A DNA stretch of 64,000 nucleotides from Bacillus sp. EAC. GTDB lineage: Bacteria; Bacillota; Bacilli; Bacillales; Bacillaceae_G. The position numbers were made by a program, and so were the translations under genes. Positions 1 to 64,000 of this stretch are shown here, piece after piece. The notes beneath the pieces are model-generated. The model saw only the letters and a list, made by a program, of their open reading frames with translations, searched no databases and was not told the origin of the DNA. The DNA lies in contig NZ_NCSY01000010.1 in NCBI RefSeq assembly GCF_002156875.1, positions 62,001 through 126,000 of the forward strand. The letters run 5' to 3'. Within the stretch, counting starts at the first letter, position 1. Each line of letters begins with the position of its first letter.

Positions 1-285
1 ATATGTGCTTAATTCATCAACTTTCATTTTAAGTTCTGAGTTATGTTGTTTCTGTTTAGCAACATCATTCTTCACATTTTCAATTTTTATATTTGTATCA
101 AAAATTGCAGCTTGTGTACGAATTATTTTAGTCCCAATAAAGAAGCATACAAAAATAAATGACACATAAAGAATTTTTTCAAAAGTAGTAATTTTAGATT
201 GTTTCTTTTCTTTTTTCTTGATAGAAGGTCTTGGTTGCAAATCAGTAATCTGTTTTTGATTTAATTTTCTAGCCAAATTACTCAT
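1..285 (-). CDS. ftsL: Cell-division protein FtsL (partial, C-terminus outside window)
   Basis: Bitopic membrane protein of the divisome that works with DivIC/FtsB at the septum. The visible 95 codons show a basic N-terminal cytoplasmic tail with KKKEKK and KITTFEK, one membrane segment at about residues 37-52 (rich in F, I, V), then the start of an extracytoplasmic coiled coil. It starts at ATG 285 behind a GGAGG-like site, 12 bases after the rsmH stop. The mraZ-rsmH-ftsL order is that of the Bacillus dcw cluster. Identity rests on position plus this topology, because FtsL sequences diverge strongly. The gene runs off the left edge of the window. Confidence 0.85.
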   Translation of the reverse strand, partial: MSNLARKLNQKQITDLQPRPSIKKKEKKQSKITTFEKILYVSFIFVCFFIGTKIIRTQAAIFDTNIKIENVKNDVAKQKQHNSELKMKVDELSTY

Positions 286-297
286 TGGATTCCCTCC

Positions 298-1230
298 TTA
301 TAATTTTTCAGCGACTCTTAATTTCGCAGATCTAGCTCTTTTATTTGCTTCCAGTTCATTTTCAGTAGGTAAAAGAGGTTTTCTTGTTATCAATTTAAAC
401 TTCGGTTTAAATTCATCTGGAATGATTGGTAATCCAGGTGGAAGTGGTGGAAGCGAGCTTGCTTCTTTAAAAATCGTTTTACAAATGCGATCTTCTAAAG
501 AATGGAATGTAATCACACTAATTCTACCCGAAGATTTTATAAGTGTAAGTGCATCTTTTAGTGCCTCTTCAAATACACCTAGTTCATCGTTAACAGCTAT
601 ACGTATTGCTTGGAAAACTCTCTTTGCTGGATGACCACCTGTTCGTCTTGCTGCAGCTGGTATGGCATCTTTAATAATCTCAACTAATTCACCTGTTGTC
701 TCAATCGGTTTCTTTGCTCTTACTTCCTCGATTTTTCGTGCTACTTGTTTGGAGAATTTTTCTTCTCCATAACGGAAAAATATTTTTACAAGTTTTTCAT
801 ATGGCCAATCATTCACCACTTCAAAAGCTGATAAAGACTGTTCTTGATTCATTCTCATATCAAGTGGTGCATCTTGATGAAAACTGAAACCCCGTTCTGC
901 CACATCTAGTTGAGGTGAAGAAACTCCTAAATCAAATAAGATCCCATCTACTTCCTGGATTCCTAATTTATGAAGTTCTTCTTTAATATTTTTAAAATTA
1001 CTTTTTACGATCGTTAATTGATTCTCATACTGCATCAATCGTTCTTTCGCATGTCTGATCGCTGTTTCATCTTGATCAAACGCAATTAATTTTCCATTTG
1101 GAGATAATTGTGATAGTAAATACTCACTATGACCTCCACCACCAAGTGTACAATCTACATACGTACCATTTTCATTAATATTTAAGGAATCAACAGTTTC
1201 TTTTAATAAAACTGTAATATGCTCAAACAT
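298..1230 (-). CDS. rsmH: 16S rRNA (cytosine-1402-N4)-methyltransferase RsmH
   Basis: SAM-dependent methyltransferase that modifies C1402 in the decoding centre of 16S rRNA (also called MraW). The SAM-binding motif [12 protein letters not shown] lies at about residues 24-35, and the family signatures [11 protein letters not shown] and [11 protein letters not shown] are present. With the start at ATG 1230 the product is 310 residues, the usual length. An upstream in-frame GTG at 1239 overlaps the AGAGGTGA ribosome-binding site, so the ATG is preferred. It sits between mraZ and ftsL, with 12 bases to the ftsL start, and is probably cotranscribed from the mraZ promoter. Confidence 0.97.
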
Positions 1231-1311
1231 GTTGCTCACCTCTTATAATATCGGAAAAAAATTTACCAAATTAGATTGATAAATTCTTCCAAGTCAAAAA
1301 TATAGTTTAAT

Positions 1312-1743
1312 TTATAAATCAAATCCAATTAAGTTTTCTGCTAAGTCTCCAAACGACTCTTCAGACTCATTCATGTATGTATTCCAAGTTGATTGATCCC
1401 AAATCTCAATTCGATTTGTCACACCAACCACAACACATTCTTTCTCCAATTTGGCATATTGACGGAGATTAGGTGTTATATTAATTCTCCCCATCTTATC
1501 CATCTCACATTCCATTGCACCTGAAAAGAAAAATCGTGTAAATGCCCTGGCATCTTTTTTCGTTAGTGGTAGTGTTCGCAATTTATCTTCAATTACACGC
1601 CATTCGTCCAATGAATAACCAAATAAACATTGATCCAAACCTCTTGTAACGATAAAGTTTTCACCAAGCTTGTCCCGAAATTTGGAAGGAATAATCAGAC
1701 GTCCCTTTACATCGATATTATGTTGATATTCACCGATAAACAT
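1312..1743 (-). CDS. mraZ: Transcriptional regulator MraZ
   Basis: AbrB-fold DNA-binding protein encoded first in the dcw cluster, which it autoregulates in the bacteria where it has been studied. The 143-residue sequence begins [20 protein letters not shown] and has the duplicated MraZ domain, with the second DxKGR-like turn as DKMGRINI at about residues 82-89. Length and start match B. subtilis MraZ. Its ribosome-binding site GGGGGA lies within a stretch of repeated TGGGGGAAT boxes that are likely its own operator. The gene is 81 bases upstream of rsmH. Confidence 0.96.
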
Positions 1744-1746
1744 CCT

Positions 1747-1798
1747 ATTCCCCCACTTTCTAACACAAACTTACCACATTCCCCCACTTCTTACCACC
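1747..1798 (-). promoter_or_regulatory. Probable MraZ-box repeats upstream of mraZ
   Basis: Two exact copies of the 11-mer AGTGGGGGAAT (minus strand) lie at 1747-1757 and 1778-1788, exactly 31 bases apart, each next to a GTGGTAAG or similar GGTGG element. MraZ is known to bind arrays of short GTGGG-type repeats upstream of its own gene, so this is the expected operator. The 5' leader between the bshC terminator and mraZ is only about 80 bases, so promoter and operator must overlap here. Binding is inferred, not shown. Confidence 0.6.
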
Positions 1799-1822
1799 TT
1801 TTATAAAAAATTCTTTAAAAAA

Positions 1823-1856
1823 ACAAAAAATCCTGCTAATTAACTAGCAGGATTTA
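1823..1856 (-). terminator. Rho-independent terminator of bshC
   Basis: Minus-strand stem AAATCCTGCTA / TAGCAGGATTT with a 6-base loop, followed by a T-rich tract (the A-rich run at 1818-1830 on the plus strand). It begins 12 bases after the bshC stop codon and separates bshC from mraZ. Confidence 0.85.
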
Positions 1857-1868
1857 GTATTATCTAAT

Positions 1869-3497
1869 TTAAAGTTTTACAATTTGATGAGAGTAATCCC
1901 ATGATAATTCCAATCCACATAATTCGTGTACAAAATCAAATCCATATTTATTAATATAATACATTATATTAAGGATCCTCTCTTGTGGCTTACCATTAGG
2001 AGTAATCGAACAAATAATTCTGTCCCACTTCGCAAGTAGTTCCTCGTGTTGTTTTAAAATTGATTCGTCGATTTTTCTTTCTAAGAGCAATAATTGATCT
2101 TCTAATTTCAAAAAGTTCTTTTTAGAGAAATCAATTAAATTAGGTGTTACATTTTTAGTAACTTCTTGAAGTGGTATGTGTAACTCTTCTAATAATTTTT
2201 TAGCATTTAAAAAATCTTCTTTGTAATTCATTTTTACTTGGTCGTTTAACCACTTACTTTTCTTTTCTTCAATTGATCCTTCAAGTACTTCATCTGTATT
2301 AAGAGAGAAATCTTCTAAGGCTGAAACAATATTTCGCTCAAATAATGTAAACATATGTCTTAAAAAGACAGGCGGCATCTCTAAATTAAACACATTAAAA
2401 ATATCTTTTAACTCTGCCCAATATGCAACTTCACCAGGTCCACCTACAAAAGCTAAAGTTGGAAATAAGTATTCTTGCATGATAGGACGTGTAACAACAT
2501 TATTACTCAATAAATATGGTGATTCCTTTGCAATTTTACTTAATTCTGCTTCCGTAAAACTATAGCTTTTATTTTTAGTCTGGAATATCCCATCGGTTTC
2601 AGAGACCTCTAATAGTTGCCTGCCTTCGTTACTATGATAAAAGAGATGGATACTCTGTTCTGAAATTTGAAGTGTTTCTCCGTAACCAGCTTTAACTAAT
2701 CTACTTTTTGAATCCTTTAATACACTTCTCACAATGTCTTGCTTACAAATCATCTCAGTAAATAGTGATGCTTCAATTTTACGAACCTTCAAGTCATCAG
2801 CATCTATTAAAACTAATCCTTCTTTTTTGAACAATTTAAAAATAACTTTTGCGAAGAAATCAACATAAGTTGAAGAGTCTTCTACTATTTTATTTAGCTC
2901 AAAAACTAAGTCATTCGTAAAACTCGTTTCATCATATGTTTTGATAATTTTTTCAATCCATTTTTTCATTTCTTGTTTATCTAATACCGTTTTAGATGCA
3001 GCATGAGAATATGTTGTTTTCTGATAAAATGTTTGTTTTTTAATTTTATGATTTTCGATCGTATGTATGTGATTTATTTCATCAATATCATGATCTTCTC
3101 CAGCTATCCAAAACACTGGGACAACAGACACATTAAAATCTTGTTCATATTTTTTAGCTAATTGAATGATCGAAATAATTTTATGTATCGAATATAATGG
3201 TCCCGTTAACAAACCTGCTTGTTGTCCACCAATTACTACGAATGTGTCTTCTTTTAGTAGTTTTCTAACATTTTCATTTGATTCATCGCTAGCTTGATGT
3301 TTTTTATGAAAATGCTCTAACGCAGCTACTAAGTCACTACGGTTATATTGACGATCCATTACATGTTTAATTCTAATTTCCATTTCTTCTTTATTTAATG
3401 GATTTGCACCAAAGAAAGAAGAAATTGACTCATTTCCATTTACAAAATCATTCAGCATTTTATTCTGACTCGCTAAATGGACTTTACTAATTTGCAT
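1869..3497 (-). CDS. bshC: Bacillithiol biosynthesis cysteine-adding enzyme BshC
   Basis: Last step of bacillithiol synthesis: addition of cysteine to GlcN-malate, giving the main low-molecular-weight thiol of Bacillaceae. The product has 542 residues, close to B. subtilis BshC. Family hallmarks seen are VVIGGQQAGLLTGPLYSIHK at about residues 86-105, VFWIAGEDHDIDEI and LAFVGGPGEVAYWAELKD, which form the Rossmann-like core. A C-terminal coiled-coil region (about 455-505, LEDQLLLLERKIDESILKQ) is also typical. It lies between a small membrane protein gene and mraZ, the conserved Bacillus position. Its own terminator follows directly. Confidence 0.96.
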   Translation of the reverse strand: MQISKVHLASQNKMLNDFVNGNESISSFFGANPLNKEEMEIRIKHVMDRQYNRSDLVAALEHFHKKHQASDESNENVRKLLKEDTFVVIGGQQAGLLTGPLYSIHKIISIIQLAKKYEQDFNVSVVPVFWIAGEDHDIDEINHIHTIENHKIKKQTFYQKTTYSHAASKTVLDKQEMKKWIEKIIKTYDETSFTNDLVFELNKIVEDSSTYVDFFAKVIFKLFKKEGLVLIDADDLKVRKIEASLFTEMICKQDIVRSVLKDSKSRLVKAGYGETLQISEQSIHLFYHSNEGRQLLEVSETDGIFQTKNKSYSFTEAELSKIAKESPYLLSNNVVTRPIMQEYLFPTLAFVGGPGEVAYWAELKDIFNVFNLEMPPVFLRHMFTLFERNIVSALEDFSLNTDEVLEGSIEEKKSKWLNDQVKMNYKEDFLNAKKLLEELHIPLQEVTKNVTPNLIDFSKKNFLKLEDQLLLLERKIDESILKQHEELLAKWDRIICSITPNGKPQERILNIMYYINKYGFDFVHELCGLELSWDYSHQIVKL

Positions 3498-3523
3498 TAC
3501 GAACTTCCTCTCTCGTACTTCAA

Positions 3524-3916
3524 TTAAGCATTGTATTCAGATATTTTAAGAGCTAACCCAGCAATTAAGGTTATAAAATGAAGAATAAAAAATGATATAA
3601 ATGATATTCTCCAAAAACCTTTAAGTAACTTAAAGAATCGGATATCTCGCTTTGCTTTCCATTGAAGAATAATACTAATGAATAAGATGATTAATAATAA
3701 GTTTATTAAGATCCAACCGGTTGCCGTTGGAAAAAACATATTTAATATAAAATAGAACGAACTAATATATAGAATTGTAGAGAAATCCAACGTAAAAAGC
3801 AAAAGTTTACGCTTGTTATTTTTAAAAAACAATTTTAAAAACATATATATGAAAATTGTCGAAACGATTGGAAATTCAATTAATAATGAAATGAAGAAAA
3901 TGAAAAATTTTTCCAA
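3524..3916 (-). CDS. DUF3397-type small integral membrane protein
   Basis: Protein of 130 residues with four strongly hydrophobic segments at about 4-26, 36-61, 68-85 and 102-124, separated by short basic loops (FKNNKRK, QWKAKRD). No catalytic motif is visible. A four-TM protein of this size between panE and bshC is a conserved Bacillus arrangement annotated as DUF3397; I assign it from position and topology, so the family name should be checked. The function is unknown. It lies 6 bases after panE and 26 bases before bshC, so the three genes probably form one transcript. Confidence 0.75.
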   Translation of the reverse strand: MEKFFIFFISLLIEFPIVSTIFIYMFLKLFFKNNKRKLLLFTLDFSTILYISSFYFILNMFFPTATGWILINLLLIILFISIILQWKAKRDIRFFKLLKGFWRISFISFFILHFITLIAGLALKISEYNA

Positions 3917-3922
3917 AAAGAA

Positions 3923-4810
3923 TTACCCCTTCTTCTTCTCTAGTCCTTTAATCATATTGTACACAAGATCAATCGTTGGTACATTTATTTTTTTTTGAAT
4001 GGCGATGTTTTGAACATACCCAAGCATACTGTCGATTTCAGTTTGCCTGCCATGGAATAAATCACGATTCATAGATGAGTAATTACTGGATGTCTTTTCG
4101 CATATTTCTTCAAATTTATGCCATTCTTTTTCCTTATGTAAATCTAATACATTTGAAACTTCACTAAATAATATTTTGCTAATTTGATAAAAATAGTCAT
4201 TAGCTATTAATTCACCATTTCTTATATTAAATATAGCGGTTAAAGGGTTAATTGTACAATTAATTAAACATTTCTGACTCAATATATAAAACCAATTATT
4301 TTCAAGTAGGATAGGAAAATCGTTTGTATGTAATGTTAGTAATTGGTCCAACGCTTTAGGTTTACCTTTAACTTGGCCTATCTTAATTATTCCTTTGCCA
4401 GTATGACTAATTTCATTACCAGACTTTTTAAGTGCCCCATGTTCTACAATTCCAATAAAGCAATTTTCAACTGATAATTTTTTTACAATTTCTATATGCG
4501 ACATACCATTTTGCAAGAATATAATATGACTACCTTTATAATTATTTATTACAGGTAAAATTGTTTCTAAACTATATTGTTTCACACATACAAATAATAG
4601 ATCGAATTGATCAATCTTATTAGAAAGGAGACTAGCTTCTATCTTTATTTCAGTATCAAAATCATTTACTGATAAAATAATTCCTGATTGATTAATTAAA
4701 TTTGCTTGTTCTTTTGTTCTTGTATATAAAGTTACTTTCTGATTGTTTTGATAAAAGTATGATGCGATTAAAAGTCCAATAGCACCACCGCCAATTATAC
4801 CTATATTCAT
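3923..4810 (-). CDS. panE: 2-dehydropantoate 2-reductase (ketopantoate reductase)
   Basis: NADPH-dependent reduction of ketopantoate to pantoate in coenzyme A synthesis. The N-terminal Rossmann motif is MNIGIIGGGAIGLLIASY. The substrate and catalytic motifs are FLQNGM (conserved Asn), QKCLINCTINPLTAI (catalytic Lys) and a C-terminal GRQTEID. The likely start is ATG 4810, with GGAG six bases upstream; an earlier in-frame ATG at 4822 contains that ribosome-binding site. Bacillus genomes often carry two paralogues (panE and ylbQ); this one occupies the ylbQ-like position near ylbP. The enzyme family is certain, but which paralogue supplies pantoate is not. Confidence 0.88.
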   Translation of the reverse strand: MNIGIIGGGAIGLLIASYFYQNNQKVTLYTRTKEQANLINQSGIILSVNDFDTEIKIEASLLSNKIDQFDLLFVCVKQYSLETILPVINNYKGSHIIFLQNGMSHIEIVKKLSVENCFIGIVEHGALKKSGNEISHTGKGIIKIGQVKGKPKALDQLLTLHTNDFPILLENNWFYILSQKCLINCTINPLTAIFNIRNGELIANDYFYQISKILFSEVSNVLDLHKEKEWHKFEEICEKTSSNYSSMNRDLFHGRQTEIDSMLGYVQNIAIQKKINVPTIDLVYNMIKGLEKKKG

Positions 4811-4961
4811 ATTTTGCTCCATTCAATTTATTGATTTAATCATACGTTATAGTTACCAAAAATAATATTTAAATTGAATCATCTTTTTTTAAATTTAATT
4901 GTACGCTATAATTATATTTGAAATATTAAAAATTTACATTCTATTTAAGGGGGAGCTTTTT

Positions 4962-5366
4962 TTGAGCAACAAGATCGAACGCTTACAAATAAATTTTAAA
5001 ACACTTGAACAATTTCAGCAATTTTCAGGTTATGGTTTACAGGAACTTTCTATGTTGGAAGATCTTGAATCAAACTTAATTGACAATGAGTTCCAATCAC
5101 CTTTCTATGGTATATATTTAGGCAAAGCCCTTATTGCTCGAATGAGCTTGTATACTCATAAAGAAAACAACGAAGAAGTAATTGAGATTAACAAAATGGA
5201 AGTATTGCCATATTATCAAAAAAATGGATATGGTAAAGAACTTGTCAATTTTGCTAAATCATTCAACAAACCAATTAGAACAATCCCAAGAGCAAATTCA
5301 AACGAATTTTGGAAAAAATTAGATTTTACCGATTCTAGTTCAGAATTTGTTGTTTGGAGACCTTAA
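4962..5366 (+). CDS. ylbP: GNAT-family N-acetyltransferase YlbP
   Basis: Small GNAT-fold acetyltransferase of unknown substrate. The core acetyl-CoA region reads NKMEVLPYYQKNGYGKELVNFAKS, the motif-A pyrophosphate loop being QKNGYG. The start is TTG 4962 (product beginning MSNKIERLQINFK, 134 residues) because AAGGGGGAG lies eight bases upstream; the longer frame from 4899 adds an unrelated hydrophobic tail. It stands divergent from panE and convergent with rsfA, sharing a bidirectional terminator with it. Position beside rsfA (ylbO) matches B. subtilis ylbP. Confidence 0.85.
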   Translation: MSNKIERLQINFKTLEQFQQFSGYGLQELSMLEDLESNLIDNEFQSPFYGIYLGKALIARMSLYTHKENNEEVIEINKMEVLPYYQKNGYGKELVNFAKSFNKPIRTIPRANSNEFWKKLDFTDSSSEFVVWRP

Positions 5367-5375
5367 TATCAAACA

Positions 5376-5414
5376 AAAACACAACACCCCCAATTTGGAG
5401 GTGTTGTGTTTTTT
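5376..5414. terminator. Bidirectional terminator between ylbP and rsfA
   Basis: Stem ACACAACACC / GGTGTTGTGT with A-rich left and T-rich right flanks, lying 10 bases after the ylbP stop and at the rsfA stop. It can serve both convergent genes. Confidence 0.85.
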
Positions 5415-6015
5415 ACTCTTTTTTCACCTTAACTTTTTTTTCGTTTTTTGAGTTCGAAACATTTACAAATTTTCTTTTTTGGTCAATAAACTCAAAAAGG
5501 TTTTCGTATTCATTCTCTAACTCAATCACTTTCTCAAGTAATTGTTGCTTTTCTGCTTTTAATTGATCGATTTCTTGTCTATTTTTTATTAATTTGTTTT
5601 CAAGTGATTGAATTTCTTTTAGCGAATAATGTGAATCAACTTTTTGTCTCACATTTTCTAGAAACTCATATACATGCTCAAAAGTTAATTCTGTGCTATT
5701 TTTAGAACTTAAACTAACCTCTTCTCTTGATTGTTCGGCAACAGTCTCTGGTAATGTTTCAATTTCATCTGACTCATTTTTTGATATAGTTTGCTTTTTA
5801 CTACTATTTTTGGCATTTTCTATTTCTTCTTTATAAAACTTTCGAACATACGAATTCCATCGATAACCACACGCTGCAGCTGTTCTTGATAAAGCTTGAG
5901 CAACTATTTTAAATGCCATTAATTGAGTTGACCCATCATTTATCGATTTTAAAACTACTTCGGCTAAGTAGTTATCCTCCTCTTTGGTCCATGCATCCTG
6001 GCGATTTGCAACCAT
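5413..6015 (-). CDS. rsfA: RsfA-family prespore transcriptional regulator
   Basis: RsfA (YlbO) is a forespore regulator that adjusts part of the sigma-F regulon in B. subtilis. The N-terminal Myb/SANT-like domain is clear at about residues 1-60: RQDAWTKEEDNYLAEVVL followed by ACGYRWNSYVRKFY. A low-complexity linker follows, then a coiled coil at about 130-185 (LENKLIKNRQEIDQLKAEKQQLLEKVIELENEYE). The start is ATG 6015, seven bases behind GGAGGGG; a TTG two codons upstream is less well placed. The 200-residue length fits the family. It is evidence that the organism sporulates. Confidence 0.92.
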   Translation of the reverse strand: MVANRQDAWTKEEDNYLAEVVLKSINDGSTQLMAFKIVAQALSRTAAACGYRWNSYVRKFYKEEIENAKNSSKKQTISKNESDEIETLPETVAEQSREEVSLSSKNSTELTFEHVYEFLENVRQKVDSHYSLKEIQSLENKLIKNRQEIDQLKAEKQQLLEKVIELENEYENLFEFIDQKRKFVNVSNSKNEKKVKVKKE

Positions 6016-6091
6016 TTGCAATCCCCTCCAATTTCTTATGCATTAAGCAGATTTTACTAATTCATATGCACAAAAAAATGAAGGTAGAAGA

Positions 6092-6859
6092 TTACTTTTC
6101 CAATTTTTTTATAAATTGTTCAATATTTTTTAAATGTTCATTAGAAAACCATAACGGAATGGCCGAAATAACCTCTTCTTCCATTCTATTTTTTAAATTC
6201 CCTTGGAGCCATTTACGAATTAATATTTTCTTGTTTTGGAGGTGAATCTGGGTTGGAATACTTTTAGCCAGACTTATAAAACTTTCATTATGCAATGAAT
6301 TTAAGTCTTTAGATAGTTCTTGAACAAAGCCAATCTTCTTAGCTTGAAATGCGGTATATATATTTGAGGATGATAATAAAGTTAACCAATCTTGATCATT
6401 CATTTTCTCTTGCAATAAAGTTCCTCCACCCCAAGATGTTGGAATCCCCATTTGTCCTTGTATAAATCCAATTTTCGCATGATGACTTGCATATCTAAAA
6501 TCAAACGCACTCGCAAGCTCACACCCACCACCAAGTGCATATCCATTTATATAACAAATTGTAAGTTGAGGTAACATTGCAATTTGGTAAATTAAATCAC
6601 ACATTTTCAAATTAAAAGTTTCTAATCCATTAATATCATCTTTAAATTTATAAATTGTTTTCAAATCCCCGCCAGTACAGAAATAATTCATCCCTTCACC
6701 CGTTAAAATCACAAGCTTACTTTTTGATTTAAGGTGAATATCTTGAATAATCTCAGATAATCGAAGCGCCATATTTTCATCAATGCAATTTCCGTTTTTA
6801 GGTCTATTTAAAAAAATATAATCTATTTCATCTCGTTGATATGTAATTACTTCAGACAT
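6092..6859 (-). CDS. Crotonase-fold protein (enoyl-CoA hydratase/isomerase family), decarboxylase-like variant
   Basis: Crotonase superfamily, 255 residues from ATG 6859 (GAGGGAT six bases upstream). The CoA/oxyanion-hole segments CTGGDLKTI and GYALGGGCELASAFDFRYAS are intact. The first catalytic Glu of true hydratases is kept (GGGCEL), but the second, normally in a QPE motif, is replaced: FIQGQMGIPTSWGGGTLL. The MGIxxSWGG form resembles ethylmalonyl/methylmalonyl-CoA decarboxylase-type members better than classic hydratases. So it probably acts on an acyl-CoA, but hydration activity is doubtful. A neighbouring crotonase is common beside rsfA in relatives of B. cereus (from memory). Confidence 0.82.
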   Translation of the reverse strand: MSEVITYQRDEIDYIFLNRPKNGNCIDENMALRLSEIIQDIHLKSKSKLVILTGEGMNYFCTGGDLKTIYKFKDDINGLETFNLKMCDLIYQIAMLPQLTICYINGYALGGGCELASAFDFRYASHHAKIGFIQGQMGIPTSWGGGTLLQEKMNDQDWLTLLSSSNIYTAFQAKKIGFVQELSKDLNSLHNESFISLAKSIPTQIHLQNKKILIRKWLQGNLKNRMEEEVISAIPLWFSNEHLKNIEQFIKKLEK

Positions 6860-6945
6860 TGCCATCCCTCTCTCTATATTTCAATTATCTAATTCTTATT
6901 TTTAGGGTGTTTGCAAAAAATATTTTTGCTTTAAGTATGATCTTA

Positions 6946-7078
6946 GTTGATTTCCGTTCCAGGTTGCCCGATTCCGTGGGGCGAGCGCTGAGCCTCCTCG
7001 GCGCATTCGCGCCTATGGGGTCTCAGCGCTCGCAACTCCCACAGGAGTCTGGCATGTTCCATTCAACTGAATGTCAAA
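6946..7078. repeat. Family A intergenic repeat, most complete copy
   Basis: GC-rich island in AT-rich DNA between the crotonase gene and rpmF. It contains GTGGGGCGAGCGCTGAG, then GCCTCCTCGGCG, then the inverted GTCTCAGCGCTCGC and CCCACAGGAGTC, so it can fold into a long hairpin. Six other, mostly decayed, copies occur in this window (8.2, 15.0, 33.0, 43.5, 55.35 and 57.9 kb). The consensus resembles a short palindromic element scattered through intergenic DNA of many Bacillaceae. No coding sequence or transposase is present; an open frame crossing it is fortuitous. Confidence 0.8.
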
Positions 7079-7216
7079 CTTCGTTAAATATTTGCCTAAA
7101 AAATATCATTTAGTAATAACCAGTATTTTAATTATACTATAGGTTTTTATAATAATAAGTAGTTTCCGTGTAAAATGTTTGAAAAATTAGATAATTTAAA
7201 ATAAAAAAAGAAAAGG

Positions 7217-7246
7217 AAAAAGCACATAGTCTCCTATGTGCTTTAA
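7217..7246 (-). terminator. Terminator of the yceD-rpmF operon
   Basis: Minus-strand stem AAAGCACATAG / CTATGTGCTTT with a 4-base loop and a T-rich tail (A-run on the plus strand at 7203-7219). It lies 10 bases after the rpmF stop. Confidence 0.88.
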
Positions 7247-7255
7247 ATAATTAGC

Positions 7256-7429
7256 TTATTTGCTAAGTACTTGTTTTCCTTTGTAGTGTCCGCATGATTT
7301 ACATACGCGGTGTGCTAATGTTAATTCACTACAGTTTGGGCATTCAACCATTCCAGGTACCGCTAATTTAAAATGCGTACGACGCTTTCTTTTTACAGTT
7401 TTGGACGTTCTTCTTGCAGGTACTGCCAT
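7256..7429 (-). CDS. rpmF: 50S ribosomal protein bL32
   Basis: Structural protein of the large ribosomal subunit, 57 residues from ATG 7429, which has a perfect AAGGAGGTG eight bases upstream. The start [17 protein letters not shown] is typical. It is the zinc-binding form: CPNC at about residues 28-31 and CKSC at 41-44. It follows yceD by 55 bases, the near-universal yceD-rpmF pairing, and is followed by a strong terminator. Frames extending further upstream read into the ribosome-binding site and are not used. Confidence 0.98.
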
Positions 7430-7484
7430 TGATCCCACCTCCTTAAAGTGAGTTTTAGTTATGAAGCCGGTAATCCGGAACTTC

Positions 7485-8000
7485 TCAATTATCTTTTTTG
7501 TCAAAAAATTTTGCTAATCCAGCAAGTCGAGGGTCAATTTTTTGCTCTACTTCGACGTGTTCCTTAACTTCCCAATCTTTTCCAGATGTCGGTGCTGTTT
7601 CTTGACCTTCAGTATCCTCAGCAAAAACTTGCAAAGGAATTTCAGCTAAAATACATTCCTCAATCACAGGTGTTAAGTCTAACACATCACCCTCTAGGAT
7701 GTGAAAATTCTCATCTTCACTTTTCCATTCAGATGTTGTAAAAAACGTTTCTGTTGTGGTAATCGACAAAGGATATTTTACATCAACTAATGTTCTTACA
7801 CAAGGTAAAATTAAATATCCAGTTATTGTTAAATGAAACGTATATCGGTTCGTTCCAAAATCAACTCGTCCAGTAACTCGAATTGGAGAAACCTCACGTA
7901 TCTCGGAATTTCGTTCCTTTATTTGACTTACATCAATTGTCTCATCTAAATTTAAACCTTTATGTCTTAATTTCTGCAACTGGTGCACTGACCATTTCAT
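7485..8000 (-). CDS. yceD: YceD/DUF177 family protein
   Basis: Protein of 171 residues encoded directly upstream of rpmF; this family is linked to 23S rRNA accumulation in other organisms, but its biochemical role is not settled. Family features seen are an N-terminal [11 protein letters not shown], the central [20 protein letters not shown] and the C-terminal [14 protein letters not shown] motif, the DPR.A.L conserved in YceD. It starts at ATG 8000 behind GAGGTGG; the longer open frame runs back through the promoter and is not coding. A consensus sigma-A promoter lies 29-57 bases upstream. Known as YlbN in B. subtilis. Confidence 0.93.
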
Positions 8001-8028
8001 AAATAACCACCTCAAGGCAACAATGAAA

Positions 8029-8057
8029 ATTATATATTCCTTATAACCATTTGTCAA
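8029..8057 (-). promoter_or_regulatory. Consensus sigma-A promoter of yceD-rpmF
   Basis: On the minus strand TTGACA (8052-8057) and TATAAT (8029-8034) are separated by exactly 17 bases, a full consensus match. The predicted transcript starts near 8022 and gives a leader of about 20 bases before yceD. Strong expression fits a ribosomal-protein operon. Confidence 0.9.
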
Positions 8058-8139
8058 TATTTTTTCTTTACAGTATAAAAAGCGAAATGCATTGGATAAA
8101 GCAGTGACAAGCATAAGATATTTTTTGGAGAAGAGAACT

Positions 8140-8300
8140 CTTATTTAACAGCTTATTTCTTGTACTCCACTATATGTTATTCTCTCTTTCGCGAGAGTCT
8201 CGTACCTTCCGCTCCAATCAAACTTCTTTTATTAAACGTTTGATTAAAAAAACTATTAAAAACGTTTTTCATTTAGAAAAGAGCCATAAAAAAATCTTCA
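8140..8300. repeat. Decayed family A repeat in the yceD-tmcAL gap
   Basis: The 470-base gap between the yceD promoter and tmcAL holds a partial family A element: GCGAGAGTCTCGTACC then TTCCGCTCCAATCAAACTT, matching the right end of the 6.95-kb and 55.4-kb copies. The left half is eroded. The remaining 8300-8510 is AT-rich; the tmcAL promoter must lie there but no convincing -35/-10 pair was found. Confidence 0.55.
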
Positions 8301-8530
8301 ATTTTATGAACAAATAACGATTGATTTCAAATACTTCGTATAAAATTTAAGACTTAAAAAGTTAAGTTTTTTAGCTAATTTACAGCTCACGTTTTTTATG
8401 TAACTCATTTAATATATTATTTTCTGCAAAAAATTACAATACAATTCACCATATGTTGCGATTTATTTCTAGAAACTGTTATTCTTAAAGTATAAAAACC
8501 AGTTTTTAGCAAATGTTGGAGGTGTTTTCC

Positions 8531-9766
8531 ATGAGATCAGTTGGTGTTGTCGTTGAATATAACCCACTTCACAATGGACATGTTTTTCATTTAACTCAAT
8601 CGAAAGAAAAAACAAAAGCAGATGTTGTTATTGCAGTAATGAGTGGTCAATTTCTACAAAGAGGCGAACCCGCAGTTGTTCCGAAACATATTAGAGCAAA
8701 ATTAGCATTACAAGCAGGCGCTGATCTCGTGATCGAGCTCCCATATAGTTACTCCACCCAGCACGCAACACTTTTTGCAAAGGGTGCTATTTCGATTTTA
8801 GACTCTTTAAACTGTGATGCAGTTTGTTTTGGGAGTGAAGAAGGAAAGATTGAAACCTTTTTCGAACTAATAAAAAACAAGAAACAGCATACCTCCTCTA
8901 TTAATGCGAGTATTCGCTCATTTCTTTCAGAAGGAATGAGTTATCCTTCAGCATATAGTATAGCTTTACAACGAAATATCGAAACTTCTAATTTAGATGT
9001 TTCATTACCAAATAACATATTGGGCATCCATTATTTAGAGGCAATCGAACATTTTAATAGTAAAATGGAAGGAACTACTATTAAACGAATTGCAGCAAAC
9101 TATCATGATGAAGAAGCAACTCATCAAAGTATTGCAAGTGCGACTGCCATTCGAAAATTACTTAAGGAAGAAAACAATTCAATATCAGATTTCGTTCCTT
9201 CCTTCACAAAAACAACTATTGAAGAATATATCAATGAATTTGAAATATTGCACTCCTGGAACGAGTATTTACCCTTTTTGAAATACAAATTAACTACAAG
9301 TAACTTTCATGAGCTTGAGAAGATATATGAAGCAGTAGAAGGTTTAGAAAGAAGAATATTTTATTCCATTTTAAAATGTTCGAACTTTGAAGATTTAATG
9401 ACATTAATTAAAACAAAAAGATATACATGGACACGTATTCAAAGATTATTGACACATATATTAACGAATACAACAAAAAATGAAATGTTATCAATTTTGG
9501 AAAAAGATCGCGTTCCATATATACGTTTACTCGGCATGTCCAAAAAAGGTAAAGCTTATTTAAATATCAATAAAAAGTCGATTGATATACCAATCTACAC
9601 AACGATTAATCAAGACAATATAAATCACTTAAGAACTGATTTAAAAGCAACTCATGCTTATGCATCTGTTTTACCACTTAAATCACAGCAACAGCTAATT
9701 AATTCAGAGTATGCTCTTTACCCAATCATTTTTAATGAGGATGAGAATGAATTTATTCGAGGTTAA
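8531..9766 (+). CDS. tmcAL: tRNA(Met) cytidine acetate ligase TmcAL
   Basis: Makes N4-acetylcytidine at the wobble base of elongator tRNA-Met using acetate and ATP (ylbM in B. subtilis). It is a nucleotidyltransferase-like enzyme: the N-terminal MRSVGVVVEYNPLHNGHVFH carries the HxGH motif at residues 14-17, and SGQFLQRGEPAV follows. Start ATG 8531 lies six bases behind TTGGAGGTG, giving 411 residues; the open frame extends six codons further upstream through that site. It is monocistronic, convergent with ylbL, with a strong shared terminator. Confidence 0.95.
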   Translation: MRSVGVVVEYNPLHNGHVFHLTQSKEKTKADVVIAVMSGQFLQRGEPAVVPKHIRAKLALQAGADLVIELPYSYSTQHATLFAKGAISILDSLNCDAVCFGSEEGKIETFFELIKNKKQHTSSINASIRSFLSEGMSYPSAYSIALQRNIETSNLDVSLPNNILGIHYLEAIEHFNSKMEGTTIKRIAANYHDEEATHQSIASATAIRKLLKEENNSISDFVPSFTKTTIEEYINEFEILHSWNEYLPFLKYKLTTSNFHELEKIYEAVEGLERRIFYSILKCSNFEDLMTLIKTKRYTWTRIQRLLTHILTNTTKNEMLSILEKDRVPYIRLLGMSKKGKAYLNINKKSIDIPIYTTINQDNINHLRTDLKATHAYASVLPLKSQQQLINSEYALYPIIFNEDENEFIRG

Positions 9767-9768
9767 AT

Positions 9769-9824
9769 AAAAAACTGTTTATGATTAATCACTTTAACAT
9801 GATTACATAGACAGTTTTTTTATT
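9769..9824. terminator. Bidirectional terminator between tmcAL and ylbL
   Basis: Long stem: AAAACTGTTTATG pairs with CATAGACAGTTTT (one G-U), extended inward by TAATCA / TGATTA. It has A-rich left and T-rich right flanks and fills the whole gap between the convergent stops. Confidence 0.88.
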
Positions 9825-10839
9825 ATTTTAATTTTTCCAAGTAAGCTATAGCTTGATGATAGCTGTTAATTGGAATAACTTTTATTTTTAGATGATGTGC
9901 TCTCGCACTTTTTACAGCCTCGTTATAGTTGGAATCTTTCTTACCGTTTTCATAAGGTGCAAAGAAAATTTCTGCGCCAGATTTAGAAGCAGCAACTATT
10001 TTTTGTGAAATCCCGCCGATTGGACCTACCATTCCTTTATTATCGATTGTTCCAGTACCAGCAATCTCATGCCCTTTTGCTAAGCTTTCTTTTTCTAGTT
10101 GATCATAAATCTCTAAAGCAAACATTAGGCCTGCAGATGGCCCTCCTATTTCCTCTGAATTGATCTTAACTTTAGGATTCGTACTTAATTTAATATTTTC
10201 AACAATTGAAACGCCTAAACCTGCACGATTTGGTTCATTTTGAAACGGTTTTGTTTTAATAGAAACATTTTTTGTTTTTCCATTTCGATTGATTTGAAGA
10301 TTAAATCGTGTTCCTGCTTTTGCGGAAGAAAGAATAGTTGTAAACTCTTTTGCAGAATCTACTTCCCTTTTGTTAATTTTCGTAATAACATCTCCCAATT
10401 TTAGTGCATCAAAGGCTGGCATACCTTTAATTATCGATACAATAATAATTCCATTTTTAGTCACCTGATAATGTTTTCCTGCTTGTTTGTAGGCATTTAT
10501 TATAGCAGCTTGTTTTGACTCTTCCATATAGCGCAGTTGACGAAACTGGTAATCTTCATTACTTTCGCCTTTAACCATTATTTCATCCGTTTTATATAGA
10601 TGATGATCTGAGTTAACCAACGTACCAATGTAAGAATAAATATTCGCTTTACTCATCGAAACAGTAGTCATCATAAATTCGCCTTTATCTTTATTTGCAC
10701 CTTCCACCTTTACATATGGTCTCAATGGCTCTGCTAACCCAGGCTTTGTTACATAATAAGGTAGTGGAATAAAAACTAATAGAACCAATATTATCCCGAA
10801 TACTAAAAGAACATTAAGTATTCTTATCCTTTTTTCCAC
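9823..10839 (-). CDS. ylbL: PDZ-domain Lon-like membrane protease YlbL (DdcP/SepM family)
   Basis: Membrane-anchored serine protease. One membrane segment at about residues 8-28 is followed by an extracellular region, a PDZ domain at about 128-195 (SIIKGMPAFDALKLGDVITKI) and a C-terminal Lon-type S16 domain. The Ser-Lys dyad is visible as IGGPSAGL (Ser235) and GGISQK (Lys280). In B. subtilis the homologue DdcP helps end the DNA-damage checkpoint by degrading the division inhibitor YneA; in streptococci SepM processes a peptide pheromone. Start codon 10839 lies inside the 3' end of ylbK (26-base overlap), indicating translational coupling. Confidence 0.93.
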   Translation of the reverse strand: MEKRIRILNVLLVFGIILVLLVFIPLPYYVTKPGLAEPLRPYVKVEGANKDKGEFMMTTVSMSKANIYSYIGTLVNSDHHLYKTDEIMVKGESNEDYQFRQLRYMEESKQAAIINAYKQAGKHYQVTKNGIIIVSIIKGMPAFDALKLGDVITKINKREVDSAKEFTTILSSAKAGTRFNLQINRNGKTKNVSIKTKPFQNEPNRAGLGVSIVENIKLSTNPKVKINSEEIGGPSAGLMFALEIYDQLEKESLAKGHEIAGTGTIDNKGMVGPIGGISQKIVAASKSGAEIFFAPYENGKKDSNYNEAVKSARAHHLKIKVIPINSYHQAIAYLEKLK

Positions 10840-11620
10840 TATTCTTCTCCTTCCATTCTTCTATCTGATCAAGAATCTCTGGAATAATTTCTTCCGTTGC
10901 TTCTTCACCAATTTGAATAATTTTCTCTAAGTCAGTAAAATTTCTCGAATTAAACTGTTCTAGCTTCGGTCTAATCATAATATTTGAAGCAATTTCTCTA
11001 TTTCTAACAAGTTCATGCTGCATAATTTCAATACTTTGCATAATGACATCGTAAATCGTTGAAACTTCCCCACTCACTTTAATTGGTGAAACGTCTACTC
11101 CAATAATAAAGTCCGCTCCCATTTCTTTTACTACTGAAACAGGAATTCGATCGATTACCCCGCCATCTACAAGTAATCTACCTTCCCACGGCTCAGGGAC
11201 AAATATTCCTGGAATTGAAATACTTCCTCTAACTGCAGTTGGAATATCACCTTCTAGAAATACGATTTTTTCTCCAGTTAACAAATCAGTTGCTATGATT
11301 GCAATTGGAATATCTAGTTCTTCAATTTTTTTACCAAATGATAGCACTTTTATTAATTCTTTTACTCGTTTCCCAGAAATCAATCCCATTTTAGGGACTA
11401 CGTAATCAAGATAAAACTTTGATTTAAACACTTTAGCTATGTTATACAATCTATCAATATTCGAACCTGCCCCATACAAAACAGCGATTAGTGATCCAAT
11501 ACTACTTCCTGCAATAAAGTGTATAGGTATATTATGCTTTTTTAACACAGAAATTACACCGATATGAGAAAAACCTCTTGCCCCACCTGAACCTAAAGCT
11601 AAACCAATTTTCGGTTCCAA
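10814..11620 (-). CDS. ylbK: Patatin-like phospholipase/esterase YlbK
   Basis: Patatin-family acyl hydrolase with a Ser-Asp dyad. The oxyanion-hole motif GSGGARG, the nucleophile elbow GSSIG and the DGG motif (LLVDGGVIDRIPV) are all intact. The start is uncertain: TTG 11620 has GGAGGGG six bases upstream, whereas an ATG five codons earlier (11635) overlaps that site, so the TTG is favoured (268 residues). The substrate is unknown; the family acts on membrane lipids. It overlaps ylbL and belongs to the same transcript. Confidence 0.92.
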   Translation of the reverse strand: MEPKIGLALGSGGARGFSHIGVISVLKKHNIPIHFIAGSSIGSLIAVLYGAGSNIDRLYNIAKVFKSKFYLDYVVPKMGLISGKRVKELIKVLSFGKKIEELDIPIAIIATDLLTGEKIVFLEGDIPTAVRGSISIPGIFVPEPWEGRLLVDGGVIDRIPVSVVKEMGADFIIGVDVSPIKVSGEVSTIYDVIMQSIEIMQHELVRNREIASNIMIRPKLEQFNSRNFTDLEKIIQIGEEATEEIIPEILDQIEEWKEKNSGKKDKNT

Positions 11621-11795
11621 GTATTTCCCCTCCATTTAAACTCATTGGTCTAAAACTGAAATCAACTAACGTATATTAAATGGTACAAGTATTTTAATTA
11701 ACCCTTATATGACTATCATATTTACGAATCACACTTCTTACGACAATTGTCATATTCAAAGATTAATTCCAATTATTTGTTGGAGGTTTATAGAT

Positions 11796-14094
<2,299 letters not shown>

Positions 14095-14220
14095 CATTAA
14101 CACCTTCTATTAAAATCAATTCTGAACATATCCTATCACAAAAAACGACAAACCAAAACATTTCTTTCCATATTCCTCTTCTCATGTATAAAATCATTCT
14201 CATTGGTTATAACTATTTTT

Positions 14221-14368
14221 AACAACATCTCAGTTGATGTTGTTGCCAACCGCGGAGAAGACTTACGTTTCCCCATAAGTTCTTCCTCCGGTTTCTCCTC
14301 TCCCTTTGCCTTCTTTTAAGTGAATTCACTTTAATAAGAGGGGCCCTGCAAATGCGGGGTTTTTTTTT
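14221..14368 (+). ncRNA. Candidate structured RNA between rsmD and the next gene (ylbH-element region)
   Basis: In the 365-base gap three consecutive structures are visible: a perfect stem AACAACATC / GATGTTGTT (14221-14244), an imperfect stem at 14249-14292 (GGAGAAGACTTA against TAAGTTCTTCCTCC), and CCCTGC-AAAT-GCGGGG followed by nine T (14344-14368), a classic terminator on the plus strand. This could be a plus-strand small RNA or a terminated leader of the gene at 14460. The Rfam ylbH leader, described upstream of ylbH in bacilli, would be read from the other strand. No convincing promoter was found on either strand. Confidence 0.45.
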
Positions 14369-14459
14369 ATTTCTTTATCCTGTAAAATAAATGAAGCATA
14401 ATCGTGGATACATATAAATTATGAATATAAAAACTTGAATGTTTTAAGGGGGATACATC

Positions 14460-14849
14460 ATGATACAACGCTTGATTGAAATTGGGGAAGGTTACTCTGA
14501 CCTTTATGAACTAATTGAGACGACAAAAGCTCAAAAAGATAGAGTTAAATTTTTACTTAAATTAACTTGTGAACTTAATGGTTCAAAATTCTGTTCTTTT
14601 GGGGTAATTTTAAATCCAACTTCTTTAGGTGAATTCCAACCAATATATTATTGTAGAGAGGGAATAACTTTAAAAGAAAATTCAGTAACTAAAAGAGAAG
14701 AACTTTTTGAAGAACTTGCTACAAATGTAAATAAAGAAATGGTTACATTACAAATTAGGCACTCTAGTTCCTTTCATGAAAAAGAACTTTTCCACCAATA
14801 TATTATAGGTATTTTAAGACTTAACCACTTAATTCCACCTATGAAATAA
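14460..14849 (+). CDS. Conserved small protein of unknown function (DUF7147-like)
   Basis: Protein of 129 residues starting MIQRLIEIGEGYSDLYELIE behind AAGGGGGA eight bases upstream. It has no membrane segment, signal peptide or catalytic motif that I recognise; mixed alpha/beta composition, with one Cys pair (CELNGSKFC) that is not an obvious metal site. A protein of this start and size beside ylbG is conserved in the B. cereus group, sometimes labelled as methylthioribose kinase without good reason, or as DUF7147 (from memory). It stands divergent from rsmD. The function is unknown. Confidence 0.75.
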   Translation: MIQRLIEIGEGYSDLYELIETTKAQKDRVKFLLKLTCELNGSKFCSFGVILNPTSLGEFQPIYYCREGITLKENSVTKREELFEELATNVNKEMVTLQIRHSSSFHEKELFHQYIIGILRLNHLIPPMK

Positions 14850-14929
14850 ATAGACGAAAATTGCAAATTAAAAAAGAAGTAACTTTTCTAAAAGTTATCG
14901 TTCATAAAAGGTTTTATAAAAAACTTTAA

Positions 14930-15070
14930 ATAAAGTAGATAATAAGAACTGTAGGTGGAAGAGACATTTGCAGGCGAGCCGAGGACTCTCATCTCCTGCC
15001 CCAGGGTAATCTAACTCCCAGGATTGGACAGCTACAATTCTCCATGTTTGACTTGCAACAAAGTTTACGA
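14930..15070. repeat. Family A repeat, opposite orientation
   Basis: Degraded copy in the gap before ylbG: GTAGGTGGAAGAG, then GCAGGCGAGCCGAGGACTCTCA, CTCCTGCCCCAGGG and ACTCCCAGGATTGGACAG. The GAGCCGAGGA core marks the reverse orientation relative to the 6.95-kb copy. No coding potential. Confidence 0.5.
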
Positions 15071-15110
15071 AATCCTATAAAAAGAAAATAAAAATGACAC
15101 ATTTAAACGA

Positions 15111-15184
15111 AAAACGATTGAACGGTTTTTTAATTTAGAAAAGTATCTACTTTCCTAAATTAAGATGTACCATTCAATCGTTTT
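15111..15184. terminator. Long inverted repeat acting as ylbG terminator
   Basis: Arms of about 35 bases (15111-15145 and 15148-15184) separated by two bases. Both arms share AAAACGATTGAA at the outside and TTAATTTAG-AAAGTA at the inside, with a small internal mismatch. The outer stem abuts the ylbG stop and is followed by TTTT on both strands. It is far longer than the other terminators here. Confidence 0.75.
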
Positions 15185-15456
15185 TAATCTACTTGATAAT
15201 CATATTCCTTCGCAAGATCAGGCTTTGCATTTTCAAATTCTGTTTTAATAAAAGGTTTATAAGATAAATCAATTCTTTTAACAAAATGAAATTTTTTCAA
15301 TCTTTCTATTGTTCGATCAATATCGTCCATGTTACAGTACAGGACAACATATTTCAAACGTTTAGAAACAAAATGGATATTTCCAAATTTTCGTAACATT
15401 TTTGCTTGCTTTAATGACTGTAAATAAATAATAATACCTTGTCTTTGCACGAACAT
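15184..15456 (-). CDS. ylbG: YlbG family protein (DUF2129)
   Basis: Small cytosolic protein of 90 residues conserved in Firmicutes; it has a ferredoxin-like look, with [24 protein letters not shown] and [25 protein letters not shown], both typical of the family. The function is unknown. The start ATG 15456 follows AAGGAGAAG by 3-4 bases. It occurs next to ylbF in B. subtilis, as here apart from one inserted convergent gene. Confidence 0.92.
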
Positions 15457-15556
15457 AGCCTTCTCCTTTAAAAATCCGATAAAAATAGCATATCATATCC
15501 CAATTTTCTTTTGCAATGAAACTTTACTAATTAGTTCATTGAAAGAGGTGTTAAAT

Positions 15557-15874
15557 ATGTTAGATGAAATATGGGAAAATTTTTTAATTTGTTTAACTAC
15601 AAATGAAAAACTAATCCTATGTACAAATAAATTAATTTGTGGTGTGAACTTTTTATACGTTCTTCCAAAACAACAAATGAATGAGGAAACTGTCAAAAAC
15701 ATAATTACTACTTGTTCTAAACAATTTACTCAAACATTTACTCTTAACTATCGTATAGAATTCGTCCGTATTGATCAGGAGCAATTAATTTTTAGACATC
15801 GATTTTATGTTCCAAATAAAAAAATGTTTTGTTGTGGGAATGAATGTGTAGATTGTACACGATTTCGAAAATAA
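15557..15874 (+). CDS. Unrecognised small protein with Cys-rich C-terminal tail
   Basis: Product of 105 residues from ATG 15557 with AGAGGTG six bases upstream; a longer frame from 15539 overlaps this site. There is no signal peptide or membrane helix. The last 20 residues read KKMFCCGNECVDCTRFRK, four Cys in a CC-x3-C-x2-C spacing that suggests a metal or Fe-S site, with further single Cys at about 19, 29 and 34 and one in TTCSKQ. It lies between ylbG and ylbF on the opposite strand. I do not recognise the family. Confidence 0.7.
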   Translation: MLDEIWENFLICLTTNEKLILCTNKLICGVNFLYVLPKQQMNEETVKNIITTCSKQFTQTFTLNYRIEFVRIDQEQLIFRHRFYVPNKKMFCCGNECVDCTRFRK

Positions 15875-15884
15875 TGTATCGATT

Positions 15885-15924
15885 TAAAAGAAGGCTCACT
15901 ATTAATAATTAATAAATGAGCCAT
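15885..15924 (-). terminator. Terminator of ylbF
   Basis: Minus-strand stem GGCTCA / TGAGCC with an AT-rich inner stem (TTATTAAT / ATTAATAG) and a TTCTTTT tail. It lies between the convergent ylbF and the 15557 gene and could act for both. Confidence 0.7.
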
Positions 15925-15941
15925 ACTTAATCTAACTTATA

Positions 15942-16397
15942 TTACTTTGTTTTACATCCACACTTACCGCCGGTTCCACAACCACCAGTACTACATCCTC
16001 CGCCTGAATTAACAAAAAATGGATTACCGGCAGGAACTTTCACTGAAGGTGAAACAGCTTGAGCAATTAAGTAACTAGTTTCATCCAATAGCAACTGAAT
16101 TGCATCTTCCGCTTGTTTAAACGCTGCAATTGTATTATTTAATTGCAATTCTCTCTTCACTTCACTCATATTTTTACGAATTTCTTTATAATCCGGATGA
16201 TACTTTCCAAAGCGTTGTACATCTTCGTATAAATCTTTCGTTTTCGCAAAGCGGTTTATGATATCTTGTGCGGTCTTGTCATTATTTAAAGCGATATATG
16301 AAGCTCTATACTGATCTGCAACATCAGATTGTACGATCATAGAAGCTATTTCTTCTGATACTGACATAAGTTGCAAGGTTTCAATTGTTGCATACAT
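15942..16397 (-). CDS. ylbF: RicF (YlbF), RNA-maturation complex subunit
   Basis: Subunit of the RicA-RicF-RicT (YmcA-YlbF-YaaT) complex, which carries Fe-S clusters and assists RNase Y-dependent mRNA maturation; it affects competence, biofilm and sporulation in B. subtilis. The 151 residues comprise an alpha-helical YlbF/YmcA domain (about 10-115) and a Gly/Cys-rich tail ending CSTGGCGTGGKCGCKTK, with four Cys for cluster binding. The start ATG 16397 has GGAGGTGTG upstream. An extended -10 TGGTATAGT lies at about 16420-16428. It is convergent with the Cys-tailed gene at 15557. Confidence 0.95.
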   Translation of the reverse strand: MYATIETLQLMSVSEEIASMIVQSDVADQYRASYIALNNDKTAQDIINRFAKTKDLYEDVQRFGKYHPDYKEIRKNMSEVKRELQLNNTIAAFKQAEDAIQLLLDETSYLIAQAVSPSVKVPAGNPFFVNSGGGCSTGGCGTGGKCGCKTK

Positions 16398-16462
16398 TTC
16401 CTCACACCTCCAAGAATAAACTATACCATAAATAATTCGTAAAATAAAAGAACTAGTCCTAG

Positions 16463-17032
16463 TTATTTTATATGGTCCGAAATATTAAATGCATTTATTT
16501 TCCATTTCCCATCAATCAATTCTATATAATTAGCACATGCGTTATTTAAGCTTGTACGAAAATTTACTTTATTAGGAGCAATTCGGTGAAGGATCGCTTT
16601 AATTGTGTGTGAATGTGCCACTATTATAATTCTTTTCCCATCATGATTTAGAGCTATTTCTTCTAAAGCATGGAATGCTCGCTCCATCAATTGATTGCTC
16701 GTTTCCATTCCTATTATATCATCATTATAAATACGTTCACGAACATCAGATATTGGCTTTCCACTTGCCTCTCCAAATTCCCTTTCAATGAAACCTTCAT
16801 CTTCTATTATCGTATCTATTTTAGAAAATTCGGCAATTGCCTTTGCCGTTTCCTTTGCTCTTACTAAAGGACTCGATATGATTGCATCCCATTTTTCAGC
16901 ACTTAAAAAATGCGCACTATCTTTAGCTTGCCTTTTACCTAAATCATTTAAAGGAATATCTTCTCGACCTTGAATTATATTATTAAAGTTCCAATCAGTT
17001 TGTCCATGTCTGACTAAACAAATTTCTGTCAT
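16463..17032 (-). CDS. Histidine phosphatase family protein (PhoE/GpmB-like)
   Basis: Phosphohydrolase of the phosphoglycerate-mutase superfamily, 189 residues. The phospho-accepting histidine lies in LVRHGQTDWN (His9) and the second in IIIVAHSHT (His140); SSPLVRAKETA provides the conserved Arg. Length and the broad-specificity PhoE pattern suggest a phosphatase rather than a glycolytic mutase. The substrate is unknown. It stands alone between ylbF and ylbE with short gaps on both sides; GAAAGGAG precedes the start. Confidence 0.9.
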   Translation of the reverse strand: MTEICLVRHGQTDWNFNNIIQGREDIPLNDLGKRQAKDSAHFLSAEKWDAIISSPLVRAKETAKAIAEFSKIDTIIEDEGFIEREFGEASGKPISDVRERIYNDDIIGMETSNQLMERAFHALEEIALNHDGKRIIIVAHSHTIKAILHRIAPNKVNFRTSLNNACANYIELIDGKWKINAFNISDHIK

Positions 17033-17100
17033 AACTTTTTGCTCCTTTCGAAACTTTGCTATTACTATTGTAGCAAAAAGATATGACAGATTGAACTCTA

Positions 17101-17403
17101 TTACTCAGTTTCATTTTTATTTGACTCATCTTTTGTTTCAGTATTCGTCTCATCACTACTTTGACCTTGTTGTTCCTTTAAAACTTGAAACATATCGATC
17201 ATAAATGACGCCATTTGAACTTGATTTTGCAATTTATCTACCCGTTGAGGAATGGTTTTGCCAAAAAATTCAAGAGAAGCCAGTCTGAATTCATCTAATT
17301 TTTCTGGGTATCGAGTAAGTTTACGATACCACTTCGGCTGTTGTCTTATAAATTTTAAATAATCTTCTTCGCTCTGAATAAAGTCTAATACGTCTTTTCT
17401 CAT
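17101..17403 (-). CDS. ylbE: YlbE-like protein
   Basis: Protein of 100 residues. The first 80 match the YlbE pattern: MRKDVLDFIQSEEDYLKFIRQQPKWYRKLTR, then KTIPQRVDKLQNQVQMASFMIDMFQVL. The last 25 residues are a polar, acidic Ser/Thr/Glu tail. The function is unknown. Its start lies 4 bases after the ylbD stop, so the two are cotranscribed; ylbD encodes a spore-coat protein, so YlbE may also be made in sporulation (inference). Confidence 0.88.
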   Translation of the reverse strand: MRKDVLDFIQSEEDYLKFIRQQPKWYRKLTRYPEKLDEFRLASLEFFGKTIPQRVDKLQNQVQMASFMIDMFQVLKEQQGQSSDETNTETKDESNKNETE

Positions 17404-17407
17404 AAAC

Positions 17408-17815
17408 TTAATCCTGTCTAAAGTTAAATGGTTGTGACGTCTCTTTTTGTTCGCGTTGACTAGATGTAGCTGGAGATTTAAATTGTGAAATTAATTGTTG
17501 AATATTATTTAATGTAGAATTCACATTTGATAAATGATCTTGAATTTGATCAGGATCTAGATTCTTTACAAATGACATCATTTTACCAACATAGCCTTCT
17601 TCATTTTGTTTATTCTCGGCTTTTTTAGAACTAGTGGTACCACTTCCCGTTCTAAACTCATCCCACACATCACTTTCTTCACCGTATAAATACCATTCTT
17701 CGAAATATTGTTGCCATGTTTTCTTCCCATTCTTTACTGCTTCTCGTAATTTTGGGTGATCTTTGACAAATTGCCTAAATTGTTCGATTGATGGACGGTT
17801 ATTTTCATTTCTCAT
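17408..17815 (-). CDS. ylbD: Spore-coat protein YlbD
   Basis: Coat-associated protein of sporulating bacilli, 135 residues from ATG 17815 (TTGGAGTGA upstream); the open frame extends eight codons further without a site. Features: IEQFRQFVKDHPKLREAVKNG, the WQQYFEEWYLYGEE motif and a C-terminal half with MMSFVKNLDPDQIQDHLSNV, followed by a disordered Ser/Gln tail. It is the first gene of the ylbD-ylbE pair. Confidence 0.9.
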   Translation of the reverse strand: MRNENNRPSIEQFRQFVKDHPKLREAVKNGKKTWQQYFEEWYLYGEESDVWDEFRTGSGTTSSKKAENKQNEEGYVGKMMSFVKNLDPDQIQDHLSNVNSTLNNIQQLISQFKSPATSSQREQKETSQPFNFRQD

Positions 17816-17885
17816 ACATCTCACTCCAATTAAAAGCATTTACTACAAAAATATGTATTGAGAATATTTTGGTGCATGTATGGAA

Positions 17886-17922
17886 ATAAAAAAAACAAGC
17901 ACATAACTTTTGTTATGGCTTG
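17886..17922 (-). terminator. Terminator of ylbC
   Basis: Minus-strand stem CAAGCCATAAC / GTTATGTGCTTG with loop AAAA and a following run of eight T (A-run at 17887-17894). It starts about 10 bases after the ylbC stop. Confidence 0.85.
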
Positions 17923-17930
17923 ATTTTAAT

Positions 17931-18974
17931 TTATTTTATAAAATTTTGTGTGTAATACTTGTTAAAGGCACCTACACCAAGTGAAGTATAATCCTTTTTG
18001 TACATATTTACCCGATGGCCTTTACTATTAATCCATCCATAGACAGATGCAATACCATCTACATAGTTTGCTGAAATATTTTCACCTGCTAAACGATAAG
18101 ATACTTCAGCGTCATTTAACCGATCAGCTAAACTTCCATATTTTTTTGAATTATGGTCAAAATACTTATTTTCAACCATATCTTTACTATGTCCTAAGGC
18201 GACTTTTGCTGCTTCACTATTCCATTTTAAAGTAGATAAATTCATTCTACTTCGATAAACATTTGTTAAATTAAAAATTTCTCTTTCTTCTTCTTTATCA
18301 ACTGTTAGTTGCTTAGATTCATCTAAATTCTTCGCGCTTAGTAATTTGCCACTATAGACTAATTCATATGGTCTTTGCTTTATTAGAGTTTCTGGAGAGA
18401 TAAAACGAACTCCTAATAAACTACCTGTAAAACGGTCAAAATAAAGTTGAGCAAAACTATTATTAATCGTTACAAGTGGTCGTTCATGTAAATCTGTTGT
18501 CGATAATTTAAACGTATATTGATTATTTAAGATAGAAAATGCAACTTGTTCATGTAAACTAACATTATCCATTGATTCTTCATAGTGACTTCCAATCATA
18601 AATGGAGAAACGTCAATTTTATTCCCAGCAACAAATAGCGTTTCCACTTTACCATTTAGGACACCAAATTGGATATATTTTGAAGGATCTTTATCGTAAA
18701 CTAACCAGTCATAATCATATTGAGAAGGAACTTTTCTTGTCGGCTTTCCAAAAACTTGCAAAATTTGCTTCTCACTTTTCCCGATATATTGTGACACTGA
18801 GTTTTTCGCACTATATGTATCTGCATGTTCAATCATCGGCAAATTCACTTGATTTACTCTTTGAAGATGTTTCACAGCCGACATATTTGCAATCCAATCT
18901 TTAAAGAGTGGACTGAACATAAACACAGTAATAAAGCTTATTGTAAAAAAGAAAAGTTTTAAAAGCTTTTCCAA
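17931..18974 (-). CDS. ylbC: CAP/SCP-domain exported protein YlbC
   Basis: Exported protein of 347 residues. An N-terminal signal or anchor (KLLKLFFFTISFITVFMFS, about 4-22) is followed by a CAP-associated N-terminal domain (about 60-200: GKSEKQILQVFGKPTRKV). The C-terminal CAP/SCP-like domain (about 230-347) contains ALGHSKDMVENKYFDH and GWINSKGHRVNM, the conserved His/Glu cavity residues. The biochemical role is unknown; related CAP proteins occur in spore and cell-wall proteins of bacilli. It lies upstream of ylbD and divergent from ylbA. Confidence 0.92.
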   Translation of the reverse strand: MEKLLKLFFFTISFITVFMFSPLFKDWIANMSAVKHLQRVNQVNLPMIEHADTYSAKNSVSQYIGKSEKQILQVFGKPTRKVPSQYDYDWLVYDKDPSKYIQFGVLNGKVETLFVAGNKIDVSPFMIGSHYEESMDNVSLHEQVAFSILNNQYTFKLSTTDLHERPLVTINNSFAQLYFDRFTGSLLGVRFISPETLIKQRPYELVYSGKLLSAKNLDESKQLTVDKEEEREIFNLTNVYRSRMNLSTLKWNSEAAKVALGHSKDMVENKYFDHNSKKYGSLADRLNDAEVSYRLAGENISANYVDGIASVYGWINSKGHRVNMYKKDYTSLGVGAFNKYYTQNFIK

Positions 18975-19148
18975 TATTTCTCTTCCCTTCCAGGTGAATA
19001 AATTCGTTATATATTCATTGTAGCCAAATTATTCAAAAAAATATATAAATTAGTTAAAATACATTTATCAGCTTTTCATTGCTAATTATTGTCATTGATA
19101 ATATTATATTAGTAGGGATTTTTTCTAAGTAATTTAGGGGGTAATAAC

Positions 19149-19520
19149 ATGAAATTTGAAAATACAAATTTAGAGAACCATGTAGTTAATGTAAATTTAT
19201 TAAATGAAATCATGGAAGAATTAGGTTTTGTTCTTGCTGGTCAATGGGATTACGAAAGAGTAACTTACGATTATAAATTCGAACTTCGTAACGAAATCTA
19301 CTATTTACGTGTTCAAGGCTATGCTGTTGAAGGTCACGTTGAATCATCACAAGGTAAAATCCAATTACTTACACCAGTTTTAGGTAAGTACTACTATCCA
19401 CACGGAGTAGAATATGGCGAAGGTGAAAGCTTCCCTCAAACAATCGTTGATAAAAGTGCTGAACTATTAAAGAAAGCTGAAGAACAAATTGCACTTGTAA
19501 GTAAGTTCATTATTCTATAA
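19149..19520 (+). CDS. ylbA: YugN-like protein YlbA
   Basis: Cytosolic protein of 123 residues belonging to the YugN-like family: MKFENTNLENHVVNVNLLNEIMEELGF, then LAGQWDYERVTYDYKFEL and YYPHGVEYGEGESFP. The function is unknown. The start has TTAGGGGGT eight bases upstream. Codon use is noticeably rich in the favoured codons (CTT/TTA, GGT, CAC), in contrast to ylbC, which may mean high expression (impression, not computed). It is monocistronic with a strong terminator. Confidence 0.88.
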   Translation: MKFENTNLENHVVNVNLLNEIMEELGFVLAGQWDYERVTYDYKFELRNEIYYLRVQGYAVEGHVESSQGKIQLLTPVLGKYYYPHGVEYGEGESFPQTIVDKSAELLKKAEEQIALVSKFIIL

Positions 19521-19526
19521 TTTATT

Positions 19527-19578
19527 AAAAAGAGTGAGTAATAGAAGTACAATCTTCTATTACTCACTCTTTTTTTCA
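19527..19578. terminator. Bidirectional terminator between ylbA and ctaM
   Basis: Perfect stem AGAGTGAGTAATAGAAG / CTTCTATTACTCACTCT with an 8-base loop, a left A-run and TTTTTTT on the right. It serves ylbA and, in reverse, ctaM. Confidence 0.92.
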
Positions 19579-19601
19579 TATCATTTTATTTACTTTGCAA
19601 A

Positions 19602-20072
19602 TTAGAAACCTAACACTGCTTTAATAACAGATGTCGTTTCTCCACCTTCATAAATTACATATAAGAGACAATAAACAAATACACCTGTAATCGCTGTAAA
19701 AAACCAAATGATACTTGTAATCGGACCAATCTTTCTATGTAATTTTAGTTTGTTTTTATAACCTGAAAATATCGAAACTAAGCCAAATACACCACCAGTT
19801 GTCGCTAAGAAAATATGGAAGAATAAAAATAAATGATAGTACAACTTAATACTTTCTGGTCCACCAAATGATGTATTTCCGATAAATATTGTTCTTGTTG
19901 CATAAACAATGAAAAATGCTAGTGCAAAAACTCCACCAAAAAACATAACCTTTTTGTGAGCCTCTACTTTTCTTTTTGCAATTAGTACCCAACCTATTGC
20001 AACTAAAATAGCACTAATTACAATGAAGCTTGTACTGATTGTTGGTAATATTGGTAAATTCAAAATTTCCAC
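19602..20072 (-). CDS. ctaM: DUF420 heme-copper oxidase assembly protein (CtaM/YozB family)
   Basis: Integral membrane protein of 156 residues with five hydrophobic segments (about 13-32, 41-60, 78-101, 115-135 and 140-152). DUF420 signatures: KRKVEAHKKVMFFGG, YYHLFLFFHIFLA and KLKLHRKIGPITS, with conserved membrane His. The staphylococcal homologue CtaM is required for maturation of an aa3-type oxidase. It lies 2 bases after ctaG at the end of the cta cluster, which supports a role in assembling the CtaCDEF oxidase. Confidence 0.88.
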   Translation of the reverse strand: MEILNLPILPTISTSFIVISAILVAIGWVLIAKRKVEAHKKVMFFGGVFALAFFIVYATRTIFIGNTSFGGPESIKLYYHLFLFFHIFLATTGGVFGLVSIFSGYKNKLKLHRKIGPITSIIWFFTAITGVFVYCLLYVIYEGGETTSVIKAVLGF

Positions 20073-20074
20073 CC

Positions 20075-20974
20075 CTACGATTTTTTAAGTAACAATGGAT
20101 TATTACTGATTGGATCAATTTTATTTCCATTTTGTTCTCTTTTGGCCCATTTGAAAAAGTTATAACCTATAACCCAACCATAAACTATTTCCTGGACAAT
20201 TTTCATTATTACTCCGCCTACTTGTTGATCTTCCCTTGCAGTCATAATATTTAGTACTTCTGGGCCTGAAATATTTAATGATTTTAACAAATCAGGTGAC
20301 ACACATAATTCCATTGCTTTACCCCATAAAACAGGATCTGTATAAGTAGCATAAAAAGAATGACCTGCAAAAATAATAAGTGCACAAGCAGGAGTTAATA
20401 GAATACCATTTCCAAACATATAACCTATTTTTTGAATATCCGATAAAGTTTGTCTTTCTGACAAATGATTAATTACTGGGAACCACATAAAAATCGCCAT
20501 GATAAATAGTACATTTGTAAATAAGAAATGATACGTACCATTCGTTTTTACTGTATCAAATACTAGCGGATAATGGTAAATGGAAAATACACCATTAAAA
20601 ATAATTAATGCAATAAGAGGCTTAGTGAAAAAAGTAAAAAACAAATTAATGAATTTCGGTTTAAGTATACTTCTCCAAAGCCAATTTGGAATCCCATTGA
20701 TTATAAAGATAGGTGCTACTAAATATAATAACGCCATTTCAGTCATATGAGCACTAAATATGATATGTCCTATTAAATCAATTGGACTTCCTTGTGCAAT
20801 ATATATTATTGCGATACCTAAAATAAAATAAACTTTCTGTTTAGTTACTGTAACATTTTGGTTTGATTTAAATTTATTAATTACATAAAAATAAAAAAGG
20901 TTTACTAAAACTAAAAATACGAATAAGTATGGACTCCAAAGTGCTTTAAACCCAAACATCCCAAAACTAACCAT
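20075..20974 (-). CDS. ctaG: Cytochrome c oxidase assembly factor CtaG (caa3 type)
   Basis: Polytopic membrane protein (299 residues, about seven hydrophobic segments) needed for CtaCDEF oxidase formation in B. subtilis, probably in copper delivery. Family signatures: SPIDLIGHIIFSAHMTEMALLYLVAP, with the conserved GHI.FSAHM histidines, NGIPNWLWR and YTDPVLWG. The start is ATG 20974 behind AAAGGGTG; the open frame begins earlier at 21052 without a site. It is followed at once by ctaM. A terminator and about 230 bases separate it from ctaF, so it may have its own promoter. Confidence 0.95.
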   Translation of the reverse strand: MVSFGMFGFKALWSPYLFVFLVLVNLFYFYVINKFKSNQNVTVTKQKVYFILGIAIIYIAQGSPIDLIGHIIFSAHMTEMALLYLVAPIFIINGIPNWLWRSILKPKFINLFFTFFTKPLIALIIFNGVFSIYHYPLVFDTVKTNGTYHFLFTNVLFIMAIFMWFPVINHLSERQTLSDIQKIGYMFGNGILLTPACALIIFAGHSFYATYTDPVLWGKAMELCVSPDLLKSLNISGPEVLNIMTAREDQQVGGVIMKIVQEIVYGWVIGYNFFKWAKREQNGNKIDPISNNPLLLKKS

Positions 20975-21194
20975 TAATGCACACCCTTTATCTCTCTTGT
21001 AGTCACTCATATTTTCAACTAATGCTTTTAAAACTAAAAGTGTAACATTCAAATAAGCATTAATTCAATCATATAATAAATAAAGAAATAATCCAAACTA
21101 TTATACTACTAAATTATATAACAGTAATGACCGATAGTACAAATTAAAAAGAAATAAGGAAAAGTCTCATCTGTCTTACAATCAATACTCATAT

Positions 21195-21229
21195 AAAAAA
21201 GGAAGTGAATAAATTCACTTCCTTTTTAT
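21195..21229 (-). terminator. Terminator after ctaF
   Basis: Stem AAGGAAGTGAAT / ATTCACTTCCTT with a two-base loop and T-rich ends on both strands, directly after the ctaF stop. It ends the ctaC-D-E-F transcript before ctaG. Confidence 0.88.
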
Positions 21230-21230
21230 A

Positions 21231-21566
21231 TTATAACCAGATAAGTGTTAAGAATGTTAAAAGTGTAATTGCAGCAACAGTAACTCCTGAGTATAAAAAG
21301 AATGCCTGTGTGCTATGTCCTTTATTTTTCATATGCATGAAATAGTAAAGTTGGAAAATCAATTGAACTACAGCTAGTAACAAAATAAACGGTACCGTAA
21401 AATACGGACTAAATTTATCTCGGTAAATCACAGCTGCAAATGATGCAAGTGTTAAAATAATCATTAATAAAAATGAAATTAATTGTTGCTTCATCTCTTC
21501 CTTGTGTTTACGTCTATGGTACTTTAATTCAACTTGATTGTGATGAGAGTGTGTATTTGTACCCAT
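21231..21566 (-). CDS. ctaF: Cytochrome c oxidase subunit IV (CtaF)
   Basis: Small fourth subunit of the caa3 oxidase, 111 residues from ATG 21566 with GGTGGGG upstream. A His-rich N-terminus (GTNTHSHHNQVELKYHRRKHKEEM) precedes three membrane helices (about 27-48, 53-75 and 87-109) with the conserved QLYYFMHMK motif. The longer open frame from 21620 overlaps ctaE and is not used. It lies 5 bases after ctaE, in the usual ctaCDEF order. Confidence 0.95.
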   Translation of the reverse strand: MGTNTHSHHNQVELKYHRRKHKEEMKQQLISFLLMIILTLASFAAVIYRDKFSPYFTVPFILLLAVVQLIFQLYYFMHMKNKGHSTQAFFLYSGVTVAAITLLTFLTLIWL

Positions 21567-21571
21567 AATTA

Positions 21572-22195
21572 TTACCCCACCATTCCCATTAAATATACTA
21601 CTGTAAAGATGAAAATCCATACTACGTCAATGAAGTGCCAGTATAAACTAGCTACATAAAATTTAGGCGCATTGTATAAATTTAAACCTCTTTTTGCATT
21701 TCTAAGCATTAAAGTCGTGATCCACAGTAAACCTACAAAAACGTGGGCACCGTGAGTTCCAACTAATGTATAGAATGACGAACCAAATGCACTACTTTTA
21801 ATTGTAAACTTATATTCGTGCATATAATGTTTAAATTCGTTAATCTCTAGTATTAGGAAACCTAAACCTAATAAAACAGTTACAAATAACCAAATCATCA
21901 TTTTTTTATGTTCGAAATTTTTCATGTGGTACATTGCATATACACTAGTAAGTGATGATGTTAAAAGCAACATTGTAGCAATGAATACTAATTTAGGTTC
22001 GAACATTTCGGCAGCACTTGCTCCACCTGCTGTAGAGTTTCTTAAAGCTAAGAACGTACCAAATAATGAAGCGAATAATACTGTTTCTCCACCAAGAAAT
22101 AGCCAAAATGCTAAAAACTTATTTTTGCCTTCTTCAGTAGCTTTTTCAGGGTTATGAGGAAACGTTTCGGCTGTAAACTTTTGATTCATTTCCAT
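21572..22195 (-). CDS. ctaE: Cytochrome c oxidase subunit III (CtaE)
   Basis: Membrane subunit III, 207 residues, five membrane helices. Recognisable: FWLFLGGETVLFASLFGTF, TLVGTHGAHVFVGLLW and the C-terminal YWHFIDVVWIFIFTVVYLMG. The start ATG shares its A with the ctaD stop (TAATG), so translation is coupled. It is part of ctaC-D-E-F. Confidence 0.97.
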   Translation of the reverse strand: MEMNQKFTAETFPHNPEKATEEGKNKFLAFWLFLGGETVLFASLFGTFLALRNSTAGGASAAEMFEPKLVFIATMLLLTSSLTSVYAMYHMKNFEHKKMMIWLFVTVLLGLGFLILEINEFKHYMHEYKFTIKSSAFGSSFYTLVGTHGAHVFVGLLWITTLMLRNAKRGLNLYNAPKFYVASLYWHFIDVVWIFIFTVVYLMGMVG

Positions 22196-24051
22196 TATGC
22201 TTTAACCCCCTCGTCTACTAAATCTTCCTTGTGAATATGGAAACCATGATCATCAATCCATGAACGTAAGAACATAGAACCAAAAGTAATCACTAATCCA
22301 AGAATTAATACACCTACTGCTGTGTGGTTTTTAAGCGTGTCATTATATAATGCCCCAAATGCAGCAACGAATAATCCAAATGACATAACAAACGGTAGAA
22401 TTGATGAATTTGGCATATGAATATCACCTAATGGCTCTGCAGGTGTCATTTTACCGTCACCTTCCATTTTTTCTACCCATAATGCATCTAAACCACGAAC
22501 ATATGGAATTTGAGCAAAGTTATATTCTGGTGCCGGAGATGAAATTGACCATTCAAGTGTACGACCAACGCCCCAAGCATCACCTTCTGCTTTTTCACCT
22601 TTAACTGCTGTGTAAATTACGTTAATTAATAATATGATAGTTGCTAGTCCCATGAACATAGCACCAATCGAACTGATTAAGTTTCCTGTTTCTAAGCCTT
22701 GTCCTGGTAAATATGTAAAGTAACGACGAGGCATACCCATTAATCCTAAGAAATGTTGAATAAAGAATGTTAAATGGAAACCAATAAAGAATAATGTAAA
22801 TGTAAGTTTACCTAATTTTTCATTAAGGATTTTACCAAACATTTTTGGCCACCAGTAATGTGCACCTGCAAAAAGACCAAATACTACTCCACCTACGATT
22901 ACATAGTGGAAATGAGCTACTATGAAATAACTATCATGGAACTGATAGTCAGCTGGTGCTGCTGCATTCATAATACCTGTTACTCCACCTAATGTGAAAG
23001 ATGGAATAAATGCAACTGACCAAAGCATTGGAGTTGTAAAACGAATTTGTCCGCCCCACATTGTTAATAACCAGTTAAAGATTTTAACTCCTGTAGGAAC
23101 AGCGATCGCCATTGTTGCTACTGCGAAGATGGCATTTGCAACCGCTCCAAGACCATCTGTAAACATGTGATGTGCCCATACCATGAATCCTAAGAAACCG
23201 ATTAAAACTGTAGCGAATACCATTGAAGAATACCCGAATAATCTTTTCTTAGAAAACGCTGGAATGATATCAGAGAAAATACCAAACGCTGGTAAAATAA
23301 GGATATATACCTCTGGATGTCCAAATATCCAGAATAAATGTTCAAATATCATCGAATTTCCACCTAATGAAGCATCAAAGAATGCAGTTCCGAATAGGCG
23401 GTCAAACATTAGTAATGCTAACCCAATTGTAAGAGCTGGGAATGCAAATAAGATAAGTGCAGATGTTACAAACACTGTCCAAGTAAATAGTGGCATACGC
23501 ATGTAAGTCATACCAGGAGCACGCATGTTAATTATCGTTGCTAGGAAGTTAATACCACCTGCTAATGTACCAATACCTGAAATTTGTAGACCTAATAGAT
23601 AGAAGTCTACACCATGTGATTTACTTGCCAACGCAAGGGTTGCATATGATGTCCAACCTGCATCAGGTGCTCCACCTAAGAACCAACTTAAGTTTAAGAA
23701 AATTCCCCCGAAGAAAAATAACCAAAAACCTAAAGAGTTTAAAAACGGGAATGCTACGTCACGAGCACCAATTTGTAAAGGTACTACCGCGTTAAAAAAT
23801 GCAAAGATCAACGGCATCGCCGCTAAGAAAATCATTGTTGTACCATGCATTGTTAATACTTGGTTGTATGCATCACCAACTAAAAACGTGTTGTCTGGCT
23901 TTATTAATTGTATACGAATAAATAACGCTTCCATTCCACCAACTAAGAAAAATAATCCACCTGCTATTAAATACAGGATTGCAATTTTCTTATGGTCGAC
24001 TGTCGTTAAGTAGTCCCACACTAGTGGTTTCTTTTTCGCTACAGAACTCAC
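22195..24051 (-). CDS. ctaD: Cytochrome c oxidase subunit I (CtaD)
   Basis: Catalytic subunit of the cytochrome caa3 oxidase, 618 residues, twelve or more membrane helices. It holds the low-spin heme and the heme a3-CuB centre: LTMHGTTM (His69), the CuB motif WIFGHPEVYILILP with the cross-linking His-Tyr, WAHHMFTDG, and the axial pair in IVAHFHYVIVGG. The N-terminal DYLTTVDHKKIA is typical. A C-terminal cytoplasmic extension carries IDDHGFHIHKEDL. It lies 32 bases after ctaC and overlaps ctaE by one base. Confidence 0.98.
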   Translation of the reverse strand: MSSVAKKKPLVWDYLTTVDHKKIAILYLIAGGLFFLVGGMEALFIRIQLIKPDNTFLVGDAYNQVLTMHGTTMIFLAAMPLIFAFFNAVVPLQIGARDVAFPFLNSLGFWLFFFGGIFLNLSWFLGGAPDAGWTSYATLALASKSHGVDFYLLGLQISGIGTLAGGINFLATIINMRAPGMTYMRMPLFTWTVFVTSALILFAFPALTIGLALLMFDRLFGTAFFDASLGGNSMIFEHLFWIFGHPEVYILILPAFGIFSDIIPAFSKKRLFGYSSMVFATVLIGFLGFMVWAHHMFTDGLGAVANAIFAVATMAIAVPTGVKIFNWLLTMWGGQIRFTTPMLWSVAFIPSFTLGGVTGIMNAAAPADYQFHDSYFIVAHFHYVIVGGVVFGLFAGAHYWWPKMFGKILNEKLGKLTFTLFFIGFHLTFFIQHFLGLMGMPRRYFTYLPGQGLETGNLISSIGAMFMGLATIILLINVIYTAVKGEKAEGDAWGVGRTLEWSISSPAPEYNFAQIPYVRGLDALWVEKMEGDGKMTPAEPLGDIHMPNSSILPFVMSFGLFVAAFGALYNDTLKNHTAVGVLILGLVITFGSMFLRSWIDDHGFHIHKEDLVDEGVKA

Positions 24052-24083
24052 AGTATTACCCCCTTTGCTTCATATCCAATAGA

Positions 24084-25124
24084 TTATTTTGCAATTTTCA
24101 AGCTAGTTAAATATGCAGTTAACGCATTAATTTCATCTTCAGTTAAATCGCCATATTTACCAGTCATAAGATTTCCTGGTTTCATAGCTTCTGGATTTGT
24201 TAACCATTTTTTTATGTTAGCTTCATTATTTTTAGCAATACCAGCAACCATATCACGATCACCAAAGTTAGCTAAGTTAGGAGCTAGACGTGCAACTGGT
24301 GGTCTTGTGTCATTTGCATCTGCAGCATGACAACCAATACAGCTTTGTTTGAAGATTTTTTCGCCCTCTTGAGCATCTGCAGTTACAGCTTGACCTTTTT
24401 GATCCTTCATAGAAACTAACCATTTGTCATAATCAGCTTGGCTTACAGCTTTAACTTTAAATTGCATTAATGAATGCGAAGGGCCACAAAATTCTGCACA
24501 GAAACCATTATATGTACCTTCTTTATTTGCTGAAAGCCACATTCTATTTGTGCCTTCAGGGTTTGTATCGATTTTACCAGCTAATGATGGTACCCAGAAT
24601 GAGTGTTTAATATCTTCACCTTTTAGGTTTAAGATAACTTTTTTCCCTACTGGAATAATCATGTCTTGAGAAGTCACGAATTTTTGTTTCGGATACTCAA
24701 ATTCCCACCAGAATAGATGAGCGTTTACATTGATTACAATTGCATCCTTTTTCTTCTCATCTTTAGCAATTTGTTTTTCATCAGAAAGCTTGAATGTTTG
24801 AGATACTGTTGGTACTGCTAATACAATAAGTAAAATAACAGGAATAATTGTCCAAAGCAGCTCTAAAGTATGATTACCTTCAACTTGCTTAGGAATGACA
24901 TTTTCTTCACCTTTGCGATGGCGGAATTTCACCACTACATAAAGGAAAAGAACTGTTACTACAGCAACAACGAATACCATGATAATAGTACTAAGCTTCA
25001 TAAGATCGTATTGCATTTGTGCTACTTCACCTTGAGGAACAAGTGTTGATTGATTTGCGTTTCCACATGCACTCAATATCACTGCTATCAAGGAAATTAG
25101 CGAGACTAATCGCCAATGTTTCAT
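24084..25124 (-). CDS. ctaC: Cytochrome c oxidase subunit II with fused cytochrome c (CtaC)
   Basis: Electron-entry subunit that makes this a caa3 oxidase, 346 residues. A lipoprotein signal (LISLIAVILSACGN, lipobox Cys at about 20) is followed by two membrane helices (about 45-67 and 88-110) and a cupredoxin domain. The CuA ligands are in NGFCAEFCGPSHSLM, and a C-terminal class I cytochrome c has CIGCH with the axial Met in MKPGNLMTG. It is the first gene of ctaCDEF. The 94-base gap to ctaB may hold a promoter, but none was convincing. Confidence 0.97.
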   Translation of the reverse strand: MKHWRLVSLISLIAVILSACGNANQSTLVPQGEVAQMQYDLMKLSTIIMVFVVAVVTVLFLYVVVKFRHRKGEENVIPKQVEGNHTLELLWTIIPVILLIVLAVPTVSQTFKLSDEKQIAKDEKKKDAIVINVNAHLFWWEFEYPKQKFVTSQDMIIPVGKKVILNLKGEDIKHSFWVPSLAGKIDTNPEGTNRMWLSANKEGTYNGFCAEFCGPSHSLMQFKVKAVSQADYDKWLVSMKDQKGQAVTADAQEGEKIFKQSCIGCHAADANDTRPPVARLAPNLANFGDRDMVAGIAKNNEANIKKWLTNPEAMKPGNLMTGKYGDLTEDEINALTAYLTSLKIAK

Positions 25125-25218
25125 AAGTATACTTCCCCCTCTTTCAATTTAAAGTGTTTCATTCTTATTTGAAAATAAGATTAAACAATCAATAAAATTT
25201 CCCCCGTAATACCCCTAA

Positions 25219-26139
25219 TTAAAACGAAATTGTAAACACAATCATTGACATGAATAGAAGAGTTAAATAGTTAATTGAATAAATAAACATTAATTTAGAG
25301 AACTTTTGATCGTCCTTTTGTTTATAACAATATATTCCTAAAATAACCCAACCTATATTCAATATTGTTGCAAAAATAATAAATGGTAAACCTAGAGCTT
25401 GCATGTAAAATGGCAATGGTAATAAACATAATACCCAGATCATCACTTGACGTTTTGTCATTTCAAATCCGTACACCACTGGTAACATTGGGATTCCTGC
25501 TCTTCTGTATTCTTCAGAGCGTCTCATCGCAAGTGCTAAAAAGTGTGGTGGTTGCCATATAAACATGATTAAAAACAGCATCCAAGCAATAAAATGCAAA
25601 TTCGCATCCATTGCCGCCCATCCAATTAATGGGGGTGCTGCACCAGATATACTACCTACTACTGTGTTTAACGTGTAATTACGTTTCGTCCAAAGAGTGT
25701 ATAGTACGATATATGTAAATGCACCAATAAATGCATATACAACAGCCATTAAAGTAGTAAAAGCCATGAATATAAAGCCAAGAATCAATAAAAATATTCC
25801 AAGTGAAATTGTAATACTTGGTTTAATATTACCTGTAACAGTTGGTCTATTTTTTGTTCTTTCCATGTATGGATCAATATCTCTATCAATGTAGTTATTG
25901 ATTACACATGATCCTGCAATAATTAATGAAGAACCAATTATTGTAAGTATTGCTTTAGGTAAAGAATCTAATATGTCTAATCCATTTAATTGGATTGCTA
26001 ACCAGATACCTGTAAACGTTGTCAGTATATTAGAGTTTACGATCCCTATTTTCATCAAAGAAAGCAAATCTTTCCTTAATGAAGTAGAAGGATGATCCAT
26101 CTCACTGTCATTAGAAACATTATTAGCTAATTGTTCCAA
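25219..26139 (-). CDS. ctaB: Protoheme IX farnesyltransferase (heme O synthase)
   Basis: UbiA-family prenyltransferase that farnesylates heme B to heme O for CtaA. It has 306 residues and about nine membrane helices. The two Asp-rich sites are [19 protein letters not shown] and the later [27 protein letters not shown] region with its conserved basic residues. The start ATG has GAGGAGG upstream. It stands divergent from ctaA across a 399-base region and precedes ctaC on the same strand. Confidence 0.97.
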
Positions 26140-26538
26140 GTCAATCCTCCTCTTTTCAATAAAACATCATTAATTTAATGACTTACTAATAGTCATTAAT
26201 GAAAATTTAATTACAGCCTATATCTATTAAACTAAACTGAATGAAATTTTTGCGATTAATATATGTACAAATTGTGTACGTTTCAAAAAAATTTTAACGT
26301 AAACAGACTCTCTTTTCAATACTAAATACTATTTAATTATAAAATTAATTATTTCTATATTTTAAAAATGAATACATCCAAAGTTAAGAAAAAACAAATA
26401 TTATGTCTAAACATGTAGGTAATCTTTGAATTTTGTGTCGATATCTTATATGATATAGTAGTATTATTTGCAGAATAATTTTTTTAATAGATAAATTTTA
26501 AAAAGAATTATTATTTTATAAAAGTGGGTGTATATACT
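26140..26538. promoter_or_regulatory. Divergent ctaB-ctaA control region
   Basis: This 399-base AT-rich gap must carry promoters for both heme-A genes. I see TATAGT at about 26455 in front of ctaA, without a good -35, and no clear pair for ctaB. In B. subtilis the corresponding region is bound by ResD; no ResD site was recognised by eye here. No ORF, repeat element or terminator was found. Confidence 0.4.
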
Positions 26539-27474
26539 TTGCTACGTGTTTTAAAAGGGGTATCATTAATAACCTCATTCATACTTCTAATTGTTCTATT
26601 GGGTGGGGCACTCGTAACAAAGACAAATTCTGGACTAGGTTGCGGAAAATCATGGCCATTATGTAAAGGTCAAATCATTCCTGTTAATTTAACCATTGAA
26701 ACGGTAATTGAGTTATCTCATCGAGCTGCTTCAGGTCTTGCTGGGATGTCTGTATTATTACTTGCCGTGCTTGCATGGATTATTATTCCTCAAAAAAGAG
26801 AAACGAAATTTTTAGCAATCATTTCTTGTGTATTTCTAGTTGCACAAGCATTAATCGGCGCTGCAGCAGTTGTTTGGGGACAGATTCCCGCTGTGAGAGC
26901 CATCCATTTTGGTATTTCACTTATCTGTTTTGCTGCTGTTGTCATGTTAACACTATTAATTTTTGAACGTGATCGCAACTATCAAAAAGATACATTTTTT
27001 GTTGGAAAAAAAATGAAATTCCATACTTATGGTCTATGGATCTATTCGTATATTGTTGTGTACACTGGTGCTTTAGTTCGACACGAAAAAGCTAGTCTGG
27101 TTTGTCCGAGCTGGCCAATGTGTAGTAAAGTTAACAACGGATTCCCAACTCAATTCCACGAATGGGTTCAAATGGGACATAGACTGGCAGCATTCATGCT
27201 ATTTGTTTGGGTATTAATTGCTTTTTTACATGCATTTAAACACTACAAACAAGAGCGTGGAATTTATATAGGCTGGTTAATTTCATTAGTTTTAGTTAGC
27301 CTACAAGTCATTTGTGGTGCATTAATTATCATGACAAACTTAAACATTTACGTTGCGCTTACGCATGCAATTTTAATTTCTTGTTTATTTGCGATCTTTA
27401 GTTTCCAATGTTTAGTTTGTACTAGAAGTCAAAAATCAAAGTCACAACTATTACAAAATAAAACTGTTTCATAA
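26539..27474 (+). CDS. ctaA: Heme A synthase
   Basis: Oxidises the C8 methyl of heme O to the formyl group of heme A. It has 311 residues and eight membrane helices in two four-helix halves. The extracellular Cys pair characteristic of Bacillus CtaA is visible ([13 protein letters not shown]), with a second pair in [11 protein letters not shown]; heme-ligand His are in [31 protein letters not shown] and LTHAIL. The start is TTG 26539 behind GTGGGTG, matching the B. subtilis N-terminus; an upstream GTG overlaps that site. It is divergent from ctaB. Confidence 0.96.
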
Positions 27475-27477
27475 ATA

Positions 27478-27523
27478 AAAAAGGTATTTCTCCTACTAAA
27501 TTGTAGAAGAAATACCTTTTTTA
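27478..27523. terminator. Bidirectional terminator between ctaA and pyc
   Basis: Stem AAAAAGGTATTTCT / AGAAATACCTTTTT with an inner CTAC / GTAG. It fills the gap between the convergent stops of ctaA and pyc. Confidence 0.92.
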
Positions 27524-30500
27524 TTATCTTTGTACAAGTTCAATTAATAAGTCACCGGTAGCTATACTTTCACCTGAAGTTATAAATAAATCCTTTACTA
27601 CTCCAGTAAATGGAGATTGAACAGTCGTTTCCATCTTCATTGCCTCTGTAATTACTAACGTTTGCCCCTTCTCAACTACATCACCTTTTTTAATTAAAAC
27701 ATCTAGCACCGTACCAGGCATCGTTGCATTAATATGATTCGGATTACTTGGTTCACCTTTTCTTTTTTGGATTACGGTAGATTTAATCGAATAATCTTTT
27801 ATGACGATCTCACGAGGTTGTCCGTTTAATTCGAAATAAATGACTCTAGTCCCATCTAATTGTGCTTGTCCAATTGAAACTAGTTTGACAATCAAAGTTT
27901 TACCACGCTCGATATCTACTTTTATTTCCTCATCTAACTTCATTCCGTGGAAGAATGTAGGTGTATCTAGTACCGATAAGTCTCCATAGCTATCGACATT
28001 TTTTTGATAATCCATATAAACTTTTGGATATAGACAATATGCTAATACATCAAAATTTGTTACTTGTCGCTTTAATGAACGATATAAATATTCTTCAACA
28101 TCCTTAAAGTCAATTGGCTTTAAAGTCTCACCCGCTCTTTCAGTTAACGGCTGTTTACCTTTTAAAATAATTCGTTGTAAACTTTTCGGGAAACCTCCAT
28201 GAGGTTGTCCCAATTGTCCTTCGAAGAATTCAACTACTGAATCAGGAAAATCTATTCCTTCTCCTTTTTCATAAATATCATCTTCGTCTAAATTATTTTG
28301 AACCATGAATAATGCCATATCACCAACAACCTTTGATGATGGTGTTACTTTTACAACATCTCCAAATAATTGATTTACACGACCATACATATCTTTAACC
28401 GATTCAAAACGTTCACCTAAGCCTACTGCTTTCGCTTGTTGCTTTAAATTAGAATATTGACCACCAGGCATTTCATGTTGGTATACCTCTGTATGCGGTG
28501 ATACCATTCCACTTTCAAAGCTACTATAATATTTTCGAACACCTTCCCAATAAGTAGAAAGCTGCTCAAGACCTTTAATATTTAAATTCGTTTCAAAATC
28601 CGATCCTTGTAGCGCATAATATAAGCTATTTGCGCTTGGTTGAGAAGTTAAACCTGACATACTTCCAATTGCCACGTCAACAACGTCTATACCCGCTTCA
28701 ATTGCTTTTACATATGTGTACAAGCCGTTTCCACTTGTATCATGTGTATGCAGGTGAATAGGCAAATTAACAGTATCTTTTAATTCACTAATTAATGCAT
28801 AAGCTGCTTGAGGTTTTAATAAGCCTGCCATATCTTTAATTGCAAGAATATGCGCACCAGCAGACTCTAAGTCCTTAGCAAGCTCTTTATAATAGGCTAA
28901 ATTATATTTTGTTCTAGTTGGATCTAAGATATCGCCAGTGTAACAAATAGAAGCCTCAGCTAACTTACCATTATCACGAACAGCATCAATTGCCACTTCC
29001 ATACCTTTTATCCAGTTCAAGCTATCAAATATACGGAATACATCTATTCCAGCTTGTGCAGATGCTTCAATAAATTTTTTAACAAGATTATCTGGATAAT
29101 TTTTATATCCAACTGCATTAGAACCTCTTAATAACATTTGGAATAAAACATTTGGAACTTGTTCTCTTAAATTTAATAATCTTTCCCATGGATCTTCGTT
29201 TAAGAATCGGTAAGCAACATCGAATGTTGCCCCTCCCCACATTTCCATTGAAAATAAGTTTGGTAATAATTTTGACGTTTGCTCCGCAACTGCCTGCAAG
29301 TCTTTCGAACGAATTCGTGTTGCGAGTAGCGACTGATGAGCATCTCTAAACGTTGTATCAGTAAATAATACATTTGGCTGATTTTTTAACCATTTAGAAA
29401 ATTCATCTGGTCCAAGCTTATCTAATAATTGTTTCGTTCCTTTATCAGCAACTTGGATATCACTCACGTTTGGAATAATTACCTCTTCAAATGAAGGTTT
29501 TTCCTTCACAGTAATGCCTGGAAAACCATTTACAGTTACATTTCCGACATAATTTAAAAGTTTAGTTCCACGGTCTCTACGTTTTGCAAAAACAAATAAT
29601 TCAGGTGATGAATCAACAAAAGATGTATTATATTCACCAGATAAGAAATCAGGATGCTGCATAACATTTTCTAAAAATGGAATATTTGTTTTAATACCTC
29701 TGATTCGGAACTCTCTTAAATTTCGGTTTAACTTTGCAATTGCTCCGTCAAATGTTAGCGCGTGAGTTGTCACTTTTACTAGCAGCGAATCATAGTACGG
29801 AGTGATTACAGCCCCTTGAAAGCTATTTCCAGTATCAAGTCTTACGCCAAATCCTCCGCCTGAACGGTACGCCATTATTTTCCCTGTGTCAGGCATAAAG
29901 TTATTTAAAGGATCTTCCGTCGTCACACGAGCTTGAATGGCAAATCCTATTCTAGGGATATCATCTTGCGTTGGTATTCCAACTTTATCACTATGTAAGC
30001 TATTACCTTGTGCAATTAAGATTTGTGTTTGCACGATGTCAATTCCAGTTATCATTTCTGTGATTGTATGTTCAACTTGAACACGTGGATTCACCTCAAT
30101 AAAATAGAAGTCATTCCCAGAAACTAAAAATTCAACTGTACCTGCATTTACGTATTCAACATCCTTCATTAGCTGAACAGCAGCATCACAAATTCTTTGT
30201 CTTAAGTCTTCTGTAATTGATGTACAAGGTGCTACTTCAACTAATTTTTGGTGTCTTCGTTGAATTGAACAATCTCTTTCAAATAAATGAACGATATTGC
30301 CTTGATTATCTCCTAAAATTTGAACTTCAATATGTTTCGGATTTTCAATATATTTTTCCACATATACTTCATCACTACCAAAAGCGGCTTTTGCTTCTGA
30401 TTTCGCACGTTCATATGCTTCCTTCAAACCAGACTGGGTACGCACGATTCTCATACCACGTCCACCACCACCTAGGGCAGCTTTAATAATTATTGGATAG

Positions 30501-30973
30501 CCAAATGATTCGCCAAACGTAACAACGTCTTGTAAGCTTTCTACCGGGCCATCGCTTCCAGGTATGATTGGTAAATTTGCATGGAGAGCTTGTTGTTTTG
30601 CCTTAATTTTATCTCCAAACATATCAAGATGTTTTGAATGAGGACCAATAAAGATGATTCCTTCTTCTTCACATCTTTGTGCAAACTTTATGTTTTCAGA
30701 TAGGAATCCATACCCTGGATGGATTGCATCTACACTATTTTTCTTAGCAATTTCAATAATTCCTTCAATATCAAGATAAGCATCAATTGGTTTTTTTCCT
30801 TTTCCAACTATATATGCTTCATCAGCCTTATAACGGTGGTACGAACCTTCATCCTCTTTTGAATAAATACCAACTGTTCTAATTCCTAATTCAGTACATG
30901 CTCTAAAAACTCGAATGGCTATTTCGCCACGATTAGCAACTAAAACCTTTTTAATTTGTTTCGTAAAAGTCAT
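27524..30973 (-). CDS. pyc: Pyruvate carboxylase
   Basis: ATP- and biotin-dependent carboxylation of pyruvate to oxaloacetate, the anaplerotic supply of the citric-acid cycle. It has 1149 residues in one chain: biotin carboxylase (about 5-455, with GGGGRGMR and the EVNPRVQVEHT motif), carboxyltransferase (about 530-800, TDTTFRDAHQSLLATR), the PYC/OADA allosteric region (about 860-1060) and a C-terminal biotinyl domain with ITEAMKMETTV, Lys being the biotin site. The start ATG 30973 has GGGAGG seven bases upstream; seven extra codons in the longer frame include that site. ftsW lies upstream. Confidence 0.98.
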   Translation of the reverse strand: MTFTKQIKKVLVANRGEIAIRVFRACTELGIRTVGIYSKEDEGSYHRYKADEAYIVGKGKKPIDAYLDIEGIIEIAKKNSVDAIHPGYGFLSENIKFAQRCEEEGIIFIGPHSKHLDMFGDKIKAKQQALHANLPIIPGSDGPVESLQDVVTFGESFGYPIIIKAALGGGGRGMRIVRTQSGLKEAYERAKSEAKAAFGSDEVYVEKYIENPKHIEVQILGDNQGNIVHLFERDCSIQRRHQKLVEVAPCTSITEDLRQRICDAAVQLMKDVEYVNAGTVEFLVSGNDFYFIEVNPRVQVEHTITEMITGIDIVQTQILIAQGNSLHSDKVGIPTQDDIPRIGFAIQARVTTEDPLNNFMPDTGKIMAYRSGGGFGVRLDTGNSFQGAVITPYYDSLLVKVTTHALTFDGAIAKLNRNLREFRIRGIKTNIPFLENVMQHPDFLSGEYNTSFVDSSPELFVFAKRRDRGTKLLNYVGNVTVNGFPGITVKEKPSFEEVIIPNVSDIQVADKGTKQLLDKLGPDEFSKWLKNQPNVLFTDTTFRDAHQSLLATRIRSKDLQAVAEQTSKLLPNLFSMEMWGGATFDVAYRFLNEDPWERLLNLREQVPNVLFQMLLRGSNAVGYKNYPDNLVKKFIEASAQAGIDVFRIFDSLNWIKGMEVAIDAVRDNGKLAEASICYTGDILDPTRTKYNLAYYKELAKDLESAGAHILAIKDMAGLLKPQAAYALISELKDTVNLPIHLHTHDTSGNGLYTYVKAIEAGIDVVDVAIGSMSGLTSQPSANSLYYALQGSDFETNLNIKGLEQLSTYWEGVRKYYSSFESGMVSPHTEVYQHEMPGGQYSNLKQQAKAVGLGERFESVKDMYGRVNQLFGDVVKVTPSSKVVGDMALFMVQNNLDEDDIYEKGEGIDFPDSVVEFFEGQLGQPHGGFPKSLQRIILKGKQPLTERAGETLKPIDFKDVEEYLYRSLKRQVTNFDVLAYCLYPKVYMDYQKNVDSYGDLSVLDTPTFFHGMKLDEEIKVDIERGKTLIVKLVSIGQAQLDGTRVIYFELNGQPREIVIKDYSIKSTVIQKRKGEPSNPNHINATMPGTVLDVLIKKGDVVEKGQTLVITEAMKMETTVQSPFTGVVKDLFITSGESIATGDLLIELVQR

Positions 30974-31049
30974 TATAAAGCCTCCCGTATTCATGAAAGA
31001 TAATTATCAATAAATAAACAATAAAGTTTACTAAGACCAATATAAATTG

Positions 31050-32192
31050 TTACAAAGTTTCTTTTGAAATTTTATTTCGTATTGATATATTCATTAAAAT
31101 ACCTGCCATCGAAAGCATAACAATCATGGATGTTCCTCCATAACTAACATAAGGTAAAGGAACACCTGTAAGTGGGATAAGGGAAGTTACCCCGCCAATA
31201 TTAATAAATGTTTGAATTGCGATCATCGCACAAATACCTGTTGCTAATAACGTATCGAATGAATCATTCGATTTATGAGCAATAAGCAAACCACGCCATA
31301 CAATTAAAAATAAACAAGTAATGACAATAACTACCCCAATTAAACCTGTTTCTTCGCCAATTATAGCCAAGATAAAGTCTGTGTGAGGTTCAGGTAAGTA
31401 CCCTAATTTCTGTATACTTTTACCTAACCCTACTCCCGTTAGACCACCATTAGCAAATGCAATCATTGAATTTACTATTTGAAATCCAATCCCTTGAGCA
31501 TAGTCAAATGGATTACGGAAAGCTAAAAACCGATTTACTTGTACATCTGTTAATCCAACACCAAAACTTACGCAAAAACTAACAAGCGGATAGAGTACCA
31601 GTACTCCACCTGTAAATAATACAATCAATCTTTTCACGATAAATCCGCTACAAAACGAGACGGTCGCACATGCAAGTATGATTAGAATCGCTGTTCCTGT
31701 ATCAGGCTGCATCCTAAGTAAAACGACAAACAAAAAGATTACAATCCAAGGGGCAAAAAGCATTTTCCAGTTTTTTGTAATTCCCTTTTGTCTCTTTGAG
31801 TACCAACCTGCTAACAGCATAATTGAACTTAATTTAATTAACTCGGCAGGTTGAATTCCAAAAACCCAACTTTTTGCGTTATTAACTACTTGACCAAATA
31901 GCAATACTGCTATAAGTAACAAAACACTAATGATTAAATTTAAAAATAAAATAATTCTTTTCCGAAAAATAGTTGCTGGCATTAACATTAAAAATATAAA
32001 AGCTACCATACCAACTTCAAATGACAATAATTGTTTTCGAAAAAAATAATCACTAGGCCAGTGCATGCTTTGATAACGAATTGTTGGTAATGCCGAGCTT
32101 GCACTATATACCATAATCAATCCAAATAAACATAAAATTAGTAGTGGAACTATAATCATATAATCCATATTCTTCAAATATTTTTTTAACAT
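31050..32192 (-). CDS. ftsW: FtsW/RodA/SpoVE-family SEDS peptidoglycan polymerase FtsW
   Basis: Septal peptidoglycan glycosyltransferase of the SEDS family, 380 residues with about ten membrane helices. Family motifs: LMVYSASSA in helix 1, WVFGIQPAELIKLS, MQPDTGTAILI, GLTGVGLGKSIQKLGYLPEPHTDFILAIIGEETG (the large extracellular catalytic loop, around residue 265) and PLPYVSYGG. The Bacillus ftsW-pycA adjacency identifies it as FtsW rather than RodA or SpoVE. It is about 20 residues shorter than B. subtilis FtsW at the ends. Its ribosome-binding site (CAGGGATG) is weak. Confidence 0.94.
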   Translation of the reverse strand: MLKKYLKNMDYMIIVPLLILCLFGLIMVYSASSALPTIRYQSMHWPSDYFFRKQLLSFEVGMVAFIFLMLMPATIFRKRIILFLNLIISVLLLIAVLLFGQVVNNAKSWVFGIQPAELIKLSSIMLLAGWYSKRQKGITKNWKMLFAPWIVIFLFVVLLRMQPDTGTAILIILACATVSFCSGFIVKRLIVLFTGGVLVLYPLVSFCVSFGVGLTDVQVNRFLAFRNPFDYAQGIGFQIVNSMIAFANGGLTGVGLGKSIQKLGYLPEPHTDFILAIIGEETGLIGVVIVITCLFLIVWRGLLIAHKSNDSFDTLLATGICAMIAIQTFINIGGVTSLIPLTGVPLPYVSYGGTSMIVMLSMAGILMNISIRNKISKETL

Positions 32193-32420
32193 TATTAAAT
32201 CATCCCTGCTTTGATTCTTTATACATTATGTATTCAACGATTTTGTAAAATTCCCTTTTTAAATAATCATATTGTAACATAGATTAATAGATTAATTCCT
32301 TTTGTATTTTAAAAAATGATTGTTTTCGAAAACTTTGTTGTTAATAAACATTTAGATTCCATAATTCCCACTCTAAGCTGCTCTTATTATTTTCACATTG
32401 CCAGAAAAGGTCCTAAAAAA

Positions 32421-32458
32421 TATTAAAAAAGCTCAAACAACTTAATGTTTGAGCTCAT
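32421..32458 (-). terminator. Terminator of ylaN
   Basis: Minus-strand stem GAGCTCAAACA / TGTTTGAGCTT with a 6-base loop and a T-run. It lies 12 bases after the ylaN stop. The rest of the 277-base gap up to ftsW is AT-rich with no recognised element. Confidence 0.88.
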
Positions 32459-32469
32459 GAAAATTGAAA

Positions 32470-32760
32470 CTATCTATTTTTTTTGTTTGTGTATGCTTCA
32501 TGCAAAGCAGATAATTGACGTTCAAGTTCTGAAAGAAGGTCTTTACCTTGCTCAACTTCAATTAAACCAAGTCGAGAAGCAAAATCAATTTCTCTAGAAA
32601 GACCGAACATTTGAGTATCTAAAACCTCTTCATATAGAGGGCATTGTGGCATTGTTAAATGATCAAGTTGTACATTTATTAATTTTAGTATCTTTTCAGC
32701 ATCTTTTTTTAGTAATTCAAATGCTTTTTCTTTATAATCTGTTACAGCATCAGACCTCAA
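32470..32760 (-). CDS. ylaN: YlaN, iron-linked regulator of Fur activity
   Basis: Small helical protein (UPF0358), 96 residues: [46 protein letters not shown] is the family core. In B. subtilis and S. aureus YlaN binds iron and relieves Fur repression, and it is essential under low iron. The start is TTG 32760, seven bases behind GCGGAGGGA; a GTG at 32784 overlaps that site. It is placed upstream of ftsW, as in B. subtilis, but with its own terminator. Confidence 0.93.
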
Positions 32761-32954
32761 TTTTCTCCCTCCGCTTCCGTACACGCTATACTATTTAATA
32801 TTATAGTTCTTTTTAATAAAAATCAACACTTAAGCTATATATTTCCAAATATGTAAAAAAACAATTACATGCTCAATCTAAATCACTTGTTTCAACAAAT
32901 TAAGTATAGTACATTTTCACGTTTTGATTCTTTTACTTCTATCTATTTTTAAAA

Positions 32955-33125
32955 TACAACTGATTTCCATTCTATGATGCTCGCTTCCCTTTGAGCTGGC
33001 GTTGAGCTACCTCGTTGCATTAGTTCCTACTAACTAAGTTCTCACCTTCCTTATAAAACCAAAGGAGTCTCACCTCTCAGATTAAACATATTCTTAATCT
33101 ACGGTTTGCTTAAAATATACCCCTT
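32955..33125. repeat. Family A repeat between ylaN and the ylaL-like gene
   Basis: Diverged copy in a 494-base gap: CTGATTTCCATTC, GATGCTCGCTTCCC, GAGCTACCTCGTTGCATTAG, GTTCTCACCTTCC and AAAGGAGTCTCACC follow the order of the 6.95-kb copy. Flanking DNA (32785-32950 and 33125-33240) is AT-rich and shows nothing else. Confidence 0.6.
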
Positions 33126-33254
33126 CAAAAACAATGCTCAATTTGAAAAGAGTCATTTTTATGATTATTTATCAATATTTTGACTAATAAATTGCCTTAC
33201 GATTGTTAATAGTCGTACACTATAGATATATTTTGTATTCGAAGGAGTTATACA

Positions 33255-33743
33255 ATGAGTGATGTTTTTTTAATTTCAGGCGAAGTAGATTTTCCCCTAA
33301 CAATCGATCCAAGTGTTTGGATATTTGATGAACGAAAAATTGAGTTAGAGAACTTATTTAATGACGACAAAGTGAAAGAAGATGCAAATGAAAAGTATAC
33401 AAAAGCGGTATCAAAGCATTGGGATCGAGAAATTACTGAAGGTTCAAAGGTAGACAATAGTCAACCTTTTGCAGCTCAGAAAAAACAATGGTTAAAAGAG
33501 TCATATGCGATGCCATTTTCTTATTTCATAGAAAATAGCAAACCTAGAAACCGAAATCAAAATGTTACAATTGAAACAGAAAATTCAACGATTGTTTTAC
33601 CTTTTGAAACTGTTTTTGAAAGTTTTTTAGCATTTTCAAATAAAGGCAAAATGATTACTGAAGGTGGACCCGTACATCTTTACTTTAACGACGGTTCAAA
33701 CAAAGATACACCGATTACGTCAATTCGCAAGATAATTTTCTAA
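33255..33743 (+). CDS. Conserved hypothetical protein, YlaL position
   Basis: Acidic cytosolic protein of 162 residues: MSDVFLISGEVDFPLTIDPSVWIFDERKIELENLF, then a charged helix and FAAQKKQWLKESYAMPFSYFIENSKPRNRNQ, ending in beta-rich sequence with INDGS-like FNDGSNKDTPITSIRKI. GAAGGAG lies eight bases before the start. It has no membrane segment or recognised catalytic motif; homologues in the B. cereus group have been labelled peptidyl-prolyl isomerase without a recognisable PPIase motif (from memory). The site between ylaN and ylaK is that of B. subtilis ylaL. Confidence 0.75.
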   Translation: MSDVFLISGEVDFPLTIDPSVWIFDERKIELENLFNDDKVKEDANEKYTKAVSKHWDREITEGSKVDNSQPFAAQKKQWLKESYAMPFSYFIENSKPRNRNQNVTIETENSTIVLPFETVFESFLAFSNKGKMITEGGPVHLYFNDGSNKDTPITSIRKIIF

Positions 33744-33749
33744 ACAAAA

Positions 33750-33788
33750 GAACATCCTACCTGTTTTACTCGGTAGGATGTTTTTTTA
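33750..33788. terminator. Bidirectional terminator between the ylaL-like gene and ylaK
   Basis: Stem ACATCCTACC / GGTAGGATGT with a loop of about 9 bases and a T7 tract on the plus strand that overlaps the ylaK stop codon. Confidence 0.88.
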
Positions 33789-35114
33789 AAGTAGGTCTGC
33801 AGCAAGTTGTGCTATTGATGAGCGTTCCCCTTTAATTAACTTTACATGACCACTAATTTTTTGGTCCTTAAATTTCTCAACAACATATGTTAACCCATTG
33901 TTATATTCATCTAAATATGGATGATCAATTTGTTCTGGATCACCCATTAACACAATTTTACTCCGATCTCCAACTCGAGTTAAAATCGTCTTGACTTCAT
34001 GTCGCGTCAGATTTTGAGCTTCGTCAATAATAATAAATTGCTCAGGTATACTTCTACCTCTAATATAAGTTAAGGCCTCCACTTCTATTGAGCCCATCCC
34101 AGCTAAAATGGCATCAAGTTCTCCTGGTTTTTTAGTATTAAATAAATATTCTAGATTATCATAAATCGGTTGCATCCATGGTCGTAGTTTTTCATCTTTC
34201 TCACCTGGTAGATAACCTAAATCTTTCCCAACAGGTACGATTGGTCTTGCAACTAATAACTTTTTATAATTTTGAAGGTCCTCTGTTTGCATAAGTCCAG
34301 CTGCTAAAGCTAATAATGTTTTTCCTGTACCAGCTTTACCAATTAATGTAACAAGTGGAATATCATCTCTTAATAATAATTCTAATGCCATCGATTGTTG
34401 AGCATTTCTTGGTCGAATTCCCCATATATGTTCATTTGAAAAAACAAACTTTTTGATCTTCGTTCCAGTTTTATCTACGATTCCTAAAGCTGAACTTGAA
34501 CCACCTAAGGCATCTTTCAAAACAATAAATTGATTTGAATAAAACGGATGATTTGCAATATCTGAAACTGGCAACTCTGCTTTTTCATAAAATTTATTTA
34601 ATAAATCTGTATTTATGTAGTACTCTAAATAACCAGTGTAAATATGATCTACTTCAACTACTCTATCACTTAAATAATCTTCAGCTAGTAAATTTAAGGC
34701 ATCAGCTTTTACTCGAACTAACGTATCTTTACTAACTAAAATGACGGTTTTTCCACTTACCTTTGCCTCTTCTTCAAGTGATAAGTTTTTAGCAACTGCT
34801 AAAATTCGATTATCATTTGTTTTTTCAACAAATATTTCTTGAAGCTGTTGAAATGATCGATGATTTAATTCAATTCTAAACGTACCACCATTTTCAAGAG
34901 GAATACTTTCATGTAATTTTCCTAGTTCTCGAAAGCTATCGATTAATTTGGAAACATATCTAGCATTGCGACCAACCTCATCCATATATCTCTTCTTTGA
35001 ATCTACCTCTTCTAATACAACTGCTGGTACAACGACATCGTTGTCTTCAAACGAAAAGATCGCTAGTGGGTCTTGCAATAGTACATTGGTGTCGAGAACA
35101 TATATTTTACTCAA
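33786..35114 (-). CDS. ylaK: PIN-PhoH2 ATPase/RNase YlaK
   Basis: Two-domain protein of 442 residues. An N-terminal PIN nuclease domain (about 3-140; acidic residues in VLDTNVLLQDP and VLEEVDSKK, with VSKDTLVRVKAD near its end) is fused to a PhoH ATPase (about 225-440; Walker A GKAGTGKT at 259-266, Walker B FIIIDEAQNL). Such PhoH2 proteins act as sequence-specific RNA helicase/RNases in mycobacteria; the Bacillus role is not established. It is read from its own unit; no terminator separates it from the upstream 35268 gene. Confidence 0.93.
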   Translation of the reverse strand: MSKIYVLDTNVLLQDPLAIFSFEDNDVVVPAVVLEEVDSKKRYMDEVGRNARYVSKLIDSFRELGKLHESIPLENGGTFRIELNHRSFQQLQEIFVEKTNDNRILAVAKNLSLEEEAKVSGKTVILVSKDTLVRVKADALNLLAEDYLSDRVVEVDHIYTGYLEYYINTDLLNKFYEKAELPVSDIANHPFYSNQFIVLKDALGGSSSALGIVDKTGTKIKKFVFSNEHIWGIRPRNAQQSMALELLLRDDIPLVTLIGKAGTGKTLLALAAGLMQTEDLQNYKKLLVARPIVPVGKDLGYLPGEKDEKLRPWMQPIYDNLEYLFNTKKPGELDAILAGMGSIEVEALTYIRGRSIPEQFIIIDEAQNLTRHEVKTILTRVGDRSKIVLMGDPEQIDHPYLDEYNNGLTYVVEKFKDQKISGHVKLIKGERSSIAQLAADLL

Positions 35115-35267
35115 TCCTTAACCTCCTGACTCAAATAACTAAGAATAAAATAATTTTATTTAATTCTAAATACATGTTTTAAAAACATGGTTACTAGTCA
35201 AAGAATGGACGAACCGTTTATATATTATATGAAATTCTCTATACTTTAGAATACGTTTTAATTACCA

Positions 35268-35729
35268 TCAAGCCTCATAGGTTTTCAATCCGTTTAGTAC
35301 TGCCAGATCTAATTTCTTTGCAGCTCTTTCATCATATGTTTTTGCGTATGCTGGCTCTGTCACTATTTTTGAGCCATAAAATAATATATTTTTAACTTCT
35401 TTTATCTCTACTTCAATACAAGCTAACTTTAATGGAATTGAAGGCAATTGCTTTGTTAAAACTTTTGCATCTCCTAAAATACTGTACACTGTTTCATTTG
35501 AAAATAAGCTTAATGAAACTCCTTGAACTGCTTCAATATTTGAAACAATAAATGAACGTTGATCTACTGCAAAACGAATTGTTTTATCATCTAACGCGAT
35601 CAACCAAGAAATTGCATTTGTTACCGGTGTATTTTTTTCGTTGTTCACAGTACTTAAAAATACAATTTTTTCTCTGTTGCAGTCTTCAAATAAAACAGGC
35701 GACAATGTTTTTTCAATACTATTTGCCAT
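35268..35729 (-). CDS. Pyridoxamine 5'-phosphate oxidase-fold (FMN-binding split barrel) protein
   Basis: Small split-barrel flavoprotein-like sequence of 153 residues: KIVFLSTVNNEKNTPVTNAISWLIALDDKTIRFAV, then VSLSLFSNETVYSILGDAKVL, and the beta-strand LACIEVEIKEVKNILFYG. This is the general PPOX-like fold; it is too short and lacks the substrate motifs of true PdxH, so the reaction is unknown. The start is ATG 35729, or TTG 35732, which is better spaced from AAGGAGATG. It is not among the usual B. subtilis yla genes, though similar genes occur in related genomes. Confidence 0.78.
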   Translation of the reverse strand: MANSIEKTLSPVLFEDCNREKIVFLSTVNNEKNTPVTNAISWLIALDDKTIRFAVDQRSFIVSNIEAVQGVSLSLFSNETVYSILGDAKVLTKQLPSIPLKLACIEVEIKEVKNILFYGSKIVTEPAYAKTYDERAAKKLDLAVLNGLKTYEA

Positions 35730-35883
35730 CAAGGTTTCATCTCCTTTAATTAAAGAGTATACTAATATAATTCAAAGTTTACCTGAAAACTTCCTGCTAA
35801 TTAAATTGATTTCTAAAAATATATTCTGAACCGTGCTATAATTATGTTAACTTAAGTTATAGATATAAGGAGAGAAACTTTAC

Positions 35884-36084
35884 ATGAGAGTTAAATGTAT
35901 GATTTGTGATAAAACAGAATCCATCAGTGATGAATCACCAATCGCAAAAAAATTAAGAAATCGTCCTATCCATACATATACTTGTTCTGAATGTTACGAT
36001 CGAATTGCTGTAAAAACTGAACAAAGAATCGCTACTGGTAAATTCCGTTTTTTAAAACCAATGAAAGACAATGATGAATGGTAA
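35884..36084 (+). CDS. ylaI: YlaI, small zinc-ribbon protein (DUF2197)
   Basis: Protein of 66 residues: MRVKCMICDKTES with CxxC at residues 5-8 and a second CxxC (TCSECYD) at about 34-37, so a treble-clef or zinc-ribbon fold is expected. The basic C-terminal half IAVKTEQRIATGKFRFL suggests nucleic-acid contact (inference). AAGGAGAG lies nine bases upstream. The function is unknown. An imperfect hairpin ATTACAATCCATT / AATGGTTGTAAT at 36095-36134 follows the gene. Confidence 0.9.
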   Translation: MRVKCMICDKTESISDESPIAKKLRNRPIHTYTCSECYDRIAVKTEQRIATGKFRFLKPMKDNDEW

Positions 36085-36190
36085 AAACAAACTAATTACA
36101 ATCCATTTTTTATATTTTTTTCAATGGTTGTAATAATGTATATTTTTTGTTTTAAAAAGAAATCAACATTCATTTATAACGGAGCCTATT

Positions 36191-36229
36191 CAAAAAAAAA
36201 AGCCTAGATTTCAATATCTAGGCTTTTAA
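36191..36229 (-). terminator. Terminator of the 36226 gene
   Basis: Stem AAAAGCCTAGAT / ATCTAGGCTTTT with loop TTCAAT and, on the minus strand, a run of ten T. It overlaps the stop of the 91-residue gene. Confidence 0.88.
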
Positions 36230-36501
36230 TATTTCTCTGGATTTACTTTTACTTGATCTAAAAAACAATCGATCATTTCAATTGGAAAACGAGTTGTTCG
36301 TTCTTTCTCCCCTTGAGTAAAGGTAATTAAATAATAATCATCAATCACTTCAATTTGTACATCTGAAACTTTATGATCTTCCTTTAAAATCGAATCAAAC
36401 ATCTCATAAGTCTCTTTTGCGGCTTCATCAGATGGTCTCGCATCATATATTACTTTAATTGTTAACCAGTTATATAAAGCATCCTGAACAGAATTCATCA
36501 T
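36226..36501 (-). CDS. Unrecognised small acidic protein
   Basis: Product of 91 residues, MMNSVQDALYNWLTIKVIYDARPSDEAAKETYEMFDSILKEDH, then a short beta-rich part VSDVQIEVIDDYYLITFTQGEKERTTRFPIEMIDCF. No motif or membrane segment. There are two tandem ATGs at 36501 and 36498 behind AAAGTGGG. It follows ylaH by 26 bases and has a strong terminator, so it is the last gene of a two-gene unit. It is plausibly conserved in Bacillaceae at this site, but I cannot name it. Confidence 0.72.
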   Translation of the reverse strand: MMNSVQDALYNWLTIKVIYDARPSDEAAKETYEMFDSILKEDHKVSDVQIEVIDDYYLITFTQGEKERTTRFPIEMIDCFLDQVKVNPEKY

Positions 36502-36527
36502 ATTCCCACTTTCTAAATCAATTAAAC

Positions 36528-36842
36528 TTATGTAGTCGCTTTACTCTTTTTGGATTGATGTAATCGAATTTTATATATTCCTAATACAAATACACTAGCT
36601 AGTAATGCTTCTACAATCGGAATTCTAAGTGCTAAAAATGTTAGAAAACTACAACCGAACATTAATAAAATATAAGTAATTAACATTTTAAGTATACTTA
36701 ATTTCTTAGCAAATCCTAAATGATATACAACGATACTAAGAACAACGATCATACCATATAATATCCACATTGAAAGTTTCGTATCGTTCGTTAGATTAAT
36801 TAATTGTGTTATGACAAATCCTAACCCTTGTGGAGTTTGCAA
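36528..36842 (-). CDS. ylaH: YlaH-like integral membrane protein
   Basis: Protein of 104 residues with three membrane helices (about 22-43, 48-72 and 75-95) and a basic C-terminus KIRLHQSKKSKATT. The pattern NLTNDTKLSMWILYGMIVVLSIVVYHLGFAKKL and PIVEALLASVFVLGIYKIR follows the YlaH family. The start is TTG 36842, with TAGGGGGAT eight bases upstream. The function is unknown. It lies downstream of typA in the order known from B. subtilis. Confidence 0.9.
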   Translation of the reverse strand: MQTPQGLGFVITQLINLTNDTKLSMWILYGMIVVLSIVVYHLGFAKKLSILKMLITYILLMFGCSFLTFLALRIPIVEALLASVFVLGIYKIRLHQSKKSKATT

Positions 36843-36860
36843 TTTGATATCCCCCTATAA

Positions 36861-36898
36861 AATAATAAAACCGACTAATTTCTAGTCGGTTTTTATTA
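36861..36898 (-). terminator. Terminator of typA
   Basis: Stem AAACCGACTA / TAGTCGGTTT with a 6-base loop and T-rich tail, between typA and ylaH. Confidence 0.88.
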
Positions 36899-36928
36899 TA
36901 TCATAATTATTTTAAAATTTAATTATTC

Positions 36929-38767
36929 TTATTCAGCGAATTTTTTCTTTTTCGCTACACGCTCACGCTCATTTTTATCAAGAATTTTTTTACGTAAACG
37001 AATTGATGAAGGTGTAACTTCACAATATTCATCATCATTTAAGTATTCTAATGATTCTTCAAGAGTCATTAAACGTGGTTTTTTCATTGTTGTAGTTTGG
37101 TCTTTATTAGCTGAACGAATGTTAGTTGCTTGTTTAACTTTAACAACGTTTACTGAAAGATCATTTTCACGATTGTGTTCGCCAACGATCATACCATCAT
37201 ATACTTCTGTTCCAACTTCAAGGAAAATCACACCACGGTCTTCTAATCCCATAATACCGTAAGTTGAAGCTTTACCAGTTTCCATAGATACTAATACGCC
37301 TTGACGACGTCCACCAACTTGACCTTGGATTGCTGGTTGATAACTGTCGAATGTATGATTAATAATTCCATAACCACGAGTTAATGTTAAAAACTCAGTT
37401 GTATAACCAATTAGGCCACGAGCAGGCACCATAAATGTTAAACGAACTTGACCACTACCATTATTTACCATGTCTTTCATTTCACCTTTACGAGCTCCCA
37501 TTGATTCCATGATAGAACCAGTATACTCTTCAGGAACATCGATTTGAACATGCTCAACAGGTTCACATTTTACACCATCAATATCACGAATAATAACTTC
37601 AGGTTTAGAAACTTGTAGTTCATATCCTTCACGACGCATGTTTTCAATTAAGATTGATAAGTGAAGTTCTCCACGACCACTTACGATCCAAACATCAGGA
37701 GAGTCAGTGTTTTCTACACGTAAACTAACATCTGTTTGAAGTTCTTGTAATAATCTTTCTTCAATTTTACGTGAAGTAACAAATTTACCTTCACGACCAG
37801 CGAATGGTGAGTTATTTACTAAGAATGTCATTTGAAGAGTTGGCTCATCAATACGTAAAATTGGAAGTGCATCTTGGTATTCAGCAGGACAAACTGTTTC
37901 ACCAACATTGATATCTTCCATTCCAGATACTGCTACTAGGTCACCAGCATGAGCTTCTTCAATTTCAATACGTTTTAATCCGATAAAACCGAACATTTTT
38001 GTGATACGGAATTGTTTAACTGATCCATCAAGTTTCATTAAAGCAACAGATTGACCAACTTTCATTGTTCCGCGGAAAATACGTCCAATACCAATACGTC
38101 CTACATAATCATTGTAATCTAACAATGTTACTTGGAATTGTAATGGTTCATCACTATTATCGATTGGTGCAGGGATATGCTCAATAATTGTGTCGAATAA
38201 TGCATTCATATTGTTTTCTTGTTTTGCAGGATCAGGTTCTAAACTTGAAGTTCCGTTAATTGCTGAAGCAAATACTACTGGGAATTCAAGTTGATCTTCA
38301 TTAGCTCCTAATTCAATAAATAAATCAATTACTTCGTCTACTACTTCTTCTGGACGAGCAAAATCACGGTCAATTTTGTTTACAACAACGATTGGTGTTA
38401 AATGTTGTTCTAAAGCTTTTTTAAGAACGAAACGAGTTTGAGGCATACATCCTTCATATGCATCAACTACTAATAAAACTCCGTCTACCATTTTCATGAT
38501 ACGTTCTACTTCTCCACCAAAGTCAGCGTGACCAGGTGTATCCATGATGTTAATACGTTTTCCTTCGTATTGAATTGCAGTGTTTTTAGCTAAAATAGTA
38601 ATACCACGTTCACGTTCTATATCATTTGAGTCCATTGCTCGTTCATTAACACTTTCGTTTGAACGGAATGTACCAGATTGTTTTAATAGTTCATCAACTA
38701 ATGTTGTTTTACCATGGTCAACGTGCGCAATAATCGCTATATTGCGTAAATCTTCTCTTTTTTTCAA
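36929..38767 (-). CDS. typA: Ribosome-associated GTPase TypA/BipA
   Basis: Translational GTPase related to EF-G, involved in ribosome assembly and stress adaptation, 612 residues. The G1 motif is AHVDHGKTTL (about 14-23), followed by RERGITILAKNTA, DTPGHADFGGEVER and NKIDRD. Then come domains II, III and V and the BipA-specific C-terminal domain (about 480-612: RRQGVLVSMETGKASTYGIM). The start is TTG 38767 behind TTAGGAGTGA. It is divergent from ylaF and has its own terminator. Codon use favours the pattern of highly expressed genes. Confidence 0.97.
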   Translation of the reverse strand: MKKREDLRNIAIIAHVDHGKTTLVDELLKQSGTFRSNESVNERAMDSNDIERERGITILAKNTAIQYEGKRINIMDTPGHADFGGEVERIMKMVDGVLLVVDAYEGCMPQTRFVLKKALEQHLTPIVVVNKIDRDFARPEEVVDEVIDLFIELGANEDQLEFPVVFASAINGTSSLEPDPAKQENNMNALFDTIIEHIPAPIDNSDEPLQFQVTLLDYNDYVGRIGIGRIFRGTMKVGQSVALMKLDGSVKQFRITKMFGFIGLKRIEIEEAHAGDLVAVSGMEDINVGETVCPAEYQDALPILRIDEPTLQMTFLVNNSPFAGREGKFVTSRKIEERLLQELQTDVSLRVENTDSPDVWIVSGRGELHLSILIENMRREGYELQVSKPEVIIRDIDGVKCEPVEHVQIDVPEEYTGSIMESMGARKGEMKDMVNNGSGQVRLTFMVPARGLIGYTTEFLTLTRGYGIINHTFDSYQPAIQGQVGGRRQGVLVSMETGKASTYGIMGLEDRGVIFLEVGTEVYDGMIVGEHNRENDLSVNVVKVKQATNIRSANKDQTTTMKKPRLMTLEESLEYLNDDEYCEVTPSSIRLRKKILDKNERERVAKKKKFAE

Positions 38768-38966
38768 GTATATTCACTCCTAAAATGTTTACACATCTGT
38801 TTTCATTATTAACTAAAACATTATAGCACATGCATTGAGTAATATCTCAATAAATTATTTTTTATCTACTATAAAATTTATATAAATATTTGGTAAAGAA
38901 AGCTTTTTCAAATTTACAACGTATTCAACATTCTGTAAAATAGAATCTGGAACAGGGGGTTTCACA

Positions 38967-39152
38967 ATGTCAAGCGCAAAATATCGTCTATTAGTTATTG
39001 CCATTTTATCTGTCATTTTTCTTATTCTTGTAGGGGTTACTTTAGCTGAAAAAAGTGTTATTGGTGCATCCATCTCACTTATTTTATCAATCCTAACAGT
39101 AGGTTATGGTTTCATAACGCGTGCAAAATTAAAAAGAGAAGGTAAGCTATAA
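38967..39152 (+). CDS. ylaF: YlaF-like small membrane protein (DUF5325)
   Basis: Membrane protein of 61 residues with two hydrophobic helices (about 7-26 and 31-50) and a basic C-terminal tail RAKLKREGKL. CAGGGGGTTTCACA precedes the ATG. The pattern and position next to typA fit B. subtilis YlaF. The function is unknown. Its stop codon lies in the loop of the following terminator. Confidence 0.85.
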   Translation: MSSAKYRLLVIAILSVIFLILVGVTLAEKSVIGASISLILSILTVGYGFITRAKLKREGKL

Positions 39153-39172
39153 TACTTACCTTCTCTTTTTAT
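39134..39172. terminator. Terminator overlapping the ylaF stop
   Basis: Stem AGAGAAGGTAAG / CTTACCTTCTCT, with the ylaF TAA in the 8-base loop, followed by TTTTTATTT. The minus-strand flank is A/T-rich too, so it may also serve the convergent suhB-type gene. Confidence 0.88.
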
Positions 39173-39972
39173 TTCGGAAAAAATTCAATATAATTGGTTA
39201 ATAATTCTTTTTGGATTGAAGAATTACTTACTAACACTGAACTTTTATTTAAAATCGAAAGTTCTTCATTTGTAAGTGTCGTACATAAGCCACCAAGTTC
39301 TTCAACAATTATTTTTCCTGCTGCAAAATCCCACGGAGAAAGTCTTGGTGTAATATATGCGTCGATTCTCCCAGTTGCTACATAAACCATTTCAATGGCT
39401 GCCGAACCGTAAGACCTACTACCCCTTATTTTTCTTACAAGACTCGCAAGTTTCTCATGATTTAAATATCGATTTTTAGTCAACCAGATCGCATTAACAG
39501 CTATAATCGCTTCTTCCAAAACAACTTCCTTTAATGGCTCAATTTTTTTATCATTAAGAAAGGCACCTTCACCTTTTTTGGCAAAATAAAGTTCATTATG
39601 TATTACATCAAAAATAAAGCCCATTTTTCCAATACCATTTTCATAAATACCTAATGAAATTGCAAAATTTCGTTTTTGGTGAACAAAATTCATAGTTCCA
39701 TCAATAGGATCAAGTATCCAAACAATTCCATTTACTTTATTTAATTCATCGCCTTTTCCTTCTTCACCTAGTAAAAAATGGTCAGGATATTTTGATTTTA
39801 TTTCCTTATAAAAAAATTTTTCTATTTCTTCATCTTTATTAGTAACTAAATCATTTTCATTTGATTTCGTATTAATTGTAATGGAGTCGTAGAGAGAGGT
39901 TTTTATATTTCCAGCTGCTTCAAACAGTAGTTTTCTTGCAAATCGTTCAATTTCAATCCAATCTTCATTCAT
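39169..39972 (-). CDS. yktC: Inositol monophosphatase family protein (YktC)
   Basis: Mg-dependent phosphatase of the IMPase/SuhB family, 267 residues. Metal and catalytic motifs: LLGEEGKGDE (Glu), WILDPIDGTMNF (the DPIDGT signature) and the C-terminal LSPWDFAAGKIIVEELGG. It probably hydrolyses inositol-1-phosphate or related sugar phosphates, and may also dephosphorylate other substrates. The start ATG 39972 has ATTGGAGTG six bases upstream; a GTG three codons earlier overlaps it. It lies near yktB and yktA as in B. subtilis. Confidence 0.93.
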   Translation of the reverse strand: MNEDWIEIERFARKLLFEAAGNIKTSLYDSITINTKSNENDLVTNKDEEIEKFFYKEIKSKYPDHFLLGEEGKGDELNKVNGIVWILDPIDGTMNFVHQKRNFAISLGIYENGIGKMGFIFDVIHNELYFAKKGEGAFLNDKKIEPLKEVVLEEAIIAVNAIWLTKNRYLNHEKLASLVRKIRGSRSYGSAAIEMVYVATGRIDAYITPRLSPWDFAAGKIIVEELGGLCTTLTNEELSILNKSSVLVSNSSIQKELLTNYIEFFPK

Positions 39973-40145
39973 TTTAAACACTCCAATATCTACATCGTAA
40001 ACTAGTTGAATTGTTCTCCTGTATATCAGTTTACCAATTATATCCTAAAAAAATCTAATGAAATGATTTTTAATTCTAATTTTGAGGAACTTTTTTTTGG
40101 AGGTGGGCATACATTAAATCATTGGGCGGAGAAAAGTGTGCACAG

Positions 40146-40176
40146 AAAAACGAACCTACTTAAAGGTTCGGTAAAT
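40146..40176 (-). terminator. Terminator of the ykzI-like gene
   Basis: Minus-strand stem CGAACCTTTAA... with AGGTTCG partner (40151-40172) and TTTTTC tail. The bases 39973-40145 upstream of yktC contain no recognised element. Confidence 0.7.
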
Positions 40177-40184
40177 AAAACTCG

Positions 40185-40373
40185 CTAGGCTTCTAAACGA
40201 ATTAATTCTAATCTTAATACTTCTAATTTCTTTTTACATTCAATCATTGCTTCGCTATCATTAACTGTCATTGCATCAAATAAAGTTGCAAGTTCATAGT
40301 CTAATTCTAATCTAAGTACCGGAATTCTTTTTTCAGCATCAGTTCTTTTTAAAGCATTAATCACTTGTCTCAT
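40185..40373 (-). CDS. YkzI-like small helical protein
   Basis: Protein of 62 residues, MRQVINALKRTDAEKRIPVLRLELDYELATLFDAMTVNDSEAMIECKKKLEVLRLELIRLEA: two charged amphipathic helices, probably a helical hairpin. GGAGGGAT precedes the start. The place between yktB and yktC is that of B. subtilis ykzI, hence the name; the sequence itself was not recognised independently. The function is unknown. Confidence 0.75.
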   Translation of the reverse strand: MRQVINALKRTDAEKRIPVLRLELDYELATLFDAMTVNDSEAMIECKKKLEVLRLELIRLEA

Positions 40374-40569
40374 TAATATCCCTCCATAGTATAAGTTTGC
40401 AAAACATACTGTGTTCAGTTTAATTAACTAAATTTTCAGATTTTTATTTTGCTACTAATATATGTTATTTGAGCTTATAATGTAACTATTTTATAGAGAA
40501 ACATTCTACCCATTTGTTTTTGGACAAACATGGTATAATAATTAGAGAATTTTTTCTAGGGGGTCCAAA

Positions 40570-41202
40570 ATGATTCAACGTTTTTTTACAGAAAGTGATT
40601 TTGAAATCTTTACAACAGATGCAACGCTTGAAAATAGAATGAATTTAATCCAAACAAACATTCAACCAAAATTTAAGGAAATTGAGCAAGAAATCTTACC
40701 ATTCTTAAATAACTCAACAGACGAATTTTTTTATGGCCATATTGCCAAACATGCTCGACGTACTGTCAATGCTCCAAAAGATACTTGGATTGCATTTGCT
40801 ACAAATAATCGAGGGTATAAAATGCTTCCACATTTCCAATTCGGACTTTGGGGTACTCATCTTTTTGTTTGGTTTGCAAATATCTATGAGAGTGCAAACA
40901 AACAATCAATTGCTAAAAATTTTGATAAGAGCAAAAATAAACTTTACAAAATAATTCCTAAAAACTACGCTATTTCATACGATCACATGAAACCTGATGT
41001 TTTACTAAAAAGTAAAATGAAAAAAGAAGAATTTAATCAAGGTATTCAAAGATTTTACGATATCAAAAAAGCAGAATATCTATGTGGAATCACTATTCCA
41101 AAAGATGAGGCAATTACACTTTCAAAAGATGAACTAATCAATCGAATAAAAGATACTTATAACACTTTACTTCCTTTATACAAAATCAGTATAAGTGAAT
41201 AA
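40570..41202 (+). CDS. yktB: YktB family protein (UPF0637/DUF1054)
   Basis: Cytosolic protein of 210 residues with DUF1054 features: FTESDFEIFTTDATLENRMN, the basic HIAKHARRTVNAPKDTWIAFATNNRGYKMLPHFQ block and WGTHLFVWFANIYESANK. The function is unknown. TTCTAGGGGG lies seven bases before the ATG. It is divergent from the ykzI-like gene and convergent with yktA. Confidence 0.92.
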   Translation: MIQRFFTESDFEIFTTDATLENRMNLIQTNIQPKFKEIEQEILPFLNNSTDEFFYGHIAKHARRTVNAPKDTWIAFATNNRGYKMLPHFQFGLWGTHLFVWFANIYESANKQSIAKNFDKSKNKLYKIIPKNYAISYDHMKPDVLLKSKMKKEEFNQGIQRFYDIKKAEYLCGITIPKDEAITLSKDELINRIKDTYNTLLPLYKISISE

Positions 41203-41264
41203 ATTTTTATAAGTGTTGTTTAATTATACATATGTAAAAATCAAAAGTCTATGCCCAATCTTTA

Positions 41265-41350
41265 CACATTTTTCGACAGTTCGCCCACAAAATAAGGCAT
41301 GCTAAAACGACTCCTTTCTGTCGGGACGTAAGCATGACCCACTTTCATTC
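41265..41350. repeat. Family B-related module between yktB and yktA
   Basis: On the minus strand GTGGGTCATGC-TTACG, CGACAG and GTCGTTTTAGCATG follow in order, matching the module at 59757-59802 (GTGGGTCATGC, CGTTACGACAGG, GTCGTGGTTTTAGCATG). It is much richer in GC than its flanks and has no ORF. Confidence 0.6.
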
Positions 41351-41375
41351 GGCCCAAAACATAAAAAAAGTCGGT

Positions 41376-41425
41376 AAAAAAAGCAATTGATTTCCTAATG
41401 GAATATCAATTGCCTTTTTTTACAT
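41376..41425 (-). terminator. Terminator of yktA
   Basis: Stem GGCAATTGATAT / ATCAATTGC with flanking T-runs on both strands (AAAAAAAGC at 41382, GCCTTTTTTT at 41413). It sits at the yktA stop. Confidence 0.85.
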
Positions 41426-41689
41426 TTTTATTTTCTCACCTGGTGATGCACTCTTTGCTTTTTGCATTACTCGATATGCTGAGTACCCTGATAATTCTTC
41501 TAATTCGCCGCATAATTTCTTTTCATCTGCAATACTAGGAACAATCGTTTTAAATTGCTTATATGCTGACATTAATTCGTCTCGGTTAATTCCTTTTTCA
41601 TAAGCTTTTTCAATAGATGAGTAAAACTGTATAACTTCGATTGTTTCATTTGTACTCCAATCATAAAGTATTGGGTATTGATAATCCAT
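41420..41689 (-). CDS. yktA: YktA family protein (UPF0223)
   Basis: Small helical protein of 89 residues: MDYQYPILYDWSTNETIEVIQFYSSIEKAYEKGINRDELMSAYKQFK and the C-terminal SGYSAYRVMQKAKSASPGEKIKM are the UPF0223 pattern. The start ATG 41689 has TAGGAGTGG eight bases upstream, so a longer frame to 41710 is ignored. The function is unknown. It stands divergent from speA, as in B. subtilis. Confidence 0.93.
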   Translation of the reverse strand: MDYQYPILYDWSTNETIEVIQFYSSIEKAYEKGINRDELMSAYKQFKTIVPSIADEKKLCGELEELSGYSAYRVMQKAKSASPGEKIKM

Positions 41690-41964
41690 TTGTACCACTC
41701 CTAAAAACAATTTATCTCATACATATTAACATATATATCATTTTCTTTTCTTCTATTAAATATTGATATAATTTCATTTGAATGAATAATATTTCATATC
41801 TTTACTATTTTTTTCTATACAGAAAATTCATAGAATGATATAATTTTTTTGTTTTTCAAATGAAGGTAAAACAGTTTATAACTTAATGAGAGTAAACATT
41901 TGATTTGTTTACAAACATACCACTTCCGAAAAACACTATTATTCATAAATGGGGTGTATGTTAA

Positions 41965-43416
41965 ATGAACCAAAATGAAACACCGTTGTTTTCTTCTTTA
42001 TTAGAGCATGCAAAGAAGGATCCAATTCAGTTCCATATTCCAGGTCATAAAAAAGGAAATGGAATGGATCCTGAATTTAGAGAGTTTATAGGCGATAACG
42101 CGCTATCCATCGATTTAATCAACATTGCTCCTTTAGATGATTTACATCATCCGAAAGGTAAAATAAAACAAGCACAAGATCTTGCAGCTGAGGCTTTTGG
42201 TGCTGATTATACTTTCTTTTCAGTACAAGGTACTAGTGGGGCTATAATGACAATGGTGATGAGTGTTTGTGGGCCTGGTGATAAAATTATCGTACCTAGA
42301 AATGTACATAAATCCGTATTGTCTGCCATCATTTTTTCTGGTGCAACACCAATATTTGTGCATCCAGAAATTGATATTGAGTTAGGTATATCTCACGGAA
42401 TTACAACTAATGCTGTAAAAGAAGCAATTTTAAGCCATCCTGATGCAAAAGCAGTTTTGGTAATTAATCCTACATACTTTGGCTTTGTGGCTGATTTAAA
42501 AAGCATCGTAGATTTAGCACATTCTCATGGAATTGCCGTTTTAGTAGATGAAGCTCATGGCGTACATATCCATTTCCATCATGAACTTCCAATATCAGCC
42601 ATGCAAGCAGGCGCTGACATGGCTGCTACGAGTGTTCATAAGCTTGGTGGCTCATTGACCCAAAGTTCAATATTAAACGTAAAAGAAGGCATTGTGAATG
42701 TCCACAGAGTACAATCTGTTTTAAGTATGCTTACAACGACTTCAACTTCATATTTATTGCTTGCTTCATTGGATGTAGCCAGAAAACGATTAGCTACCTT
42801 TGGAGAAGATTTAATTTCAGATACAATTAGATTAGCAAATGAAGCTCGAAACAAAATAAATAAAATTGATGGATTATATAGCCCAGGTTATGAGTTAGTC
42901 GGTAAAGAAGCTACATATCATTTCGATCCTACTAAACTATTAATTAGTGTAAAAAAATTAGGGATCACTGGTCACGATGTAGAAGTGTGGCTAAGAGAAC
43001 GCTTTAATATCGAAGTTGAGATGTCAGATTTATATAATGTTCTTTGTATTCTTACGTCTGGTGATAGCAGTGAAGCTATTGACAAATTAGTTCACGCTTT
43101 CGAAATACTAGTTCAAGAATTTCCTATTTCAAAGAACTATATGAACTTAGATGTCACAATCCCTACAATTCCTAACTTAGCAGTTTCACCTCGAGATGCA
43201 TTTTATTCAGAAACAGAATCTGTTCCTTTAGAGGAATCAGTTGGACGAATTATCGCAGAGTTTGTGATGGTCTATCCGCCAGGAATTCCTATATTCTTAC
43301 CTGGTGAAGAAATAACACTTGAAAATTTAATTTATATTAAGAAGAACATTGAAGCTGGTCTACCGGTGCAAGGTCCAGAGGACGAAGAATTATTAACTTT
43401 AAAGGTCATTAAATAA
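41965..43416 (+). CDS. speA: Arginine (Orn/Lys/Arg) decarboxylase SpeA
   Basis: PLP-dependent decarboxylase of fold type I that makes agmatine from arginine in polyamine synthesis. It has 483 residues: HIPGHKKGNGMDPEF at the N-terminus, PLP site VLVDEAHGVH, and the Schiff-base lysine in ATSVHKLGGSLTQ (Lys226), then a C-terminal Orn/Lys/Arg decarboxylase domain with PPGIPIFLPGE. Context (yktA, SR1 and pdh neighbours) identifies it as the B. subtilis speA orthologue rather than a lysine decarboxylase such as YaaO. Monocistronic with a terminator after a repeat. Confidence 0.94.
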   Translation: MNQNETPLFSSLLEHAKKDPIQFHIPGHKKGNGMDPEFREFIGDNALSIDLINIAPLDDLHHPKGKIKQAQDLAAEAFGADYTFFSVQGTSGAIMTMVMSVCGPGDKIIVPRNVHKSVLSAIIFSGATPIFVHPEIDIELGISHGITTNAVKEAILSHPDAKAVLVINPTYFGFVADLKSIVDLAHSHGIAVLVDEAHGVHIHFHHELPISAMQAGADMAATSVHKLGGSLTQSSILNVKEGIVNVHRVQSVLSMLTTTSTSYLLLASLDVARKRLATFGEDLISDTIRLANEARNKINKIDGLYSPGYELVGKEATYHFDPTKLLISVKKLGITGHDVEVWLRERFNIEVEMSDLYNVLCILTSGDSSEAIDKLVHAFEILVQEFPISKNYMNLDVTIPTIPNLAVSPRDAFYSETESVPLEESVGRIIAEFVMVYPPGIPIFLPGEEITLENLIYIKKNIEAGLPVQGPEDEELLTLKVIK

Positions 43417-43439
43417 ATAGGTTCCATTAATTGATTATT

Positions 43440-43605
43440 TATATTAAGTTCTGTTACAGCAGGAGTTATTATAGAATTGTTGCGGGAGATGCGAGCCTCC
43501 TGTTGGAATGTACGTGATTGTAACTAAGGAGGCTCAGTGTCGTTCAATTAAAAGTGATCATTCATGATTGAAAATCTTTTTAAATCGCAACAAAAATTAC
43601 TACCC
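43440..43605. repeat. Family A repeat after speA
   Basis: Diverged copy: CAGCAGGAGTTA, GCGGGAGATGCGAGCCTCCTG and AAGGAGGCTCAGTGTCGTTCAATTAAAAG. The GAGCCTCCT / AGGAGGCTC pair can base-pair. It separates speA from its terminator by about 200 bases. No ORF. Confidence 0.6.
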
Positions 43606-43635
43606 TATAAATAAAATAATAGAATGTTTAAGAAG

Positions 43636-43664
43636 ACTAGGAAAAAATATCCTAGTTTTTTTGT
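43636..43664 (+). terminator. Terminator downstream of speA
   Basis: Stem ACTAGGA / TCCTAGT with loop AAAAATA and a run of seven T. Confidence 0.8.
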
Positions 43665-43674
43665 TATGAAAATC

Positions 43675-43701
43675 ACATCTACATTAATTGGGCATATGAT
43701 A
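43675..43701 (+). promoter_or_regulatory. Candidate sigma-K promoter of tgl
   Basis: AC at 43675-43676 and CATATGATA at 43693-43701 are 16 bases apart, matching the sigma-K pattern (AC, 16-17 bases, CATAnnnTA). It lies 58 bases before the tgl start. In B. subtilis tgl is transcribed by sigma-K RNA polymerase in the mother cell, so the match is expected. Confidence 0.6.
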
Positions 43702-43759
43702 GGTAACGTAATTACATTAATTCATATTGAAAATTGCAATAATGATAGGATGTGAACCT

Positions 43760-44590
43760 ATGATAGTCGTGAATAATAAAATTGTTCAGGCTTCATTAAA
43801 AAATAGTGAAGATTCAAGCAACCCGCTTTTTCGAGAAATTCTAAAAGGATTAACGGATAGTAGAAAATCAAATATTTATAAATCGAATCGAGAATTATCA
43901 TTCGACTTAACTTTACGTACTTATATTATTAAGGCATCAAAAGAATTGCTTGCGAGCAATATGCAATTTAGGGTTTTTAGAAAAGCTTATTGTAATCCAA
44001 TGTTTTGGTTTCGTACACCACAAGGTGGTTTCAGACTTAGGCCAGGTGTAAGAGCGTCAGCAGGTATTTATGATATTTTTAGAAATGGACAATTTTATGC
44101 AACAGAGTGTGCTACTGCTATGGTTATGATTTTCTATAAGGCATTATTGGACTTATACGGTTATGAAATATTTGATCAATTATTCCAAGGCTTATATTTA
44201 TATACTTGGAATTACGATCAAAACTTAGCTATTCGTACATCAGAAGTAGATCGACCTGCTCCTGGAGATATCGTTTATATTAAAAACCCTCAAGTAGATC
44301 CAATGACCCCTGAGTGGCAAGGTGAAAATACCGTTGTAATGGGAAGTGGTTATTATTATGGGCATGGCATCGGAATTCGTACACTTCCAGAGATCATATT
44401 CCACTTAAATATGCATCGATATCCTTTTGCGATGATAACAGCCTTCTTAACGAACTTAAACACAAGAATAGATGCTGATGAAATGGCAAGTTATCTAAAA
44501 GATGATTCAAAGCTGATTCCTGTAAGTTCGAAAGTCGTTTCGAGTGAGGTAATTACTGCTCGAATTGGAGATCAGTCTCAAATCGCATAA
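43760..44590 (+). CDS. tgl: Protein-glutamine gamma-glutamyltransferase Tgl (spore coat)
   Basis: Transglutaminase that cross-links coat proteins such as GerQ through epsilon-(gamma-glutamyl)lysine bonds late in sporulation. From ATG 43760 (AGGATGTG upstream) the product has 276 residues, like B. cereus-group Tgl and about 30 longer than B. subtilis. The catalytic Cys is in YATECATAM (Cys117), Glu in WQGENTVV (Glu189) and His in YGHGIGI (His202). The open frame from 43727 runs through the ribosome-binding site. A sigma-K-like promoter precedes it and a bidirectional terminator is shared with SR1. Confidence 0.95.
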   Translation: MIVVNNKIVQASLKNSEDSSNPLFREILKGLTDSRKSNIYKSNRELSFDLTLRTYIIKASKELLASNMQFRVFRKAYCNPMFWFRTPQGGFRLRPGVRASAGIYDIFRNGQFYATECATAMVMIFYKALLDLYGYEIFDQLFQGLYLYTWNYDQNLAIRTSEVDRPAPGDIVYIKNPQVDPMTPEWQGENTVVMGSGYYYGHGIGIRTLPEIIFHLNMHRYPFAMITAFLTNLNTRIDADEMASYLKDDSKLIPVSSKVVSSEVITARIGDQSQIA

Positions 44591-44592
44591 AA

Positions 44593-44626
44593 ATAGAGGG
44601 TACCTATAGGTACCCTCTTTATCATG
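44593..44626. terminator. Shared terminator of tgl and SR1
   Basis: Perfect stem GAGGGTACC / GGTACCCTC with loop TATA; TTT on the plus side and CTATTTTTATG on the minus side. It ends tgl from the left and the SR1 RNA from the right. Confidence 0.85.
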
Positions 44627-44817
44627 TTTATCTTATTTAATTAGATAATTATTTAATATTAACAAGTTTCTTCAGAAGACGGCTCACAATGCTCACAATC
44701 TTTAACATATAACGTTGTAACTTTCTCATCCTCGAAATGACCTACTGTTTTATCACAACATTTACATACGAACGTTCCCATCTTGTAACCCCTTTCATAA
44801 TGATGTATCAATTAACT
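44594..44817 (-). ncRNA. sr1: Dual-function small RNA SR1 (encodes SR1P)
   Basis: Predicted minus-strand transcript of about 220 nt, from a sigma-A promoter (TTGCGT, 17 bases, TATAAT; start near 44817) to the terminator shared with tgl. In B. subtilis SR1 is 205 nt, lies between speA and the pdh operon, base-pairs with ahrC mRNA and encodes the peptide SR1P. Here length, location between speA/tgl and pdhD, and an SR1P ORF all agree. B. subtilis SR1 is repressed by CcpN and CcpA under glycolytic conditions; I recognise no cre site here, but a 13-bp palindrome surrounds the -35. Whether the ahrC-pairing segment is kept was not tested. Confidence 0.85.
44659..44781 (-). CDS. sr1P: SR1P, GapA-binding small peptide encoded by SR1
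   Basis: Peptide of 40 residues: it begins MGTFVCKCCDKTVGHFEDEK, continues VTTLYVKDCEHC and ends EPSSEETC. B. subtilis SR1P has the same MGT-V-C...C...HFEDEKVTTLY core. SR1P binds glyceraldehyde-3-phosphate dehydrogenase GapA and enhances its interaction with RNase J1. The start ATG 44781 has AAAGGGG seven bases upstream. The Cys are arranged C6, C8, C9 and C29, C32, C40, so a zinc site (CxxC-type pairs) is plausible. It is too short for standard gene calling and easily missed. Confidence 0.92.
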   Translation of the reverse strand: MGTFVCKCCDKTVGHFEDEKVTTLYVKDCEHCEPSSEETC

Positions 44818-44823
44818 ATCCTC

Positions 44824-44870
44824 ATTATAAAGTGTTATACTTATTTACGCAATAGGCAAATAAGTATAAC
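44824..44870 (-). promoter_or_regulatory. SR1 promoter with 13-bp perfect inverted repeat
   Basis: Minus-strand -10 TATAAT at 44824-44829 and -35 TTGCGT at 44847-44852, spacing 17. A perfect inverted repeat of 13-base arms (GTTATACTTATTT at 44834-44846 and its complement at 44858-44870) has an 11-base spacer that contains the -35 box, so a dimeric repressor binding it would cover the promoter. The regulator is not identified; CcpN is the known SR1 repressor in B. subtilis. Confidence 0.8.
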
Positions 44871-44950
44871 TCATATTTTTTATTTAATGAGTGCATCCCT
44901 TTTAATACATTGTATTAATTACCTAATTAGTATGTCACATTATTATTTTC

Positions 44951-45244
44951 CTATTCGTAACTCTCTTCAATTCTAGGAGCTGGTAACCAGTCTGCTAAAT
45001 ACTCAGCCAGTTGCATTGCCTCCTCTTCACTTTTCAATTTGCAAAGGAATTTTAATTGACTAGGAAATGAGACATCTTGTCGATCTAATACAATACATTG
45101 ACGGGATTGCATGCAAATGACGAGTGGTTTCCCGAAGAACATGTTCGTGTATACAATGCCTATATCGTATCTTATGTCATTAGCGATAAAACCAACAAAT
45201 CTTACTCTAGGATTTTCGATATCATCATATAATTTTTCAAACAT
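44951..45244 (-). CDS. DUF3055-like cytosolic protein
   Basis: Protein of 97 residues from ATG 45244 (GAGGAGTG upstream): MFEKLYDDIENPRVRFVGFIANDIRYDIGIVYTNMFFGKPLVICMQSRQ, then LDRQDVSFPSQLKFLCKLKSEEEAMQLAEYL. It looks like a mixed alpha/beta cytosolic protein without a membrane segment; two Cys (CMQSRQC) lie close together. I recall this as DUF3055, conserved beside SR1P and pdhD in bacilli, and state that with moderate confidence. Function unknown. Confidence 0.75.
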   Translation of the reverse strand: MFEKLYDDIENPRVRFVGFIANDIRYDIGIVYTNMFFGKPLVICMQSRQCIVLDRQDVSFPSQLKFLCKLKSEEEAMQLAEYLADWLPAPRIEESYE

Positions 45245-45395
45245 ATTATTTTCCACTCCTCACATTTGTGTTGTAAGTCTATACTTATGATGTGATTGTG
45301 AAATTCATTCCGAATACTTGTCTAAAAATTTGAAATAATGTTATGATATTACTAATGAAAAGTTTTTTGGAAAGACAACTTAGGGGGAAATATAA

Positions 45396-45800
45396 ATGGT
45401 TCAACAAGCTACCATTCAATTAATGGATAAATCAAAATATGAAGAGGCAAATTTAGATTTATTAAAAAACTTAATTAATGACTACATACAATCATCAAAT
45501 AAAATAGGGCAACAAGTTGATTGGAAATACGAAAGTGCTTCCTTTCCATATAATATCTCTACAAAAAAATTGGATGATCAAGATGCTCTTTACTTACAAA
45601 GTAATGATAGTAATGATCCCAGATATAATCACTTTGTTGTATCAGTTCAAGATGACAAAAATATTGTTATTACACTTTTGCCTAATTCAACTTATGGTGA
45701 TAAAGGTAAAGCGAATGAGTTTTGCAGATTTTTAGCCCAAAAAGTAGAAGGTAAATTAGAATTATTTAATAAGAGAATTATGTATTTTTACAAAAGATAA
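45396..45800 (+). CDS. DUF1885-like protein
   Basis: Cytosolic protein of 134 residues: MVQQATIQLMDKSKYEEANLDLLKNLINDYIQSSNKIGQQVDWKYESASFPYNI, then HFVVSVQDDKNIVITLLPNSTYGDKGKANEFCRFLAQKVEGKLELFNKRIMYF. The pattern suggests an alpha/beta fold related to DUF1885 (structure known, function not); the assignment is from memory. TTAGGGGGAAA precedes the ATG. It is divergent from the DUF3055-like gene and has its own terminator 55 bases downstream. Confidence 0.75.
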   Translation: MVQQATIQLMDKSKYEEANLDLLKNLINDYIQSSNKIGQQVDWKYESASFPYNISTKKLDDQDALYLQSNDSNDPRYNHFVVSVQDDKNIVITLLPNSTYGDKGKANEFCRFLAQKVEGKLELFNKRIMYFYKR

Positions 45801-45803
45801 AGA

Positions 45804-46061
45804 TTAAAACATATTAATGATCATTTGACAAAAGAAAAATATGCTAGCATTGAAGCAAGTAATCATAATACTTGCTTTTTTGCTGTTTCCAACATACTGA
45901 GCTATAAGATAAAGTTGAAAAAAAAACACTAAAAATAAAATGATTTTTGAATGTATTTGATCTCTTTTTGATAAATACAATACAAAAGAAAATCCGATCC
46001 AAAAAATTTGATGTATGAATAAAACAATAATTGGCTTTCTCACAGGAAACGACACCACCAT
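45804..46061 (-). CDS. Possible small membrane protein
   Basis: Open frame of 85 codons with three hydrophobic stretches (about 10-30, 40-60 and 64-84) and positive residues between them; GAGAGGTTGA precedes the ATG at 46061. Against it, a good plus-strand terminator for the 45396 gene lies inside it (45854-45882), and no family was recognised. It may be fortuitous. Confidence 0.3.
   Translation of the reverse strand: MVVSFPVRKPIIVLFIHQIFWIGFSFVLYLSKRDQIHSKIILFLVFFFQLYLIAQYVGNSKKASIMITCFNASIFFFCQMIINMF
45854..45884 (+). terminator. Terminator of the DUF1885-like gene
   Basis: Stem AAGCAAGTA / TACTTGCTT with loop ATCATAA and TTTTTTG tail, 55 bases after the 45800 stop. Confidence 0.8.
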
Positions 46062-46121
46062 TCAACCTCTCAATAAAAATTGTGTTATTTAAACGTTATG
46101 CGGATTAAACTTTTAACATGC

Positions 46122-46157
46122 AAAAAAACCTACTAAATTAATAGGAGGTTTTTTTGA
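46122..46157. terminator. Terminator displaced from pdhD by a repeat
   Basis: Stem AACCTNCTA / TAG-AGGTT (46128-46150, one mismatch) with seven A on the left and seven T on the right, active in either direction. No gene ends close by; on the minus strand it would be the pdhD terminator, but a 200-base repeat separates them. Confidence 0.65.
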
Positions 46158-46159
46158 TT

Positions 46160-46368
46160 TATTTCTTGTTTCTGGGCCAAGACCCTTGAGGTCAAAAAAC
46201 AAATAACAGTCGTGGTTTTAGCAAAGACGCCTCCACAATTCGTACTGTCTAGTTCAAGGCGTTAGTTGATCGAGCTCATAAAACAAGGACCAGCAAAGGT
46301 TAAAAACCAACCTTTACTGATCCTTTTCTTTTGCTTGCGGAAGCTTTAGAGAAAGCGCTCCACTTTTC
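46160..46368. repeat. Diverged family B repeat next to pdhD
   Basis: In order: GGGCCAAGACCCTTGAGGTC, ACAGTCGTGGTTTTAGCAAAG, GTACTGTCTAGTTCAAGGCG, AAAGGTTAAAAACCAACCTTT (hairpin core), GCTTGCGGAAGC and CGCTCCACTTTTCGTATT. The same elements, in a related order, build the 59.7-60 kb copies (GTCTAGTTCCAGCGG, GAAGGTTAAAAACCAACCTTC, GCTTCCACTTTTCG). The inner hairpin, GGATCAGTAAAGG on the minus strand, may act as pdhD terminator. Confidence 0.65.
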
Positions 46369-46371
46369 GTA

Positions 46372-47784
46372 TTATTTTAATACGTGAATTGGATGACCCA
46401 TTGCTAATTCAGCGGCTTCCATTGAGATTTCACCTAATGTAGGATGAGCATGAATTGTTTGAGCAATATCTTCAACACTCATACACGCTTCGATTGCAAG
46501 TCCAAGCTCAGATATAATATCTGATGCATTAACACCAGCTACTTGAGCACCAACTAGTACGCCATCTTCTTTACGTGAAATTAGCTGAACGAAACCATCT
46601 GTAGAGTTTAGTGATAATGCGCGTCCATTTCCACCAAATGGGAATTTTGAAACTTTTACATCTAATCCTTCTTCATCAGCTTGTTTTTTAGTGTATCCAA
46701 CAGTAGCTAGTTCTGGATCAGTAAATACTACTGCAGGGATCGCTAAATATTCAATTTCACTTGTCATTCCACTAATTGCTTCTGCAGCTACTTTACCTTC
46801 ATAAGAAGCTTTATGAGCTAATGGAGGTCCAGCAATTACATCGCCAATTGCATAAATATTTTTAACTGTTGTACGAGCTTGTTTATCTGTTGTAATTACA
46901 CCACGTTCGTTAATTTCAACACCGATATTTTCTAAACCGATTTCACGAGAGTTAGGGAATCGTCCAACTGTTACTAAAACGTAATCAGCATCGATTTCCT
47001 TCATTTCACCATTTGTTTCGAACTTAACAGTAACGCCATCTTCACGTTCTTCAACGCCTTTACCAAACGCTTTTGTCACGATATCTACATTACCTTTTTT
47101 CTTTAATCCACGCTTAACAATTGAGCTCATTGATTTTTCAAAACCATTTAAGATTTCATCACCAGCTTCAAGAATTGTTACATGTGTACCAAAATTAGCA
47201 TAAGCAGTACCTAATTCCATACCTATATAGCCGCCACCGATAACAACTAATTTTTTTGGAATTTCAGTTAGGTTTAATGCACCTGTAGAATCAATTACAC
47301 GTTTGCTCCATTTAAAACCTGGAATTTCGATTGGAGTAGAACCTGTAGCGATAATCGCATTGTTAAAAGTATATGTTTGAGCTGAATCATCATTAATTAC
47401 ACGAATAGAATTTGTGTCATTAAAATATGCTTCCCCTGAAATAACTTCTACTTTGTTACCTTTTAATAAACCAGCAACGCCACCAGTTAATTTTGAAACA
47501 ACACTGCTTTTCCATGCTTGAACTTTTGTAAAATCAACTTTTACGTTCTCAGCAGTTATACCAATGTCTTCTGAATGCATTGCAGTTTCATAACGGTGAC
47601 CTGCCGTAATTAATGCTTTAGAAGGTATACAACCAACATTTAGACATACACCACCAAGTGTACCTTTTTCAATTACAGCAACTTTTTGTCCAAGTTGAGC
47701 TGCACGGATAGCAGCAACGTAACCACCAGGACCGGCACCGATAACGACCGTATCTAGTTCAATTGCAAAATCTCCTACTACCAT
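46372..47784 (-). CDS. pdhD: Dihydrolipoyl dehydrogenase, PDH complex E3
   Basis: FAD flavoprotein that reoxidises dihydrolipoamide in the pyruvate dehydrogenase (and other 2-oxoacid) complexes, 470 residues as in B. subtilis. The FAD motif is [12 protein letters not shown], the redox disulfide [12 protein letters not shown] (Cys47/Cys52), NAD motif [12 protein letters not shown] and the C-terminal HAHPTLGE His-Glu pair. ATG 47784 follows GGAGGCG. It is the last gene of pdhA-B-C-D, 5 bases after pdhC. Confidence 0.98.
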
Positions 47785-47789
47785 TTATC

Positions 47790-49157
47790 TTACGCCTCCA
47801 TTAATAATAATTCTGGATCATTTAATAATCGTTTAATATGGTTTAAAGCGTTTTGAGCCGTTGCACCATCGATCATACGGTGGTCAAAGCTTAATGATAA
47901 CGCTAATACTGGAGCAACTGCGATTTCTCCATTTATTACAACAGGTTTTTCAGCGATACGACCAATACCTAAAATAGCTACTTCTGGGTGGTTAATTACA
48001 GGTGTAAACCATTGTCCACCAGCAGAACCGATATTTGAAATTGTGCAAGTTGCACCTTTCATTTCAGCAGGAGCTAATTTTCCATCACGAGCTTTTGTAG
48101 CTAACTCGTTAATTTCAGCAGAAATTGAGAAAATAGCTTTACGGTCAGCATCTTTAACAACTGGTACTAATAAACCTTTATCAGTATCTGCAGCAATACC
48201 GATGTTATAGTAATGTTTGTGTACGATTTCGCTAGTAGCATCATCGATTGATGTATTTAATGCTGGGAATTTACGTAATGCAGAAGTTAACGCTTTAACA
48301 ACATAAGGTAAGAATGTTAATTTGATACCTTGTGCAGCTGCAACTTCTTTATATTTTTTACGGCTAGCAACTAATTTCGTTACATCTACTTCATCCATTA
48401 ATGTTACGTGTGGAGCAGTGTGTTTAGAGTTAACCATTGCTTTTGCAATTGCTTTACGGATCCCACTCATTTTTTCACGAGTTTCAGGGTATGCACCTTC
48501 AGGAGTTGGCATTGCTTTTGGAGCTTCCTGTTTAGCAGCTGGAGTTTCTGTAACTACTTCAACAGCAACTTCAGTTTGTGCTGCAGCTGCCGGTGCTACT
48601 CCACCTAGTAAGAATGCATCTACGTCTTGTTTTGTTACACGACCATTTTTAGCTGAACCCGGTACGATACGTAAATCTACGTTTTTCTCACGCGCATATT
48701 TACGTACAGATGGCATTGCAATTACATGAGCTTTTGGTTCAATTGCAGCAACTGGTGAAAGTGGTGCAGCATCAGTTTTTGGTTCGTTTTGCTCATAAGA
48801 TTCTTGTACTTTTGCTTGAACCGCGTCAGCAGCTTCTGGTACTGGAGTAGTTGTTGGAGCTTCTTCAGCATGTTGACCTTTAAAGCTTATGTTTTCATAA
48901 CCAGGTGCATCTAAACGTACTAAAACGTCACCAACAACTGCTACTGTTCCTTCGCTAACTATAACTTCTAAAACTTTTCCTTTTACAGGTGATGGAATTT
49001 CAACTACTGATTTATCGTTTTGAACTTCACAAATGATATCATCTTCATTTATTTCGTCGCCTGCTTTAATAAACCATTTTACAATTTCACCTTCGTGAAT
49101 ACCTTCACCGATATCTGGTAATCTAAATTCAAATAGACTTGCCACTGAGTTTGACAC
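47790..49157 (-). CDS. pdhC: Dihydrolipoamide acetyltransferase, PDH complex E2
   Basis: Core of the pyruvate dehydrogenase complex, 455 residues. One N-terminal lipoyl domain (about 8-85; the lipoylated lysine is in VQNDKSVVE, Lys49), an Ala/Pro/Glu-rich flexible linker, a peripheral subunit-binding domain (about 150-187, [16 protein letters not shown]) and the catalytic domain, with the active-site [10 protein letters not shown] motif. The start is a GTG at 49157 behind GGAGGT. It is separated from pdhB by 108 bases holding a hairpin, whereas pdhC-pdhD is tight. Confidence 0.97.
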
Positions 49158-49209
49158 AGATTTCTACCTCCGAACAAAGTTAATATTTTTAAATTCTCAT
49201 CTATAATGT

Positions 49210-49246
49210 AAGAAAGGTATTGATGAATACATCAAATACCTTTCAC
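49210..49246 (-). promoter_or_regulatory. Stable hairpin in the pdhB-pdhC gap
   Basis: Arms GAAAGGTATTTGATG and CATCAATACCTTTC with a 4-base loop; they match over 14 positions with one bulge. There is no T-run after it on either strand, so it is not a simple terminator. Possible roles are mRNA stabilisation or processing between E1 and E2 cistrons. Confidence 0.6.
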
Positions 49247-49265
49247 TATTTTTGTTACACACTTA

Positions 49266-50243
49266 TTAGAAGTTTAATACTTTTTGAATACCTTCAACTA
49301 CATCTTTATGGTTTGGTAACCAAACAGTTTCTGCTTCTGAGAATGGGAATACTGTGTCAGCTGCAGTAATACGTACAACTGGTGCTTCTAATGAAAGGAT
49401 ACAACGATCATTAATTTCAGCAACTACATTTGCAGCAATACCAGCTTGTCTTTGTGCTTCTTGAACAACAACAGCACGGCCAGTTTTCTCAACAGATGCA
49501 ACGATTGCATCGATATCTAATGGGTGCACAGTACGTAAGTCTACAACTTCAACTGAAACCCCTTCTTTTTCTAATTCTTCAGCTGCTTTTAATGCAGCGT
49601 GAACCATTGCACCGTAAGCAAATACAGATACGTCTTTACCTTCACGTTTAATATCCGCTTTACCTAATTCGATTGTGTAATCACCTTCAGGTACATCTTC
49701 ACGGAATGAACGATATAATTTCATGTGCTCTAAATAGATAACTGGATCATTATCACGAATAGATGAAATTAAAAGTCCTTTTGCATCCTTAGGTGTTGAT
49801 GGAATAACTACTTTTAAACCAGGAGTTTGAGCCATTAATCCTTCTAAACTATCCGCATGCATTTCTGGTGTGTGTACTCCTCCACCAAATGGTGAACGGA
49901 AAGTAATTGGTGAAGTAAAACGACCACTTGTACGGTAACGCATACGAGCAGCTTGACTAGCGATTGAGTCCATAATTTCAAATAAAAATCCGAAGAATTG
50001 AATTTCTGGTACAGGACGGAAGCCTTGAGTTCCTAGACCAATTGCTAATCCACCTATTCCTGACTCAGCAAGTGGTGTATCGAATACACGTTGTTCACCG
50101 AATTCTGCTTGTAAACCTTCAGTTGCACGGAATACACCGCCGTTTAATCCAACGTCCTCACCGAATACCACAACAGTTGGATCGTTCTTCATTTCAACGC
50201 GTAATGCATCTGTGATAGCTTGAATCATTGTCATTTGCGCCAT
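49266..50243 (-). CDS. pdhB: Pyruvate dehydrogenase E1 beta subunit
   Basis: Beta subunit of the thiamine-diphosphate E1 heterotetramer, 325 residues: [15 protein letters not shown], the [18 protein letters not shown] segment, [23 protein letters not shown] and a C-terminal transketolase domain ([15 protein letters not shown]). It follows pdhA by 3 bases. Codon choice is strongly biased to the favoured set, as in the other pdh genes. Confidence 0.98.
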
Positions 50244-50246
50244 GAC

Positions 50247-51437
<1,191 letters not shown>

Positions 51438-51801
51438 TTATTAACAATATCCATTTGTGTAATTTCAGATAATAATTATCAGTGATACCAATCCGATCCA
51501 CTCATAATTAAAAACTGTACTTATTCTAATTGTGTATTACATTAGTACAACGTTGAATACTAGTACAGTTTATCGCACGTTCACAAACTCGTCAAATATT
51601 TTGTTGTATTATTTCCCTCATGGTTTTTTAACATTTTTCAGACTTGAAAAATAATCTGTATCACCGTTGAAACACCTATCTGTTATACAATAAAAGAACT
51701 TCCCGTAAATTATACTTCAATAGCTAATTCCCATGTTTTTTTTACACGTTTCACAAACTGTACTACAACGATTTTTTTCGATAAAACCTAATAAAACACA
51801 C

Positions 51802-52449
51802 TTATTTACCATATTTTTCATATAACACTTTTCTCTCATTATTTAATTTCTGAGTATAAAGATTTAGTTTATCATTTAGTTTTATAACATCTTTATAAAC
51901 AGTATTTGTGTTCTTTGTCATACTTTTAACATTCTTCAAATCAACTTTTTTCTGAGATAATAAGTTATATATCCTAAGGTCAATCTCAATTGCTTCCTTG
52001 TATTTTTTATTTAATTGGTCGTACAACCCTGTTCTCTTTTTCCAAGTTTGCACGAACTGATTTACTTGATCTCGAAACTCTTCATCTTTTGTTTCAATAT
52101 TTATTGTTTGAAGTTCTTCGATTTTTATGTCTATATCATGAATTAATTTTGATTCATTCTCTATTCGCCCTCTTCGTTCTTTCAACAAATTTACTGCATT
52201 TTTTGCGGTTTCTTGCCTTTTGGCAACATCCGAAATCTTGAACGAAAAAATTTTTTCATATGACTCCAGTTCTTTTATTTCTAATTCCTGTATATGTTCC
52301 CCCGCTTTTTCAAATTTTTTTTCCATTTTTGTTATTTTATTTAATTGATCAAAAAGTAAATTCTTATGCTTTTGTTGTGATTCACAAGCTGAACAAATTA
52401 TGAAAAAGAGCATCAATACCATGAATACTCTAAGCGTTTTTTTATGCAT
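51802..52449 (-). CDS. ykyA: YkyA-family cell-wall-binding lipoprotein
   Basis: Lipoprotein of 215 residues: signal [20 protein letters not shown], with the lipobox Cys at about 22, followed by an almost wholly alpha-helical, Lys/Glu-rich coiled coil ([33 protein letters not shown]). Predicted to sit on the outer face of the membrane; the family is described as putative cell-wall-binding. It lies upstream of pdhA, divergent from yjcZ, as in B. subtilis. Confidence 0.9.
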
Positions 52450-52612
52450 GATTTCACCTATTTTTTTTTATGTATTGTTTTCATATTGCATCTTTTTAGA
52501 CTTTTTATACGCTTCCGAAATAAAGTTAGTCACTTACCCACACACTTTACTTAGTTTTTCATATTTTGTAGTATCCGCTACTTGCGGAAACACCTTAAAG
52601 GGAGGTTATATT

Positions 52613-52744
52613 ATGTACGGTTACGGATACGGTGGAAAAGGCGGATACGGTGGCTATGGTGGATGTGGTTACGGTAGTGGATTCGCATTAATCGTTGTTC
52701 TATTCATTTTATTAATTATCGTAGGTGCTGCTTTTCTAATCTAA
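52613..52744 (+). CDS. YjcZ-family sporulation protein
   Basis: Peptide of 43 residues: a Gly/Tyr-rich head ([21 protein letters not shown]) and one C-terminal membrane helix [20 protein letters not shown]. This layout is typical of the YjcZ/CotN-like sporulation peptides found in several copies in Bacillus genomes. AAGGGAGG lies eight bases before the ATG; a longer frame from 52400 is not real. An AC-16-CATATTTTG pattern at about 52540-52570 weakly resembles a sigma-K promoter. A terminator follows. Confidence 0.85.
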
Positions 52745-52789
52745 GAATTACACTTAACACCCTCTATATTTTATGTATAACCACAAACT

Positions 52790-52821
52790 GTAGGGAGCGA
52801 ATTTTATTCGCTCCTTTTTAA
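52790..52821 (+). terminator. Terminator of the yjcZ-like gene
   Basis: Stem GGGAGCGAAT / ATTCGCTCC with loop TTT and a T5 tail. It follows the stop by about 45 bases. Confidence 0.88.
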
Positions 52822-52933
52822 TTTCATAATAAACGGTGCTATACTGACAACTTCAATAAGATTTGTTAGACTATTATTACTAATAATTTTTACATATCAA
52901 GTATTGCAAGAATTTAGGTTAGGAGTGAATCAT

Positions 52934-53494
52934 TTGATTACAATGAAAGATATTATCCGTGAAGGCGATCCTAGGTTAAGAGAAGTCGCAGCTGAGGTCA
53001 GTCTACCACCATCAATGGATGATATAAATTTAGCAAATTCTTTATTAGAATATGTTATAAATAGCCAGAACCCTGAAATTTCTCAAGAGTATAGCTTACG
53101 TTCTGGTATTGGATTAGCTGCACCCCAAATCGGTATTCTCAAAAGGGCAATTGGTGTACATGTCCATGATTTACAAGGAAATTTATTTAGTTATGCTTTA
53201 TTAAATCCCAAAATTGTGAGTCACTCAGTTGAACAAGTGTACTTAGCTGGGGGAGAAGGCTGTTTATCAGTTGACCGAGATGTACAAGGTTATGTTCCTC
53301 GATACGCTAGGATTACTGTATCAGGATTTGATACAAGATTAGGCGAAGTGAAAATTCGTCTAAAAGGATTACCAGCTATTTGTTTTCAGCATGAGATCGA
53401 TCATTTAAATGGTGTTATGTTTTATGATCGAATTGATAAAACAAATCCATTTTCAGCACCAGAAGGTTCTTCCCCATTAGATAGAGATGCATAA
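52934..53494 (+). CDS. def: Peptide deformylase (YkrB type)
   Basis: Removes the N-formyl group from nascent proteins; metalloenzyme of 186 residues. The three motifs are intact: SGIGLAAPQIG, GGEGCLSV (Cys110) and FQHEIDHLNG (His153, Glu154, His157). The start is TTG 52934, six bases behind TTAGGAGTG, which yields MITMKDIIREGDP as in B. subtilis YkrB (defB); the longer frame from 52904 is rejected. Monocistronic, convergent with ykrA. Confidence 0.96.
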   Translation: MITMKDIIREGDPRLREVAAEVSLPPSMDDINLANSLLEYVINSQNPEISQEYSLRSGIGLAAPQIGILKRAIGVHVHDLQGNLFSYALLNPKIVSHSVEQVYLAGGEGCLSVDRDVQGYVPRYARITVSGFDTRLGEVKIRLKGLPAICFQHEIDHLNGVMFYDRIDKTNPFSAPEGSSPLDRDA

Positions 53495-53502
53495 TTTTAT
53501 CG

Positions 53503-53541
53503 ATAAAAAAGAAGCTATTGATATCAATAGCTTCTTTTCTT
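53503..53541. terminator. Bidirectional terminator between def and ykrA
   Basis: Palindromic stem GAAGCTATTGATATCAATAGCTTC with AAAAAA on the left and TTTTCTTC on the right. Confidence 0.88.
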
Positions 53542-53553
53542 CTTGGTAAAACT

Positions 53554-54327
53554 TTATAATAATCCAGCCCACTTTAAACCATTTAAGATTCCATCTTCTT
53601 CTACACTAGTTGTTACATGGTTCGCAAGTTTCTTTAATGGCTCTACAGCATTCCCCATTGCAATTCCAGTACCAACAGTCTCAATCATCTCTAAATCGTT
53701 TAATCCATCACCAAAAGCAAATACATCTTTTATATCGATTCCTAAATGTTTCACCATTTGTAGTATTCCATTTGCTTTAGATCCACCGATTGGTAATACA
53801 TCAGTAGAGAAATCATGCCAACGAATGAAATTAAATTGACTAAAACCATTTGTAAGATTAGCTTCATTTTGTTCTTCACAGAATAGTAAAACTTGATAAA
53901 TATCACGATTATGATAAAAATCGCTTTGTGCTTCTGGAATATTCATTTTAATTGAATTCATCGCTTCCATAATATGTGGGTGTGTGACAGTAGAGGCCCT
54001 CATTGTTTCATTATTTAAATAAACTAGTGGAATATTTAATTCATTCGCTTTTTCAGTGAATAAATGTAGTTCTTCAGGATGTAACGCGTGTGTATGAACA
54101 GTTTCACCTTCAAATTCAGCATATTGACCATTTAGACTGACAAAACTTTTAATGTTCAATTCTTCACGAATTTCCTCAAACATAAATGGCGCACGTCCAG
54201 TAGCTATTGCTACATGAATATCCTTCTTCTGAAGTTCCATAATAGCTTCTTTTGTACTATTTGGAATTACTTTTTCATGATTTAAGATGGTTCCATCTAT
54301 ATCAAAAAATACAATTGGTTTTGACAT
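53554..54327 (-). CDS. ykrA: HAD-superfamily Cof-type phosphatase YkrA
   Basis: Cof-like HAD hydrolase of 257 residues with motif I FFDIDGTIL (nucleophile Asp9, Asp11), motif II VAIATGRAP, a type IIB cap and motifs III/IV FAFGDGLNDLEMIE. Probably a sugar-phosphate or cofactor phosphatase; the substrate is unknown. It follows the EamA gene by 12 bases and is likely cotranscribed. Confidence 0.92.
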   Translation of the reverse strand: MSKPIVFFDIDGTILNHEKVIPNSTKEAIMELQKKDIHVAIATGRAPFMFEEIREELNIKSFVSLNGQYAEFEGETVHTHALHPEELHLFTEKANELNIPLVYLNNETMRASTVTHPHIMEAMNSIKMNIPEAQSDFYHNRDIYQVLLFCEEQNEANLTNGFSQFNFIRWHDFSTDVLPIGGSKANGILQMVKHLGIDIKDVFAFGDGLNDLEMIETVGTGIAMGNAVEPLKKLANHVTTSVEEDGILNGLKWAGLL

Positions 54328-54339
54328 TTTATTCTCCTC

Positions 54340-55248
54340 TCATGATGCCGCATTAGCTTTTGTGCTCTTTATCTTTATCTTTTTTTTACTATTTGAAATA
54401 TAAACACCAATTAAAACGATTAGTAATCCTGCAATCATTTTTAAGGATAATGGCTCCTTTAAAAATAAGAATCCCCATATGGAAGCAAATACTGGTACAA
54501 TATAAGTAACCATTGTAGCAAATTCTGCACTTCCCTCTTTAACCATATAATAAAATAGTAAATATGCCAACCCAGAACATAAAATACCAAGTCCAATTAC
54601 TCCTCCAAAAACATGTAACTCTATGAATGGTTTTAAAGTTCCTTTTCCAGCAATAATCATGTAGAAAAAGCCGAATACAGCTGAAATTCCTAGCGTTAAG
54701 AAAGATACAATTAATACATCAATATTTTGTAAGTATTTTTTAGTTAAATGGGATCCGAGCCCATAACAGAACGTTACAAAAATCATTAAAAGTGAATAGA
54801 ATATATTATTGGACAATATTGTTGATAGATTTATATTCATCATAATACCTACACCTATGATCCCGACAATTAAACCAATCCATTGGTTTTTAAGTATTTT
54901 TTGAGAAAAGAAGAAATAACCAATCACAAGTGTCGCAATTGGAGTAAATGCGTTCAGCATCGCAGCCTGATTGCTTTGGAGGTGTGTTTCGCTTAAGGAT
55001 AAAAATAACCACGGTATTGCATGATTAAATAAAGATATTGCAATGATTAAACTAAACTTAGGGAGATTCTTATATTCAATTTTTACTTTTTTAACTAACA
55101 TTATGATTAATAAAGTTAGCGAACCAAACAAACATCGATAAAATACTATCCCTTCTGGACTTATATCATTTAGTAGTAGTTTTATAAATAGAAATGATGT
55201 ACTCCAGATAATGCTTAACAAAAATAAGGCGGCATATAATTTCTTCAT
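54340..55248 (-). CDS. EamA-family (DMT) transporter
   Basis: Ten-helix drug/metabolite-type transporter, 302 residues, with two tandem EamA repeats (about 1-140 and 150-285), each with the WSTSFLFIKLLLN or GIGVGIMMN-like signatures and the C-terminal KEPLSLKMIAGLLIVLIGVYIS. The substrate cannot be told. The basic tail SKKKIKIKSTKANAAS is cytoplasmic. AAGGAGAG precedes the ATG. It is first in a two-gene unit with ykrA. Confidence 0.9.
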   Translation of the reverse strand: MKKLYAALFLLSIIWSTSFLFIKLLLNDISPEGIVFYRCLFGSLTLLIIMLVKKVKIEYKNLPKFSLIIAISLFNHAIPWLFLSLSETHLQSNQAAMLNAFTPIATLVIGYFFFSQKILKNQWIGLIVGIIGVGIMMNINLSTILSNNIFYSLLMIFVTFCYGLGSHLTKKYLQNIDVLIVSFLTLGISAVFGFFYMIIAGKGTLKPFIELHVFGGVIGLGILCSGLAYLLFYYMVKEGSAEFATMVTYIVPVFASIWGFLFLKEPLSLKMIAGLLIVLIGVYISNSKKKIKIKSTKANAAS

Positions 55249-55284
55249 AGTATTCTCTCCTTAAATTAATATCACTGTTAAAAT

Positions 55285-55445
55285 ATATTGTTGATTTTCC
55301 GTTACAGTATGCTCCCTTTTTTGCGGCGCGTTAGCTAAGCCTAATTGGCAAGCCTTCGGGATCTCACCCTTCTCACTACGATCGCAGGAGTATCGCACCT
55401 TCCACTTTAATCAAATCTCTTTATAAACTCTTTCCTTCCAATCCT
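55285..55445. repeat. Family A repeat upstream of the EamA gene
   Basis: Copy with TGTTGATTTTCCGTTACAG, TTTGCGGCGCGTTAGC, AAGCCTTCGGGATCTCACCC and GATCGCAGGAGTATCGCACC, ending TTCCACTTTAATCAAATCTC, the same right end as the 8.2-kb copy. It occupies most of the 397-base gap before the 55646 peptide gene. Confidence 0.7.
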
Positions 55446-55645
55446 GTTAAATGTTTTAGAACAATGCGTTTTGTTTAATTTCAACAATAAACATTAACAG
55501 AGAGAAATTATTAGATACCATCTATTTTAACTTCTTTTCCCCTTATATTGTATGAAAATGTTTTTTCGATAAATACTAAACATAAATTATCTTATGTCCG
55601 TGTTCGCTTCACATAGTTTATTTTCGAGTATAGGAGGTAAAACTA

Positions 55646-55744
55646 ATGTTACGTAAACTTCGAAATAGATTAAAAAAACGGCTAAAACAATTATTAAAAA
55701 AGAAGAAATATATCTCTATAATTTCAAATAAACTTTTAAAATGA
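55646..55744 (+). CDS. Small strongly cationic peptide of 32 residues
   Basis: Short frame with a near-perfect ribosome-binding site (TAGGAGGTAA eight bases upstream). It begins MLRKLRNRLKKRLKQLLKKK and ends KYISIISNKLLK. It has about 15 basic and no acidic residues, with Leu every three to four positions, so an amphipathic helix is likely. No signal sequence, no family recognised. It stands alone 95 bases before rpoY on the same strand. Possible roles include a membrane-active or ribosome/RNA-binding peptide. A chance ORF is possible but the start context argues against it. Confidence 0.5.
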   Translation: MLRKLRNRLKKRLKQLLKKKKYISIISNKLLK

Positions 55745-55839
55745 GCGTAATTTAGGCATTATGCAATAAAAAGAATGAAAATATATAGAATATCCCTTAT
55801 AATATTGAGAAGATAGTGAATTGACAAGGAGAGATTTAA

Positions 55840-56052
55840 ATGATTTTTAAAGTATACTATCAGGAGCTACCTTTAGAGGTACCTGTAAGAGAAAAAACAA
55901 AAACAGTTTATGTTGAAGCTGAAAGTGAAAGAGAAGTTCGTGCGAAATTAACACCTTTCAATTATAACATTGAGTTAGTACAAGCTTTAACCGGCGCTCA
56001 TCTTGAATTCGAAAAACAAAGTGAAAGCTTTAAAATTTTGGAGCTTGTGTAA
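55840..56052 (+). CDS. rpoY: RNA polymerase epsilon subunit RpoY
   Basis: Small accessory subunit of Firmicute RNA polymerase (formerly YkzG/DUF1447), 70 residues: [41 protein letters not shown]-like [27 protein letters not shown] lies seven bases upstream; a TATAAT at about 55800 without a good -35 may be the promoter. It is 3 bases before rnjA, the conserved rpoY-rnjA pair linking transcription and mRNA decay. Confidence 0.96.
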
Positions 56053-56055
56053 TTT

Positions 56056-57723
56056 ATGAAATTTCTTAAAAATGATCAAGCGGCCGTATTCGCACTAGGC
56101 GGCTTAGGGGAAATTGGAAAAAATACATACGCAGTACAATACCAAGATGAAATTATACTAATCGATGCCGGAATCAAATTCCCTGAAGATGAACTACTTG
56201 GGATAGACTATGTTATACCTGATTATTCCTATTTAGTTCGAAATGAGGAAAAAATTAAAGGTTTATTTATTACACATGGACATGAAGACCACATTGGTGG
56301 TATCCCGTATTTACTAAGAGAATTAAATATTCCAATTTACGGTGGTAAACTAGCCTTAGCTTTAATCAAAAATAAACTTGAAGAGCACGGTCTATTGCGA
56401 AAAGCTAAGTTAATAGAAATCAAAGAAGATGACATCATTAAATTCAGAAAAACTAGTGTTACTTTTTATCGTACTACACATAGTATTCCAGATTGTTATG
56501 GTATCGTCGTTAAAACACCACAAGGACAGGTTGTTCATACAGGAGATTTTAAATTTGATTTCACACCAGTTGGAGATTCGGCTAATTTAACGAAAATGGC
56601 TGAAATAGGAAAAGAAGGTGTGTTATGCCTACTTTCAGATAGTACGAACAGTGAGGTTTCTCACTTTACGATGTCAGAAAGAAAAGTCGGTGACACGATC
56701 AGTGAAATTTTCCGTAAGGTAGATGGTCGTATCATTTTTGCTACTTTCGCTTCTAATATTCACCGTCTTCAACAAGTTGTAGAATCTGCAATCGCTACTG
56801 GACGAAAAATTGCTGTCTTCGGGCGTAGCATGGAAGCAAATATTGAAATCGGTCATGATTTAGGATACATAAAATGTCCAAAAGATACGTTTATTGATGC
56901 TAGTCAAATTAATCGTATCCCTGCAAATCAGATTGTTATTCTATGTACAGGTAGTCAAGGTGAGCCTATGGCCGCACTATCTAGAATAGCTAATGGTACT
57001 CATCGTCAGATCCAAATTATCCCTGGAGATACAGTCGTATTCTCGTCTTCACCAATTCCAGGTAATACGATGAGTGTAAACCGTACGATCAACTTGTTAT
57101 ACCGTGCTGGTGCAGAGGTTATCCACGGATCTCTTAATGATATCCATACAAGTGGACATGGTGGACAAGAAGAACAAAAATTAATGCTTCGTTTAATGAA
57201 GCCTAAATATTTCATGCCAATTCACGGTGAGTACAGAATGCAAAGAATGCATGCTAAGCTTGCTATGGATTGTGGTGTACCAGAAGAAAACTGTTTCATT
57301 ATGGACAATGGTGAAGTTCTTGCCCTACGTGCAGATGAGGCAATGGTAGCTGGTAAAGTTCCTTCAGGAAATGTATATATTGACGGAAGCGGTATTGGTG
57401 ATATCGGAAATATCGTTTTACGTGATCGTAGAATTCTTTCTGAAGAAGGTCTTGTAATCGTTGTCGTGAGTATCGACATGAAGGAATTTAAAATATCTGC
57501 TGGACCAGACATCATTTCTCGTGGATTCGTATATATGAGAGAAAGTGGCGATTTAATTAATGAAGCACAAGCTATGATTTCTTCTCATTTAAATAAAATT
57601 ATGGATCGTAAAACTTCACAATGGTCTGAAATTAAAAACGAAATTACAGATACTTTATCACCATTCCTTTATGAAAAAACAAAGCGTAAACCAATGATTC
57701 TTCCAATCATTATGGAAGTGTAA
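56056..57723 (+). CDS. rnjA: Ribonuclease J1
   Basis: 5'-to-3' exoribonuclease and endonuclease central to mRNA turnover, 555 residues. A metallo-beta-lactamase domain with HGHEDHIGG (His74, His76, Asp78, His79), a beta-CASP domain ([27 protein letters not shown]) and a C-terminal RNase J domain. Two MBL histidine/aspartate ligands follow at THSIPD and VHTGDFKFD. It is the enzyme that SR1P-bound GapA contacts in B. subtilis. Terminator 14 bases after the stop. Confidence 0.98.
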
Positions 57724-57736
57724 ATCTAAATACAGT

Positions 57737-57781
57737 AAAAAAGAAGAAGCTTAATTACTATTAAGCTTCTTCTTTTTTTGC
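57737..57781 (+). terminator. Terminator of rpoY-rnjA
   Basis: Stem AAGAAGAAGCTTAAT / ATTAAGCTTCTTCTT with a loop of about 4 and TTTTTTT tail; the reverse flank is A-rich. Confidence 0.9.
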
Positions 57782-57794
57782 TCATTTCTAAAAA

Positions 57795-57965
57795 CGGTTG
57801 GTATAAAACAGTTTTGTTAAAGTACTCTGCGGTAAGAATCCTGTGGAATAGCAGGACAAATGAGATCCCAAAGGCTAGCCGAGGAGGCTCATCGTAAGCC
57901 CCACGGAAAGCGAGCACCCTGAAGTGGAAATCGACGACTTACTTTTTTGAAAGCAATAAAAATTA
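57795..57965. repeat. Family A repeat, reverse orientation
   Basis: GTAAGAATCCTGTGG, GCAGGACAAATGAGATCCC, GCTAGCCGAGGAGGCTCATCG, AAGCCCCACGGAAAGCGAGC and GAAGTGGAAATCGACG: the complement of the 6.95-kb copy with moderate divergence. It lies between rnjA and the cydB-like gene. An open frame (57726-57917) crossing it is fortuitous. Confidence 0.75.
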
Positions 57966-58013
57966 CGAAAGCAGCCTATATACTAAATGATTACAATAAA
58001 TCCACTGAGCCTA

Positions 58014-59048
58014 TTATTTTATCACATCATTTTTTTCGTAGTCTTTTAAGTATAACTTCTGGAAAATAGGTTTATTAATCATTAAGAAAATAAAATAAAT
58101 TGTAATTCCGATTAAAAATATGACAAATAAAATGATCAAAATATATGCTAGATGGCTTTTAGCAAAGCTTGTTTCCAACCTCAAATATGGATATAAAATA
58201 TAGGGTAAATGGCTTACTCCATACCCAAAAAATGCAAAGAAATATTGTAATAAAACAAGCATAAAAGCTACCCCGTACCTTTTTCTTTTAATAACAAGAA
58301 AAATTGCAATACTGAAGCAAACTAATGAAGTTAGAAAATACCCCCAAACATTATGCATTCGTTCAAAATGTATACCATTATGTAATTTCATTGAAGCGAA
58401 TACGATAATACTTGAAATAATTGTTGGAAAAGACCATACAAGTACGTATTTCCTTAACTTATTCTCCGATTCTGAATCCTCTATTAGTTTTGCAGAGTAA
58501 ATTAAAAACATCGCACTTATAAATAATACTGAGCATACTGCTAACAACATAACAGACAAAGAATAGAAATTGGTAATTAATTTTAACGGGTAGAATCGAA
58601 TATCCGTACCGTTTTCAATAATAAACCCACCTTCAGAGATCGTTAAAACTGTAGATAAGGTAACTGGTATTAATAAGCTAGTCGCACCATATAAAAGTAA
58701 AAAATATTTACTCCTTTTCCCTCCATATTGCTGAAAGGTATAAAAAGATCCCCTAATAGCTAAGAAAATCATTGCTACACACCCTGGTACTAATAGAGGA
58801 ACTCCATAATAATATGCAACCCTTGGAAAGATACCAACTACGCCTACAAAAAAGAAAATGAAGAATAACGTAGCTAATTCCCAAATTGATGACAGGTGTC
58901 GATTAATTAGTCCTATTAGCTTTGGCTCTTCTTTTGTTGAAATTGCATAAAAAGCATAAAACCCTGCACCAAAGTCTATCGAGGCAATAATCATGTAGGC
59001 ATATAGAAACAACCATAGGATAAAGATTGCAATCGTTTGTATTTCCAA
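58014..59048 (-). CDS. CydB-like protein (cytochrome bd oxidase subunit II family)
   Basis: Integral membrane protein of 344 residues, about nine helices. N-terminal LWLFLYAYMIIASIDFGAGFYAFYA and loop LINRHLSSIWELATLFFIFFFVGVVGIFP resemble CydB/YthB-type subunit II (DFG.G.... and W.....V...F.F...P motifs). Its usual partner, cydA or ythA, is absent from the whole window, so it is orphaned or uses a distant subunit I. It lies between rnjA and the ykuV-type gene with a family A repeat downstream. Family moderately certain, function not. Confidence 0.75.
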   Translation of the reverse strand: MEIQTIAIFILWLFLYAYMIIASIDFGAGFYAFYAISTKEEPKLIGLINRHLSSIWELATLFFIFFFVGVVGIFPRVAYYYGVPLLVPGCVAMIFLAIRGSFYTFQQYGGKRSKYFLLLYGATSLLIPVTLSTVLTISEGGFIIENGTDIRFYPLKLITNFYSLSVMLLAVCSVLFISAMFLIYSAKLIEDSESENKLRKYVLVWSFPTIISSIIVFASMKLHNGIHFERMHNVWGYFLTSLVCFSIAIFLVIKRKRYGVAFMLVLLQYFFAFFGYGVSHLPYILYPYLRLETSFAKSHLAYILIILFVIFLIGITIYFIFLMINKPIFQKLYLKDYEKNDVIK

Positions 59049-59144
59049 ACTTATTTCCTCCTACAAAAAATTTCCATTTAATAATAGTTATTCTTCTTAA
59101 TTATACCGATAAAATTCTAATTGTTCTATATTCCGATTAAATAA

Positions 59145-59174
59145 CAAAAAAAGAGACTATTAAAGTCTCTATTT
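59145..59174 (-). terminator. Terminator of ykuV
   Basis: Minus-strand stem AGAGACTTTAATAGTCTCT with T7 tail, 10 bases after the ykuV stop. Confidence 0.88.
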
Positions 59175-59181
59175 CTAATTA

Positions 59182-59637
59182 TTACTCTACTTTCGCAGCT
59201 TCATCAAGTACACGATTAACACGTTTTTCTAACATCGGCATACCGCCTTCTCCAGCTTGGAAATGACGTAAAACACCTGTTTTATCGAATACATAATATG
59301 AAGGCACATATTTGTTTTCAAATGCATCTGTGATTGAATGTTCATTATCGACTAAAATAGTTTGAGTAATTCCATGTTCTTCTGCAACTTGTTTAATTTT
59401 ATCAATATCCAAGTCATCTTCTGATCTAGGCATATGAACACTTACTACATTTAATCGATCTATATATTCATCTCTAAACGCGTTGATATTTGGCATTGCA
59501 ACTTTACACAGATGGCAACTAACTGACCAAAAATGGATTAAAGTTGGTTGTTGACCAATTAAATCCTCTTTTTGAACTTCCCCATTTAACACTGTAGTTG
59601 CACCGTTTAATTCAGGCATAGGCGAACGTAATCTCAT
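59182..59637 (-). CDS. ykuV: Thiol-disulfide oxidoreductase YkuV
   Basis: Thioredoxin-fold protein of the TlpA/ResA type, 151 residues: MRLRSPMPELNG, redox motif FWSVSCHLCKVAMP (Cys41-Cys44), RSEDDLDIDKIKQVAEEHGIT and VPSYYVFDKTGVLRHFQAGEGG. It matches B. subtilis YkuV closely, a cytosolic thiol oxidoreductase with no signal peptide. The start is ATG 59637 behind GACAGGAGGA; a longer frame to 59715 reads into the neighbouring repeat element and is an artefact. Its partner ykuU lies upstream, now separated by a 300-base repeat block. Confidence 0.95.
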   Translation of the reverse strand: MRLRSPMPELNGATTVLNGEVQKEDLIGQQPTLIHFWSVSCHLCKVAMPNINAFRDEYIDRLNVVSVHMPRSEDDLDIDKIKQVAEEHGITQTILVDNEHSITDAFENKYVPSYYVFDKTGVLRHFQAGEGGMPMLEKRVNRVLDEAAKVE

Positions 59638-59654
59638 TTCTGTTTCCTCCTGTC

Positions 59655-59834
59655 TAATTCCTTCGGCTCGCCCCTCGAGGTCATAAGCTAAAGCCCATTG
59701 AAGGTTACAAACCAACCTTCATTGTTCTTTTTCTTATGCTTGTGGGCCCACAGGATGTGGGTCATGCATGCGTTACGACAGGACGTCGTGGTTTTAGCAT
59801 GACTTCATCTTTACTAAGCCGCTTCCACTTTTCG
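59655..59834. repeat. Family B repeat, copy 1 (with inserted module)
   Basis: Core 59671-59743 (starting CCCCTCGAGGTCATAAGC, hairpin GAAGGTTACAAACCAACCTTC, ending TTATGCTTGT) followed by an inserted module at 59744-59815 (GGGCCCACAGGATGTGGG, GTCATGCATGCGTTACGACA, GTCGTGGTTTTAGCATGA) and the right end AAGCCGCTTCCACTTTTCG. The core differs from copy 2 at one base in 73. Confidence 0.85.
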
Positions 59835-59960
59835 TATTGTCTAGTTCCAGCGGCTAGCCCCTCGAGGTCATAAGCTAAAGCCCATTGAAGGTTAAAAACC
59901 AACCTTCATTGTTCTTTTTCTTATGCTTGTCGGGGCTAAGCAAGCCGCTTCCACTTTTCG
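59835..59960. repeat. Family B repeat, copy 2 (complete)
   Basis: Full element beginning TATTGTCTAGTTCCAGCGGC, core 59858-59930 (offset 187 from copy 1), CGGGGCTAAGC and the right end AAGCCGCTTCCACTTTTCG at 59942-59960. The CAGCGGCTAGCCCC start and GGGGCTAAGCAAGCCGC end are inverted, so the element can fold. It resembles an element abundant in Bacillaceae intergenic DNA. Confidence 0.85.
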
Positions 59961-59974
59961 ATTCTTATGTATTG

Positions 59975-60003
59975 AAAAGGCCTAACAAATTGTTAGACCT
60001 TCA
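59975..60003 (-). terminator. Terminator of ykuU
   Basis: Stem GGTCTAACA / TGTTAGGCC with loop ATT and TTTTC tail on the minus strand. It lies between ykuU and the repeat block, so ykuV is probably no longer cotranscribed unless read-through occurs. Confidence 0.8.
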
Positions 60004-60026
60004 TTAATAATTCGTTTTATAAAAAA

Positions 60027-60569
60027 TTATAGTGTAGCTTGTCCTGGTTTCCAGTTAGCTGGGCAAAGTCCACCAGTTTGAAGTGCCTGAAGCACACGTA
60101 GTACTTCATCAACTTCACGACCAATATTATTGTGGTGAACTACTTGGTACATTAATTCGCCTTCTGGGCTAATGATGAATAAACCACGTAAAGCGATACC
60201 TTCTTCTTCGATTAGCACGCCATAGTCACGAGAAATCGCGTGGTTAGTATCAGCACCTAATGCATATCTTAATTGACCTAAACCATTTTCTTTACGGTCA
60301 GTGTTAATCCAAGCTAAGTGAGTGTGGATTGTATCTGTAGATACACCAACAACTTCAGCATCAAGGTCTTCAAACTCATCATATCGCTCAGATAAAGCAA
60401 TGATTTCTGTTGGACAAACGAATGTAAAGTCCATTGGATAGAAGTATAATACTGTCCATTTATCATTTTTCATGTTTTCTTCTAAACTTACTTTACCAAA
60501 TTCTTTATTTGGTAATACTGCTTCCATTTCAAAGCGTGGTGCTTGTTTTCCTACTAAACGTTCTGCCAT
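60027..60569 (-). CDS. ykuU: 2-Cys peroxiredoxin YkuU
   Basis: AhpC/Prx1-type peroxidase of 180 residues reducing hydrogen peroxide or organic peroxides. The peroxidatic Cys is in DFTFVCPTE (Cys52) and the resolving Cys in GGLCPANWKPGQ. ATG 60569 has TTGGAGGTA upstream (a longer frame adds five codons). A consensus-like promoter (TTGACT, 17, TATAAT) and a palindrome lie just upstream. In B. subtilis ykuU-ykuV are adjacent; here the repeat block separates them. Confidence 0.95.
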   Translation of the reverse strand: MAERLVGKQAPRFEMEAVLPNKEFGKVSLEENMKNDKWTVLYFYPMDFTFVCPTEIIALSERYDEFEDLDAEVVGVSTDTIHTHLAWINTDRKENGLGQLRYALGADTNHAISRDYGVLIEEEGIALRGLFIISPEGELMYQVVHHNNIGREVDEVLRVLQALQTGGLCPANWKPGQATL

Positions 60570-60601
60570 TATGATTACCTCCAATAATTTATGTAGTTAA
60601 T

Positions 60602-60645
60602 TATCATACATATGATATTATAGTAAACTACTTTTTTAAAGTCAA
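60602..60645 (-). promoter_or_regulatory. Promoter of ykuU with overlapping palindrome
   Basis: Minus strand TTGACT (60640-60645), 17 bases, TATAAT (60617-60622), so transcription starts near 60610. The 7-2-7 palindrome TATCATA-CA-TATGATA (60602-60617) sits on the start site and could bind a dimeric regulator. It does not match the PerR box spacing (7-1-7) exactly. Confidence 0.8.
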
Positions 60646-60681
60646 TCTTAATTTATAATTATTATTAAGTGAAAACTATTT

Positions 60682-61797
60682 TCATCCCTTTTTCATGAAA
60701 AAGTCGGTAATAAATTGAATCATTATAGGAATGACATTTTCATCTGGATTTAACTTTTGATTATGCAGTCCATAACTTGAATCTACACCAACCCAAAACA
60801 TCATTCCAGGCATTTCTTTTGTCATATACCCAAAATCCTCGCCAGTCATCGCTACCTTACACTCAATCGCTTCGACACCACTATATTGTCTCGCAAAATC
60901 AAAAAATTCATTCGTAAGGGATTCATTATTTATTACTCCATAATAATTACTACCAAAATCTACATCTATTTTACACTGAAAGCTCTCTTGAAATCCATTC
61001 ACAAGGCTTAATACCCTATCTTTTAATTTCATCATTGCTTCTTCTGTTAGTGCTCTCATAGTACCTTCTAAACGAACATGGTCAGCGATAACGTTTTGAA
61101 CCGTTCCACCTGTAATCTTTCCAATCGTAATGACTGCACTATCTAAAGGATTTACATTTCTTGAAACAATTGATTGAAGTTGAGTGATAAAATGACCAGA
61201 AGCAACGATCATATCATTCGTTAAATGAGGAAAAGCTGCATGACCACTTAATCCATGAAAATCGATAAATAGCTCTGATGTATGTGCGAAAAGCATTCCC
61301 GGTTTAGTAGCAATTGTTCCTACTGGGTATTCAGGAGCGATATGAATCGCATAAATTTCATCAGGTTTAAACGATTTAAATTCCTCACTAATTAATAACG
61401 GTTCAGCTCCACCTGGACCTTCCTCAGCAGGTTGAAAGATAAATACTACGTCATCATCAATTGGATTCTCCACTAAATTTGTAAGTACTCCTAATGCGAT
61501 ACTCATATGTACATCATGACCACAGGCATGCATCCTACCTTCGTGAGTCGAAGAAAAAGGGAGCCCAGTTGCTTCTTTCATTGGTAAACCATCAATATCT
61601 GTACGATAACCTATTGTTTTTTTAGGATCTAACCCTTTCACTCTCACAAAAATTCCGGTTTTCCAAGTTTGCACAATTAAACGTTTTTGATTAAGTGAAG
61701 TCAAATATTCGAGCAAATAGGCCTGTGTTTTATATTCTTGAAAACCTAGTTCAGGAATTTGATGTAAATCTCTTCTTATTTTCACAAATGCTTCCAT
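60682..61797 (-). CDS. ykuR: N-acetyldiaminopimelate deacetylase
   Basis: M20-family metallopeptidase that deacetylates N-acetyl-LL-diaminopimelate in the acetylase branch of lysine/DAP synthesis, 371 residues. Signatures: [56 protein letters not shown] and MTGEDFGYM. It follows dapH, the preceding enzyme. A hairpin with a T8 run lies immediately before its ribosome-binding site GGAGGTG, possibly an attenuator. Confidence 0.94.
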
Positions 61798-61810
61798 TTA
61801 TTGCACCTCC

Positions 61811-62030
61811 AAAAAAAAGCGTAGAATGAAAATTCTACGCTTCAGACTGTTGACAAACGCTCGCTTTCTTTGTTGCTTTGCCTTCTTGCGGTGCTCATTA
61901 CCGTCAATGGTAACTCCCCTCCTCATCAAGCTTTGCGCCTCGAAAGACAAACGTTTTCAATCAGTCTGAATATGTTCCTTATATGTACTTGTCTACTTAT
62001 TGAAGCGTAGAATAAAAATTCTACGCATTA
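61811..62030. repeat. Family C element flanked by duplicated hairpins (dapH-ykuR gap)
   Basis: Two 22-base hairpins, GCGTAGAAT-AAA-type, lie at 61819-61840 and 62005-62026; they differ at one base. Between them is an element of about 130 bases (61841-61970) with terminal inverted repeats TTCAGACTG ... CAGTCTGAA extending imperfectly to about 28 bases (AAACG..CTTTC). No transposase. The right part 61971-62004 is AT-rich. The minus-strand hairpin at 61819-61840 is followed by eight T and the ykuR ribosome-binding site. Confidence 0.8.
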
Positions 62031-62042
62031 AAATTGTTGTTA

Positions 62043-62759
62043 TTATTGGTTTAATTGACGTAAAGCTTGGATAATTTCAGTCTTTGAAACTGTTTTATCA
62101 TCAATATCTTTAATTTTTCTAGCTGGAACTCCTGCAACTACTGTATATGGTGCTACATCTTCAGTTACAATTGCACCCGCAGCGACAACCGCACCTTCTC
62201 CAACTTTAATACCTTCAAGTACTACTGCGTTTGCGCCTACTAATACATTATCTTCAAGAATTACTGGGTTTGCAGAAGGTGGCTCAATTACACCAGCTAA
62301 AACAGCACCAGCACCAACGTGACAGTTTTTACCAGTAGTTGCGCGACCACCAAGTACAGCATTCATATCAATCATTGTGCCTTCGCCAATTACAGCTCCG
62401 ATATTAATGACTGCACCCATCATAATAACTGAGTTATCACCAATTGTTACTTGGTCACGTATAATTGCTCCTGGCTCAATACGAGCTTTGATTCCTTTTG
62501 CATCTAATAATGGAATCGCTGAATTACGACGATCAGATTCAACTACATAATCTTCTATGTATTCTTTTTGCTCTTCTAAAATCACTTTCACATCATCCCA
62601 CTCACCGAATAATACGCCTGAGTTTTGAGAAATAAATGACTGAACAGATTCAGAAATTGTCAACTTGTCCAATTGACCTTTAACATAAACCTTTACAGGT
62701 GTTTTTTTTGTGCTATTTGCAATAAAAGCAATAATTTCATTTGCATCCATTAATTTCAT
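62043..62759 (-). CDS. dapH: 2,3,4,5-tetrahydropyridine-2,6-dicarboxylate N-acetyltransferase
   Basis: Acetylates tetrahydrodipicolinate on the acetyl pathway to diaminopimelate, 238 residues. The left half (1-90) is the DapH-specific N-terminal domain; a hexapeptide-repeat beta-helix (about 92-205; [45 protein letters not shown]) follows. GGAGGCAAC precedes the ATG. It is first in the dapH-ykuR unit (ykuQ-ykuR in B. subtilis). Confidence 0.96.
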
Positions 62760-62843
62760 AATGATTGTTGCCTCCTTTAGTTTATCAATAAGATTACTCT
62801 ATCAAAACAAGTACCTAACTAGCAACATTTTGTGAAGTAAACA

Positions 62844-63713
62844 TTATTTTTTTTTTCGAATCGACTTAATAAAACCTTCTACTTGTTTTAATTTCATTGC
62901 ATCACGATTGTATAATAAGTATGTATCCCTATATAGACGTGCTTGTTCCTTTGAATACAAAGGTGTTTTTATGAGGTTATCTTCTCTTACATCATGTAGT
63001 GCTGAAGAAGGTAGAATTGCAAAACCTAGTCCATTTAAGACAAATTGTTTACAAGTTTCAATTTGATCTACAACTATTTCATGTTTTGGTAGTGAATTAA
63101 AATGCTCGTACCACCATGATTGAATTAATTGATAATAGTTTGAGTTACTTTTAAATTGAATAAATGGTCTTTGAATCTCTTTATAATCAGCTAAGTCATG
63201 TTTCTTTGTATCGACTAAAAGTAATTCATCTGAAAAAAGCAATTCTTTTTCTCCAAACCAATTTTGATTGCCTCTTAAAATTGCAAGATGTACTTCATTT
63301 TCATATAATCTGTTAGTTATTTCACTACTCCACCCAGTAAAAATCGAAACTTGTACATCTGGAAATTGCGATACATATTGTTTTAATACAGGAGGAAGCC
63401 AATATTGCGCAACAACGGAAGAAACTGCAATTTTTAAAGTTCCTGAAATATCAGAATTTAATATTTGAAGTTGTTCTAGCATACTTTGGTATGTGTCTTC
63501 CATTCTTTTTGCATAGTTTAATATAATCTCACCTGAAGCAGTGATTATTAATCCTTTTTGTGATCGAATAAAAAGTTCACTACCAATTTGTTTTTCTAAA
63601 TTTTGTAATCTTTGACTAAGTGCAGGCTGTGAAACAAATAATCTCTCCGCTGCTTTTCGCATATTTTTCTCTTCTGCTAAAGTGATCATTAATCGAATAT
63701 CATCAATTTGCAA
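62844..63713 (-). CDS. ccpC: LysR-family regulator CcpC (YkuM)
   Basis: LysR-type regulator, 289 residues. The N-terminal winged helix-turn-helix is clear (MRKAAERLFVSQPALSQRLQNLEKQ) and the C-terminal substrate-binding domain contains GTLKIAVSS. In B. subtilis CcpC represses citZ and citB and responds to citrate. The start is TTG 63713, six bases behind GGGGGA; an ATG two codons upstream is on top of the site. It is placed directly upstream of dapH, as in many Bacillus genomes. Confidence 0.85.
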   Translation of the reverse strand: MQIDDIRLMITLAEEKNMRKAAERLFVSQPALSQRLQNLEKQIGSELFIRSQKGLIITASGEIILNYAKRMEDTYQSMLEQLQILNSDISGTLKIAVSSVVAQYWLPPVLKQYVSQFPDVQVSIFTGWSSEITNRLYENEVHLAILRGNQNWFGEKELLFSDELLLVDTKKHDLADYKEIQRPFIQFKSNSNYYQLIQSWWYEHFNSLPKHEIVVDQIETCKQFVLNGLGFAILPSSALHDVREDNLIKTPLYSKEQARLYRDTYLLYNRDAMKLKQVEGFIKSIRKKK

Positions 63714-63884
63714 AATCATTCCCCCTTACATGATCTCGTTCGATCTATCTCTTGCAATTGTTAGGTGATATTACTAGATTCCGCTCTTTACCTCCTTGAA
63801 GAAATTCCTCTTCACGCTTTTTTAGGTGTAGTATACCGATTATCCGATGAGAAAAAATTCCCAACTACCAAACTGAATATATGA

Positions 63885-63922
63885 TAAAAAAAGTAAGCCA
63901 ATTGATTGACCTACTTTTTTAT
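63885..63922. terminator. Terminator of the CBS-domain gene at the right edge
   Basis: Imperfect stem AAAGTAGGTCAAT / ATTGGCTTACTTT (two G-U pairs) with T-runs on both strands, 5 bases after the 63927 stop. The region 63714-63884 before ccpC shows no other feature; TATACT at about 63830 is an isolated -10 candidate. Confidence 0.75.
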
Positions 63923-63926
63923 CAAT

Positions 63927-64000
63927 TTAATGTTTATTATATCTTCTTACACTTTTGTTCACTTGTTTTAATATCGCTCGTCTAGTCAAGATACCTTCAA
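63927..64000 (-). CDS. C-terminus of a CBS-domain protein (YkuL-like), partial
   Basis: Last 23 codons of a gene running in from the right edge: EGILTRRAILKQVNKSVRRY then NKH. The GILTRRAIL segment is the end of a CBS domain, and ykuL, which encodes a CBS-domain protein, adjoins ccpC in B. subtilis. Only the end is visible, so the assignment is provisional. Confidence 0.6.
   Translation of the reverse strand, partial: EGILTRRAILKQVNKSVRRYNKH

Follow-up and report, generated by a model that had tools for sequence, protein, structure and literature searches.

A palindrome around the -35 box of the SR1 promoter in Gottfriedia and near relatives as a probable CcpN operator

The SR1 locus of Bacillus sp. 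EAC raises the question of which regulator, if any, recognizes the perfect palindrome that encloses the -35 box of its promoter. The locus lies in a stretch of 64,000 nucleotides from contig NZ_NCSY01000010.1, referred to here as the window. A first-pass annotation had held that the palindrome looks like neither a cre site nor a CcpN site, and had suggested that another dimeric regulator may act at this promoter. Our analysis points instead to the gluconeogenic repressor CcpN: by analogy with B. subtilis, the palindrome is very probably the operator through which this protein would bind at the sr1 promoter. The elements of the locus are as follows.

44592..44618, minus strand: intrinsic terminator of SR1 (stem 44595-44618 and the start of a T-rich tail)
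44659..44781, minus strand: SR1P coding sequence, 40 codons plus stop, with its ATG at 44781
44824..44829, minus strand (44829-44824): putative -10 hexamer TATAAT
44831..44841, plus strand: CcpN box 2, AGTGTTATACT in the plus-strand reading, 10/11 matches to the assumed consensus (see below), in the -35/-10 spacer and extending toward the -10 hexamer
44834..44870, no strand: perfect palindrome GTTATACTTATTT-n11-AAATAAGTATAAC, with 13-bp arms (13/13 bp paired) and an 11-nt spacer
44847..44852, minus strand (44852-44847): putative -35 hexamer TTGCGT, within the palindrome spacer
44863..44873, minus strand: CcpN box 1, TGAGTTATACT, 10/11 matches, immediately upstream of the -35 hexamer
44929..44939, minus strand: CcpN box 3, TGTGACATACT, 11/11 matches, 66 bp upstream of box 1

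Most of what had been described at this locus holds. The 40-residue protein, proposed as an SR1P homologue, matches PF13790 with an E value of 4.8e-13 and a score of 49.5 bits (cut-off 26), and thus belongs to the family; an NCBIfam search of the same protein assigned no family. SR1/SR1P is further characterized by pairing of the RNA with ahrC mRNA and by attachment of SR1P to GapA, two functions that the homologue here may share. The promoter (TTGCGT-17-TATAAT, with 17 nt between the hexamers), the terminator and the perfect 13-bp palindrome with the -35 box in its spacer are likewise present as described. The promoter is absent from the listing of a generic promoter scan; TTGCGT agrees with the scan's -35 consensus at fewer positions than required. 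The terminator is strong, its 12-bp inverted repeat (44595-44618) giving way to a stretch rich in T. Transcription would begin near 44817, judging from the position of the promoter, and the predicted transcript of approximately 225 nt, where about 200 nt would be typical of SR1, is deduced from the sequence elements. An Rfam search of positions 42000-48000, at E values up to 1, gave five matches that were all under their gathering scores and were taken as chance.

One flank of the locus carries a gene for a protein-glutamine gamma-glutamyltransferase and, on the same side, a basic amino acid decarboxylase-like gene whose matches fall below cut-offs. On the opposite flank are a SAV0927-like gene (45256-44951, same strand as SR1) and a DUF1885 gene, and beyond the latter lie genes that, read by eye, we take to be pdhD and pdhC. 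The window has eight perfect inverted repeats whose arms measure 13 bp or more and whose spacers do not exceed 20 nt. Seven of them have, by eye, the A-run and T-run ends of terminators, and the SR1 palindrome alone is without this look.

Boxes were picked and scored with the string TRTGHYATAYW, which we take to be the CcpN box consensus and which was not found in a literature search. Boxes 1 and 2 consist of the palindrome arms plus the outer flanks of these arms, and box 2 is inverted relative to box 1. The perfect 13-bp symmetry of the arms exceeds what the box model needs. Box 3 had not been noticed in the first-pass annotation.

Sequences from other genomes were used to build a model of these boxes. 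SR1P is present in 325 of the 397 genomes searched. Seventy SR1 loci were read, comprising the 30 best-scoring and 40 hand-picked for their spread over families, and 80 named loci (the best 80 of 429, overlapping with the 70) were added. Once identical sequences had been removed, 143 of 165 upstream regions were left. A weight matrix was derived from the box upstream of the -35 hexamer in 116 of the 124 unique SR1 promoters from outside the window's family; the other eight yielded no training box. Counts of the training boxes, which had themselves been chosen with the assumed consensus, agree with it at 11/11 positions and add four more, A-W-T-T. Among all positions of the 64-kb window, the 11-nt matrix ranks box 3 first, box 2 third and box 1 sixth, and with a 16-nt matrix the ranks are first, third and only eighth. 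None of 5000 shuffles of the 169-bp SR1 region reached three box hits. The second-best box match in the window, TATGTTATACA at 11438-11448, falls within an open frame that we read by eye as patatin-like (10814-11635, minus strand) and is therefore probably due to chance.

The places of boxes 1 and 2 are those expected for CcpN. In the cited passages, the B. subtilis promoter psr1 is described with two CcpN sites, one directly upstream of the -35 box and one in the spacer (PMC8464778; similarly PMC7430163). The predicted sites upstream of the -35 box and in the spacer of the window's promoter coincide with these reported places, and here too SR1/SR1P lies downstream, with ccpN, gapB and pckA present in the genome. 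The claim that the palindrome is unlike a CcpN site is thus not supported, because a CcpN box is present in either arm, in each case where those passages report a site, and because the same palindrome occurs at gapB. The need for a new regulator falls with it, since the arms are two such boxes. In contrast to the cited description of psr1, a third box is found 66 bp upstream.

Conservation was followed in a set of 13 genomes, including this one, that belong to Gottfriedia or lie very near to it (the named near relatives are Gottfriedia species and Bacillus strains). The palindrome, whose absence from every relative with sr1P had been named as a refuting result, is kept in all 12 of these genomes that carry SR1P; the remaining genome (G004) is without SR1P and without the palindrome. 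The arms have no variable position in the 12 genomes, and variation within the 37-bp palindrome is confined to the spacer, at four of the five bases that do not belong to TTGCGT. Conservation of the arms together with compensatory changes had been named as support for an operator. The conservation is seen, but with invariant arms no compensatory changes can show up within the genus. The SR1 leader downstream of the palindrome is also well conserved, so conservation of the arms is by itself no proof of an operator. Box 1 scores 10/11 in ten genomes and 9/11 in two; position 3 is where it differs from the consensus, and two of the 12 genomes have a second mismatch. Box 2 scores 11/11 in eight genomes and 10/11 in four, and in all 12 box 3, an 11/11 match, precedes box 1 by 66 bp.

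The same palindrome occurs at a second gene. A pattern taken from the sr1 site alone, with up to three mismatches, matches two places in the 4.33-Mb genome, whereas its reversed control matches none. One place is sr1. The other lies directly 5' of a glyceraldehyde-3-phosphate dehydrogenase gene that adjoins a coaE-like gene and that we read as gapB; the paralogue of this dehydrogenase in the same genome is 60% identical. A generalised 37-nt pattern was then found at 22 places in the 13 genomes; judged by coordinate, 12 of these belong to sr1 and 10 to gapB. The gapB matches are partly by design, since both sites of the window's own genome, sr1 and gapB, were used to build the pattern. Its reversed control gave one match in each of two genomes. 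The three genomes in which this fixed-spacing pattern has no gapB match (G004, G006 and G011) have gapB boxes 33-34, not 32, bp apart.

Boxes are also found before the other genes expected of a CcpN regulon. Taken together, the cited passages describe CcpN of B. subtilis as acting on gapB, pckA and sr1 (PMC8464778, PMC7430163, PMC7936320, PMC3616900), and deletion of ccpN in a Geobacillus relative is described as raising gapB and pckA transcripts (PMC7936320). In all 13 genomes of the genus set, the best or second-best hit of the matrix falls before gapB, accompanied by the inverted partner AGTATAACTTA, and the best hit falls before pckA and before ccpN. A 15-nt version of the box has six places in the window's own genome, compared with one for its reversed control. 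These include box 3 of sr1, gapB and pckA; two further places are before an Mrp/SalA-like ATPase gene and before an amino acid permease-like gene (names by eye), and the sixth falls where an open frame of the opposite strand ends. The ccpN gene adjoins a PF03618 gene in all 13 genomes. The CcpN of this genome scores 331.3 bits with the NCBIfam CcpN model (cut-off 260), and the CBS part of this protein has a match in 3fv6, a solved chain of YqzB.

Several features of these genes were observed in passing. The own-genome copy of ccpN (contig C21, beside 546924-547688) has no in-frame ATG, GTG or TTG before the first conserved residues and may start with an ATA codon; in the other 12 genomes, a GTG lies in frame three codons further upstream. 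The box immediately before ccpN is TATGTTATACT in the genus set (TATGCTATACT in one genome) and occurs in 13/13, an arrangement that suggests autoregulation. An extra strong box is located just downstream of gapB, approximately 1080-1120 bases after the gapB start, in 8 of the 13 genomes; the window's own genome is not among them.

A regulon that apparently includes ccpN itself recalls that of Lactobacillales, for which ppdK, ccpN and fbp are listed in the cited passage (PMC3616900). Those targets differ from the ones seen here, and the same passage terms them completely different from the B. subtilis set.

Three other explanations for the palindrome were weighed. A different dimeric regulator, acting alone or in competition with CcpN, could use the arms, whose perfect symmetry covers 13 bp and extends past the 11-bp boxes, and which are invariant in 12/12 genomes. 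We regard this as improbable because every pattern match in the 13 genomes falls at sr1 or gapB, two CcpN targets, because the arms fit a box model derived from sr1 promoters of other families, and because the flanking bases that the arms share resemble the A-W-T-T found after box 1 elsewhere. Less probable still is an RNA hairpin that ends transcripts from the upstream SAV0927-like gene on the same strand. The palindrome is listed by a terminator scan and its predicted fold is stable (-15.7 kcal/mol, z -7.8), but the scanned stem has only three G-C pairs, no real T-run comes afterwards (ACTTTATAAT), the loop contains the -35 hexamer, the same pattern precedes gapB, and the arms match CcpN boxes. 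A chance palindrome in AT-rich DNA (G+C content of the window 33%) can be set aside with near certainty, since 12 dinucleotide shuffles of the window gave one comparable repeat in total, the pattern recurs at gapB, and both arms are kept in 12/12 genomes.

The boxes differ in orientation from those of most sr1 promoters outside the family. Among the 124 unique sr1 promoters outside the family, consensus matches assign 92 to a direct layout, 22 to layouts readable both ways and 4 to an inverted layout, with 6 unassigned. The Gottfriedia sr1 promoters are inverted in 12/12, by two matches, and those of other family members in 7/7, although four of these (L117, L118, L132 and L142) are assigned by one match only. 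Direct sr1 boxes are 30-33 bp apart, and the Gottfriedia boxes are separated by 32 bp. Thus, the sr1 operators exist in direct, ambiguous and inverted layouts, yet their boxes are nearly fixed in place around the -35 hexamer. A perfect same-strand box 65 or 66 bp upstream was found in 12 cases among the 124 promoters. The inverted spacer box, which creates the palindrome, sets Gottfriedia apart from B. subtilis psr1, whose orientation is assumed here from the mostly direct promoters outside the family.

The inverted layout resembles that of gapB. For comparison outside the genus, the 27 best-scoring gapB loci of 102 genomes with a match were used, and two convergent boxes 32-34 bp apart are present in 25 of these 27. 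Box 1 of gapB contains a -10-like TATACT; the gapB boxes therefore probably flank the start site, whereas the sr1 boxes converge on the -35 hexamer. We conclude that the operator is almost certainly a modest variant of the known CcpN switch with a mirror layout of the gapB type.

By analogy with B. subtilis, such an operator would work as follows. Of the two CcpN boxes that face each other across the -35 hexamer, one adjoins it on the upstream side and the other occupies the spacer toward the -10; the third is situated 66 bp further upstream. During growth on glucose, CcpN would sit on these boxes and halt RNA polymerase. Under gluconeogenic conditions, it would leave them, such that SR1 and SR1P are made alongside GapB and PckA. 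A part for box 3 in this scheme is conjectural.

The core of the box comes close to symmetry, and sequences like AGTATGACATATT (L113, L202) form a box on either strand. Sequences of this type might offer a path for reversal in place. It is conceivable, though doubtful, that the sr1 operator of this lineage was rebuilt in place from a direct repeat to a gapB-type palindrome by way of such box 2 sequences, and that CcpN, with the third box at a fixed 66 bp and possibly with looping, represses SR1 by a geometry unlike that of B. subtilis. The series of layouts provides natural material for asking whether box orientation affects the ability of CcpN to stop RNA polymerase, and the conserved third site adds a further test object. 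A literature search for Gottfriedia and SR1 found nothing; the primary CcpN and SR1 papers lay outside this search, and neither the inverted layout nor the third box is therefore claimed as unpublished.

The view that the palindrome is not a cre site is upheld. With TGWNANCGNTNWCA, which we take to be the cre consensus, and up to one mismatch, the 64-kb window contains eight matches compared with 7.4 expected, which is the level of chance. The sole cre-like match near sr1 (44784-44797) reads CC where the core should be CG and is not credible. This differs from B. subtilis sr1, for which a cre site approximately 260 bp upstream is described in the cited passage (PMC8464778). Within the 90 nt that precede SR1P, a cre-like half motif, A-R-C-G-N-T-W-H-C, is found in 96 of the 124 promoters outside the family, in 6 of 7 from other family members and in 0 of 12 from Gottfriedia, counts that carry no shuffle control. 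Across the order, this motif is possibly a second, downstream CcpA site that is absent from the descriptions in the cited passages.

Proteins of the SR1P family are not confined to the sr1 locus. A second PF13790 protein, starting MQILICKECEET, is encoded in 11 of the 13 genomes of the genus set (C25:260781-260879 in the window's own genome). Its upstream region is conserved and has no clear CcpN box pair. In one member of the family (G398; L142, L159 and C104:29097-29549), PF13790 matches six times, and three of these matches form a tandem array within a single open frame of 170 residues.
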